Shown: piece by piece, positions 1 to 43,583 of the stretch
How the letters are laid out: each line of letters begins with the position of its first letter
Numbering within the stretch: position 1 is the stretch's first letter
Source: Chloroflexota bacterium
GTDB taxonomy: Bacteria > Chloroflexota > Limnocylindria > P2-11E
Length of the DNA: 43,583 nt
Assembly (NCBI GenBank): GCA_005889275.1
Contig: VBFI01000048.1
Coordinates: 1-43,583 of the forward strand
Direction: 5' to 3'
Position numbers and translations under genes: made by a program
Notes under the pieces: model-generated
The model's database searches: none
The model's input: the letters and a program-made list of their open reading frames with translations, nothing else
What the model was told of the DNA's origin: nothing

Positions 1-2
1 CG

Positions 3-299
3 TACGTCTCCTACATGGGCGAGGCCCTCGAGACGAAGGTGCAGTCCATCACGACCGGACATCCGCGGACGATCTTCCTCGACGCGAAGGACCGCGTGCT
101 CTGCAGTGGCAAGCGCGTCGCGATCGTCGACGACGTCATCTCCACCGGAAGCACGCTGGCCGCGATGCGCGACCTCGTGCGCCGCGCCGGCGGACGCATC
201 GTGGCCGAAGCGGCGGTGTTCACCGAGGGTGACGCGCAGGAATGGACGGAGGTCATCGCGCTCGGCCACCTACCGTTGATGGAGCAGACCCCGAAGTGA
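3..299 (+). CDS. Purine-type phosphoribosyltransferase, C-terminal part (cut by window edge)
   Basis: This is the C-terminal end of a type I phosphoribosyltransferase. The PRPP-binding loop [13 protein letters not shown] (hydrophobics, two Asp, then a Thr/Ser-Gly-rich turn) is intact. The family transfers a nucleobase or similar group to or from 5-phosphoribosyl-1-pyrophosphate in the cytoplasm, and the tail resembles adenine/xanthine phosphoribosyltransferases. The frame stays open to the window edge and codes YVSY just before the ATG at 15, so the gene very probably begins upstream and that ATG is internal. Its stop overlaps the GTG start of the next gene (GTGA), so the two are translationally coupled. 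Being coupled to a molybdenum hydroxylase could mean purine salvage, but the next gene looks more like an aromatic acyl-CoA reductase. The substrate is undetermined. Confidence 0.8.
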
Positions 300-2698
300 G
301 TGAGCTGTCGATCCTGGGGCAGCGCCGACCGAAGGTGAACTCGTGGGCCCACCTGACCGGCGAGGCGCGCTACGCGGACGATCTCTTCCTGCCGCGCATG
401 CTGTACGGCCGGCTCCTGCGCTCCACCCGGGCGCACGCGCGCATCCGCCGCATCGACGTCTCTCGCGCGGCAGCGCACCCGGGCGTCGTCGCGGTCGTCA
501 CCGGCGCGGACATGCCCGCGAAGATGGGAATCATGCCGTCGACGCAGGACGAGACGGCGCTCGCGGTGGACAAGGTCCGTTACGTCGGAGAGCCGGTCGC
601 GGCGGTCGCGGCGCTCGACGAGGACACCGCGTACGACGCGCTCTCGCTGATCGAGGTCGTCTACGAGGACCTCGATCCCATCTTCACGATCGAGGAGGCG
701 CTCGAGCGAGAGGACGTGAAGATCCACGAAGAGGCGCGCCGCGCGAACGTCTTCAAGGAGGTCCACCTGAGCTTCGGGGACCTCGACGCCGGATACGCGG
801 CGGCCGACCACGTGCGCGACGACTGGTTCTTCTTCGAGGGCAACACCCACGCTCCCATGGAGTCGCATAGCGCGGTCGCGCAATACGGCGCCGACGACAA
901 GCTCACCCTCTGGACGTCGACGCAGGTCCCCCACTACCTGCACCGCGAGCTCGAGAAGGTGCTCGGGCTCCCGCGCTCGCGCATCCGGGTCATCGCGACG
1001 CCGAACGGCGGCGCCTTCGGCGGGAAGAGCGATCCGTTCGGTCATGAGTTCGCGGCGGCGCTCCTCGCCCTCCGCACCAGGCGGCCGGTGAAGATCACGC
1101 TCGATCGCGAGGAGGTCTTCTACGCGCATCGCGGCCGGCATCCCGTGAAGATGCGCATCCGGACCGGGACCAAACGCGACGGCGAGATCACCGCGGTCCA
1201 CTACCAGAGCTGGCTCGACGGCGGCGCGTACGCGTCCTACGGGATCGCGACGACGTACTACACCGGCGCGCTCCTCACGGTCACGTACCGCATCCCCGCG
1301 TACAAGTTCGACGGCGTGCGCGTCTACACGAACAAGCCGCCATGCGGCCCAAAGCGCGGACACGGGACGACCCAGCCGCGCTACGGCTTCGAATGCCAGC
1401 TCGACAAGATCGCCGAGGATCTCGGCCTGGACCCGCTCGAGTACCGCAAGCGCATCCTCCAGCCGGCGAACTCGCGCACGGTAAACGACCTCCGCATCAC
1501 GTCGATGGGTCTCGGCGAATGCCTCGACGCCCTCGGTCGGGCGACCCGCTTCTCCGACCGTCGCGGCCAGCTCGGTCGCGGCAAGGGCATCGGCATCGCC
1601 GGAAGCGCGTACATCTCGGGCGCGGGCCTTCCGATCTATTGGAACGAGATGCCGCACTCCGGCGCTGAGATCCGCATCGATCGCGGCGGCGGGGTCACCG
1701 TGATGTGCGGGACCGCCGAGATCGGTCAGGGGTCCGACAACGTGCTCGCGTCCGTCGCGGCGGAGACGCTCGGCATCATGCCGTCCGACGTCCACGTCGT
1801 GTCGGGAGATACCTCCCTCGCGCCGGTCGACCTGGGAAGCTACTCGAGCCGCGTGACGTTCATGGCCGGGAACGCGGTGAAGGACGCCGCTACGAAGCTC
1901 CGCTCGCGGCTGCTCGCGGTCGCGGCCGAGCGGCTCGAGGTGCCGGCCGATCGACTTCTCTCCGCGTACCGGCGGATCTACGACCGCGCGGATCCCGAGA
2001 AGTTCCTCCCGTTCGCGGACGCGGCCGTGCTCGCCGAGTCGAAGGACGGGCCGCTCGTCGCGGCCGGAAGCTACACGCCACCGAAGGGGATCGGCGGCAC
2101 GTTCAAAGGCGCCGGCGTCGGGCCGACGCCCGCGTACTCGTACCAGGCGGCGGTCGCCGAGGTCAGCGTCGACCTCGAGACGGGCACGGTGACGGTCGAC
2201 AAGATCACGACCGCGCACGACTGCGGGCGCGCGCTCAACCCGGCGAACGTCGAGGGTCAGGTCGAAGGTGCCGCGTACATGGGCTACGGCGAGATCATCG
2301 GGGAGGAGCAGGTCTTCCGTGGCGGCCTGCACAAGAAGCCGTCGCTCCTCGATTACAAGATCCCGACCTCGCTCGACACGCCCGCGCTCGAGGTGATCGT
2401 CGTGGAGAGCGTCGACGCGGAAGGCCCGTTCGGTGCCAAAGAGGCCGGTGAAGGCCCGCTCAATCCGGTCATTCCGGCGATCGCCAACGCGGTCTATGAC
2501 GCGATCCGGGTGCGCTTCGACGAGACGCCGATCACCGCCGAGAAGGTCCTCGACGCCCTCGGCAAACGGGACAACCGCGGCATCGCGAAGTCGCGGATCG
2601 GTCCCGAGGGGCTCGGCGACGGAAAAGCCGACCCGAAACGCGCGCTGCGGCGCCTCGGTGCTTCGACCGACGCCCGCGAGCGAAAGCGGACGAGCTGA
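296..2698 (+). CDS. Molybdopterin-binding large subunit, 4-hydroxybenzoyl-CoA reductase (HcrA)-like
   Basis: This 800-residue protein is the molybdenum-cofactor subunit of a xanthine-oxidase-family hydroxylase. An N-terminal 'a/b hammerhead' domain (about 10-130) is followed by the cofactor-binding domain with NGGAFGGK at 237-244, a TSTQ segment near 207 and a C-terminal GAKEAGEGP. Glu719 in that last motif corresponds to the catalytic Glu of the family. The GAKEAGEGP and CGPKRGHG forms are, from memory, typical of 4-hydroxybenzoyl-CoA reductase alpha subunits rather than xanthine dehydrogenase or CO dehydrogenase. The GTG at 296 is preferred because it overlaps the preceding stop and directly precedes the conserved region; an upstream ATG at 242 would lie inside the previous gene. 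The stop overlaps the FAD-subunit ATG (TGATG). No 2Fe-2S partner gene is adjacent. The substrate is inferred only. Confidence 0.88.
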
Positions 2699-3723
2699 TG
2701 CTCCGCCTCCCACGCTTCCGTGTGCTGTCGCCCCGCACCTACCGCGAGGCCGCGACCCTCCTTCGCGAGCATGGTGCGGCCGAGCTCGACCGCGCGCGGG
2801 GCACCCCGACGCTCCGCGTGATGCTCGTGGCCGGCGGGACCGACCTCTTCCCGAACATGAAGCGCCGCCAGTTCGCGCCCGAGCTGCTCGTGTCGCTCGC
2901 GGGCGTTCGCGACGCCGCGGGCATCCACGAGAACGGGCGTCTCGAGATCAGCGCCGGGACGACCCTCACGGCGGTCGCAGCCGACGCGCGCGTGCGCGAG
3001 CGGTACACGGCGCTCGCGCAGGCCGCCGAGGTCGTGAGCACGCCGCAGCTTCGCAACATGGGCACGATCGGCGGCAACGTCTGCCTCGACACGCGATGCA
3101 ACTGGTACGACCAGTCGCTCTTCTGGCGCACGGCGGAGGGCTTCTGCATGAAGACGAACCCCGAGGTCGTCTGCCGCGTGGCCACCTCGAGTCCACTCTG
3201 CCTCGCGGTCGCGAGCGCCGACACCGTGCCGGCGCTGCTCGTCCTCGGCGCGACCGTCCACCTCGAGGACGCCGACGGCGGCCGCGAGGTCGCGCTCGCC
3301 GATCTCTATCGCGAGGACGGCATCCGGGCGTGGGCGCTCCGGCAGGACGAGGTGCTGACGGACGTGACCGTTCCGCGCGCGGACGGCTGGCGCAGCACGT
3401 ACCTGAAGCTTCGCGACCGCGGCTCGTTCGACTTCCCGATCGCGGCCGTCGCCGCGGCCGTCCGGCACGACGGCACGCGCGTCGCCGAGGCCCGCGTCGC
3501 GATCACCGCCCTGGGCTCGCGTCCGGTCCTCGTCGCCCCGGCCGGCGCCGCGCTCGTCGGGACGAACCTCGAGGACGACGCGATCGCGGCCGCGGCGGAC
3601 GCGGTGCACAGGGCCGCTCGCCCGATGGACAACACCTCGGGGACGATCTCGCAACGCAAGCGCGCCGCGCGCGTGTTCACCGAACGCGCCCTTCGCGCGC
3701 TACGCGCCAACCTCCAGCCTTGA
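2698..3723 (+). CDS. FAD-binding medium subunit with HcrB-type [4Fe-4S] loop
   Basis: This 341-residue CoxM/XdhB-type FAD-binding subunit passes electrons from the molybdenum/2Fe-2S subunits to an external partner. FAD-binding signatures are AGGTD (45-49) and MGTIGGN (121-127). Straight after the second motif lies a cysteine-rich insertion with C129, C134, C150, C159 and C168. The C134/C150/C159/C168 spacing (16, 9, 9) is almost that of the extra [4Fe-4S] cluster in 4-hydroxybenzoyl-CoA reductase beta, and the TRCNWYDQS context matches that family as I recall it. CO-dehydrogenase CoxM lacks this loop. The ATG overlaps the stop of the large subunit. The C-terminal CO-dehydrogenase flavoprotein domain is complete (to about 335). 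Identification as HcrB-like is strong; the substrate is unproven. Confidence 0.88.
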   Translation: MLRLPRFRVLSPRTYREAATLLREHGAAELDRARGTPTLRVMLVAGGTDLFPNMKRRQFAPELLVSLAGVRDAAGIHENGRLEISAGTTLTAVAADARVRERYTALAQAAEVVSTPQLRNMGTIGGNVCLDTRCNWYDQSLFWRTAEGFCMKTNPEVVCRVATSSPLCLAVASADTVPALLVLGATVHLEDADGGREVALADLYREDGIRAWALRQDEVLTDVTVPRADGWRSTYLKLRDRGSFDFPIAAVAAAVRHDGTRVAEARVAITALGSRPVLVAPAGAALVGTNLEDDAIAAAADAVHRAARPMDNTSGTISQRKRAARVFTERALRALRANLQP

Positions 3724-3750
3724 GCGCGTCGCCCGGCCGGAGGCCGGAGA

Positions 3751-4341
3751 TTGATTGACCGAGGACCACGGGTCGTCGCGATCGTCCCCGCCGCGGGGTC
3801 CGCCGAGCGTTTTGGCGGGAAGAAGCTGCTCACCCCGATCGACGGCGAACCGCTCCTCGATCACACGATCCGGGCGCTCCTCGAAGGCGGAGCCTCAGAG
3901 ATCATCGTGGTGGTCGGCCGCGACGCGCGGGCGGAGCTCGAGCGCGACGTCAACGGGATGCTCGATCCCCGGGTGCGCGCGGTCGAGAACCCGGACCCGT
4001 CGCGCGGGATGTTCAGCTCGATCCAGGAAGGCGTCGCGCAGGCGCAGGGCGATCTGCTCCTCGTGCTTCCCGGCGACATGCCCTTCGTCTCGCCGGAGAC
4101 GGTGCGCTCGGTCATCGCCCGCTACGTCGAGCGTCCGGCGATCGTGTCGCCGCGCTACCGCGGCAAGCGTGGGCACCCGGTGGCGCTGCCGATCGCGCTC
4201 CGCGACGAGATCGGCTCCGCGGACCCGCACGGCAACCTCCACGACGTCATCAAGAAGCACCCCGAGCTGCGGGTCGATCTCGATGTGGACGACCGTGGCA
4301 TCGGACGTGACGTCGACACCGCCGCGGACCTGTCCGAGTAG
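3751..4341 (+). CDS. Molybdenum cofactor nucleotidyltransferase (MocA/MobA family)
   Basis: This 196-residue NTP-transferase has the Rossmann-like start VPAAGSAERFGGKKLL (12-27), with the nucleotide-binding G-rich loop and Lys pair. It also has LPGDMPFV (106-113), with the metal-binding Asp109, and GHPV at 141-144. MocA makes the cytosine-dinucleotide form of molybdopterin (MCD) used by xanthine-oxidase-family enzymes, and MobA makes the guanine form. The genetic link to a molybdenum hydroxylase favours MocA. The TTG start at 3751 lies 7 bp after GGAGG (3739-3743) and gives a protein of normal family length. It follows the FAD subunit by 27 bp in the same orientation, so it is likely in the same transcript. 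CTP versus GTP specificity cannot be fixed by eye. Confidence 0.82.
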   Translation: MIDRGPRVVAIVPAAGSAERFGGKKLLTPIDGEPLLDHTIRALLEGGASEIIVVVGRDARAELERDVNGMLDPRVRAVENPDPSRGMFSSIQEGVAQAQGDLLLVLPGDMPFVSPETVRSVIARYVERPAIVSPRYRGKRGHPVALPIALRDEIGSADPHGNLHDVIKKHPELRVDLDVDDRGIGRDVDTAADLSE

Positions 4342-4395
4342 CGCTCCTCGCGGCTGAACAAACGATTGCTTCCCCTCGGATTGACGGCCGAGAGG

Positions 4396-5202
4396 ATGGT
4401 CGCTACCTTGCCCAAAGACCGCCAATTCCCTTCCGGAGGGCCGCCTCTTTTGGCCGAGCCAGCCGACCCTTCACGACGCGACTTTCTCAAGGGCGCGGCG
4501 CCGGTGGTGGCGTTCATCGCGCTGGAGGCGATCGGCGGCCTCGGCATCGCGAACGGCGCCGGCCCGCGATCGACCAAGCTCTCCGACGGCGTCATCTTCC
4601 CTGATCCCTCCCTCTGCATCGGATGCCTCACGTGTGAGGTGATCTGCTCGCAGGAGCACAAGAAGGAAGGTCTGGCGAGCGTCCCCCGGATCCGGATCTT
4701 CAACGATCCGGCCACGGAGGTGGCGCCGGTGATCAAGGCCGCCTACCCCGACCGCGGCCAGTTCCACCAGGAGCCCTGCCTCCAGTGCCCGACCGCGGAA
4801 TGTCTTTACGTGTGTCCGGTCGACGCCCTCCAGGTCGAGCCGCGCACGGGCGCGCGCTTCATCCGCGAGGACACCTGCGTCTCCTGCGGCCGCTGCGCCG
4901 AGGCCTGCCCGTTCCCGATCAGCGACGAGCAGCAGGCAACGCACCCCGAACCCGAGCTCGGCCAGGTCTCGCGGATCAGCTACGACCGTGAGAAGGACAC
5001 CTTCGCGAAGTGCGACCTTTGCTACTGGCGCAACGGCGGGCCCGCGTGCGTCGAGCGCTGCCCGGTGAACGTCCGGATCCGCCAGGGGATCATCCAGAGC
5101 GATCACCTCTGCCTCGACGCGCCGGCGTCGACGCCCCAGACGTGGGCGCGGCTCCGAACGTTCCAGACCTTCGAGGGCAGCCCCGCGCAGGGCAAGGCCT
5201 AG
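4396..5202 (+). CDS. Tat-exported ferredoxin-like protein with four [4Fe-4S] motifs
   Basis: This electron-transfer subunit resembles the DmsB/FdhB/HycB iron-sulfur family. Counted from the ATG at 4396 (268 aa), a twin-arginine motif SRRDFLKG at 26-33 precedes a hydrophobic stretch (about 34-53), a Tat signal or anchor. Sixteen cysteines form four groups: C74/77/80/84, C128/131/136/140, C161/164/167/171 and C206/209/218/222, enough for four [4Fe-4S] clusters. A TTG at 4450, 9 bp after GGAGGG (4435-4440), is a credible alternative start that leaves an eight-residue n-region before the twin arginines. It sits between the molybdenum-cofactor genes and a cytochrome b, so it probably carries electrons between an extracytoplasmic oxidoreductase and the quinone pool. 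Whether it partners the HcrAB-like subunits is inference. Confidence 0.85.
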   Translation: MVATLPKDRQFPSGGPPLLAEPADPSRRDFLKGAAPVVAFIALEAIGGLGIANGAGPRSTKLSDGVIFPDPSLCIGCLTCEVICSQEHKKEGLASVPRIRIFNDPATEVAPVIKAAYPDRGQFHQEPCLQCPTAECLYVCPVDALQVEPRTGARFIREDTCVSCGRCAEACPFPISDEQQATHPEPELGQVSRISYDREKDTFAKCDLCYWRNGGPACVERCPVNVRIRQGIIQSDHLCLDAPASTPQTWARLRTFQTFEGSPAQGKA

Positions 5203-5207
5203 CGCCC

Positions 5208-6161
5208 GTGACCGTCGCGCGCTGGCTCGTCGTCCTCTGCGGCATCGCGATCGCGGTCGCGGGCGCCCTGGTCATCGCCGGGCAGGCCGGCTCCGGCGCG
5301 CAGCCGTGGGACAGCGAGCTCTCCGACAACTTCATCTTCGTCAAGGCCATCCCATTTGTCCTCGGGCTCGGCGTCGCCGTCGGCCTCCTGCGGGGACGCG
5401 GGGCACCACCGCTGCGTCGCCCCGACGGCACGGTCCGACGCTTCACGACGGGCACGGTGCTCGGGCACTGGCTCATCACGATCGGATTCGTCCTCGCGTT
5501 GCCGACGGGCATGTGGCAGTACCTCGGCGGGATCCTCGACGTGCGCGCGCCCATCGACCTCTTCCTCTTCTACCGGGTCCACTACATCGGCGGGGCGATC
5601 GTCCTGTTCAGCGTCGCCATGTTCGTCACGTCGTGGTGGCTGAGCGGCGATCGGTCGCTCCTCCCACCGCGCGGCGCGTGGCGCACTCATCTCGTGGGCG
5701 CGGCGCAGGAGCTTCCGCGCGCCGTCGGTGCGCGCGTCGCGAGGCTCCTGCGGCTCGATCTGGGCGAGCGCGTCCCGCCGCCGCAGCGGTTCACCTATTA
5801 CGAGACCGGCCTGTCATTCCCTACGTGGGCGATCGCGCTCACGCTCATCACCGTGACCGGCGTGATCAAGGCGATGCGCTACGTCGTTCCGGTGCCGGGG
5901 CCGATCCTCTACTGGTCGTCGACCCTCCACGTCGCCGCGATGGTCCTCATCGTCATCAAGGTGCTCGACCACCTGCGCTACACCCTGCCGCGCTGGCCGA
6001 TGATGGTCGCGATCGTGAAGGGCTGGGTGAGCGAGGCCGGGATTCGGGGGGTCCTCACGCCCTCGGTGCCGCCGTCCGCGCTCGGCGAGCGCCCGGTCGC
6101 CGGAGCCGAGGCACCCGGGGCACCGACACGAGCGAGCGCGATCACCGGAAGCGACCGGTGA
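5208..6161 (+). CDS. Membrane cytochrome b subunit (formate dehydrogenase gamma / cytochrome b561 type)
   Basis: This 317-residue membrane protein has about five hydrophobic spans (roughly 4-24, 43-62, 84-108, 118-145, 205-222, with another near 238-255). Histidines H87, H125, H241 and H255 lie within or next to the spans, the pattern for ligating one or two b-type haems. Such subunits anchor an iron-sulfur partner to the membrane and exchange electrons with quinone. The GTG at 5208 follows the ferredoxin stop by 5 bp and gives a hydrophobic N-terminus. The stop overlaps the next gene (GTGA). Ferredoxin plus cytochrome b is the usual two-subunit module for coupling periplasmic Mo/W enzymes to the quinone pool. 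The C-terminal 35 residues are Ala/Pro-rich and look disordered. Confidence 0.8.
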   Translation: MTVARWLVVLCGIAIAVAGALVIAGQAGSGAQPWDSELSDNFIFVKAIPFVLGLGVAVGLLRGRGAPPLRRPDGTVRRFTTGTVLGHWLITIGFVLALPTGMWQYLGGILDVRAPIDLFLFYRVHYIGGAIVLFSVAMFVTSWWLSGDRSLLPPRGAWRTHLVGAAQELPRAVGARVARLLRLDLGERVPPPQRFTYYETGLSFPTWAIALTLITVTGVIKAMRYVVPVPGPILYWSSTLHVAAMVLIVIKVLDHLRYTLPRWPMMVAIVKGWVSEAGIRGVLTPSVPPSALGERPVAGAEAPGAPTRASAITGSDR

Positions 6162-6382
6162 AGCGGCTCGCCGGAGCGCTCGCGATCGTCTGGGCGCTCG
6201 CGAACCTCGTGGTCGCCTACCTCTTTCTCACCAACGCCTTCGTCGCGAAGACCGCGATCAAGGAGGGCCCGCTCGCGCAGGCAGCGCTCTTGCTTGGTGG
6301 TCTGCTCGTGGCCGTGTTCGCCGTCCTCGTCGCGAGAGAAGGGCTCGCGCTCGTCCGCGGGACGAGCCGCGCCGACGCGTGA
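6158..6382 (+). CDS. Small two-span membrane protein of unknown function
   Basis: This 74-residue protein starts at a GTG that overlaps the cytochrome b stop by 4 bp (GTGA) and ends with the same overlap with the next gene. Two hydrophobic helices (about 4-24 and 41-62) are joined by a short charged loop (TAIKEG). I do not recognise a family. Its position, coupled on both sides in a redox-protein chain, suggests a small accessory subunit of the membrane complex or a protein helping its assembly. Confidence 0.68.
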   Translation: MKRLAGALAIVWALANLVVAYLFLTNAFVAKTAIKEGPLAQAALLLGGLLVAVFAVLVAREGLALVRGTSRADA

Positions 6383-7491
6383 TCGGGCACGGGTTGTTCC
6401 GCGCGGTCTACGTCGCGGCGTTCCTCGCGGTCGCGACGACCTACGTGAGCGCCGCGGCGACCCCGATCCGGCAGCTCACCAACACGCAGGCATCGAACAT
6501 CCGTCCGGCTTGGAGTCCCGATGGCAAGCGCATCGCGTTCCAGAGCAATCGCGACGGCCCGTACCACATCTATGTGATGGACGCCGACGGCTCGAACGGC
6601 CGCCAGCTGACGAGCGGCGATGCCGACGACCGTCACCCCGCGTGGAGCCCTGACGGCAAGCTCATCGCGATCGACTCCGGCGATCAAGTCACGCGCGAGA
6701 TCTACGTCGTCGACGCGAGCTCGCGCCAGCGGACGCAGATCACCAGGCTCGGCGGGATCGCGAGCTTCCCGAGCTGGAGCCCCGACGGCAAGCAGCTCAG
6801 CTTCTACCTCTACCAGGCGGGAGCGATGGACCTCTGGGCGACGACCCCCGGTGACAGCAACGCGATCCCGGCACGGCTGACGCGGAACCTCGCGAACGAG
6901 CAGAACAACCAATGCACGTTCGCGTGCCACTCGGCGTCGTGGTCCCCGAACGGGTCGACCATCGCGCTCTCGGACGGTGACTCGGCGCGCGTCCTGCTCA
7001 TCGCGGCGGGCGGCGGCGCCGGGACCGCGATCTCGCCGGCGGACGAGCGCAGCCACTTCCCGATCTACCTGCCGGACGGCCGCATCGTCTACGTGACCGA
7101 GCACGTCTCGCAGGACCAGAGCTGGACGGACCTCTGGACCGTCGACCCGGCGAGCGGCGACCAGCGCGCGGAGCTCGCGACGAAGGTCCAGGCGCAGGGC
7201 CCGTTCGAGTTCTCGGCCGACGCGCGGCAGCTGCTGTTCGCGTCGCCGCGAACGGGGAACTTCGAGATCTACGCGGTGACCCTCGACGCCGATGGCAAAG
7301 CCGCGCTGGCGACGCGGCCCGAGCGCATCAACCCGGACACCGTCAGCCAAGTCCCCGCGCAGAAGAGCGCGGCTCCGTTCGGCCTGCCGAGCAACGCGGA
7401 GCCGTACCTGCTCGCGTTCGGAGTGCTGGCCCTCCTCACCGTCGGGGTCGAGAGTGTCGTTCGCGCGCGCCGCCGCCGCGCGAAAAGCTAG
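6379..7491 (+). CDS. TolB/PD40-type beta-propeller protein, exported and membrane-anchored
   Basis: This 370-residue protein starts at a GTG overlapping the previous stop (GTGA). An N-terminal hydrophobic signal (about 5-27) is followed by at least three WSPDGK blades (near 50, 93 and 135) and a WSPNG blade near 195, the signature of TolB-like PD40 repeats. A C-terminal hydrophobic helix (about 341-357) ends in a run of Arg/Lys, so the propeller is probably held outside the membrane by its tail. Such propellers usually act as scaffolds or bind peptides. As last gene of the coupled chain it may help assemble the extracytoplasmic redox complex. It is not Tol-Pal TolB in the strict sense: no pal or tolA is present. 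Confidence 0.78.
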   Translation: MIGHGLFRAVYVAAFLAVATTYVSAAATPIRQLTNTQASNIRPAWSPDGKRIAFQSNRDGPYHIYVMDADGSNGRQLTSGDADDRHPAWSPDGKLIAIDSGDQVTREIYVVDASSRQRTQITRLGGIASFPSWSPDGKQLSFYLYQAGAMDLWATTPGDSNAIPARLTRNLANEQNNQCTFACHSASWSPNGSTIALSDGDSARVLLIAAGGGAGTAISPADERSHFPIYLPDGRIVYVTEHVSQDQSWTDLWTVDPASGDQRAELATKVQAQGPFEFSADARQLLFASPRTGNFEIYAVTLDADGKAALATRPERINPDTVSQVPAQKSAAPFGLPSNAEPYLLAFGVLALLTVGVESVVRARRRRAKS

Positions 7492-7811
7492 GGATCCTCG
7501 CCCCGCCCGCGCAGCAGCTCACGCCGCGACAGAGGTTTGCTCTTCCGCTCCTGCTCGGCGAGCCAGCGCGCCCGCTTCGGTGAGCTCGCCGCCGGATCGG
7601 CTCCGCTCGCGGTGGGAGCCTCGGTCGTGACCTCGCTCGCGATGTCGGCGAGCTCGTCGAGGATGAGCTGCAGCTCGTCGGCATGCATCTTCGTGATCGC
7701 CTGAAGCTTCTGCGCGAGGTCGCTGACCTCGGTGGTGTGCAGCTCCTTGAACGAACGGATCTGCTGCTCCAAACGGCGCAAGCGGACGGCGAGCTCGTCG
7801 GACGGGCTCAC
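7488..7811 (-). CDS. Hypothetical coiled-coil protein
   Basis: This 107-residue soluble protein has heptad-like spacing of Leu/Ile over about residues 7-60 (strongly charged, predicted coiled coil) and a basic, probably disordered tail from about 75. I recognise no family. Its GTG start overlaps the stop of the upstream gene by 4 bp (GTGA on the minus strand), so it is coupled to the 126-residue protein encoded at 7808-8188. Its stop overlaps the stop of the TolB-like gene on the other strand (a shared CTAG). Confidence 0.6.
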   Translation of the reverse strand: MSPSDELAVRLRRLEQQIRSFKELHTTEVSDLAQKLQAITKMHADELQLILDELADIASEVTTEAPTASGADPAASSPKRARWLAEQERKSKPLSRRELLRGRGEDP

Positions 7812-8188
7812 AGCTCCTCCATGCCGCGATGGGTCACGATCTTCGGCGCGTGCGGGTCGGCCGGCTCGGCGTAGATCGCGCTGCCGCTCTCGAGGTCGTG
7901 GACGAGCTGGTCGGCGAGCGCGGGCGCGTCATCGCGGGTGGCGACGATGATCCGCGCACCGCGGGCGACCGCGGGCGCGCGCTCGGCCAGATCCGGCGGC
8001 ACGACCAGGATCTCGAACCGTTCGGGGAGCTCGTCGAGCGCGAAGAGGCGCACGCGTATCCGCAGACCCGTACGCGCGATCCGCTTCTCGAAGCGGTGGA
8101 AGACCGCCAGCTGCGCCGTCGGGAGCTCGCCTCCGAACGCGCAGACGATCGTGGTGACGAGTCGGGCGCCGGGCGCCGGTGCTGTCAC
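7808..8188 (-). CDS. Hypothetical alpha/beta protein, possibly PTS IIB-like fold
   Basis: This 126-residue protein begins at a GTG (8188-8186), the only plausible start before the conserved-looking region. Alternating hydrophobic strands and helices (VTTIVCAFGG, FEILVVPPDLAERA, ARIIVATRDD) suggest a small Rossmann-like or PTS enzyme IIB-like domain, but I see no certain signature. The frame stays open well upstream, where it only mirrors the opposite-strand gene. It is coupled to the coiled-coil gene and is divergent from the monophosphatase homologue, with just 12 bp between the chosen starts, so promoters must lie inside coding DNA or one start is misplaced. Confidence 0.5.
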   Translation of the reverse strand: MTAPAPGARLVTTIVCAFGGELPTAQLAVFHRFEKRIARTGLRIRVRLFALDELPERFEILVVPPDLAERAPAVARGARIIVATRDDAPALADQLVHDLESGSAIYAEPADPHAPKIVTHRGMEEL

Positions 8189-8200
8189 ACTTCGGTCCCG

Positions 8201-9016
8201 GTGGAGGATTCCCAGGCGCGCGACCTCGCGACCCGCGCCGCGTTCCGAGCGGGCCGTCTCGCGATCGCGCGGCTCGGGGACCCCGGATACCTGCGCTGGA
8301 AGGGACTGCGCGACGTCGTCCCCGAGGCAGCGATGCTCGTCCAGGACGAGATCGTGTCTCTCATCCGCGCCGAATGCCCGAACGACGCGTTCCTGCTCGA
8401 GGAAGGCCCGGAGGACGAGCCGCTCGACGTCGGAGCCGAGCGCCTGTGGATCGTCGATCCCATCTGCGGGAGTCTGAACTTCGTCCACGGCATCCCGTTC
8501 TTCGCGATCTCGATCGCGCTGCGCGTCGCCGGACAGCTTCGCGTCGGCGTGGTGTACGACCCGATGCGCGACGAGTGCTTCGCGGCGAACATCGGAGAGC
8601 CAGCCTATCTGAACAACCGGCCGATCACGGTGCCGACGATGTCGCAGGGCCCGGAGTTCTGGGAGCAGTCCTGGGTCGGCACGGATCTGCCCTACGACGG
8701 GCCGCTGCGCAAGGAGGCGATCCGGGTCTTCGACCTCCACGCGAAGGAGGTCCAGTCGCTTTCGATCATGGGCTCATGCGCCCTCGGGCTCTGCTACGTC
8801 GCCTGCGGGAGGCTCAACGTGTACTGGACGCTCGACGCGAAGCCGTGGGACGTCGCCGGCGCGGGTGTGGTCCTGCAGGCCGCGGGCGGGCTGCTCACCG
8901 ATCCCGAGGGTGGCTCGTGGCTCTACTCGACGGGCGGCTACGTGGCCGGCAATCCGTCGCTGCACCAGTGGGCGCTCCGCGCGATCAAGTACGTGAAGCA
9001 GCATCCGGATCCATAA
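8201..9016 (+). CDS. Inositol monophosphatase-family protein with altered metal site
   Basis: This 271-residue member of the IMPase/FBPase-like superfamily belongs to a group of Mg-dependent sugar phosphatases. The family framework is clear: EE at 67-68, WIVDPICGSLNF at 83-94 and PWDVAGAG at 215-222. The second motif normally reads DPxDGT, with two Asp metal ligands. Here the second Asp is Cys89 and the Thr is Ser91; the nucleotide triplet is tgc, so this is not a translation slip. The N-terminal Asp of the KG..D.VT..D motif appears to be Ala44. Asp86 and Asp217 remain. It may be a non-catalytic or changed-specificity paralogue. The GTG start at 8201 leads straight into the conserved N-terminal helix. 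A strong hairpin follows the stop. Confidence 0.8.
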   Translation: MEDSQARDLATRAAFRAGRLAIARLGDPGYLRWKGLRDVVPEAAMLVQDEIVSLIRAECPNDAFLLEEGPEDEPLDVGAERLWIVDPICGSLNFVHGIPFFAISIALRVAGQLRVGVVYDPMRDECFAANIGEPAYLNNRPITVPTMSQGPEFWEQSWVGTDLPYDGPLRKEAIRVFDLHAKEVQSLSIMGSCALGLCYVACGRLNVYWTLDAKPWDVAGAGVVLQAAGGLLTDPEGGSWLYSTGGYVAGNPSLHQWALRAIKYVKQHPDP

Positions 9017-9021
9017 ACGGA

Positions 9022-9047
9022 GAGCGGCAGCCTTTCGGCTGCCGCTC
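9022..9047. terminator. Bidirectional hairpin between convergent genes
   Basis: A perfect 11-bp stem (GAGCGGCAGCC / GGCTGCCGCTC) with a TTTC loop lies between the stops of the monophosphatase homologue (+) and the FAD subunit (-). There is no strong T-run, but position and stem strength fit a shared transcription terminator. Confidence 0.75.
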
Positions 9048-9068
9048 CAGCTCTCATCCCCGTGATGA

Positions 9069-10070
9069 CTAGTTGGTCGCGAGGGCATCCAGGACGGTCC
9101 GCTCGATGAGACCGGCCGCCAGGTCGACCTTGTACGCGTTCAGGCTCATCGGGCGGGCCACGGTGCGGATCTGCGCCGCCGCCTGCTTGATGGTCGCCTT
9201 GATGTCCTTGCCCTTGAGCGCATCCTCGACGACCTTCGCGCGGTAGGGGACCGGCGACACGCCGCCGATCACGATCCGACCGTCGTTCCAGTTGTTGCCG
9301 CTCATGGTGAACGAGACGGCGACCGAGGTGAGCGCGAAGTCGTAGACCTGGCGGTCCTTCAGCTTGTTCCAGGCCTGCTTCGTACCCGACGCCGGGTTCG
9401 GGATGGTCACGTGTGTGACGAACTCGCCCGCGGTGAGGACGTTCTCGCGGAGCACGTCCTGGCGCGGACCGATGAAGTAGTCGTCGAACTTCACCGTCTT
9501 GTCGCCGTTCACACCGGCGATCTTCGCGCTCGCGTTGAGCGCGAGGAGCGCGGTCGCGGTGTCCGAGGGGTGGACGATGTAGCAGAGCTCGCCGCCGATG
9601 ATCGCGTGGTAGCGGTTGTCACCGGTGACGGCGTAGCAGAAGTCGCCGCCCTTCTTGTAGCAGTTGAAGTCCTCGCCGCGGAAGAACCAGCAGCGCGGCC
9701 GCTGGTTCACGTTCCCGCCGAGCGTGCCGAAGTTGCGGATGAGCGGGGAGGCGACGCTCTGCGCCGCCGCCACAAGGAGCGGGAACTTCGCCTGGAGGTC
9801 CTTGTGGTCGATGACGTCGGAGAGGGTCACGGCCGCGCCGACCGTGGCGCCGTCGCCACCTGCGGAGATGGTCGTGAGGTCCTTGATCGTCGTGAGGTCC
9901 ACGAGCACGTCCGGGAACTTCAGCCCGTTGCCGTGGACCCAGTCCTTCATGATGCCGCCGATCAGGTCGGATCCCCCGCCGACCACCTTGACGGTCCGGT
10001 CGGAATTCTGCTTGAGCAGGTTGACCGCGTCGGCGACTGAGGCCGCGTCGTACAGCTCGAACGCTCTCAT
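9069..10070 (-). CDS. FAD-binding medium subunit, PaoB-type, with [4Fe-4S] cysteines
   Basis: This 333-residue FAD subunit of a molybdenum hydroxylase has FAD motifs GGGSDLIGG (31-39) and FGTLGGN (114-120). The segment after the second motif carries C127, C137, C145 and C163 within RCWFFRG, KGGDFCYA and an ELC..VHPSD box. This layout matches the extra [4Fe-4S] cluster described for PaoB of the E. coli periplasmic aldehyde oxidoreductase PaoABC. Residues 200-330 form the C-terminal flavoprotein domain. It is the last gene of a three-gene operon (small, large, medium) and starts 10 bp after the large-subunit stop, preceded by a GGAGGGA ribosome site. It probably relays electrons from the 2Fe-2S subunit via FAD to an acceptor outside the membrane, given the Tat signal on the small subunit. 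Confidence 0.87.
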   Translation of the reverse strand: MRAFELYDAASVADAVNLLKQNSDRTVKVVGGGSDLIGGIMKDWVHGNGLKFPDVLVDLTTIKDLTTISAGGDGATVGAAVTLSDVIDHKDLQAKFPLLVAAAQSVASPLIRNFGTLGGNVNQRPRCWFFRGEDFNCYKKGGDFCYAVTGDNRYHAIIGGELCYIVHPSDTATALLALNASAKIAGVNGDKTVKFDDYFIGPRQDVLRENVLTAGEFVTHVTIPNPASGTKQAWNKLKDRQVYDFALTSVAVSFTMSGNNWNDGRIVIGGVSPVPYRAKVVEDALKGKDIKATIKQAAAQIRTVARPMSLNAYKVDLAAGLIERTVLDALATN

Positions 10071-10080
10071 CTCTTCCCTC

Positions 10081-12558
10081 CTACCCGGCCTTCAGTGCCG
10101 TGAGCAGCTTCTCGCGGGTGAGCGGCATGTCCGAGACCCAGACGCCGACCGCGTTGTAGACCGCGATCGCGATCACCGGCGCGGGGAGCGCCATCGGCGG
10201 TTCGCCGATGCCGTGCGCCCCGAAGACGCCGTACTCCTTCGCCTTCTCGATGATGATCACTTCGGCGAGCGGCGCGTCCTTGATCGAGAGTGGCTTGTAG
10301 TCGAGCAGGTTCGGGTTGAGCGGCAGTCCCGTGGCCTTGTCGATGAGCAGCTCCTCGGTGAGGGCGGACGCGGTCGCCATGACCACGCCGCCTTCGATCT
10401 GCTGCTGCACCGCGAACGGGTTGAGCGCCTTCCCGAGGTCGTGTGCCGCGACGTACCTCGTGATCTTGATCGAGCCGAGGACCGTGTCGACCTCAACCTC
10501 GGCGCCGTGGGCCGCCCATGCGGTCCGCTGCCACTTCGGGTCCTGGACGTAGTCGGCGCGTCCGACGATCGGCCCGGAGGTCTTGAACGCCATGACGTCG
10601 GCGAGCCCGAGCGTCTTGCCAGGGTTCGCCTTCACGAAGACCTTCCCGTCGACCAAGTCCATGTCGGCGGCGGCGAAGCTCGTCGTCTGCCCGGCCTTCT
10701 TCGCGTCGTCGTTGAACTTGCGAGCGCCCCAGTCGAGCGCCTGCTTGCGTGCGTCCGTCGCCGCTTCGAACTGGCCGCGGCCGCCGGTGTTCGTCTGCTG
10801 GCTTCCGAACGTTCCGCTGTTGTCGGTCGTGAGATCGGTGTCGACGAACGGCGTGGTGGTGACCGACGTGAGCGGTACGCCGAGCGCCTCGGCCACGATC
10901 ATCATGAGGAGGCTGCGCTGGCCGTCGCCGATGTCGTTGGTGGCGGACACGGCCTGGACCGTGCCGTCGCTGTTGATGATCACCTGGCCCGAAGCCGGGT
11001 TGCCGCCGGCGCCGTGGCTGCAGGCGTGGGCCGCGAGGCCGATGCCGTGGTACACGCCCGGACGGACCTGGTTCGCCTTCGGCGCGTGCCACTTCGCGCT
11101 CCAGTTGAGCGCGTCGCGGACCGCGGTGATGCAGTCGCGGATGCCCGGGTTGCTGAACGGCGCCTTCGTGTCGGGGTTGCCGACCTCGTTCAGGTTCTTC
11201 AGGCGGAAGGCGACGGGATCCATCCCGATGGCGTACGCCGCCTTCTCCATCGTGAGCTCGAGCGCGAATGTCCCGTTCGGGTGCGAGACGCAGCGGTACG
11301 GGCCCGACTTGAAGCTGTTCGTCATGACGTCGATGGCCTCGAGCCGGAGGTTCGGGATGTTGTAGAGGTTCTGCATGTTGAACCACGCGCCGTTCGCGGC
11401 GCCGGCTCGCTGTGCGCCGACGTTGGCGATGACCTTGAACTGGCCGAAGGCGATCGACCCGTCCTTGTTCACGCCCATCTTCATCTCGTCGCGGAACTCG
11501 TTGCGGTGCGTTCGCGTGACGAAGTCCTCGTACCGCGTGTAGTTCATCTTGATCGGGCGCGCAGTGAGCTTGGAGAGGATCGCGGCGTGGACCTCGGCGA
11601 GGTCGATGCCGCTCCGGTAGCCGTAGCCCGACCCGACGTAGCCCGGCTGGACCACGCGGATCTTGTTCTGCGGGATCTTGAGCGCCTGCGAGAGGCCGGC
11701 GCGCACGCCGTGCGCCCACTGGCTCGTGTAGATCGCGTTCAGCTTGTCGTTGTCCCACCAGAAGAGCCCGTTCGTCACCTCGAGGGCGACGTGCTGCTCG
11801 ACCGGCTTGTGGGCGATCAGGTCGACCGTCGCGTCGGCGTTGGTCTTCGTCGGGTCGCCCCGGACGAGCGGCGGCGTGACCGCGATCGTCGTGCCGTCGA
11901 GGTTCGACTGGAACTGCTTCGGCGTGCTCGACTTCATCGCCTCGAGGAAGTCGAGGGCCGCCGGCAGCACGGTGTACTGGACGTCGATCTGCCGCATCGC
12001 CTCGTCGGCGATGTGCTCGCTGTCGGCCGCGATCGCCGCGATCGGTGATCCGACCTCGAAGACCTCCTCATTGAAGAGGAACCGGGTCGGGTTGGCCGCG
12101 CCGAGGAAAACGTCCTTGTATTCGTCGGGGAGGTTCCCGCGGTGGAGGATCTTCCGGACTCCGGGGAGCTTCTCCGCCTTCGACGTGTCGATGCTCGTGA
12201 TCTTCGCGTGCGGGTAGCGGCTGCGCAGGGTGCGCATGAAGAGCATGCCGGGCATGCGCATGTTCTCGGTGTACTGCCCGAGGTTCGTGACGATGCCGAT
12301 GCCTTGCATGCGGGCGATGTCGCTTCCGATCACCTTGAACGCACCGGAGGGGGCGGCCGGGGTCGCGCTCGCGACCGGGTCGCCGGCGTACCCGAGCTTG
12401 TCCCCGTGAGTCGCCATGACGTTCGCCACCATCTCGGACTGCTCGGCGACGAGCTGCTGCCATTCCGGATCCGCGGAGAGTGTTCGCCAATCGGCGTCGG
12501 TGAGCGAGGCGGCGTAGGCCGCATCCTGCGCGACGCGAACGGCTTCGATACGTGCCAT
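10081..12558 (-). CDS. Molybdopterin-binding large subunit of exported aldehyde dehydrogenase-like complex
   Basis: This 825-residue CoxL/PaoC-type subunit carries an unusual N-terminal helical extension of about 75 residues before the hammerhead domain (about 85-210). The usual cofactor loop GGGFGGK is replaced by GSGYGYR (309-315). The C-terminal GAHGIGEPP retains the catalytic Glu (Glu786). With the PaoB-type medium subunit and a Tat-bearing 2Fe-2S subunit, the nearest described system is PaoABC, which oxidises aromatic aldehydes in the periplasm. This protein has no signal of its own and would be co-exported. The ATG is preceded by GGGAGAAAAAG on the minus strand, a good ribosome site. 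The changed Q-loop means substrate and cofactor binding may differ. Family assignment is firm; substrate is not. Confidence 0.87.
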   Translation of the reverse strand: MARIEAVRVAQDAAYAASLTDADWRTLSADPEWQQLVAEQSEMVANVMATHGDKLGYAGDPVASATPAAPSGAFKVIGSDIARMQGIGIVTNLGQYTENMRMPGMLFMRTLRSRYPHAKITSIDTSKAEKLPGVRKILHRGNLPDEYKDVFLGAANPTRFLFNEEVFEVGSPIAAIAADSEHIADEAMRQIDVQYTVLPAALDFLEAMKSSTPKQFQSNLDGTTIAVTPPLVRGDPTKTNADATVDLIAHKPVEQHVALEVTNGLFWWDNDKLNAIYTSQWAHGVRAGLSQALKIPQNKIRVVQPGYVGSGYGYRSGIDLAEVHAAILSKLTARPIKMNYTRYEDFVTRTHRNEFRDEMKMGVNKDGSIAFGQFKVIANVGAQRAGAANGAWFNMQNLYNIPNLRLEAIDVMTNSFKSGPYRCVSHPNGTFALELTMEKAAYAIGMDPVAFRLKNLNEVGNPDTKAPFSNPGIRDCITAVRDALNWSAKWHAPKANQVRPGVYHGIGLAAHACSHGAGGNPASGQVIINSDGTVQAVSATNDIGDGQRSLLMMIVAEALGVPLTSVTTTPFVDTDLTTDNSGTFGSQQTNTGGRGQFEAATDARKQALDWGARKFNDDAKKAGQTTSFAAADMDLVDGKVFVKANPGKTLGLADVMAFKTSGPIVGRADYVQDPKWQRTAWAAHGAEVEVDTVLGSIKITRYVAAHDLGKALNPFAVQQQIEGGVVMATASALTEELLIDKATGLPLNPNLLDYKPLSIKDAPLAEVIIIEKAKEYGVFGAHGIGEPPMALPAPVIAIAVYNAVGVWVSDMPLTREKLLTALKAG

Positions 12559-12572
12559 CTTTTTCTCCCTCC

Positions 12573-13556
12573 CTACCGGACCGGATGCCCGGAGTTGGTG
12601 AGGATGGTCCGTACCTTGGCCTCATCCAGCTTGGCCGGGTCCCACTTGACCGTGATCGATCGCTCGTTCCCGCTGACGTCGGTGACGCCGTCGTTCTTCT
12701 TGACCGCCGCGGCGAGGGGATCGAACTCCTCGATCGTCGCGAGCGGCGTCACGAACTGGAAGTCCTTCGAGACTCCGGTGGCCACCGGGGTCTGCGCGGC
12801 CTGCTTCGCCACGTCGACGACGACGGGCGTCGCGCGATAGGTGACCTTCTCGCCGCGCATCTCGGCTGCCGCCGTCTGCACGGACTTGTAGACCTTCGCG
12901 TACTCGCCGCAGCGGCAGATGTTGCCGGAGAGCGCCTCCGCGATCTGGACGTCGGTCGGTTTGGGGTTGGCGGCAAGCAGCGCGACCGTGGACATGATGA
13001 ATCCGCGTGTGCAGATGCCGCACTGGAATCCGCCCTCGAGCCAGAACGCACGCTGGATGGGGTGCAACCCGGCGACGCCGGGGCCCGTCGCGAGGCCGGC
13101 GACCGTCTTGATCTCCTGACCGCGGCCGAGCCTCGCCGAGAGGACGGTGCAGCTGTTCACCGATTTGCCGTTGACGAGCACGGCGCAGGCTCCGCACTGG
13201 GCGCGATCGCAACCGAGGTTCGAGTTCGAAAGACCGAGCTGGAAGTTCATCGTCTCCCAGAGGCTCTCGCGGTTGTCCACGACGACCGTGTGCTTGACGC
13301 CGTCGATGCTCAGCTCGACGCGCCGCATCGTCGCGGGAAGCGTGCTGAGATTCGCGCCGGACGTTGTGCTCGTGGTTTGCTGCGCCGGTTGGATCGCCTT
13401 CGTCGCGACCGCCGTCCCACCGAGAACGACAGCTGCGGTCGCCGCGCCGGCACCTGCGCCGATGAGAAAGTCGCGTCGTGTGACGGTCGCTTTCGCGCGC
13501 TCGGCAAACGATTTCTGGTCAGCTCGCGTGGAAGCTGGACCTCCCGCTTCCCCCAT
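12573..13556 (-). CDS. Tat-exported 2Fe-2S small subunit with C-terminal HMA-like extension
   Basis: This 327-residue protein combines a Tat signal (VTRRDFLIGAGAG, Arg27-Arg28, then a hydrophobic Ala/Val stretch to about 53), a plant-type [2Fe-2S] domain (C116, C121, C124, C136) and the [2Fe-2S]-binding helical domain (C179, C182, C214, C216). Most small subunits stop near that point. This one has about 90 more residues. The last 55 (about 273-326) follow the beta-alpha-beta-beta-alpha-beta pattern of a heavy-metal-associated domain, including ITVKWDPAKL and a final SGHPV, but without the metal-binding CxxC. It is the first gene of the operon and is divergent from xdhC across a 178-bp control region. 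PaoA of E. coli also carries a Tat leader, which supports an extracytoplasmic enzyme. Confidence 0.88.
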   Translation of the reverse strand: MGEAGGPASTRADQKSFAERAKATVTRRDFLIGAGAGAATAAVVLGGTAVATKAIQPAQQTTSTTSGANLSTLPATMRRVELSIDGVKHTVVVDNRESLWETMNFQLGLSNSNLGCDRAQCGACAVLVNGKSVNSCTVLSARLGRGQEIKTVAGLATGPGVAGLHPIQRAFWLEGGFQCGICTRGFIMSTVALLAANPKPTDVQIAEALSGNICRCGEYAKVYKSVQTAAAEMRGEKVTYRATPVVVDVAKQAAQTPVATGVSKDFQFVTPLATIEEFDPLAAAVKKNDGVTDVSGNERSITVKWDPAKLDEAKVRTILTNSGHPVR

Positions 13557-13670
13557 AGGTTCACCCCCTCAGCAAGGTCGGAAAGCGGTGCAAACATTAG
13601 CAGTCTGGTAAAGGTGCCGCCGCTCGCCCGACGGCCGGAGGAGAGCGCTGAGCCGGGCTCCAGCACTTTC

Positions 13671-13684
13671 CGTTTGCGCAAACG
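13671..13684. promoter_or_regulatory. Perfect palindrome in the divergent xdhC / molybdenum hydroxylase control region
   Basis: CGTTTGCGCAAACG is a perfect 14-bp palindrome 50 bp before the xdhC ATG and 114 bp before the start of the divergent small-subunit gene. It is AT-richer than its surroundings and is a plausible operator for a dimeric regulator controlling both operons. No regulator gene is adjacent, so the protein is unknown. Confidence 0.45.
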
Positions 13685-13688
13685 AGGG

Positions 13689-13700
13689 TTCCGGCCGGAA
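13689..13700. promoter_or_regulatory. Second perfect palindrome next to the first
   Basis: TTCCGGCCGGAA is a perfect 12-bp palindrome only 4 bp after the CGTTTGC palindrome, closer to xdhC. Two adjacent palindromes in a 178-bp divergent region suggest tandem operator sites, though GC-only cores such as CCGGCCGG arise easily in this genome. Confidence 0.35.
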
Positions 13701-13734
13701 ACAGGGCCGCTGGGCGACGGCGGATACTGGGGTC

Positions 13735-14850
13735 ATGCGAGAGATTTACGCCCGGATGGCCGAGCTCGAGCGGGAAGGCCGCCGTTTCGCGGTGGCGACG
13801 GTCGTTCGGACGACGGGGAGCACACCCCAGGTGGTCGGCGCGAAGCTCCTCGTCGACGACCTTGGTCGCCTGGTCGGAACGCTCGGCGGCGGCTGCGTCG
13901 AAGGTGACGCGTTCGTCGAAGCGAAGCGCGTGATCGAAACGAGCGAGCCCTCGCTCCGCGAGTACGAGCTCACCGAGGAGCTCGCCTGGGACACCGGACT
14001 GGTGTGCGGCGGCACGATGTGGATCTCGATCGAGCCGGGCGAACGGGTCCTGCGGTTCGCCGGACGGGATCTCCTCGGCGACGTCCTCGCCGCGTCGGCC
14101 GGGGGCAACCCCGTCGCGCTCGCGACGCTCATGCGCAAGCACGGCAGAGACCTCGTCGCGGCCGGCAAGCTCTTCGTCGAGACCGGCGCGAAGGGCGGCG
14201 GAACGCTCGGCGACGCGGTGCTCGACCGGCGTGCGCGCGACGCGGCCCTCGAGGCCTTGCGGAGCGGCACCGCGCGCACGGTCGTCCTGGACGACGAGAC
14301 CGAGCTCCTGGTCGAGCCGGTGCTCGCCAAGCCGCGGCTCGTCATCGTTGGCGGGGGCCATGTCGGCCTCGCGATCGCGAAGCTCGCGACGCAGCTCGAT
14401 TACGAGGTCGCGGTCGTTGATGACCGGCCCGAGTTCGCGAACCGCGAGCGCTTCGCGGGCGTGAACGAAGTGGTGAACATGGACATGGCCAAGGCGCTCG
14501 AGACGATGCCGATCGGCTGGAACACGTTCATCGTCATCGCGACGCGCGGTCACAAGCTCGACGCGACCTGCCTGCGCGCCGCGGTGAAGACGGAGGCCCG
14601 CTACGTCGGACTGCTCGGGAGCAAGCGAAAGACGATCCTCATCGCGCAGATGCTCCGGTCGGAGGGGGTCTCCGACGAGCGCATCCGCGCCGTGCACGCC
14701 CCCATCGGCCTCGACCTCGGCGGGCGGACTCCGGCGGAGATCGCGCTCTCGGTGATGTCGGAGCTCTCGCTCGAACGCTACGGCGGCACGGGACGTCCCC
14801 TCCGTCTCTCGGATGAGCTCTTCGAACGGACGGTAAGCCGGCGCCAGTAA
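13735..14850 (+). CDS. xdhC: XdhC/CoxI family molybdenum-cofactor insertion protein
   Basis: This 371-residue protein has an N-terminal XdhC_CoxI domain with LGGGCVEGD (Cys54) and LVCGGTM (Cys91), then a C-terminal Rossmann domain opening with VIVGGGHVG (204-211) and VVDDRPEFA (227-235). Family members bind molybdenum cofactor, promote its sulfuration and insert it into xanthine-oxidase-type enzymes. The length is typical for the two-domain form. It is divergent from the exported molybdenum hydroxylase operon and could serve any of the three such enzymes in the window. The ATG at 13735 starts directly in the conserved N-terminus; the ribosome site is weak (GGGG, 3 bp away). Confidence 0.88.
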   Translation: MREIYARMAELEREGRRFAVATVVRTTGSTPQVVGAKLLVDDLGRLVGTLGGGCVEGDAFVEAKRVIETSEPSLREYELTEELAWDTGLVCGGTMWISIEPGERVLRFAGRDLLGDVLAASAGGNPVALATLMRKHGRDLVAAGKLFVETGAKGGGTLGDAVLDRRARDAALEALRSGTARTVVLDDETELLVEPVLAKPRLVIVGGGHVGLAIAKLATQLDYEVAVVDDRPEFANRERFAGVNEVVNMDMAKALETMPIGWNTFIVIATRGHKLDATCLRAAVKTEARYVGLLGSKRKTILIAQMLRSEGVSDERIRAVHAPIGLDLGGRTPAEIALSVMSELSLERYGGTGRPLRLSDELFERTVSRRQ

Positions 14851-14894
14851 CCGTTCGCGCGACCGTATCGAGTACGCGGCTTGACCTGGTCCTC

Positions 14895-15377
14895 ATGCCG
14901 GAGGACGTTCTCGAGGCGCTGCTCCGCGAAGACCGCGCCCAGATCGGCCGGCTCGCCGACTACCACGTGCCGCCGGACTTTCCTGGCGAGGCGACGGGTC
15001 TCGTCCGGCTCCGGCGCGATCAGCTGGCGGCGGACCCGAGCATCGGCCCGTGGCTCCTCCGCGCGATCGTTCGTCGCGAGGACCGCGTGATGGTCGGCTA
15101 CGTGAACTTCCATGGGCCACCCGGCGTGAACGACACCATGACCGTGGGGGCCGTCGAGCTTGGCTGGACGGTCTTTCCCGAATATCGGCAGCGCGGCTAC
15201 GCCACGGAGACAGCGAACGCGCTCATGGAATGGGCCGCGCGCGAGTTCGGCATCCGGCGTTTCGTATCGAGCACGACGCCGGAGAACGCCGCGTCCCTCC
15301 GCGTCCACGCGAAGCTCGGGTTCGTCCCCACCGGCGAAGTCGTCGACGGCGAGGTGATCTTCCGGCTCGACCGCTAG
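14895..15377 (+). CDS. GNAT-family N-acetyltransferase
   Basis: This 160-residue acetyltransferase has the GNAT core: strand ELGWTVFPEYRQRGYATE (about 89-106), with the acetyl-CoA-binding R-x-x-G-x-A loop, then the helix TANALMEWA and the ENAASLRVHAKLGF motif near the C-terminus. This arrangement is closest to the RimJ/RimL-like subgroup. The substrate is unknown. The stop overlaps the stop of a small opposite-strand gene (shared CTAG at 15374-15377). It follows xdhC by 44 bp but has no obvious role in molybdenum metabolism. Confidence 0.8.
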   Translation: MPEDVLEALLREDRAQIGRLADYHVPPDFPGEATGLVRLRRDQLAADPSIGPWLLRAIVRREDRVMVGYVNFHGPPGVNDTMTVGAVELGWTVFPEYRQRGYATETANALMEWAAREFGIRRFVSSTTPENAASLRVHAKLGFVPTGEVVDGEVIFRLDR

Positions 15378-15529
15378 GTCGGGTCGGCGATCTCGTTCAC
15401 GTCCTGGGGATGCGGCGGTTCGTTCTCAGGCCGGTCGCTCGGTGCGGCGGGGCTGCCCCGACGCTCGGGCGCGATGCCTTCCCGACGCTCGACCGCGCGC
15501 TCGCGCTCGAGGTCCTTCTTCTTTTCCAT
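15374..15529 (-). CDS. Possible 51-residue hydrophilic protein
   Basis: A short reading frame starts with ATG at 15529 and codes a highly charged protein beginning MEKKKDLERERAVERREG and ending DVNEIADPT. Pro and acidic residues dominate its second half, and it is probably disordered. It fills most of the 230-bp interval between the acetyltransferase and the sigma factor. Its stop interlocks with the acetyltransferase stop on the other strand, an arrangement seen elsewhere in this window. No clear ribosome site is visible. The amino-acid mix is unlike a random antisense frame here, but the call is tentative. Confidence 0.45.
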   Translation of the reverse strand: MEKKKDLERERAVERREGIAPERRGSPAAPSDRPENEPPHPQDVNEIADPT

Positions 15530-15606
15530 GCCGAGGCGACGCGCACGTCCCGTGCCATCTCACATTCGAGGGACCGCCGGCGTTCTATCGTCGTGAGATC
15601 GGAAGG

Positions 15607-16056
15607 GTGACGTTCGGACGGCTCATCGAAGTGCACGAGCGCGAGATCTTCGCGTACGCGCTCAGGCTCACCGGCAACCGCGCGGACGCGGACGACATCT
15701 TTCAGGAGACCTTCCTCGCGGCGTTCCGTGCCTGGCCGCCGCCGCGTTCGGGAAACGAGCGTGCCTGGCTCTACAAGATCGCGACGAACAAGGCGATCGA
15801 CCGGGCACGGCGAGCGAAACGGACCGCGCCGCTAGCGGATCTCCGTCTCGCGGCGCCGGAGCGCGATGGGGTGACGGTGGCCGATCTCGCGGCTGCGGTG
15901 CGGGCGCTGCCGGCGGGTCAGCGCGCCGCCTTCGTGCTTCGCAAAGTGGAAGGCCGGTCCTACGCGGAGATCGCGGACGTGCTCGAGTGCAGCGCGGCGG
16001 CGGCGCGGTCGCGCGTCGCGGAGGCGACGAAGAAGGTCAAGGAGAAGATGACATGA
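15607..16056 (+). CDS. ECF-type RNA polymerase sigma factor
   Basis: This 149-residue sigma-70-family protein has region 2 at about 5-65 (YALRLTGNRADADDIFQETFLAAF, the -10 recognition helix) and region 4 at about 90-145 (AAVRALPAGQRAAFVLRKVEGRSYAEIADVL, then an Arg-rich recognition helix). It is a minimal two-domain ECF factor that directs RNA polymerase to a specific promoter set. The GTG start at 15607 is preceded by GGAAG. It overlaps the downstream alkylguanine methyltransferase start (ATGA), so the two are co-translated. No anti-sigma gene is adjacent, so how it is controlled is unclear. The coupling suggests a response to alkylation or related stress. Confidence 0.82.
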   Translation: MTFGRLIEVHEREIFAYALRLTGNRADADDIFQETFLAAFRAWPPPRSGNERAWLYKIATNKAIDRARRAKRTAPLADLRLAAPERDGVTVADLAAAVRALPAGQRAAFVLRKVEGRSYAEIADVLECSAAAARSRVAEATKKVKEKMT

Positions 16057-16664
16057 CGACGCTCTCGCCACTTCTCGACGAGGCGCGCGCCCAGCTCCTC
16101 GCGCGCGCGGATCGCGAGGGCCTGATCGCCGTCGGTTACGGCGTGATGGACTCGCCGCTCGGTCCGCTCTGGGTCGCGGTCGGCCCTCGCGGTGTCCTCG
16201 CGGTCCACTACGGCGCGCGGCCGGACGAGCGCGAGCTCGCGCGGATCACGCGAGCGTACGGACCCGGGGTCGTGCCCGACCGGCGACGGTGCGACAGGTT
16301 GCTCGCCGAGCTCGACGAATATTTCGCCGGCCGGCGGCGCAGGTTCGAGGTCGAGGTGGACCTGAGCCCGCTGACCCCTTTCCAGCGGCGGATCCTCACG
16401 GCGACCGCGCGGGTGGCGTACGGCGAGGTCACGACCTACCGCGATGTCGCCCGCAAGGCCGGAAACGAGCAGGCCTCGCGCGCCGCCGGTAGTGCCCTCG
16501 GCGCGAACCCGATCCCGATCGTCGTCCCCTGCCACCGCGTCATCGCGACCGACGGGAGCCTCGGCGGATATGCCGGCGGCCTCCCGGCAAAGCGCCGGCT
16601 CCTCACGCTCGAGCGCGGGGAGAGCTCCGTGCCCGCGGGCGGCTGGGCACCGTCGGGGCGCTAG
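16053..16664 (+). CDS. ogt: Methylated-DNA-protein cysteine S-methyltransferase (Ogt-like)
   Basis: This 203-residue suicidal repair protein removes alkyl groups from O6-alkylguanine in DNA. An N-terminal ribonuclease-like domain (about 25-95) is followed by the DNA-binding/active-site domain with TPFQRRIL (108-115), YGEVTTYRDVA (123-133) and the catalytic VVPCHRV (Cys160). The length fits Ogt/MGMT with an N-terminal extension of about 25 residues. The ATG overlaps the sigma-factor stop (ATGA), so repair and regulator are made together. All catalytic residues visible by eye are present. Confidence 0.88.
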   Translation: MTTLSPLLDEARAQLLARADREGLIAVGYGVMDSPLGPLWVAVGPRGVLAVHYGARPDERELARITRAYGPGVVPDRRRCDRLLAELDEYFAGRRRRFEVEVDLSPLTPFQRRILTATARVAYGEVTTYRDVARKAGNEQASRAAGSALGANPIPIVVPCHRVIATDGSLGGYAGGLPAKRRLLTLERGESSVPAGGWAPSGR

Positions 16665-16738
16665 CCTCCTGGCTGTCGATTCCGGTGGAGGCCGTTCGTC
16701 GTGTTGTCACAAAGATCGGCAAGGGAGGCCACGAAGGC

Positions 16739-17116
16739 ATGAGCAAGTACGCATTCATCTTCATCGACGACGGGGTCGACTACCAGACCGCGCCCACGCC
16801 CGAGCAGCAAGCGGTCTACGGCGAGATCTTCAAGTGGTTCGAGGCGAACGCCCAAAGGATCGCCGACGGTGGAGCGGAGCTCCAACCGACCCGGACCGCC
16901 ACGACCATCCGCAAGCGTGGCGGCAAGGCGTCGGTCATGGACGGACCGTTCGTCGAGGCGAAAGAGTCGGTCGGCGGGTTCACGATCTTCGAGCTGCCCA
17001 ACAAGGATGCGGCGGTCGCGCTCGCGAGAACGTGGCCGGGCTATGGGGTCGAGATCCGCGAGATCGTCGAGGAGCGCGACGCGCAGAACATGCCCGCCGG
17101 CCTCGCCGAGCGTTAG
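16739..17116 (+). CDS. DGPF/YCII-domain protein 1 (ECF42-associated)
   Basis: This 125-residue YCII-related protein carries the DGPF signature at 68-71 followed by EAKE. The fold is a dimeric alpha+beta barrel. DGPF proteins are typically encoded next to ECF42 sigma factors and are thought to be their targets or partners; their biochemical role is not established. The ATG at 16739 is preferred over an ATG at 16685 because AGGGAGG (16723-16729) lies 9 bp upstream and the conserved strand follows immediately. It is the first of three genes (two DGPF proteins, then the sigma factor) in one orientation. Confidence 0.82.
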   Translation: MSKYAFIFIDDGVDYQTAPTPEQQAVYGEIFKWFEANAQRIADGGAELQPTRTATTIRKRGGKASVMDGPFVEAKESVGGFTIFELPNKDAAVALARTWPGYGVEIREIVEERDAQNMPAGLAER

Positions 17117-17126
17117 GAGGAAAGCG

Positions 17127-17471
17127 ATGACGCAGTACGTGTTGATGTTCGTCGGCTCCGACGAGTGGCGCGAAACGAGCACCAAAGACGAGCTCGAGCG
17201 CGGGTACGCCGCGGTCGGCAAGTGGTGGGACGAGCTCTCGAGCAAAGGCGTCCTCAAAGGCGGCGAGGAGCTGAAGCGGGGACCGGGGACGGCGACGACC
17301 ATCCGCCGGGTGAACGGCCAGATGCGTGTCTTCGACGGACCCTTCATCGAGTCCAAAGAGCAAGTGGGCGGCTTCGCGATGATCGAAGTCCCGGATCTCG
17401 ACGCGGCGATCGCCGTCGCGAAGAGCTGGCCGGGCGGCGACGTCGAGGTGCGCCCCGTCGTCGTGCACTGA
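17127..17471 (+). CDS. DGPF/YCII-domain protein 2 (ECF42-associated)
   Basis: This 114-residue paralogue of the preceding gene has DGPF at 70-73 followed by [11 protein letters not shown] strong ribosome site (AGGAGGAAAG) ends 2 bp before the ATG, and the gene starts 10 bp after the previous stop. Conserved residues are the N-terminal strand [18 protein letters not shown] and [12 protein letters not shown] at the end. It is probably co-transcribed with the sigma factor immediately downstream. Function is unknown beyond the family association. Confidence 0.83.
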
Positions 17472-17494
17472 GCACCAGCGTCACGAGCGACGCG

Positions 17495-18673
17495 GTGGCC
17501 GCCGTCTTTCGTGAGGAAGCGGGCCGGCTCACCGCGGCGCTCGTCCGGCGCCTCGGCGACTTCGACCTCGCCGAGGAGTGCGTGCAGGACGCGCTCGTCT
17601 CGGCCCTCGAACACTGGCCTCGCGAGGGGATACCGGCGAATCCGGGCGCCTGGCTCATGACGGCGGCGCGCCGCAAGGGCATCGACCGCCTGCGTCGCGA
17701 GGCGCGATACCGGGAGAAGCTCGCCGAGCTGGAGGACACCGCCGTGAGCATCCCAAGCGCGCTCCCCGACGACCGGCTGGATCTCATCTTCACGTGCTGC
17801 CACCCGGCGCTCGCGCGCGAGGCGCAGGTCGCGCTCACGCTCCGCTCGGTCGCCGGGCTCACCACGCCGGAGATCGCGCGAGCGTTCCTCGTGCCCGAGG
17901 CGACGATCGCGCAGCGACTGGTGCGCGCGAAGCGGAAGATCGTCGACGCGAAGATCCCGTTCCGCATGCCGGAGCTCGATCAGCTGCCGGAGCGGCTCGA
18001 AGAGGTCCTCGCCGTCCTCTACCTGACGTTCAACGAGGGCTACCTCGCGACCGGAGCCCGCGGGGCGCACGACCGCGACCTCGCGAAGGAGGCCGAGTGG
18101 CTCACCGGGCTTCTCGCCGCGCTCATGCCCGACGAACCAGAGGTGCTCGGCCTTCTCGCGCTCATGCGTTTTCATCTCGCGCGTGCGGAGGCGCGGTTCG
18201 ACTCGCGGGGCAGGCTCGTGCTCCTCCGCGATCAGGACCGAAGCCGTTGGGATCGCGCCCGCATCGACGAGACGTTCGCTCTCGTCGGCCGCTTCCTCGC
18301 GCTCCGGCGCCCCGGCCCCTATCAGCTGCAGGCGCTCATCGCCGGCGCGCACGCCGACGCGAAGACCTGGGAGGCCACGCGCTGGCCGGAGATCCTACGG
18401 TCGTACGACGCGCTCCTCGCGTTCGGCGATTCGCCGGTGGTCCGCCTGAACCGCGCGATCGCCCTCTGGCATGTGCGCGGCGCCGAGGACGCCTACATCG
18501 AGCTCTTCTCGCTCGCCGAGGAGCTCGACCGCTACCACCTCTATCACGCCACCCGCGGGGAGCTGCTTCGCGCGCTTGGCCGCCCGGATGAGGCGCGCGC
18601 GGCCGACCGCCGCGCGCTCGAGCTGACCGAGAACCCCGCGGAGCGGGCGCTCCTCGCGGCGCGCCTCGGCTAA
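17495..18673 (+). CDS. ECF42-type sigma factor with long C-terminal helical domain
   Basis: This protein of about 392 residues has sigma region 2 at the N-terminus ([20 protein letters not shown] and [18 protein letters not shown]), region 4 at about 110-150 ([28 protein letters not shown]) and a C-terminal domain of more than 200 residues rich in TPR-like helices ([48 protein letters not shown]). That domain, with adjacent DGPF genes, defines ECF42. The extension, rather than an anti-sigma factor, is thought to control activity in this group. GTG at 17495 is the first ordinary start. A CTG at 17468 overlapping the previous stop would add nine residues nearer the family's usual N-terminus and may be the true start. 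Confidence 0.85.
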
Positions 18674-18682
18674 CGTCGCGGC

Positions 18683-19390
18683 GTGGCCGCGCCGCACGCC
18701 GAGCTTCGCCGCGCGCCGGTGCCGAACGCGATGGGGCACGTCGTGCTCGCCTTCGCCGAGCGGATTCTTGCCGCGCGCGACCTAGGCGCGCTGCGCGATC
18801 AGCTCTGGCGCACGCACACCTATCTGTATGTGACGCCGGGCCCACTCCTCATCCGGCACGCGCTCGCCGGCTTTCCCGAGGAGGTCCAGCGCCTCGGTGA
18901 CCGGTGTCCTTTCTATCGCTACGACGCGCGCGGTGGGGGCGGATATTGGCCGGACCGGAACGAGATCTGGCTCGCGGCGGGCGTCGAGACCTACGAAGGC
19001 CTTCGCCAGGTCCGGCTCTCGGCATGCCACGAGCTCTTCCACTTCGTCTGCTGGAACCACCCTCGCTACCGTGCGGACGAGGACCGCGGTTTTGTGGCCC
19101 TTCGCCGCGCCGTGGAGGAAAGCCGATCCGCCGTCAACGACCATCCGCGTTACCGCGACTGGATCGCCGGATCGTTCCTTCGTCAGGGCGACCACGCGAA
19201 CGTCGTCGAGTACTTCGCCGACATCCCGACGAACTTTCGCGACGCGCGTGAGCTGCCGCCGCCGCTCGCGGCGCACTTCGCGCCGCTCATCGATGGCTCG
19301 CCGTTTCCCGAGGGATTCGACCGCGATGTGGCGGCGGACCCTTACGACCTCGCGGCATTTCAGCGCTCCCTCCGACCGGCGGGGCGGTGA
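18683..19390 (+). CDS. Putative zinc metallopeptidase (HExxH, gluzincin-like)
   Basis: This 235-residue protein has a clear zinc site: ACHELFHFVCW at 114-124 (His116, Glu117, His120) and VVEYFAD at 174-180, whose Glu176 lies about 56 residues downstream and could be the third ligand, as in gluzincins. The general pattern (HExxH followed by E-x-FA) is reminiscent of the lethal-factor-like ATLF peptidases, but I cannot name a family with certainty. No signal peptide is evident, so it is probably cytoplasmic. It starts at a GTG 9 bp after the ECF42 stop, so it may belong to that transcript. Substrate unknown. Confidence 0.62.
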   Translation: MAAPHAELRRAPVPNAMGHVVLAFAERILAARDLGALRDQLWRTHTYLYVTPGPLLIRHALAGFPEEVQRLGDRCPFYRYDARGGGGYWPDRNEIWLAAGVETYEGLRQVRLSACHELFHFVCWNHPRYRADEDRGFVALRRAVEESRSAVNDHPRYRDWIAGSFLRQGDHANVVEYFADIPTNFRDARELPPPLAAHFAPLIDGSPFPEGFDRDVAADPYDLAAFQRSLRPAGR

Positions 19391-19420
19391 GCTCCGGCGG
19401 CTACCCCGCGACCAGCGTCG

Positions 19421-19867
19421 TCAGCCGGCGGCTTCGCCGAGCGGCTCGAGCGCGACGACGGGGATCTGCCGCTTCGTGCGGTCCTGGTATTCGCGGTACG
19501 CCGGGTCGCGCTCGACGATCTTCGACCAGAGGAGCTGCCGTCGCGCGCCCAGGCATTCGACCGCGCGGACGCGGATGCGTTTGCCATCGACCATGATCTC
19601 GGCTTCCGGATGCGCCCTCAGGTTCTTCCACCACGCCGGATGCCGGTCAGCCCCGGCGAACGAACCGATCACCACGTACGAGCCGTCGTCGCGAAGATAG
19701 TTGAGCGCGACGTCGCGCCGCTCGCCGGTCTTCTGGCCCTTCGTCGTCAGGAGCAGAACTGGCCAGTCGCCACTCCTCGCGCCGATGCGCCCGGAGCTCA
19801 GCCGGAAGAGCGTCCGGTGCAGCTTCCAATAGAGCGTGAGCAGCGGGCCGCGGGTGACGACCGGCAT
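19421..19867 (-). CDS. Nitroreductase/deazaflavin (F420)-dependent oxidoreductase-like protein
   Basis: This 148-residue protein belongs to the split-beta-barrel Ddn/DUF385 family. Diagnostic segments are LLLTTKGQKTGERRDVALNY (about 38-57), DGSYVVIGSFAGADRHPAWWKNL (about 61-83) and the Asp-Pro-x-Tyr near 122. Members use reduced coenzyme F420 to reduce quinones or nitro compounds. Together with the LLM-type protein at 35829-36755 it suggests an F420-producing host. Its ATG directly abuts the stop of the upstream acetyltransferase gene on the minus strand, so the two form an operon. Confidence 0.82.
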   Translation of the reverse strand: MPVVTRGPLLTLYWKLHRTLFRLSSGRIGARSGDWPVLLLTTKGQKTGERRDVALNYLRDDGSYVVIGSFAGADRHPAWWKNLRAHPEAEIMVDGKRIRVRAVECLGARRQLLWSKIVERDPAYREYQDRTKRQIPVVALEPLGEAAG

Positions 19868-20647
19868 CTAGTGGGGGCCCATGGCGAAGACCTCGAGCCC
19901 GCAGAGCTCGCGGAAGCCGAGCTTCGCGCAGATCGGCGCCGAGGTATCGCGATCGGCCTGGATGATCGCGGCGGCGCGCCCGTCCGCGCGTGCGTCCGCG
20001 AGGCGCCGTGCGACGAGCGCCGTGTACACGCCGTGGCCGCGCTGCTCCGCCAGCGTCGCGGCACCGCCGAGGAGCACGAGCGGGGAATCGGGGATGTAGA
20101 CGAGGTAGCTCCAGGCGACCGGCGCCTCGCCGTCGAGGTAGGCGAAGTAGCTGCGCGTCTTGATCCCGGTGCTCGCGGCGAGCATCTCGTTGAAGAAGCG
20201 AGCGACGTCGCTCGGGATCCCGTAGGCCCGGCCCATCATGTCGCTCGCGGCGACCGCGTCCTGCGGCGACACCTCGCGGATGCGCACGCTCGCGCTCGCG
20301 GCGATCGGCGTCGCGAGGTCGGTCCGCGCCATGCCCGAGAGGCTGCCGGCCCGCTTGAGGCCAGCGGCGGCGAGACGGCTTTGGAGATCGAGCGGCCTCG
20401 TCGAGGGACCGGTGACCCAACCGAAGCGGAGCGAACCGTAGCGCTCGCGAACCCTCGCGATGACCGCGTCGACCTCGCGGTCGCCCAGACGGGCGTCGCC
20501 GCAGAGATTGGCGAGCGCGGAATCGAGCTTCGTGACCCGCCCGCGGATTCCGGGGACGCCGAGATCCTGCGCGAGCCCGGGAACCGCGGGTAAAAGGAAG
20601 AGCGTCGATTCGATCGCGTCGATCAGCACGCGCTCCGAGATCGTCAT
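19868..20647 (-). CDS. GNAT-family N-acetyltransferase with N-terminal extension
   Basis: This 259-residue protein has its GNAT domain in the C-terminal half (about 120-255): SVRIREVSPQDAVAAS, VLLGGAATLAEQRGHGVYTALVARRL (acetyl-CoA-binding region) and a final APICAKLGFREL. The first 110 residues are a helical/alpha-beta region without a recognised signature, perhaps a degenerate second GNAT repeat. Target unknown. It is followed with no gap by the F420-type oxidoreductase gene and is divergent from a DGPF gene across 71 bp. Confidence 0.75.
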   Translation of the reverse strand: MTISERVLIDAIESTLFLLPAVPGLAQDLGVPGIRGRVTKLDSALANLCGDARLGDREVDAVIARVRERYGSLRFGWVTGPSTRPLDLQSRLAAAGLKRAGSLSGMARTDLATPIAASASVRIREVSPQDAVAASDMMGRAYGIPSDVARFFNEMLAASTGIKTRSYFAYLDGEAPVAWSYLVYIPDSPLVLLGGAATLAEQRGHGVYTALVARRLADARADGRAAAIIQADRDTSAPICAKLGFRELCGLEVFAMGPH

Positions 20648-20718
20648 TTTGTCGATTCTGCCCGGTTCCCCTCGTCGCTAGCGTGGAGCCTCAAGACGGG
20701 GCCGCCAGGGAGGACCGC

Positions 20719-21063
20719 GTGCGCTACATGCTGACGTTCTACGCTCGCGAAGAAGACTGGATGGCGCTTCCGAAGGCGGACCGCGACGCCGGGATCGCCG
20801 AGATCGGGCAATGGTTCGCCGAGCATGCCCGAGCGGGGAAGATCGTCGAAGGCCGGCGGCTCGGCCGGGGGACGAAGACGGTGCGCCTCGGCCGGGTGCG
20901 GAAGAAGGACCTGCCGATGGTCAGCGACGGGCCGTTCGCCGAGACGAAGGAGACCGTCGGCAGCTACGCCATCGTCGAGGTGAAGGACGAGGAGGAGGCC
21001 GTCGCCATCGCCAAGCGCTGGCCCGCGGGAGGGCTCGTGGAGATCCGCCCGGTCGCGGAATAG
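20719..21063 (+). CDS. DGPF/YCII-domain protein 3
   Basis: This 114-residue protein is the third DGPF-family member, identical in length to the second, with DGPF at 70-73 followed by AETKETVG and a closing RWPAGGLVEIRPV. The GTG at 20719 is chosen because AGGGAGG (20707-20713) lies 5 bp upstream and the next codons match the N-terminal strand of its paralogues; another GTG at 20683 would add 12 residues without a ribosome site. It lies about 2 kb from the ECF42 gene, separated by three genes on mixed strands, so it may be a regulon member rather than part of the operon. Confidence 0.82.
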   Translation: MRYMLTFYAREEDWMALPKADRDAGIAEIGQWFAEHARAGKIVEGRRLGRGTKTVRLGRVRKKDLPMVSDGPFAETKETVGSYAIVEVKDEEEAVAIAKRWPAGGLVEIRPVAE

Positions 21064-21082
21064 CCGGGGCATCGCCGAACGA

Positions 21083-22057
21083 TCAGGCCGCGACGAGGGA
21101 GCGAAGGGCGCGGCGAACGAGCTCGCGCGCGAGCGTGAGCTTGTAGCCGTTGTCGCGGAGCGGCGTCGCTCCGGCGAGGACACGCTCGGCGGCGTCCGCA
21201 CACGCGGCCTCGTCGAGCTCGCTGCCCTCGAGTCCTTTCTCGGCCGCGGCGACCCGCCACGGGATCGGGGCGATGCCCCCGAGGACGACGCGCACGTCTC
21301 GCGCCACGCCACGCTCGATGCGGGCCGCGGCGGCGACGGAGACGAGCGCGAAGCTCCACGCCTTGCGGTCCATCGCCTTCTGGTACGTACCCTTCCGCGC
21401 GAGCGCGGCTTCGGGGATGCGGATCTCGGTGATGAGCTCGCCCGGCCTGAGCGCGTGCTCGCGCCGCTCGCGGCCATGCGGCGCGACGAAGAGGTCCGCG
21501 AGCTTCATGTGCCGCCGGCCCCGCGAGCTCGCGAGGGAGATCTCGGCGTCATAGGCGACGAGCGCAGGCACGAGATCCGAGGGCGAGACCATCACGCATT
21601 CGCGCGCGCCGATGATCGCGTGGTAGCGATTCTCGCCATCGACCGCGAAGCAGCGGGTGCCGCCCTTGAGCCAGCACGGCGTGCCCTCGTCACGGAAGTA
21701 CCAGCAGCGATTCCGCTGCAGGAGATTTCCGCCGACGGTTCCCATGGTGCGGAGCTGGACCGTGGCGGCGTCGCGCAGCGCCTCGCGCAGGATCGGCATG
21801 AGCTGCCCGAGCTGCGGATTGCCCTCGAGCTCGATGAGCGGGGTGAGCGCGCCGATGCGCAGGCCCTTTCCCCGCTCGCGCGACCATCCGCGGAGTCCCT
21901 CGATCCCGGTGAGGTCGACGAGCGTGTCGGGCCGCACGAGGCCGTCCTTCATGAGGCCAAGGAGATCCGTCCCGCCGGCGAGGGCGACGGCACCGCTCCG
22001 GAGCCGCCGAAGCGCGTCCGCGAGTGCCGTCGGCCGGGCGTACGAGAACGCGTTCAC
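21083..22057 (-). CDS. FAD-binding medium subunit of third molybdenum hydroxylase, with [4Fe-4S] cysteines
   Basis: This 324-residue CoxM/PaoB-type FAD subunit has AGGTDLLG (27-34) and MGTVGGN (105-111). C118, C128, C136 and C154 repeat exactly the 10-8-18 spacing of the medium subunit at 9069-10070 and sit in the same context (RCWYFRD, KGGTRCFAVDG, YHAIIGARE-Cys), so an additional [4Fe-4S] cluster is predicted here too. The GTG start overlaps the large-subunit stop (GTGA). As last gene of a small-large-medium operon on the minus strand, it completes a three-subunit enzyme. No subunit of this complex carries an export signal, so it should be cytoplasmic. Confidence 0.87.
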   Translation of the reverse strand: MNAFSYARPTALADALRRLRSGAVALAGGTDLLGLMKDGLVRPDTLVDLTGIEGLRGWSRERGKGLRIGALTPLIELEGNPQLGQLMPILREALRDAATVQLRTMGTVGGNLLQRNRCWYFRDEGTPCWLKGGTRCFAVDGENRYHAIIGARECVMVSPSDLVPALVAYDAEISLASSRGRRHMKLADLFVAPHGRERREHALRPGELITEIRIPEAALARKGTYQKAMDRKAWSFALVSVAAAARIERGVARDVRVVLGGIAPIPWRVAAAEKGLEGSELDEAACADAAERVLAGATPLRDNGYKLTLARELVRRALRSLVAA

Positions 22058-24342
22058 GAGCGCGCCTCCGCGACGGCGAGGGCGTCGAGCACGCGGGCCC
22101 TCGTGAGCGGGGCGTGACGGATGCGCGCGCCCGTCGCGTTCGCGACCGCGTTCGCGATCGCGGCGGCGGTCGGAATGATCGGAGGCTCGCCCAGTCCCTT
22201 CACACCGAGGTTGTTCGCGCGGCGGTCCGGCCGGTCGACGAACTTGACGGTGATCTTCGTGGGCACGTCCTTCACGGTCGGCACCTTGTAATTCTCCAGG
22301 TTCCCGTTCATGACCCGGCCGGTGGCCCGGTCGACGAAGCGCTCCTCGGTGAGCGCGAACCCGAGCGCCTGCAGCACACCGCCCTCGACCTGCGACCTCG
22401 CGGTCAGCGGATTGACGATGCGGCCGATGTCGTGCACGGCCACGATGTGCTCGACCGTGATCTCGCCGGTCCGCAGATCGACCTCGACCTCCGCGAAGTG
22501 CGCTCCGAAGGTGCGCTGCGACAGCTCGGGGTCGTTCGGGTGCCGCGCACCCTTCCCGATGACCGTGTTGTTCTCGACCTTGCCGAGGATCTCGGAGAGC
22601 GGCGTTCGCGCGCCCTTGCTCACTACGACACCGCCGTCGATCCGGAGCTCGCCCGCCGGCGTCTCGAGCACACCGGCCGCCGCGCCGAGGAGCTGCTCGC
22701 GCGCGTCCCGCGCGGCGATGCGCACGGCGGGTCCGACGGATGCGAGGGTGACCGAACCCGCCGAGATCGGGCCGTACGGGTTCTCCGTGTCTCCGATGCG
22801 CACGTGGACGTCGGCGAGGTCAACACCGAGCTCGTCCGCGCAGATCTGGGCGAGGACCGTGCGCGTGCCGGTGCCGATGTCCTGCGTGCCGGCGGTGAGG
22901 ACGACGGTGCCGTCGGGATTCAGATGGACGGTCGCGTACGCGGGCGGCCCTCCGCCGCCACCCCAGATCTGCGTCGCCATGCCCAACCCGCGATGCCGGT
23001 GGGGCGCCGAGCCGCGCATCCCGCCGTTGCGCCGACGGCGCCAGCCGATCTCCTCCGCCCCGATGCGGTAGCACTCCAGGAGGTGCTTGTCGGAGTAGCG
23101 CTTGCCGCTGAGCGGATCTTTGGGCGAGCCGGCGTGCTTCCGGCGCAGCGCGATGGGGTCGATCCCCAGCCGCTCGGCGAGCTCGTCGACCGCGCACTCG
23201 AGCGCGAACGTGCCCTCGACGTAGCCAGGCGCGCGGAAGGCCGAGAGCGCGCCCGCGTTCGTCACGACCTTGTAGGACTTCGACGACACGTTCGCCACGT
23301 CGTAGAGCGTGTTCGTCGGCCCGGTCGGGTTCGCGACCCACTTGCCCTGGCCGACGTTCGCCCATGAGGTGTGCTCGATGGCCGTGATCTCGCGGCCCTT
23401 GCCGGCGATGCGGATCTGCTGGAGCGTCGCCGAGCGGTTTCCGGCCGCGAGGTTTTCTTCGTCGCGCGTGAGGATGCACCGTGCCGGGCGGCCGAGCTCC
23501 ATTGCGAAGAGCGACGCGATGATCGAGTACTTGCCGACCCCGCCCTTCGACCCGAACCCGCCGCCCATGTAATCGCAGACGACGCGAATCTTCGAGAACG
23601 GCAGCTTGAGCGCCATCTTCAGGCCCTGGCGGACCCCGAACACGTGCTGCGTCGACTCGAAGACCGTGAGCACCTCGCCGTCCCACGAGGCGACCGCGCC
23701 GTGCGTCTCGAGGGAGTTGTGGATCTGGGTCGAGGTCCGGTAGGTCGCCTCGACGACCGCGTCCGCCTCTTTCATCGCTTTGCGGACGTCCCCGCGCTTG
23801 TGGGTGCTCGCTTCCGCGACGTTGCCGTCCGTCTCGAGCCGCGGCGCGACGTCGCCGATCGCCTCCTCGAGATCCACGACGTGCGGGAGGAGCTCGTAGT
23901 CGACCTCGATGAGCCGGAGCGCCTCCGCCGCGGTGTCCTCGTCGTCCGCCGCGACAGCGGCGACCTCGTCGCCGACGAAGCGGACCTCCTCGCGGAAGAT
24001 GGTGTCCTCGCCGCGAAACGCCGCCTTCGGCGCGTTGAACCGGTGGAGCACACCGCGGACCCCGGCGAGCGCCTCGGCCTTCTTCGTGTCGATGCGCCGC
24101 ACCCGCGCCCTCGGATACGGGCTTCGGAGGACGCGCACGAAGAGCATCGCCGGCAGGTAGACGTCCTGCGTGTAGCGGGCCCGTCCGGTGACCCGCGCCG
24201 TGCCGTCGACGCGGCGCCGCTCGTGCCCGATCTCGGTGCGCTCGCCGCCGTCGAGGAGCGGAAGATCGCGTCCCTCGACGAGGACGAGCGATTCGTAAAC
24301 CTCGCCCTCGAACTCCTCGCGCGACTTGACGACGCGCGGCAT
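22054..24342 (-). CDS. Molybdopterin-binding large subunit of third molybdenum hydroxylase
   Basis: This 762-residue subunit starts at an ATG overlapping the small-subunit stop (TAATG on the minus strand). The hammerhead domain (about 35-155) is followed by the cofactor loop GGGFGSK (260-266) and a C-terminal GVKGLGEPP with catalytic Glu719. The family hydroxylates aldehydes, purines or aromatic heterocycles with water as the oxygen source. The sequence is nearer the general xanthine dehydrogenase/aldehyde oxidase YagR/PaoC group than CO dehydrogenase: the CoxL active-site loop (AYxCSFR) is absent. Substrate unknown. The frame continues open upstream of 24342, but that part reads the small-subunit gene in another frame and is not coding. 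Confidence 0.88.
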   Translation of the reverse strand: MPRVVKSREEFEGEVYESLVLVEGRDLPLLDGGERTEIGHERRRVDGTARVTGRARYTQDVYLPAMLFVRVLRSPYPRARVRRIDTKKAEALAGVRGVLHRFNAPKAAFRGEDTIFREEVRFVGDEVAAVAADDEDTAAEALRLIEVDYELLPHVVDLEEAIGDVAPRLETDGNVAEASTHKRGDVRKAMKEADAVVEATYRTSTQIHNSLETHGAVASWDGEVLTVFESTQHVFGVRQGLKMALKLPFSKIRVVCDYMGGGFGSKGGVGKYSIIASLFAMELGRPARCILTRDEENLAAGNRSATLQQIRIAGKGREITAIEHTSWANVGQGKWVANPTGPTNTLYDVANVSSKSYKVVTNAGALSAFRAPGYVEGTFALECAVDELAERLGIDPIALRRKHAGSPKDPLSGKRYSDKHLLECYRIGAEEIGWRRRRNGGMRGSAPHRHRGLGMATQIWGGGGGPPAYATVHLNPDGTVVLTAGTQDIGTGTRTVLAQICADELGVDLADVHVRIGDTENPYGPISAGSVTLASVGPAVRIAARDAREQLLGAAAGVLETPAGELRIDGGVVVSKGARTPLSEILGKVENNTVIGKGARHPNDPELSQRTFGAHFAEVEVDLRTGEITVEHIVAVHDIGRIVNPLTARSQVEGGVLQALGFALTEERFVDRATGRVMNGNLENYKVPTVKDVPTKITVKFVDRPDRRANNLGVKGLGEPPIIPTAAAIANAVANATGARIRHAPLTRARVLDALAVAEARS

Positions 24343-24854
24343 TACTTGCGTCGCCTCCCCGCCGAGACCCCGGCCGCGACGATGTTCGGATACGCGCCGC
24401 AGCGGCACAGGTTTCCGGCGACCGCACGCCGCACGTCGGCCTCGGACGGCGCGGGCGTCGCACGGAGCAGCGCGACGATCGACATGATCTGGCCGGGCGT
24501 GCAGAAGCCGCACTGAAAGGCGTCGGCGTCGACGAACGCGCGCTGCACGGGGTGCAGCTCGCCGTCCTTGGCGAGCCCCTCGATGGTCTCGACGCGCTTT
24601 CCTTCGCACGCGACCGCGAGCGTCATGCACGAGTAGACCGGCCGGTCGTCGACGATGACCGTGCACGCGCCGCACGTGCCCTCGTCGCACACGCGCTTGC
24701 TGCCGGTGAGCCCGAGCGACTCGCGAAGCGTGTCGAGAAGGGTCCGCCGCGGCGGGACGCGCGCCGACACGGCGTTGCCGTTCACGGTGAGCGCGATGTC
24801 GATGGGACCGGGGCCGCGCAGCGCGGCGCCGTTCACCGAAGGGACCTGGGGCAC
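24342..24854 (-). CDS. 2Fe-2S small subunit of third molybdenum hydroxylase
   Basis: This 170-residue CoxS/PaoA-type protein has two [2Fe-2S] sites: C56, C61, C64, C76 (VCDEGTCGACTV) and C115, C118, C150, C152 (QCGFCTPG, LCRCGAYP). Length and layout are standard. Unlike the homologue at 12573-13556 it has no Tat signal and no C-terminal extension, so the enzyme should be cytosolic. The start is a GTG (24854). It is divergent from the hydroxyacyl-CoA dehydrogenase gene across 65 bp. Confidence 0.88.
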   Translation of the reverse strand: MPQVPSVNGAALRGPGPIDIALTVNGNAVSARVPPRRTLLDTLRESLGLTGSKRVCDEGTCGACTVIVDDRPVYSCMTLAVACEGKRVETIEGLAKDGELHPVQRAFVDADAFQCGFCTPGQIMSIVALLRATPAPSEADVRRAVAGNLCRCGAYPNIVAAGVSAGRRRK

Positions 24855-24919
24855 GAAGAAATGTTAGGTCGCTGGGCCGTCCTATGCTGTCCGCGCTTTC
24901 GCGCAGGAGGTCTTTCCCC

Positions 24920-25792
24920 ATGGCCATTCAGCGTGTCGGCGTCGTCGGCTTCGGTCAGATGGGCTCCGGGATCGCGCAGGTGTGCGCGCAGGCCGGACTC
25001 GACACGCTCGTCCGCGAAGTGGATCAGTCGCTCATCGACAAGGGGATGCAGCGGGTCGACGGATCGCTCGCGCGCCTGGTGAAGAGCCAGCGCACCAGCG
25101 AGACCGACGCGAAGGCGGCCCGCGGCCGTATCCGCGGCACCCTCGCGCTCGCCGACTTCAAGGACCGCGACCTCGTGATCGAGGCCGTCGTGGAGGAGAT
25201 GGGCCCGAAGAAGAAGGTCTTCGGCGAGCTCGACACGGTGTGCCCGCCGGCGACGATCTTCTGCTCGAACACGTCCAGCCTCACGATCGTCGAGATGGCC
25301 GCCGCGACGAAGCGGCCCGACCGTTTCGCGGGACTCCACTTCTTCAACCCGCCGGTGATCATGAAGCTCGTCGAGATCGTGCAGGCCATCACGACCAGCG
25401 ACGAGACCATCGCCAGCCTCAAGGACTTCGTCGCGAAGCTCGGGAAGACGGGCGTCCTCTGCAAGGACACGACCGGCTTCATCGTGAACCGCCTGATGGT
25501 TCCCTACCTGCTGGGAGCGGTGCGCATGCTGGAGCTCGGCATCGCGACGAAGGAGGACATCGATCAGGCGGTGAAGCTCGGGCTCGGCTATCCGATGGGA
25601 CCGTTCGAGCTCATCGACTACACCGGCGTGGACATCAACTACCACGTCGCGAACGTGTTCTTCGACGAGTTCCGCGATCCGAGCATGGCCGCGCCTTCGC
25701 TGCTCCGGCGGATGTTCCTGGCCGGCAGGCTCGGAACGAAGAGCGGCCGCGGCTTCTACGAGTACGACGAGCAGGGGAAGCGCAAGACGTAG
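24920..25792 (+). CDS. 3-hydroxyacyl-CoA (3-hydroxybutyryl-CoA) dehydrogenase
   Basis: This 290-residue NAD(P)-dependent dehydrogenase oxidises the 3-hydroxyl of an acyl-CoA in beta-oxidation or butyrate metabolism. The Rossmann motif VGVVGFGQMGSGIA is at 6-19, the catalytic His lies in AGLHFFNPPVIMKLVEI (about 138-154), and KDTTGFIVNRLMVPYL opens the C-terminal dimerisation domain. The length is typical of FadB2/Hbd. CAGGAGG (24904-24910) lies 9 bp before the ATG at 24920, which rules out longer forms. It is divergent from a molybdenum hydroxylase operon that might supply or use a CoA thioester, but no other beta-oxidation gene is adjacent. Confidence 0.88.
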   Translation: MAIQRVGVVGFGQMGSGIAQVCAQAGLDTLVREVDQSLIDKGMQRVDGSLARLVKSQRTSETDAKAARGRIRGTLALADFKDRDLVIEAVVEEMGPKKKVFGELDTVCPPATIFCSNTSSLTIVEMAAATKRPDRFAGLHFFNPPVIMKLVEIVQAITTSDETIASLKDFVAKLGKTGVLCKDTTGFIVNRLMVPYLLGAVRMLELGIATKEDIDQAVKLGLGYPMGPFELIDYTGVDINYHVANVFFDEFRDPSMAAPSLLRRMFLAGRLGTKSGRGFYEYDEQGKRKT

Positions 25793-25798
25793 ACGCTC

Positions 25799-26322
25799 AT
25801 GAGGGCCAGGCGTCGCGCAAGGCCGCGCTCTGGTCGGCGATCAGCGGGCTGGCCCACATCGGATCGACCTCGTTCGGGCCCGGGCTCTACCCATCGTGGT
25901 ACTTCGCGATCAGCGCGGCGGCCTACGGCCTCATCCTGCCGGTCGTCGCGTCGCTCCACGTCCGTCATCAGCTGGTGCGTCAGTCGGGCGCGGTGCTCGG
26001 GACCATCGCCGGCGCGAGCGTGGTGACCCTCGGTCTCGGAGCCGCGGCGAATCCCGACCTCATCCCGGGCGCCCTCTTCGTCCGCGGCGTCTGGTGGTGG
26101 ACGATCGGGAAGCTGTGGGCCGAGACGGGGGTGCTGCCGCGCGCGTTCGGCTGGATCACGATGGCGCTCGCCGTCCTCTGCTTCGCGCTCGTCATCGCGT
26201 ACGCCATCGCGGGGCTGCCGATGTCGCCGCCGGACCTGCCTCTCCGCATTGTGCTCGGCGCGTGGCTCGTCGCGCTCGGGGCGATCGTGTGGCGGGATTC
26301 GCGCACTAACATGAGCCGCTGA
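25799..26322 (+). CDS. Multi-span membrane protein with unresolved start
   Basis: From about 25804 to the TGA at 26320-26322 the frame codes a hydrophobic protein of about 170 residues with four or five predicted spans (for example ISAAAYGLILPVVASLHV, AVLGTIAGASVVTLGLG, FGWITMALAVLCFALVIAYAIAG and LRIVLGAWLVALGAIVW). I do not recognise the family. No ATG, GTG or TTG exists in this frame near its N-terminus. The ATG at 25799 lies one frame away, directly before the conserved part, so a one-base indel just after it (true variant or sequencing error) would give M-x-GQASRKAALW. Otherwise a non-standard start is needed. The stop is coupled to the E1 alpha ATG (TGATG). Confidence 0.55.
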
Positions 26323-27362
26323 TGGCGGTGACCACGCGACCGGGGAGCGCGACCCGTCACGCGTCCCTCGGCCTGTCGCTGGACGACCTCAAGGGCATGT
26401 ACCGGTACGTCCTCATGACCCGTCTCGTGTCCGAACGGATCCTGCAGCTGAACCGCATGGGCCGAACGCCGTTCGGCGCGGGAACCGACGGCCACGAGGC
26501 CGCGCAGATCGGCGCGGCCTGGTGTATCCAGCGCGGGAAGGACTGGACGGTCCCCTATTACCGAGACATGGGCGTGGCCTTCGTCCTCGGTTTCAGCGCG
26601 CTGGACGAGTTCCGTGGCGTCCTCGCGAAGGCGACCGACCCCAACTCCGGCGGGCGGGCGTTCCTCAACATGTTCAGCTCGCCGAAGGACCGCATCCTCT
26701 CGCGATCGGTCCTCGTGGGCACCGAGTTCCCGCACGCGGTCGGGCTCGCGCTCGCGCTGAAGCTGCGCAAGGAGCCCTTCATCGTCTTCGCGTTCGGTGG
26801 CGACGCGTCCACGAGCCCGGGGGACTTCCACGAGGCCGCCAACTTCGCCTCGGTGCACAAGCTCCCGGTGGTCTTCGTCATCGAGAACAACCTCCTCGCG
26901 ATCTCCACGCGCATCGAGAAGCAGACCGCGGTGAAGGACATCGCCGAGAAGGCTGCCGCGTACGCGATGCCTGGGTTCGTCGCCGACGGGATGGACCTGC
27001 TCGACAGCTACGAGAAGACGAAGCTCGCGTCCGACCACGCCCGCGCCGGCAAGGGGCCGAGCCTCGTCGAGCTGAAGTGCTATCGCTATCAGCCGCACAC
27101 CTCGGACGACGACGACAGCCGCTACCGGACGAAGCAAGAGGTCGAGCAGTGGCGCGCGAGGGATCCCGTGAAGGGTGCCTTCGCGTACCTGCTCGCCGCC
27201 GGGGTTTCCGAGCAGGACCTCGAGTCGATCCGCGCGAAGCTCGCGGACGAGATCGAGCAGGCGATCGCGCAGGCGGAGAGCGAGCCCGACCCGCGGCCTG
27301 AGGACGCCGCGACCCACGTGTACGCGGCGGACGCACCGCTCCCCGACGGCACGCGCGCCTAG
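26322..27362 (+). CDS. 2-oxoacid dehydrogenase E1 component, alpha subunit
   Basis: This 346-residue thiamine-diphosphate-dependent protein matches the alpha subunit of pyruvate or branched-chain 2-oxoacid dehydrogenase. The ThDP-binding motif runs from GGDAS (159-163) through GDFHEAANFA to ENN (188-190). An RDMG motif sits at 81-84, and the phosphorylation-loop-like RYQPHTSDDD region is near 250. The E1 complex decarboxylates a 2-oxoacid and passes the acyl group to lipoyl-E2. The partner beta subunit, E2 and E3 are not in this window; the next gene is unrelated. The YRYQPHTSDDD form is, from memory, more like the branched-chain enzyme (BkdA1) than pyruvate dehydrogenase. Confidence 0.86.
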   Translation: MAVTTRPGSATRHASLGLSLDDLKGMYRYVLMTRLVSERILQLNRMGRTPFGAGTDGHEAAQIGAAWCIQRGKDWTVPYYRDMGVAFVLGFSALDEFRGVLAKATDPNSGGRAFLNMFSSPKDRILSRSVLVGTEFPHAVGLALALKLRKEPFIVFAFGGDASTSPGDFHEAANFASVHKLPVVFVIENNLLAISTRIEKQTAVKDIAEKAAAYAMPGFVADGMDLLDSYEKTKLASDHARAGKGPSLVELKCYRYQPHTSDDDDSRYRTKQEVEQWRARDPVKGAFAYLLAAGVSEQDLESIRAKLADEIEQAIAQAESEPDPRPEDAATHVYAADAPLPDGTRA

Positions 27363-27369
27363 CGCGCGC

Positions 27370-28464
27370 GTGCGCGCACTCACGCTCGCGCTCGCTCTGC
27401 TGCTCACGGCCTGCACGCAACCGAGGCCGGCGCTCACGCCAACGCCGGTGCCCACGCGCGAGCCGGGGACGTACAGCGTGACCGCCTTGCTCGACCTCTC
27501 CGGCTCACGCTCCCCGAACGGCGGGCCGCAGCGGGACGCGATGGAGCTGTGGGCGGACCAGCACGCGTCCGCGAGCCCGCGGGCGCGCCTCAAGATCGTC
27601 GACGTCGCCGGCAGCCCTTCGCGCACGCTCATCGAGCTCCGTCGCGCGGCCGCAGAGGATCGCGCGGACGCGATCGTCGTCGGGGCCTCCGTCGTGTACG
27701 ACGACACGTTCGCGCGCGCCGTGGAGCTCGCCCACGTCCCGGTGCTGTTCACGCTGCCGATCGTCGATCCCGGCGGTGGCTTCGGCTTCGCGCTCGCGCC
27801 GACGCCGGCGCAGCTCGCGGTGGCTGCGCTCGACGACGCCGCGGCGCGCACCGTCCTGACCGGGAGCATCGTGGTGAGCGACGAGTCGCCGTCGGCCATA
27901 CCCGAGCGGGCGGCGCTCATGGCCGATCTCGTCAGACGGTCGGTGATTCCGACCCTGGCGAAGGCCGGCCCCGCCGAGAGCGCGAAGCTCCGGACGACGC
28001 TCGCGACGTCGACGGTGGTCCTCTTCGCCGGACCCGCGAAGCCGTACCTCGATGCGGCGCGCGCCGCGCCCGCCGGCTCGCTCCTGTACTTCTCCTACCT
28101 CTGCGACCCCGGCGACATGGGCGATCTCCGCGATGCTCCGGGCCTCGTGACCTGGCCCGGCTCGCGCTGGATCGCCGCGGGCGTGGCGAGCGCGGCGCGG
28201 CTCGCGTTCCTGGGGTCGTACACCGACCGCGCGGGGCCTCCGACGACGCCGGCTGCGTCCGCCTTCGACGCGCTGGCGCTTCTCGCAAGCGCCGCCGAGG
28301 GCGGGATCGACGGGGCCCAGATGCGCAGGCGCATGGAGGCCACCACGCTCGCGGGCGTCGCGACGACCTACGCGTTCACCCCTTCGCGGCACGCCGGCTT
28401 CACGATGTCCGACCTCGCGCTCCTGCGCTATACCGGCGCGCGCACCGCGCCCGTCGTTCGCTAG
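27370..28464 (+). CDS. Lipoprotein, periplasmic binding protein type I (LivJ-like)
   Basis: This 364-residue protein has a lipoprotein signal (LALALLLTAC, lipobox Cys at about residue 15), then a Thr/Pro-rich linker and a two-lobed binding-protein domain: VTALLDLSGSRSPNGGPQRDAMELW, AIVVGASVVYDDT and LPIVDPGGGFGFALAPT. This resembles substrate-binding proteins of branched-chain amino-acid or amide ABC transporters (Peripla_BP_6). No permease or ATPase gene is adjacent, so it may be an orphan receptor or sensor. The GTG at 27370 is chosen because it directly precedes the signal. It starts 7 bp after the E1 alpha stop. Confidence 0.75.
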   Translation: MRALTLALALLLTACTQPRPALTPTPVPTREPGTYSVTALLDLSGSRSPNGGPQRDAMELWADQHASASPRARLKIVDVAGSPSRTLIELRRAAAEDRADAIVVGASVVYDDTFARAVELAHVPVLFTLPIVDPGGGFGFALAPTPAQLAVAALDDAAARTVLTGSIVVSDESPSAIPERAALMADLVRRSVIPTLAKAGPAESAKLRTTLATSTVVLFAGPAKPYLDAARAAPAGSLLYFSYLCDPGDMGDLRDAPGLVTWPGSRWIAAGVASAARLAFLGSYTDRAGPPTTPAASAFDALALLASAAEGGIDGAQMRRRMEATTLAGVATTYAFTPSRHAGFTMSDLALLRYTGARTAPVVR

Positions 28465-28480
28465 GAGGCACCATACGGCC

Positions 28481-29695
28481 GTGCCGAGCGAGCTCGACTC
28501 CCTCATCTACGACTGGAATCGCGACGGCCGCGCGGCTCGCGCGGACTATCGCGCGGTCGAGCTCGACGACGAGACCCTTCGCGACGGCCTGCAGGGCCCC
28601 TCGGTTCGCAACCCGCCGCTCGAGGTGAAGAAGCGCCTCCTCCACCTCATGGACGAGCTCGCCATCGACAGCGCCGACATCGGCCTCCCGGGCGCGTCAG
28701 CGCAGGCCCGTGAGAGCGTCGTCGCGCTCGCGAAGGAGACGACACGCCTCCGGCACCTGAAGCCGAACTGCGCGATCCGCACGCACCCGGACGACGTGCG
28801 TGGCGCGATCGAGGCCGCGACCGAGTCCGGCGTCGCGATCGAGGCATGCGCGTTCATCGGCAGCTCGCCGATCCGCCGCTTCGCGGAGGACTGGACGCTC
28901 GACACGATGCTGAAGAGCGTCGAGACCTCGGTCGCGGCGCTGGCGAGGGCCGGCCTGCCGGTGATGTTCGTCACCGAGGACACGACGCGGGCCGACCCGG
29001 AGACGCTCGTCCGCCTCTACGACACCGCCATCGGGCTGGGCGCGAAGCGCATCTGCGTCTCGGACACGGTCGGCCATGCGACGCCGGAAGGGGTGCGCAA
29101 TCTGCTGACGTTCGTGCGCGACGAGATCGTGCGTGACCGCGCGGTGAAGGTCGACTACCACGGGCACAACGACCGCGGCCTCGGGACGATCAACGCGCTC
29201 GCCGCCACGGCGCTCGCCGACCGCGTGCACGGCTGCGCGCTCGGCATCGGCGAGCGCGTGGGCAACACCTCGATGGACCAGCTGCTGATCAACATGCAGC
29301 TCTTCGGCCTCGTCGACCGCGACCTCACCCCACTCGTCGAGTACACCGCGCTCGTCGCCGAGCATTGCGGCATCCCGATCCCGCCGAACTACCCGGCCAT
29401 GGGCGCCGACGCGTTCCGCACCGGAACCGGGGTGCACGCCGCGGCGGTGATCAAGGCGCTCCGCAAGAATGACCGCGCGCTCGCGGACCGCGTGTACAGC
29501 GGCGTGCCTGCCTCGGTGCTCGGCCGCGAGCAGCGGATCGAGGTCGGGCCGATGAGCGGCGAGTCGAACGTCGTGTTCTGGCTCGAGCAACACGGCTTCG
29601 CGGTGACGCCGGGGCGGGTTTCGCGGATCCTCGACGCGGCGAAGGCGAGCGACCGGCTTCTCTCCGAAGCCGAGCTGCGAACGCTCGCGAGCTAA
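28481..29695 (+). CDS. LeuA/homocitrate synthase-like acyltransferase without regulatory domain
   Basis: This 404-residue HMGL-like TIM-barrel protein has DDETLRDGLQGPSV at 29-42 (metal-binding Asp and catalytic Arg) and DYHGHNDRGLG at 225-235 (two metal-binding His). An ERVGNTSMDQLL segment follows at about 260. These are the marks of 2-isopropylmalate, homocitrate and citramalate synthases, which condense acetyl-CoA with a 2-oxoacid. The long C-terminal leucine-sensing domain of standard LeuA is missing, so feedback control probably differs. AGGAGG (28463-28468) lies 12 bp before the GTG. A LeuD-LeuC-like fusion at 33.2 kb and leuCD at 40 kb give possible pathway partners. Which 2-oxoacid is used is not evident. 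Confidence 0.8.
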   Translation: MPSELDSLIYDWNRDGRAARADYRAVELDDETLRDGLQGPSVRNPPLEVKKRLLHLMDELAIDSADIGLPGASAQARESVVALAKETTRLRHLKPNCAIRTHPDDVRGAIEAATESGVAIEACAFIGSSPIRRFAEDWTLDTMLKSVETSVAALARAGLPVMFVTEDTTRADPETLVRLYDTAIGLGAKRICVSDTVGHATPEGVRNLLTFVRDEIVRDRAVKVDYHGHNDRGLGTINALAATALADRVHGCALGIGERVGNTSMDQLLINMQLFGLVDRDLTPLVEYTALVAEHCGIPIPPNYPAMGADAFRTGTGVHAAAVIKALRKNDRALADRVYSGVPASVLGREQRIEVGPMSGESNVVFWLEQHGFAVTPGRVSRILDAAKASDRLLSEAELRTLAS

Positions 29696-30633
29696 TCCGC
29701 CGCCGTCGCGACGCTCACGCGTTCAACGCCCGCGCGCTGAGCGGTCTGGCGCCACACGATGAACGCGACGGCGGCGATGATGACCGCCGCACCCGCGACG
29801 ATCGTCGGCGTGACCGGCTCGCCGCGGACGAGCGCCCCGAGGATGACCGCGACCACGGGATTCACGAACGCGTAGGTCGCGACGAGCGACACCGACGCAT
29901 GTTGCAGCAGCCAGGTGTACGCGGTGAACGCGACGATCGAGCCGAACACCACGAGGTACGCGATCGCGACGACCGAGCGGGTCGAGAAGCTGGCGGGATC
30001 GACGTTCGCGGCCTCGCCCCGGATCACACCGCTGACCAGCAGGGCGGCACCGCCGGCGAGCATCTGGTACGCGGTGGAGAGGAGCGCGTTGCGCGGAGAG
30101 CGGAGCCGCGGAGAGATGAACGTGCCGACGGCCCACGAGACGGTCGCCCCGAGAAGGATCGCGACGCCGAACGGGTCGAGGGTCCCGTTCAGGCCGCCGG
30201 GAACGACGAGGATCGCGACGCCGACGAGGCCGAGCAGCACGCCGGCGATGAGATCGCGACGGACCCGCTCGCCGGTGAGCGCGCGGAGCACGACGATCCA
30301 GAGCGGGATCGACGCGACGATCAGCGCGGTGACGCCGGAGGGCACCGTGCGCTCGGCGAGGACGACCAGACCGTTCCCGCCGGCCAGGAGGAGCAGACCG
30401 ACCGTCGCCGCGCCGAGGAGCTCGCGCGGCGTCGCGCGGAGCGAAACGCGCCGGAGCCCGAGCCAGAGGCAGATGAGCACGCCCGCGGTCAGAAAGCGAA
30501 GGCCGGCGCTCAGGAGGGGTGGCAGCGTCTCGACCGCGATGGCGATCGCGAGGTACGTCGACCCCCAGACGAGGTAGACCGTGCCGAGGGCGGACCAGAG
30601 CGCGACGGGAGACGGCCGCTGGGCTGGGGACAT
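29692..30633 (-). CDS. EamA-family (DMT) transporter
   Basis: This 313-residue integral membrane protein has ten predicted spans arranged as two EamA repeats, typical of drug/metabolite exporters (RhaT/YdcZ group). The N-terminal span contains VYLVWGSTYLAIAIAVETLPP, a frequent EamA opening, and the second repeat contains GSIVAFTAYTWLLQHAS. ATG at 30633 is preferred over upstream starts because the first span follows directly and the length matches the family. It is divergent from a metallo-beta-lactamase-fold gene across a region with repeated CGTTCT elements. Its stop overlaps the end of the LeuA-like gene on the other strand. Substrate unknown. Confidence 0.85.
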   Translation of the reverse strand: MSPAQRPSPVALWSALGTVYLVWGSTYLAIAIAVETLPPLLSAGLRFLTAGVLICLWLGLRRVSLRATPRELLGAATVGLLLLAGGNGLVVLAERTVPSGVTALIVASIPLWIVVLRALTGERVRRDLIAGVLLGLVGVAILVVPGGLNGTLDPFGVAILLGATVSWAVGTFISPRLRSPRNALLSTAYQMLAGGAALLVSGVIRGEAANVDPASFSTRSVVAIAYLVVFGSIVAFTAYTWLLQHASVSLVATYAFVNPVVAVILGALVRGEPVTPTIVAGAAVIIAAVAFIVWRQTAQRAGVERVSVATAAD

Positions 30634-30640
30634 CTGCACG

Positions 30641-30713
30641 TAGAACGTAACCGGAGGCGCCCGCGTGAGATGCCGCCGCTCGGCGTTCTGTAACGAAGGT
30701 GACGTTCTAAACG
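30641..30713. promoter_or_regulatory. Divergent control region with repeated CGTTCT elements
   Basis: Between the EamA and metallo-hydrolase genes, TAGAACGT (30641-30648) and its exact inverse ACGTTCTA (30702-30709) flank CGTTCTGTAACG (30684-30695). The motif CGTTCT, followed by an ACG within a few bases, therefore occurs three times, twice on the plus strand and once on the minus strand. These may be half-sites for a regulator of both genes. No -35/-10 pair is clear to the eye. Confidence 0.35.
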
Positions 30714-30730
30714 CGCAGGATGGAGCGGCG

Positions 30731-31372
30731 ATGACGCCGAACGACGTCATTCCTCTCCATCTCGCCGACGTGACCTATCCGGCACAGCATCCGCTCGCCG
30801 GGCAGACCGGCGTCGTGCTCGCGTTCGCGATCCGCCACCCCGCGGGCATCGTCCTCGTCGACACCGGCGTCGGCGCCGGGAACGACTGGGTCGATGAAAG
30901 CTACCGGCCGGTACGTCGCGACATCCGTGACGCGCTCACCGCCGCCGACCTCGAGCCAGAGGATGTCCGCGCGATCGTGAACACCCATCTCCACTTCGAC
31001 CACTGCGGGCAGAACCGCGCGTTCCCGGGCGTGCCCGTCGTCACGCAGCGCCGCGAGCTCGACGCGGCCCGCGAGCCCGGACACACGATCGGCGAGTGGG
31101 TGGACTTCCCCGGTGTCGCCCACGCGCCGGTGGATGGCGATGGCGAGATCGCCGACGGCGTGAGCGTCCTCGCCACGCCGGGGCACACCGTGGGGCACCA
31201 GTCCGTCACCGTGCGTACGGGTGACGGCCTCGTGCTCATCGTGGGCCAGGCCGCGCAGGACGCGCGCTCGTTCGCGACCGGTGAAGCGGACGCGAGCGTC
31301 CGCCGTCTCCGAGAGCTGAACGCCGACCGCATCCACTTTTCGCACGACCGGGCGGTGCTCCGCCGCAGATAG
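30731..31372 (+). CDS. Metallo-beta-lactamase-fold hydrolase (lactonase-like)
   Basis: This 213-residue protein has the zinc motif THLHFDH (85-91: His86, His88, Asp90, His91), TPGHTVGH with His152, and a C-terminal HFSHDR His. The overall plan resembles N-acyl homoserine lactone lactonases and related hydrolases (AttM/AiiA group). The usual bridging Asp after the fifth strand (often GDA) is less clear: the segment reads VGQAAQDA, so the ligand may be shifted or absent. The ATG at 30731 is preceded by a GGATGGAG-type site and starts 97 bp from the divergent EamA gene. Its stop codon lies inside the palindromic operator before the MarR-GNAT gene, so the three genes may share control. Confidence 0.78.
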   Translation: MTPNDVIPLHLADVTYPAQHPLAGQTGVVLAFAIRHPAGIVLVDTGVGAGNDWVDESYRPVRRDIRDALTAADLEPEDVRAIVNTHLHFDHCGQNRAFPGVPVVTQRRELDAAREPGHTIGEWVDFPGVAHAPVDGDGEIADGVSVLATPGHTVGHQSVTVRTGDGLVLIVGQAAQDARSFATGEADASVRRLRELNADRIHFSHDRAVLRRR

Positions 31373-31389
31373 TTGACTCAGTCAACTAT
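31369..31389. promoter_or_regulatory. Perfect MarR-type palindromic operator
   Basis: ATAGTTGACT, a central C, then AGTCAACTAT form a perfect inverted repeat with 10-bp arms. Sites of the form AGTTGACT..AGTCAACT are typical of MarR-family regulators. It overlaps the stop codon of the metallo-hydrolase gene and ends 10 bp before the GTG start of the MarR-GNAT gene, so binding would block transcription or initiation of that gene: autoregulation. The AT content stands out against the GC-rich surroundings. Confidence 0.8.
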
Positions 31390-31399
31390 CCTCACGTGC

Positions 31400-32323
31400 G
31401 TGAACGCGAGCGCCGAGCGCATCGCCGCGGTACGCCGCTTCAACCGCTTCTACACGAGGCGCATCGGCGCGCTCGAGGACCGCTATCTGCACAGCAGCTT
31501 TTCGCTGACCGAAGCGCGAGTGCTGTTCGAGCTCGCGCATCGCGAGCGGACGAGCGCGAGCGCGCTCGTCAGCGATCTCGTTCTGGATCCCGGCTATCTC
31601 TCGCGGATGCTCCGCGCGTTCGGGCGTCGGGGCCTGGTCACGCGCTCCGTCTCGCCGGAGGACCGGCGGACGAGCGTGCTCGCCCTCACGGCGCGTGGCC
31701 GTCAGGCGTTCGCTCGGCTCGACACGACCGCACGGCGAGAGATCGGCGCGATGCTCAAGGCTGTTCCCCGGACCTCGCAGGGGAGGCTCGTCGGCGCGAT
31801 GCGCACGATCGAGGCCTCGCTGGAACCGGAGAGCGCGCCGGGTCGCGTGACGCTACGCACGCACCGGCCCGGGGACATGGGCTGGGTCGTCGAGCGTCAC
31901 GGCGCGCTCTACTGGGAGGAGTACGGCTGGGACGAGCGGTTCGAAGCGCTCGTCGCGTCCATCGTCGCGAAGTTCATCGAGCACCTCGACGCGGAGCGCG
32001 AGCGCTGCTGGATCGCCGAGCTCGACGGCGAGCGGGTCGGCTCGGTCTTCTGCGTCCGGCAGAGCGACACCATCGCGAAGCTCAGGCTGCTGCTCGTCGA
32101 ACCCAGCGCGCGCGGGCACGGGATCGGAAAGCGGCTCGTCGACGAGTGCATCGCGTTCGCCCGGTCCGCGGGCTATCGCGAGCTCGTCCTCTGGACCAAC
32201 GACGTGCTCGTCGCGGCGCGGCGCATCTACGAGCGGGCCGGCTTCACGCTGGTCAAGACCGAGCGCCACACGAGCTTCGGCAAGAGGCTCGTCGGCGAGA
32301 CCTGGCGCATCCGCCTCGGCTGA
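31400..32323 (+). CDS. MarR-family regulator fused to GNAT acetyltransferase
   Basis: This 307-residue two-domain protein has an N-terminal MarR winged helix-turn-helix (about 5-145: FSLTEARVLFELAHRE, LVLDPGYLSRMLRAFGRRGLVTRS, and the wing SPEDRRTSVLALTARG). A C-terminal GNAT domain follows (about 155-307: VTLRTHRPGDMGWVVERHGALYWEEYGW, and VEPSARGHGIGKRLVDECIAFA with the acetyl-CoA loop). MarR-GNAT fusions form a known but poorly understood class that may sense metabolites or acetylate small molecules. GTG at 31400 is preferred; a TTG at 31373 lies inside the palindromic operator and would add nine residues before the conserved start. The family is clear, the ligand is not. Confidence 0.87.
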   Translation: MNASAERIAAVRRFNRFYTRRIGALEDRYLHSSFSLTEARVLFELAHRERTSASALVSDLVLDPGYLSRMLRAFGRRGLVTRSVSPEDRRTSVLALTARGRQAFARLDTTARREIGAMLKAVPRTSQGRLVGAMRTIEASLEPESAPGRVTLRTHRPGDMGWVVERHGALYWEEYGWDERFEALVASIVAKFIEHLDAERERCWIAELDGERVGSVFCVRQSDTIAKLRLLLVEPSARGHGIGKRLVDECIAFARSAGYRELVLWTNDVLVAARRIYERAGFTLVKTERHTSFGKRLVGETWRIRLG

Positions 32324-32340
32324 GGCCCCGCCGGGGTCCT
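32323..32340. terminator. Weak bidirectional hairpin
   Basis: AGGCCCC, a GCC loop, then GGGG(T)CCT pair as a seven-bp stem with one bulged T. It lies between the convergent stops of the MarR-GNAT gene and the thioesterase gene. There is no T-run. Position supports termination, but in such GC-rich DNA a stem of this size carries limited weight. Confidence 0.4.
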
Positions 32341-32821
32341 ACGTCCGGTCGGCGGGCCCTTCGATCAGGCAGGTCGTCGTGCCGTGCGCGAGCATCTTGC
32401 CGGTCCCTTCGGCGGTGAGCCGGCCCTCGGCGGTCGCGACTCTCCGTCCGCGATGGATCACGGTCGCCTCGCAGCGGACCCGCCCGGTGTCCACGGTGAT
32501 GGGCCGGACGAAGTTCACCTTCGTCTCGAGCGTGGTGTAGCGCTCGCCGCGCGCGAGGGTCGTGTGGATCGCGACCCCCATCGCTGAATCGAGCAGGGTC
32601 ATCGCGTATCCGCCGTGCACGACCCCGATGGGGTTGTAGAGGAACTCTCCGGGGTCGCTCGTGAAGACCGACCGGCCTTCGTCGGCCTCGCTGCCGGCGA
32701 ATCCCATCAGCTCGGCCATGGGCGGAGAGGGCAACCGGCGCTCGAAGATCGCGCGGATGTACTCGAGTCCGGTCATCTTCGCCGCCTGCGCGAAGCCCGG
32801 CGCCGGATCCTCCCAGCTCAC
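32339..32821 (-). CDS. Hotdog-fold thioesterase (PaaI family)
   Basis: This 160-residue acyl-CoA thioesterase homologue has the hotdog core NPIGVVHGGYAMTLLDSAMGVA (about 70-91), where the HGG motif and following acidic residue form the active site in PaaI/YigI-type enzymes. It is followed by TLETKVNFVRPI and GRRVATAEGRL strands. The GTG at 32821 (start GTG-AGC-TGG) matches the family N-terminus SWEDPAPG; a second GTG 36 bp upstream is an alternative. The substrate is an acyl- or aryl-CoA, not determinable here. A 90-residue membrane protein gene lies just upstream on the same strand. Confidence 0.8.
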   Translation of the reverse strand: MSWEDPAPGFAQAAKMTGLEYIRAIFERRLPSPPMAELMGFAGSEADEGRSVFTSDPGEFLYNPIGVVHGGYAMTLLDSAMGVAIHTTLARGERYTTLETKVNFVRPITVDTGRVRCEATVIHRGRRVATAEGRLTAEGTGKMLAHGTTTCLIEGPADRT

Positions 32822-32853
32822 CGTTCGCGTGCGTGCGCTCGTGACGCCTGTCT

Positions 32854-33126
32854 TCACCCCCGGCGCTGTCGTGCCCCACCGCCAAGTACGCCGATGTCGG
32901 CGAGCACGCCGAGGATGACCACGAGCACACCGATCCCGTTGAGTCCGCCGAGCTCGTTCTGCGCGATCGCGTACGCGATCGTCGTCCAGGGTAGGAAGAC
33001 GAACCCGAGGAACGGGATGAGAAACGTGTCGAACGCGCGGCTCAGATAGGTAGGGGTGAACACCCACGCGAGGAAGAGCGCGAGGCGCGGCCCGAAGAAC
33101 GCGAGGATCGCGAGGATGCAGCACAC
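32854..33126 (-). CDS. Small conserved-looking membrane protein
   Basis: This 90-residue protein has three hydrophobic segments (about 2-20, 33-55 and 60-78), with a PFLGFVFLPWTTIAYAI core and Gly-rich C-terminal end. Short membrane proteins with an FLPWTT motif are common in actinobacterial and Chloroflexota genomes, usually unannotated; this is from memory. GTG at 33126 is the most likely start because the frame upstream is the mirror of other sequence. Unknown function; same strand as the thioesterase, 32 bp apart. Confidence 0.62.
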   Translation of the reverse strand: MCCILAILAFFGPRLALFLAWVFTPTYLSRAFDTFLIPFLGFVFLPWTTIAYAIAQNELGGLNGIGVLVVILGVLADIGVLGGGARQRRG

Positions 33127-33172
33127 GCGGGCATGGTGGCATAGGGAGTCGCCCCGCGCTCCGCGTGACACC

Positions 33173-33802
33173 ATGGATGTCATGCAGGCGATCGAGGGAG
33201 CGCGGCTCATTCCCGGCGCACGGGTGGCCGATGCGCCGGCGGAGAAGCCGGCCGAGCGCCCGGCCGGCGGTGCCCGGGTTCGTGGGAAAGCGCTCATCTT
33301 CTGGGACCCCAAGATCCCGGGGAAGAAGCTCGACGCGATCGACACGGACCAGATCACGCCCGCCGACGACTGCGTCTCCGAGAGCCTGGACACACTGGAC
33401 GCGCGTTGGAAGGCGGGCTCGTTCCGCCACCTCATGCCTGACTTCCGCGAGCGCGTCCATCGCGGCGAGACCTTCATCGTCGCCGGCGACCGCTTCGCGA
33501 TCGGCAGCTCGCGCGAGATGAGCCCAGCCGGCTTGAAGGGGATCGCCGACGAGGCCGGTCTCGAGATGGTGATCGTGTGCGGCGCCGCGATGGGCGACAT
33601 CTTCCGCCGCAACGCGCTCAACCTGGGGCTTCAAGTCGTGCAGAGCCGCGAGGCGGTGGAGGACGCGCAGGAAGGAGACACGTTCTCCTTCGATCCGGCG
33701 ACGCGCATGCTCACGAACGAGACCCGCGGCAAGACCTACGAGCCTGCCGCGCTCTCGCCGCAGGAAGAGGAGATCCGTCGGAGCGGCGGCATCATCACGG
33801 TC
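33173..33802 (+). pseudogene. LeuD-like swivel domain, N-terminal half of a frame-broken aconitase-family fusion
   Basis: This stretch codes about 210 residues of an aconitase swivel domain: IDTDQITPADDCVSE (about 57-71) and the IGSSREMSP active-site loop (near 110) with the catalytic Ser-Arg. It closes with EEIRRSGGIITV. No stop codon follows. The same frame runs on to 34525 but loses all homology. Dropping one base at 33803 joins it to the LeuC-like frame (ITV then GATLRVYADLLP). The start could be ATG at 33173 or 33182; the first 35 residues are Ala/Pro-rich. I read this as the first part of one LeuD-LeuC fusion of about 632 residues, interrupted either by a sequencing error or by a real mutation. 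Confidence 0.72.
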
Positions 33803-33803
33803 C

Positions 33804-35072
33804 GGCGCGACGCTCCGCGTCTACGCGGACCTGCTCCCCGCCTCCGACGGCACGGCGCCCTTCTCGATCCACACGTTCAACGAGATCACCGGCGGGGACC
33901 TCATCCGGCCGCGGCAGATCGCGATCGCGAACGACCACTTCGTCTTCAACCGGCGCGAGGCCGACGACAAGCAGACCGCGATCGGCAAGGCGTTCGCGGA
34001 CCGTCACGGGGTCAAGCGTCCGTACTACGCGACGCCCGGCGACGGGATCTTCCACTTCTACTTCCCCGAGCAAGGCCTCGTCGTCCCCGGCGCGCTCATC
34101 CCCGGCGCCGATTCGCACAGCCGCGCGTACGGCGCCTATGGCGCGCTGGGCTACGGCGTCGGCTCCACGACGCTCGGCTTCGGCTGGTCGACGGGGTACG
34201 TGTACTTCACCGTCGCGAAGCAGCGCCGCGTCGTCTTCGCGGGCACGCTCCGACCCTGGGTGAGCGGGAAGGACGTCGTCCTGGCGCTCCTCGCGCGGTG
34301 CGGCGCGCAGCAGTCCGGCGGGATGAGCGTCGAGTTCGTCGACCGCGACCGGCAGCTCCCGATGAGCTACCGCAACACGATCGCGAACATGATGGCCGAG
34401 GGCGAGGCGCTGAACGGGATCTTCGCGCCGGACGACACGACCTACGCGTGGTACCGCGAGAAGGGCATGACCGACCTTCCCTACCCGCGCTTCGCGGCCG
34501 GCGAGGATGCGCGGTTCGAGCTTGACGAGACCCTGGATCTCTCCGAGGTGGTCCCGCTCATCGCGAAGCCGTTCAGCCCGGCGAACGCGGTTCCGGCCGC
34601 CGAGGTCGCGCGCGAGCGGATCGTCTTCGACAAGGCGTTCATCGGCTCGTGCACCAACGGCGGCTACGGCGATCTCCTCGAGGCCGCGCTCGTCCTGAGG
34701 GCCGCGCGGACGAAGGGCGCGCAGCGCGCGTCGAAAGAGTTCGTCGTGTTCCCCGGATCGGGCGGGGTGAAGCGGGACATCGAGCGATCCGATCCGCGCC
34801 TCGGCGGCGAGTCCATCGCTGACGTGTTCCGGGCCGCGGGAGCCGAGATCCGCGAATCGTGGTGCGGACCGTGCTTCGGCCAGGGCCCGGACGCCCTCGC
34901 GAAGGGCGAGACCGCGATCACCTCGTTCAACCGCAACTGGGCGAACCGCATGGGGGTGGGCGGCCTCGGGTATCTCGCGAGCCCGGCGGTCGTCGCGTCG
35001 TCGGCGCTGCTCGGCTACATGGGACCGCCGGACGAGCTCGGCATCGAATGGCGCGCGGAGCGGTTCGTCTAG
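33804..35072 (+). pseudogene. LeuC-like catalytic domain, C-terminal half of the frame-broken fusion
   Basis: This part codes about 422 residues of aconitase domains 1-3: GADSHSRAYGAYGALGYGVGSTT (near 105), the cluster ligand GSCTNGGYGDLLEA (about 280) and WCGPCFGQGPDAL (about 353), which together supply the three [4Fe-4S] cysteines. It has no start codon at its homologous N-terminus: the first in-frame start is GTG at 34200, which would delete 132 residues including the first active-site elements. The usual 25-residue N-terminal LeuC segment is also missing, as expected if it continues directly from the LeuD-like domain. A separate, complete leuC-leuD pair lies at 40 kb, so this enzyme probably acts on another 2-hydroxyacid. 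Confidence 0.75.
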
Positions 35073-35089
35073 CGAGCGGGCGACCAGCC

Positions 35090-35120
35090 GTCCGTTCGGC
35101 ACGGACCGTGCGGAATGGAC
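35090..35120. repeat. Interrupted inverted repeat between aconitase-like gene and Pro-rich gene
   Basis: GTCC, TTCGGCACGG, a central A, CCGTGCGGAA and GGAC form 15-nt arms with two mismatches, centred at 35105. It follows the aconitase-like stop (35070-35072) and runs into the next start codon (35115). It could be a terminator hairpin or an operator for the Pro-rich membrane protein. Confidence 0.5.
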
Positions 35121-35567
35121 GGGAGGATGGATGAAAAACCCGCGGCACCCGACGCCGACGCGACCGAGCGTCTCGCCCCGCCGCGCGCGGACGACTCGCC
35201 CGCCCCGGTCGCCGCGGCCGCTCCACCGCCGCCCCCGACCGGTGCGCGCCGACCGGCCGATCGCTGGTCGACCGTTTTCACAGTGTTCGCCGCGCTCGCG
35301 CTCGTCGCGCTCCTGCTGCTCGGTGCGGCGGTCGTCGGCTCGCAACAGGCCGCCGCGCCGGCGACGCCCTCTCCGTCACCGAGTCCGGCGCAGAGCCCTT
35401 CGCCCACGCTTTCGTTCACGGTCGCGCCGCGGACCGTGGCGCCAAGCCCGTCGCCGACCCAGACGCCCGCGCCGACGCCCACAGCCACCCCAAGCCCATC
35501 GAGCGCGTCGCCGCGGCCATCGCCGCCGGCGACGACCACCCCGCCAGCTCCGACGAAGACGCCCTGA
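35115..35567 (+). CDS. Pro/Ser/Thr-rich membrane-anchored protein
   Basis: This 150-residue protein has a cytoplasmic acidic/Pro-rich N-terminus (1-48), one transmembrane helix (about 53-76, VFTVFAALALVALLLLGAAVV) and an extracytoplasmic low-complexity tail of PSPSP/TPTP repeats. It resembles membrane-tethered linkers or cell-surface stalks; no enzymatic domain is present. ATG at 35115 sits in an inverted repeat; ATG at 35127 is an alternative. A strong hairpin follows the stop. No family recognised. Confidence 0.65.
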   Translation: MDGRMDEKPAAPDADATERLAPPRADDSPAPVAAAAPPPPPTGARRPADRWSTVFTVFAALALVALLLLGAAVVGSQQAAAPATPSPSPSPAQSPSPTLSFTVAPRTVAPSPSPTQTPAPTPTATPSPSSASPRPSPPATTTPPAPTKTP

Positions 35568-35573
35568 AGAAGA

Positions 35574-35597
35574 GCCGGCGGCCACCTGGCCGCCGGC
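35574..35597. terminator. Bidirectional hairpin between convergent genes
   Basis: A perfect 11-bp stem (GCCGGCGGCCA / TGGCCGCCGGC) with a CC loop lies 6 bp after the Pro-rich gene stop and 25 bp before the stop of the minus-strand zinc-finger gene. There is no T-run, but the position fits a shared terminator. Confidence 0.7.
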
Positions 35598-35622
35598 GAT
35601 GGTCGGGCGCGATCGACGCTGT

Positions 35623-35766
35623 CTAGCGGCGGGGCTCGCTCGGCGGATAGCCCACGATCGGCTGGCCGCCCTTCTTCCCCGCCCCGTGGATGCGATCGCT
35701 GTGGTCCTGAAGATCGGCGGGCGACTTGAAGCTCTGACCGCAGTCGGTGCATCGCAGGTCTTGCAT
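35623..35766 (-). CDS. 47-residue C2H2 zinc-finger protein
   Basis: A single classical-looking zinc finger fills most of this small protein: CTDCGQSF (Cys pair) with the hydrophobic Leu and HSDRIH (His pair) spaced C-x2-C-x12-H-x4-H. A Lys/Gly-rich tail follows (GKKGG, then a Pro-rich end). Short bacterial C2H2 proteins exist (for example the Ros group, though those are longer); here the finger is near the N-terminus. The ATG at 35766 has a good site (AAAGGAG, 9 bp upstream), which excludes longer forms. Function unknown; it may bind nucleic acid or protein. Confidence 0.72.
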   Translation of the reverse strand: MQDLRCTDCGQSFKSPADLQDHSDRIHGAGKKGGQPIVGYPPSEPRR

Positions 35767-35828
35767 CGCGGCATGCTCCTTTCGCGCGCGTCCACCCGCT
35801 GCATCAGGGGTGCCTCGGCGACGCACGC

Positions 35829-36755
35829 TCACTTGCCTCGCAGGGAGGCAACGATGGGCGCGAACGCTTCCATCGCGCCCGCGGGCAGCGCGACATAGCT
35901 GACCCCCGTCCGCTCGCGGCGCGCGATGAGCTCCTCAGCGATCGACGCGCGCGATCCGTACAGAAAGAACGGCGTTTGCACGAGCGCGGTCGCGGCGGCC
36001 TTCAGCCGCGCGGCGAGCGCGGCGACGAGCGACTGGCGCGCGTTGGTGACCTGCGCGTCGAAGACGATGACGTTGAGCTCGAGGCCGGCGAAGCGCTCGG
36101 CGGCCGCCCGCCGGAGGCGCGCGACGCGACGCTCGAGCGATCCCTCGGTCACCGAGTCGAGCCGAGGCCCGCCCTTTCGGTTCACGCGCGGGGCGAGCGC
36201 GACGATCTGCGCCTCGCGCGCCGCGATCATCAACATCCGTGGTCCGCCTCCGCCGACCATGATCGGCGGATGCGGCCGCTGCACCGGACGGGGCAGGACG
36301 CGAGCCTCACTCAGCCGGTAGTGAGTCCCGCGATGGGTCACCGTCTCCTCGGTCCACAGGCGCTTGATGATGCCGATCGCCTCTTCCATCCGATCGACGC
36401 GGACCTTCGGCGGGTCGTACGCGATTCCGAGTTGCGCGTAGTCGCGGGTGTTCCAGCCCGCGCCGAGACCGAACTCGAGCCGGCCGCCGGACAAGAAGTC
36501 GAGCGTCGCGGCCTCCTTCGCGAGCATCACCGGGTTGCGGTAGTCGTTGTCGAAGACGAAGCTCCCGATCCGCAGCGTCGTCGTCGCGTCGGCGGCAGCG
36601 GTGAGCGCCGGGATCGGCGCGAGCTGATCGGTGAGGTGATCGGGCATGAAGAGCGTGTCGTAGCCGAACGCCTCGGCGCGGCGGGCGATCTCTCGCCAGT
36701 GGTCCGCCGAGCGGCCACGCGAGGCCATCGCCGCGAAACGGAAGGGTCGGACCAC
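35829..36755 (-). CDS. LLM-class F420-dependent oxidoreductase
   Basis: This 308-residue luciferase-like TIM-barrel protein has the FRFAAMASRGRSADHWREIARRAEAFGYDTLFMPDHL opening split across the first two strands, the GGRLEFGLGAGWN loop (about 105-117) and the PPIMVGGGGPRMLMIAA phosphate-binding region (about 172-188). The pattern fits the TIGR03621-type family predicted to use coenzyme F420. The GTG at 36755 is chosen because it directly precedes RPFRF, the family N-terminus. The substrate is unknown. It is the second F420-type protein in the window. It stands 71 bp downstream of the lactonase-like propeller gene on the same strand. Confidence 0.84.
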   Translation of the reverse strand: MVRPFRFAAMASRGRSADHWREIARRAEAFGYDTLFMPDHLTDQLAPIPALTAAADATTTLRIGSFVFDNDYRNPVMLAKEAATLDFLSGGRLEFGLGAGWNTRDYAQLGIAYDPPKVRVDRMEEAIGIIKRLWTEETVTHRGTHYRLSEARVLPRPVQRPHPPIMVGGGGPRMLMIAAREAQIVALAPRVNRKGGPRLDSVTEGSLERRVARLRRAAAERFAGLELNVIVFDAQVTNARQSLVAALAARLKAAATALVQTPFFLYGSRASIAEELIARRERTGVSYVALPAGAMEAFAPIVASLRGK

Positions 36756-36826
36756 CGGACCGAGGCTAGAGCGCCGGACGCCGCCGCGACGCCGACGTGG
36801 CGCCGCGGCAGCGATCCGGCGACGGG

Positions 36827-37942
36827 TTACCGAGCGGCGAGTCCGCCCGCGCCCATGAGGATGTTCGTCGCGCCGGCGACCGCGGTGAGGCTTCCGTCCG
36901 CGGCCACGCGGTATGCGCCGATCGAGTGGGTGAACGACTGGAGCACGTAGAGGAACCGGCCGTTCTCGCTCATCGCGAGATCGAGCGGGTGGGTACCGGC
37001 GGCGTAGGCCGCCTGCCCCTCGCTCAGGGTGATCGCGCCGTCGCGATCCACGGCGTAGAGCGAGATGGAGTCGCTCGCGGCGTTCGCGGTGTAGACGAAC
37101 CGCCCGTCCTTGCTCACGGCGGCCCAGCACGCGGCCATCTGCGTCGTGCCGACCGAGGGGCTGACCAGGGTCAGCGTCCCATCGTTCGCGATCCGGTACG
37201 AGGAGGTCGCCGAGAGACCGGCTGGAGCGCCGGCGGCCTCGGTCACGAAGATCTCGCCGTGACGGCCCGCGGCGAACCCGAAGGGCGTGCTGCCCGACGA
37301 GGCGTAGCTGTGCGGGGCGCCGGCGACGCCGTCCTCGTCGACGGCGATCGTCGAGATCGTGCTGCTCGCCTTCATCGTCACGACCAGGGCGCGGCCGCTG
37401 CTCGTGAACGAGACCTCCGCCGGTCCGCTGCCGGAGAGCGTGCGGGTCGAGCCGACGATCGGCGAGAGGTCGCCCTCGTGTCCGATCGAGAACCCGCTCA
37501 CGTTGGCGGGGGCGCCGGCGTTGAGGGCGTAGACCGTCTTCCCTGATGTGGTGACGCTGATCGGGTTCGTCCCACCGGACGCGGTGCGGCCGACGAGCGT
37601 GAGGGCACCGTCACCGACGGCGAAGGTCGCGATGTCGCTGGAACCCGCGTCGACGACGAAGAGCCAGCGCCCGTTCTGACTCAGCGTGACGGCGCCCTGT
37701 GACCCGAGGCCGACACCAGACCCAAGCCCGCCGGTCGGGTACGAGCCGGCCGCCGTCAGGGTGCCGTCGTCGGCGCGCCTGAACGCGAGGACCGCGTTGC
37801 CCGAAGCGGCGTTGGTTTGCGTGTAGACGGCGCCGCTACCGTCCTGGTCCTCGGCGGCGAAAGCGGTCGCTCCCGCGAAGGCCGTGGTGATGAGCGCGAA
37901 GGCCGCGACGATCGTGAGAAATCGCGCGATGAGGTGTGTCAT
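36827..37942 (-). CDS. Exported lactonase-type seven-bladed beta-propeller
   Basis: This 371-residue protein has a signal peptide (about 1-30, ending AFAAED) and repeated blades with the pattern S-x-NGRWLFVVD / SGKTVYALNAG / DGRFVYTANAASDSISLYAVD / ENGRFLYVLQSFTHSIGAYRV. These are typical of the 6-phosphogluconolactonase-like Lactonase_7-beta family. Many secreted members have no proven lactonase activity and may bind ligands. ATG at 37942 has GGAGGATC about 9 bp upstream. It lies 78 bp downstream of the histidine-kinase gene on the same strand and may be part of its regulon. Confidence 0.8.
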   Translation of the reverse strand: MTHLIARFLTIVAAFALITTAFAGATAFAAEDQDGSGAVYTQTNAASGNAVLAFRRADDGTLTAAGSYPTGGLGSGVGLGSQGAVTLSQNGRWLFVVDAGSSDIATFAVGDGALTLVGRTASGGTNPISVTTSGKTVYALNAGAPANVSGFSIGHEGDLSPIVGSTRTLSGSGPAEVSFTSSGRALVVTMKASSTISTIAVDEDGVAGAPHSYASSGSTPFGFAAGRHGEIFVTEAAGAPAGLSATSSYRIANDGTLTLVSPSVGTTQMAACWAAVSKDGRFVYTANAASDSISLYAVDRDGAITLSEGQAAYAAGTHPLDLAMSENGRFLYVLQSFTHSIGAYRVAADGSLTAVAGATNILMGAGGLAAR

Positions 37943-38020
37943 GGTCTGTCGATCCTCCAGCTCGGGATACCGAGCGGACCCGAGACTCACCGCCGCGTGC
38001 GACGGCCCGATGACGGACTG

Positions 38021-39091
38021 TTATGCGGCTGTCATGGCCGCGGGAACGCGGAACCACACGCGCGTGAGACCGCCGGCCGACTCGACGCCCACGCGGCCAC
38101 CGCCGAGCTCGACCAGCTGCTTCACGATCGCGAGCCCGATGCCCGCGCCGCCACGGGCCCGATCGCGCGACTTCTCGACGCGGTAGAAGCGCTCGAAGAC
38201 GTGCGGGAGATCGGCCGACGGGATTCCGTCGCCCGTGTTGCTCACGGTGACGACGACCTCGCCGTCATCGGTCTCCGCGGAGACGGTCACCTCGCCGCGC
38301 TCCGGCGTGTACCGCACGGCGTTCTGGAGCAGGTTGGCGAGGACCTGCGCGAGGTGGTCCGGATTCGCGCGCGCGGCGAGCCCGTCAGGGACGCGGACGG
38401 CGAGCGCGATGCGCTGGCGTTCGAAGCTGGGCAGCGCGAGCTCGACGGCCATCTCGATCGCCTGCCGGAGATCGACCGCCTCGAGCGGCGGGTCTCGGTC
38501 ACGGTCGCCGACCGCGAGCTCGTCGAGCGAGCGCGCGAGCCGGACGAGCCGGTCCGCCTCCTCGCGGAGCGAGGCGAACGTCTCCGCGGAAGGCGCGACG
38601 ACGCCGTCGCGCAGCGCCTCGAGGTATCCGACCAGGTTGGTGAGCGGCGTGCGCAGCTCGTGAGCGGCGTTCGCGACGAACTCGGCGCGAAGCCGTTCCT
38701 GCTCCTCCAGACGCGCGGCCATGAGGTTGAAAGACGTCGCGAGCGACGAGATCTCGCGCGGTCCCGCGATGGGCACGCGGACGTCGCGTGCTCCGTCGGC
38801 CATGCGGCGCGCCGCCTCGGTGATGCCGCGGAGCGGGGCGGAGAGCCAACGGGCGAGGAGGACCGCGAGCAACACGCTCCCCACGACCCCGGCGAAGACC
38901 GCGACGATGAAAAAGCCCGCGACGCTCTGATCGAACATCGCGCGGGCGTCATCCACCGCGGTACCGTGCTCGATCATGAGCTGCTGGAACGATGCCGACG
39001 CGAAGACGAGGACACCGACGACGATGACGACGACCGCGGCGGCCGTCACCGCGATCGAGGCGAGCGCGATGCGCACGGCCATGGTCCTCAC
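38021..39091 (-). CDS. Sensor histidine kinase with HAMP domain
   Basis: This 356-residue kinase has TM1 (about 5-33), a short extracytoplasmic loop of only about 25 residues (34-57), TM2 (58-82) and a HAMP linker (81-135). The dimerisation helix carries NAAHELRTPL with the phospho-acceptor His144. The catalytic ATPase domain has N (LLQNAVRY), G1 (NTGDGIP) and G2 (GGAGIGLAIVKQL) boxes. The tiny loop suggests sensing of membrane or envelope state rather than a soluble ligand. Its GTG overlaps the response-regulator stop (GTGA); an ATG at 39082 is an alternative start. Confidence 0.9.
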   Translation of the reverse strand: MRTMAVRIALASIAVTAAAVVVIVVGVLVFASASFQQLMIEHGTAVDDARAMFDQSVAGFFIVAVFAGVVGSVLLAVLLARWLSAPLRGITEAARRMADGARDVRVPIAGPREISSLATSFNLMAARLEEQERLRAEFVANAAHELRTPLTNLVGYLEALRDGVVAPSAETFASLREEADRLVRLARSLDELAVGDRDRDPPLEAVDLRQAIEMAVELALPSFERQRIALAVRVPDGLAARANPDHLAQVLANLLQNAVRYTPERGEVTVSAETDDGEVVVTVSNTGDGIPSADLPHVFERFYRVEKSRDRARGGAGIGLAIVKQLVELGGGRVGVESAGGLTRVWFRVPAAMTAA

Positions 39092-39798
39092 CCGGTCATC
39101 ACCGCCCGATAGCCGGTGCCCCTGACCGTCGCGACGTAACGGGGCCGCTCGGATCGGTCGCCGAGCTTGTCGCGGAGCCGGCCGATGTAGACGTCGACCG
39201 TGCGGTCGAGGGTCTCGGTCGTGTCGTGGCCATAGAGCGCGTCGAGCAGCGCGTCGCGCGAGAGGACCCGCCCTTCGGCCTCGACGAGCGCGACGAGGAG
39301 GCGCAGCTCCGCCGCCGTGAGCGGCAGCATGTCGGCGCCGCGGCGGACCTGATGACGCTCGCGATCGATCTCGAGGTCGGCGAAGCGAAGCGGCCCCCGC
39401 GGCCTGCCGGGACGCGAGCGCCGCAGGATCGCCTTCACGCGAACGACGAGCTCGGCGGGCGAGAAGGGCTTCGGCAGGTAGTCGTCCGCGCCCTCCGAGA
39501 GCCCCTGAATGCGGTCGGCGACCGCGCTGCGCGCCGAGAGCATGAGGATCGGCGTGTCCGAATCCTCGCGCACGCGCCGCGCGACGGTCATCCCGTCGAC
39601 CTCGGGGAGCATGAGGTCGAGGACGATGAGTCGCATCGCGCGCTCGCGGATCGCGTTCAGCGCGGCGCGGCCGTCGGCGGCGGTCACGACGGCGAATCCT
39701 TCCCGCTCGAGATACGCGCGCACGAGCTGGACGATCTTCGGATCGTCGTCAACGACGAGGATCGGTGGCTCTTCGGCTCTGCTCGCGATCAGCTCCAC
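39088..39798 (-). CDS. OmpR-family response regulator
   Basis: This 236-residue regulator has a receiver domain with the acidic pocket DDD at 17-19, phospho-acceptor Asp61 (LDLMLPEVDG) and the conserved Lys in YLPKPFSP. A winged-helix DNA-binding domain follows (about 138-234: LPLTAAELRLLVALVEAEGRVLSRDALLDALYG and DVYIGRLRDKLG). The GTG start at 39798 directly precedes the receiver strand. It is co-translated with the downstream sensor kinase. A propeller protein follows them on the same strand and is a candidate target. Confidence 0.9.
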   Translation of the reverse strand: MELIASRAEEPPILVVDDDPKIVQLVRAYLEREGFAVVTAADGRAALNAIRERAMRLIVLDLMLPEVDGMTVARRVREDSDTPILMLSARSAVADRIQGLSEGADDYLPKPFSPAELVVRVKAILRRSRPGRPRGPLRFADLEIDRERHQVRRGADMLPLTAAELRLLVALVEAEGRVLSRDALLDALYGHDTTETLDRTVDVYIGRLRDKLGDRSERPRYVATVRGTGYRAVMTG

Positions 39799-39841
39799 TA
39801 GGCAGAGTGTCGACCGCGATTGTGACGTTTGCGCGACACGG

Positions 39842-40429
39842 CTAACGGACCTTCGGCAGCCACTCCGGACGCTTCTTCTCGTACGCGGTGATATCGGCCT
39901 CACGCAGGAGCGTGACCGCGATGTCGTCGAGTCCCGCGAGGAGGCGCGAGCGCGCATGGTCATCGAGCGCGAACGGGGCGCGGAGGCCGGGGGCGGTCAC
40001 GAGCCGCTGCTCGACGTCCACCGCGATCTCCGTCGCCGGGTCCGCGCGGACCGCGTCGACGAGCCGCGTCACGATCGCCTCCGCGAGCTCCACCGGGACG
40101 AGGCCGTTCGCCAGGGCGTTGCTCTTGAAGATGTCCGCGAAGCGCGGCGCGATGACCGCGCGGAACCCGGCTTCGCGGAGAGCCCACACGGCGTGCTCGC
40201 GCGACGACCCCGAGCCGAAGTTCGCGCCGGCGAGGAGGATCGACGCCCCGTCGTAGCGGGCGTCGTTCATGACGAACCCCGGATCGCGGCGCCACGCCTC
40301 GAACAGACCCGCGGCGTACCCGGTCCGACCGAGGCGCTTCAGCCAGTGGCTCGGGATGATCTGGTCGGTGTCGACGTCCGCGCGCGCGAGCGGCAACGCC
40401 CGCCCGACGACGTGCCTTACGGGTTCCAT
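39842..40429 (-). CDS. leuD: 3-isopropylmalate dehydratase small subunit
   Basis: This 195-residue protein is the swivel domain that pairs with LeuC to interconvert 2- and 3-isopropylmalate in leucine synthesis. It has DVDTDQIIPSHWLK (18-31) and the active-site loop GSGSSREHAVWAL. The ATG overlaps the leuC stop (TAATG on the minus strand). Length and motifs are standard for bacterial LeuD. The frame continues open upstream of 40429 but there it only mirrors leuC. It is the last gene of the run, 44 bp upstream of the response-regulator start on the same strand. Confidence 0.9.
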   Translation of the reverse strand: MEPVRHVVGRALPLARADVDTDQIIPSHWLKRLGRTGYAAGLFEAWRRDPGFVMNDARYDGASILLAGANFGSGSSREHAVWALREAGFRAVIAPRFADIFKSNALANGLVPVELAEAIVTRLVDAVRADPATEIAVDVEQRLVTAPGLRAPFALDDHARSRLLAGLDDIAVTLLREADITAYEKKRPEWLPKVR

Positions 40430-41817
40430 TACAGGTCCGACGGCAACGCGAAATGGCCGGCGATCGCGGTCGCCGCGGCCACCGCCGGCGAGACCAGGTG
40501 CGTTCGGCCGCCCGGGCCCTGGCGCCCCTCGAAGTTGCGGTTCGACGTGGACGCGCACCGTTCGCCCGGCCGCAGCACGTCGGGGTTCATCCCGAGGCAC
40601 ATCGAGCATCCGGCGTCGCGCCACTCGAAGCCGGCCTCGCGAAAGATCCGATCGAGGCCCTCGCGTTCCGCGTCCGCCTTCACGCGCATGGACCCAGGGA
40701 CGACGAGCGCCCGCAGACCCGGCTTCACGCGCCGTCCGCGGACCACTTCGCTCGCGGTCCGGAGATCCTCGAGCCGCGCGTTCGTGCACGACCCGATGAA
40801 GACCGCGTCCACGGCGATCTCACGGACCGGTGTCCCGGGCCGCAGCTCCTGATACCGGAGCGCGCGCGCCGCGGCCTCCCGGTTGGCGTCGGCGCCGAAG
40901 GTGTCGGGCGATGGGACGCGCTCGTCGATCGTCACCGACTGCGCGGGGTTCGTCCCCCAAGTCACGTACGGACGCAGGGTCGTGGCATCGATCGTCACCT
41001 CTCGGTCGAAGCGGGCATCGTCGTCGGAGGGGAGCGCGCGCCACTCGTCGAGGGCCAGCTCCCAGAGCGGCCCCTTCGGCGCGTACGGTCGGCCCGCGAG
41101 CCACGCGAACGTGACCTCGTCCGGCGCGACGATCCCCGCGCGCGCGCCCGCCTCGATCGACATGTTGCAGATCGTCATGCGGCCCTCCAGCGAGAGCGCG
41201 CGGATCGTCGAGCCCCGGTACTCGATCACCGTGCCGGCCCCTCCCGCCGTGCCGATCCGGGCGATGATCCCGAGGATCACGTCCTTCGCCGAACACTCCG
41301 GCGGAAGGGCGCCGTTCACCGAGACCGCCATGGCGCCGGGTCGCTTCTGCCAGATCGTCTGCGTCGCGAGGACGTGCTCGATCTCGCTCGTCCCGATCCC
41401 CCACGCGAGCGCACCGAGCGCACCGTGCGTCGACGTATGGCTGTCGCCGCAGACGATCGTCATCCCGGGCTGCGTGAGACCGAGCTGCGGCGAGATGACG
41501 TGAACGATGCCTTGATCGGGATCGCCCATCGGAAAGCAGCGGATCCCGAACTCACGCGCGTTCTGGGCCATCGCCTCTATCTGTCGGGCGGAGATCTCCT
41601 CAGGCGCGGCGTCGTTCGTGGGAACGTTGTGATCCATCGTGGCGAGCGTGAGCTCGGGCCGGCGCAGTGGCCGTTTCGCGAGGCGGAGCCCCTCGAATGC
41701 CTGCGGGCTCGTGACCTCATGGACGAGATGAAGGTCGACGTAGAGCAGATCGGGCTCGCCTTCGGCCCGGCGGACGACGTGCCGCTCCCAGACCTTCTGC
41801 GAGAGCGTGCTGCCCAT
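40429..41817 (-). CDS. leuC: 3-isopropylmalate dehydratase large subunit
   Basis: This 462-residue aconitase-family subunit has [23 protein letters not shown] (about 128-150), [14 protein letters not shown] (near 344) and [11 protein letters not shown] (about 407-417), together giving the three [4Fe-4S] cysteine ligands. It isomerises 2-isopropylmalate with LeuD. The N-terminus [15 protein letters not shown] is family-typical. The start is 16 bp from the end of the MoaD-aminotransferase fusion gene upstream on the same strand, so the three genes are probably co-transcribed. Unlike the frame-broken LeuD-LeuC fusion at 33.2 kb, this copy has the standard two-gene layout. Confidence 0.92.
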
Positions 41818-41832
41818 GCGCTCGAGTATCGG

Positions 41833-43305
41833 CTACGCGGTGCGATCGAAGGCGCGCCGCAGTCGCCGCACGCCTTCGTCGATGCGCTCGGTGGTCGGCG
41901 AGCTGTACGAGAAGCGGAACGCGGCGGTGTGATCGCTGGCGACCCCGAACGCGTGACCGGGGACGAACGCGACGCCCTCTTCGAGCGCGGTCGCGAAGAG
42001 TGACCGCGAGGAACGCCCGTCCGGCAGCCGGACCCAGAGATAGAAGCCGCCGTCCGGATCGTTCCAGGTGACCCCGGTGGCCGCGAACTCGCGCGCGAGC
42101 GCCGCCCGCGCGCGGAGCTGCTTCTCCGAGTAGAGCGTCCTCAGCTTCACCAGGTGCTCGCTCGCGCGGCCGCGGCGATGGAACTCGACGACGATCCGCT
42201 GGCCGAGCGACGACGTCGATGAGTCGACGGTCTGCTTCGCCGCGGCCATCCGCGCGATCACGTCGACGGGCGCGACCGCCCACCCGACCCGCAACCCGGG
42301 GAGGAAGACCTTCGAGAACGAGCCGCAGTACACGACCTCGGCGCGCCCGCGTGCGAGGGCGGCGATCGTCGGGAGGTCCACGCGTCGGTAGCGCAGGTCG
42401 TGGTACGGATCGTCCTCGATGATGATCGACCGGTGACGCGCGGCGAGCTCGACGAGCGCCTCGCGGCGCGCGAGCGAGAGCGTCGCGCCGGTGGGATTCT
42501 GAAAGTTCGGGACGACGAAGAAGATGCGCGGCCGGACCCCGGCGCGGCGGATGAGGCGCTCGGCCTCGGCGACGTCGAGACCGTCGTCGTCCGCGGGCAC
42601 CTCGAGCACGCCGGCGCCGTGGTTGCGCAGCGCCGAGATCGCGTTCGTGAAGTGCGGCGACTCGACGACGGCGACGTCGCCTGGCCGCACGAAGACGCGC
42701 GCGGCGAGGTCGATCGCCTGGAGCGCTCCGGCGGTGACGATCACGTTGCCGTCGCCGCAGGCGACGCCGCGCTCGCGCATCAGGCCGGCGACGATCGCGC
42801 GGAGCTCCGGGTCCCCCTCGGTGATGCCGTAACCGAGCGCGGCGGAGCCGTCCCGCTCGATCACCGTGCGCGCGAGGTCATCCACCCCGACCAGCTCGAG
42901 CGCCTCACGAGCGGGTGAGCCGACCGCGAAGAGGACGGTGTCGCGCGTCTGGCGCGCGGCGATGCTGATCGTCTCGTCGATGAAGGATCCGTAGACCTCA
43001 TGCGGCCCGCGGATCGCGTCCGGGAGCTCGGCGACCGCGCCGCCGCTCATCGCCGGCAGGATCTCGACGGTGCGTTTTCCCGCGAGCTCGGCTCGCGGAT
43101 CCAGGTACCGGGCGTCCTCGCCATCCACGAAGACGTTCACGAAGGGTCCGAACGCGCCGTCGCGCAGCACGCGTGCCGCGAGCTCCGGGTAGCGCTCGGT
43201 GATCTCGCGGACGAGGCCACCGAGGTCGGCCGCGTCGAGAGCGAGCGTCGCGCTCCCGCCGGCCGCGGCGCGGAGCGGCGTGGCGAGTCGAACGGTGACG
43301 CTCAT
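41833..43305 (-). CDS. MoaD/ThiS-like sulfur-carrier domain fused to PLP aminotransferase
   Basis: This 490-residue protein has two domains. Residues 1-89 form a beta-grasp MoaD/ThiS domain (VTVRLATPLRAAAGG; NVFVDGEDARYL; KRTVEILPAMSGG), ending in the Gly88-Gly89 that is normally the free C-terminus of such sulfur carriers. Residues 100-490 form a fold-type I aminotransferase of the LysN/2-aminoadipate type: NPTG (270-273), DDPYHD (298-303) and the PLP lysine Lys332 in GSFSKVFLPG. The frame is continuous. Met86 at 43050 lies exactly at the junction and might start a separate 405-residue aminotransferase. The GTG or ATG start overlaps the threonine synthase end by 4 bp. Separate MoaD-like genes beside thrC are known; fusion to an aminotransferase is unusual. 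Confidence 0.85.
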   Translation of the reverse strand: MSVTVRLATPLRAAAGGSATLALDAADLGGLVREITERYPELAARVLRDGAFGPFVNVFVDGEDARYLDPRAELAGKRTVEILPAMSGGAVAELPDAIRGPHEVYGSFIDETISIAARQTRDTVLFAVGSPAREALELVGVDDLARTVIERDGSAALGYGITEGDPELRAIVAGLMRERGVACGDGNVIVTAGALQAIDLAARVFVRPGDVAVVESPHFTNAISALRNHGAGVLEVPADDDGLDVAEAERLIRRAGVRPRIFFVVPNFQNPTGATLSLARREALVELAARHRSIIIEDDPYHDLRYRRVDLPTIAALARGRAEVVYCGSFSKVFLPGLRVGWAVAPVDVIARMAAAKQTVDSSTSSLGQRIVVEFHRRGRASEHLVKLRTLYSEKQLRARAALAREFAATGVTWNDPDGGFYLWVRLPDGRSSRSLFATALEEGVAFVPGHAFGVASDHTAAFRFSYSSPTTERIDEGVRRLRRAFDRTA

Positions 43306-43583
43306 CCGAGCACCTCCTGATACGCGTCGCGGAAGACGTCCGCGTCGGGATCGATGACCGCGGCGAGCGGCGGTGCGACGACGCCGCCCTTGTACGCGTT
43401 TCCGGTGATGTACAGGACGACCGATTCGCCGCTCGCGAATACGCCGCGGCGCGCGAGCGCTCGCGCGGCCGCGACGACGACGCCACCCGCGGGCTCGGCG
43501 AGGACGCCTTCGGTCTGCGCGAGGAGCGCGCCGGCGTCCACGATGTCGTCGTCGCTCACCGCCGCCGCCGACCCGCCAGTCGC
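43302..43583 (-). CDS. thrC: Threonine synthase, C-terminal part (cut by window edge)
   Basis: Ninety-three residues of a PLP-dependent beta/gamma-replacement enzyme are visible. The segments TEGVLAEPAGG (with the conserved acidic residue of the TEG-EPAGG loop) and VVLYITGNAYKGG match the C-terminal end of threonine synthase, which makes threonine from O-phosphohomoserine. The frame is open to the window edge and codes ATGGSAAA before the GTG at 43559, so the gene begins outside. Its stop overlaps the start of the MoaD-aminotransferase fusion by 4 bp. Confidence 0.8.
   Translation of the reverse strand, partial: ATGGSAAAVSDDDIVDAGALLAQTEGVLAEPAGGVVVAAARALARRGVFASGESVVLYITGNAYKGGVVAPPLAAVIDPDADVFRDAYQEVLG

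Follow-up and report, generated by a model that had tools for sequence, protein, structure and literature searches.

The analysed window is one whole contig of 43,583 nucleotides (43.6 kb) from a soil bacterium, whose genome is a 2.78-Mb draft MAG in 235 contigs. A single 490-residue open reading frame without an internal stop (43305..41833, minus strand) encodes a ubiquitin-like sulfur carrier joined in frame to an aminotransferase (Table 1). Pfam places ThiS at residues 5-89 (31.5 bits, cut-off 22.5) and Aminotran_1_2 at residues 126-482 (E 2.9e-44). The start of the fusion shares 4 bp (43302-43305) with an upstream threonine-synthase-like (ThrC-like) gene, which is truncated because the window is the entire contig and the gene runs off its end. 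The 93 residues left are 66% identical to residues 324-412 of a full-length homologue (L038 4760-6004), and relatives carry a full-length threonine-synthase-like gene of 411-422 residues at the same place.

Table 1. Features at the fusion locus, in window coordinates.
Feature	Position	Strand	Basis or remark
Threonine-synthase-like PLP enzyme (PALP), C-terminal 93 residues	43302..43583	-	PF00291 match; cut by contig end
Ubiquitin-like sulfur-carrier domain, CysO-like, residues 1-89	43039..43305	-	ThiS Pfam match; PDB sequence matches; fold match
Gly88-Gly89 codons, predicted cleavage/thiocarboxylation point (PAMSGG, then A)	43039..43044	-	Conserved in 12 of 12 fused copies; free homologues stop here
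Variable linker of 16 residues, AVAELPDAIRGPHEVY	42991..43038	-	Low identity; low pLDDT
LysN/MocR-type fold-I PLP aminotransferase, residues 106-490 and stop	41833..42990	-	Aminotran_1_2; Foldseek; operon context
Lys332 in SFSKVFLPG	42310..42312	-	Position read from sequence
Spacer between fusion and leuC	41818..41832	-	First 14 nt, CCGATACTCGAGCG, stand directly after the free carrier's TGA in G003 of the same genus
leuC, 3-isopropylmalate dehydratase large subunit	40429..41817	-	Named from sequence; neighbour family conserved in relatives
leuD, 3-isopropylmalate dehydratase small subunit	39842..40429	-	Named from sequence; neighbour family conserved in relatives

The original prediction would have been refuted by a structure in which residues 1-89 lack a beta-grasp fold, and the model shows that fold. 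In an AlphaFold model made with 17 homologues (mean pLDDT 88.6), these residues adopt the beta-grasp fold of ThiS/MoaD/CysO-type carriers. The best match is M. tuberculosis CysO (3dwg_C, TM 0.82), with further matches to Amycolatopsis CysO (4n6e_B) and SAMP1 (3po0, TM 0.80); 4n6e_B and 3dwg_C are also the PDB sequence matches of the carrier. As to whether Gly88-Gly89 is exposed, residues 86-104 fall below 50 in the full-protein model (mean pLDDT 88.5), so the two glycines open a flexible linker.

The claim that a carrier is fused to an aminotransferase was borne out, and the proposed search found the same domain order in other genomes, at 60-74% identity. In all, the fusion is present 12 times, in 11 genomes from two genera (g1 and g6); the count includes one copy cut by a contig end (G009) and one with a shortened aminotransferase (G010). 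Two fusion loci are present in G019. A search of 61 genomes with the full protein met the joint between carrier and aminotransferase in no other family. The shortened aminotransferase of G010 (L036 1972-3315) lacks about 41 residues around 273-313, the EDDPY motif included, and its carrier is intact; it is either a dead enzyme or an assembly collapse.

The two halves of the fusion also occur apart. Four further genera of the family, and one genus of a sister family, have the aminotransferase as a free-standing gene, mostly between ilv genes and ilvA/leuC/leuD. Its contexts in several genera follow the order ilvB-ilvN-ilvC-(leuA)-ilvD-aminotransferase-ilvA-leuC-leuD, in which the gene names were read from sequence except for ilvA, which was confirmed. 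Any carrier found in the sister genera has a gene of its own, immediately after that same paralog of threonine synthase. One contig of G016 shows both arrangements 8 kb apart, with thrC-carrier first, ilvB-ilvC-leuA-ilvD next and aminotransferase-ilvA-leuC-leuD last, and in genus g6 (L092) the order is ilvN-ilvC-ilvD-thrC-carrier::aminotransferase-ilvA-leuC-leuD. As further Chloroflexota families and an Actinomycetota MAG also have the thrC-carrier pair, the pair is older than the fusion.

At the joint, the 12 fused copies have ILPAMSGG followed by Ala in common. Identity among them is 95% over the last 10 residues of the carrier and 48% over the preceding 30-residue stretch, then drops to 38% over the first 10 linker residues after Gly-Gly (16% between g1 and g6). 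The Gly, Gly, Ser, Leu and Pro codons of the tail vary synonymously among the fused copies, so that selection acts on the protein and not on the DNA; by this measure the Gly-Gly tail is under purifying selection. The glycines are invariant and internal in the fused copies and form the free end of the carrier in the sister genera and in G003. Most free thrC-linked carriers of the family end exactly at SGG-stop, and one ends at SGGAG-stop.

G003, a member of the same genus, has an unfused carrier that ends GGC GGC TGA, and the next 14 nt are identical to those behind the stop codon of the aminotransferase in the window. In the leuC-leuD tree this genome is nested within the fused genomes, with G006 as its sister (99/98), and a search with the full fusion protein found no close homologue of the fused aminotransferase in it. 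Given this nesting and the exact junction, the simplest reading is that the aminotransferase was lost precisely and the free Gly-Gly end restored. Alternatively, the aminotransferase was inserted just as precisely in the other genomes.

The C-terminal domain is a close match to the LysN/2-aminoadipate aminotransferase family (2egy and 2zyj; Thermus LysN), with 2egy as the best Foldseek match (E 1e-37, 37% identity), and Lys332 is presumably its PLP Schiff-base lysine, as expected in this family. It differs from that family in its added N-terminal carrier and its leucine/isoleucine operon setting. The genome of the window (G000) also encodes two type-I IlvE proteins above cut-off, and the fused enzyme is thus not supported as the sole branched-chain transaminase.

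Phylogenies show that the aminotransferase has changed while the carrier stayed. Monophyly is rejected both for the whole set of fused aminotransferases (p-AU 6e-5) and for those from genus g1 (p-AU 4e-5), and with it a single fusion origin for the aminotransferase part. Despite the split of its aminotransferases, g1 is held together by the leuC-leuD tree (100/99) and by the thrC tree (93/97). On these trees, at least three aminotransferase lineages stand behind the carrier and the identity of the partner changed at least twice, which suggests that the aminotransferase is an interchangeable passenger, independent of the carrier. The original prediction had drawn from the added aminotransferase a link between sulfur transfer and threonine- or homoserine-derived amino acids. 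That link is not supported: the aminotransferase stems from an ilv/leu operon, has changed at least twice and is absent in G003, which keeps the thrC-carrier pair. The link that the gene orders conserve is the one between the carrier and the ThrC-like enzyme.

The genome of the window encodes three threonine-synthase-type proteins. One stands beside a homoserine-kinase-like gene; another, of PRK08197 type (C104, L103 3284-4510, minus strand), is clustered with CBS-like and cystathionine gamma-synthase-type genes; the third is the carrier-linked one. Carrier-linked ThrC scores 236 bits against TIGR00260 (cut-off 167) and keeps the PLP lysine in SFKDR (SYKDR in L063). In nearly all carrier-linked paralogs, NSVNPxR..EGQKT and GNAGN of the thrB-linked enzyme have become F/VNxxLRPYYxEGSKT and GSGAL-like. 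We take the NSVNPxR and GNAGN motifs of threonine synthase to bind the substrate phosphate. Judged by its motifs, carrier-linked ThrC is a threonine-synthase paralog without the substrate-binding motifs of the thrB-linked enzyme, and instead of making threonine it may therefore act as a sulfur-using PLP synthase.

The CysM-CysO-Mec pathway of M. tuberculosis offers a parallel. There too a CysO-like carrier stands beside a PALP-type PLP enzyme, with a rhodanese E1 and a JAMM protein in the genome, and the carrier described here is closest to CysO in both sequence and fold. However, the PALP enzyme of our locus is a threonine-synthase paralog and not CysM, and the canonical CysM-CysO-JAMM cluster lies separately in the same genome. 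Since a carrier beside a PALP enzyme is the CysO-CysM arrangement, our preferred guess is that the ThrC-like enzyme uses the thiocarboxylate of the carrier. Homocysteine synthesis by this pair as the sole route is weakened by a cystathionine gamma-synthase-type enzyme above cut-off (PRK07811) in the genome of the window; a second gamma-family enzyme is nearest to O-succinylhomoserine sulfhydrylase and below its cut-off.

Enzymes that could process and load such a carrier are present. A genome search returned one rhodanese-ThiF/MoeB E1 and five ThiS-family matches. The single Prok-JAB/JAMM protein (C71:5077-5496), encoded away from the fusion locus and adjoining cysM-cysO, has its Glu and HxH(x7)SxxD motif intact. 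One JAMM gene is found in nine of the 11 fused genomes; none was found in G010 (80% complete) or G019 (66% complete).

Cleavage of a carrier from a fused enzyme has precedents. MoaX is cut between Gly82 and Ser83, Gly81 is needed for the cut and cleavage is needed for function (PMC4326299). That paper names no protease for it, and a protease other than JAMM may therefore act. In D. radiodurans, the JAMM protein DR0402 cuts the MoaD-MoaE fusion DR2607 (PMC8832034), and HvJAMM1 cuts an engineered SAMP1-MoaE exactly after the last Gly, with Gly-Gly required in vivo (PMC4443979). Iyer, Burroughs and Aravind proposed in 2006 that JAB domains free ThiS and MoaD from fusions (PMC1779556), and their catalogue (ThiS-ThiG, MoaD-MoaE, ThiS-sulfite reductase and MoaD-aldehyde oxidoreductase) likewise has carriers fused to metabolic enzymes. 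A term search of that paper finds no mention of aminotransferase or threonine synthase, unlike the present fusion.

MoaX, DR2607 and SAMP1-MoaE resemble our protein in having an N-terminal ubiquitin-like carrier, an internal Gly-Gly and an enzyme in frame behind it. In these fusions the partner MoaE is the carrier's own sulfur acceptor. The aminotransferase at our locus, by contrast, belongs to a different pathway, and the ThrC-like enzyme that we presume to be the acceptor has a gene to itself. Cleavage has been demonstrated for the MoaX type and for the carrier::aminotransferase fusion we infer it. Our literature search found no account of a carrier-aminotransferase fusion, and no paper in which threonine synthase, sulfur carrier protein and MoaD are treated together. 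As far as the literature was searched, the idea of cleavage at Gly-Gly is already known, and the aminotransferase partner and its repeated change are apparently undescribed.

Given the above, we consider it likely that the protein is made as a precursor and cleaved behind Gly89, with JAMM as the probable protease, and that the freed carrier is loaded by the E1 and serves the ThrC-like enzyme with the aminotransferase as a passenger. Under this scenario, the stop codon of the carrier was lost inside the operon, joining it to the LysN-type aminotransferase of the next gene. A Gly-Gly-specific protease, most likely the single Prok-JAB/JAMM protein encoded next to cysO, would cut after Gly89, and the freed carrier would be adenylated and thiocarboxylated by the single rhodanese-MoeB E1. 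By analogy with CysO and CysM, it would then deliver sulfur to the ThrC-like PLP enzyme encoded upstream, while the released aminotransferase would work independently. The original prediction had left three fates open for the fusion. Cleavage after Gly89 is the best supported of them, by the strict Gly-Gly, the free homologues that end there, the intact JAMM and the precedents; a separate product from Met86 and loss of the sulfur role are both disfavoured. Some points still count against our reading. The tail could be conserved for docking to the E1 or ThrC without any cut, two fused genomes yielded no JAMM, and the JAMM gene of the window's genome lies away from the fusion. That three lineages each fused the carrier to an enzyme of the Ile/Leu/Val operon could also mean an advantage and not neighbourhood alone.

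The same recurrence of one partner type in three lineages would suit a two-domain enzyme that stays uncut, in which the carrier serves to dock the aminotransferase on the ThrC-like enzyme (or the E1), threonine or oxo-acids are channelled among ThrC, IlvA and the aminotransferase, and Gly-Gly is a recognition element only. The consecutive thrC, carrier::aminotransferase and ilvA of genus g6 in one operon and the Ala after Gly-Gly in every fused copy are in keeping with it. We nevertheless judge it improbable, as the linker is unconserved in sequence and of low confidence in the model, the aminotransferases behind the same carrier lineage are not monophyletic, G003 retains thrC-carrier but not this aminotransferase, and free carriers end at Gly-Gly.

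Two translation products, the full fusion and an aminotransferase translated from Met86 within the frame (or from a GTG further downstream), would require no protease, and all fused copies do have an ATG just before the junction. This Met, however, belongs to the PAMSGG motif and is present too in free carriers with nothing after them. No SD-like word precedes it in 10 of 11 fused genes, while AGGAGG or AAGGAG does precede several of the free-standing aminotransferase genes, and internal initiation would yield no carrier with a free glycine end; we regard this route as quite unlikely. Equally hard to credit is that the carrier lost sulfur transfer and persists at the N-terminus of the aminotransferase as a vestige or a regulatory domain. 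A blocked C-terminus cannot be thiocarboxylated as it is, and sister genera have the aminotransferase without a carrier. Yet no part of the carrier is better conserved than the tail needed for thiocarboxylation, the thrC linkage is retained, and G003 lost the aminotransferase and kept the carrier. An annotation or assembly artefact, such as a missed frameshift or stop joining two neighbours in a genome of so many contigs, can be set aside as extremely improbable, since the in-frame fusion recurs in other genomes and at both loci of G019.

Returning to cleavage after Gly89, a wider reading can be offered tentatively. MetY/HcyS is a reported protein-thiocarboxylate-dependent pair. The ThrC-like enzyme and its carrier may add to CysM/CysO and MetY/HcyS another amino-acid synthase that depends on a protein thiocarboxylate, making a product other than threonine, with the carrier delivered as a precursor like a ubiquitin fusion and any downstream gene as its passenger. 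Should the carrier be cut free from any protein that happens to be joined behind it, Gly-Gly would be a general processing site, comparable to that of eukaryotic ubiquitin fused to ribosomal proteins, and repeated fusion and un-fusion exactly at Gly-Gly would be a natural experiment for such processing. The locus also makes testable the old question of why ThiS/MoaD-like genes adjoin threonine-synthase genes. Without a sulfur-using ThrC-like enzyme, the aminotransferase fusion alone would be a curiosity of operon evolution.

Extensions after Gly-Gly are not confined to the aminotransferase fusion. Of the 38 CysO proteins in clusters of the same class, 26 extend beyond Gly-Gly by 1-26 residues, mostly with JAMM in the same operon, and two further carriers in the genome of the window have an enzyme in frame after SGG. 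Together with the other fusions described below, these tails make the aminotransferase fusion look like the extreme of a spectrum of post-Gly-Gly extensions.

One of the two further carriers in the genome of the window is a MoaD::MoaE fusion of MoaX type with an internal SGG (C14, L101 3208-3876, plus strand). A possible user of Moco from this system lies in the window itself, where three adjoining genes (21083-24854, minus strand) resemble the medium, large and small subunits of a molybdenum hydroxylase of the CO or xanthine dehydrogenase type. The other is a ThiS-like domain fused to a CoA-transferase of family III (C112, L102 2294-3697, minus strand), a combination found also in G007 (L114 1099-2604, plus strand); the carrier part of these two ends LLPAISGG or VLPAISGG. 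In G027 (L118 3057-4046, minus strand), the thrC-linked carrier of our locus has a second partner, with a DUF4395 membrane domain and a thioredoxin-like domain behind its LLPAISGG in a protein of 329 residues; a literature search on DUF4395 with thioredoxin found nothing. In G075, from the wider class (L184 822-2279, minus strand), a carrier runs on behind PAIAGG into its own MoeB-type E1. Another, different ThiS-like carrier recurs next to one kind of protein of about 360 residues that has a repeat or propeller look (L096 4638-5979; L095 12944-13830; L060-L070 in Micromonospora; L072-L077 in the Knoellia/Phycicoccus group).
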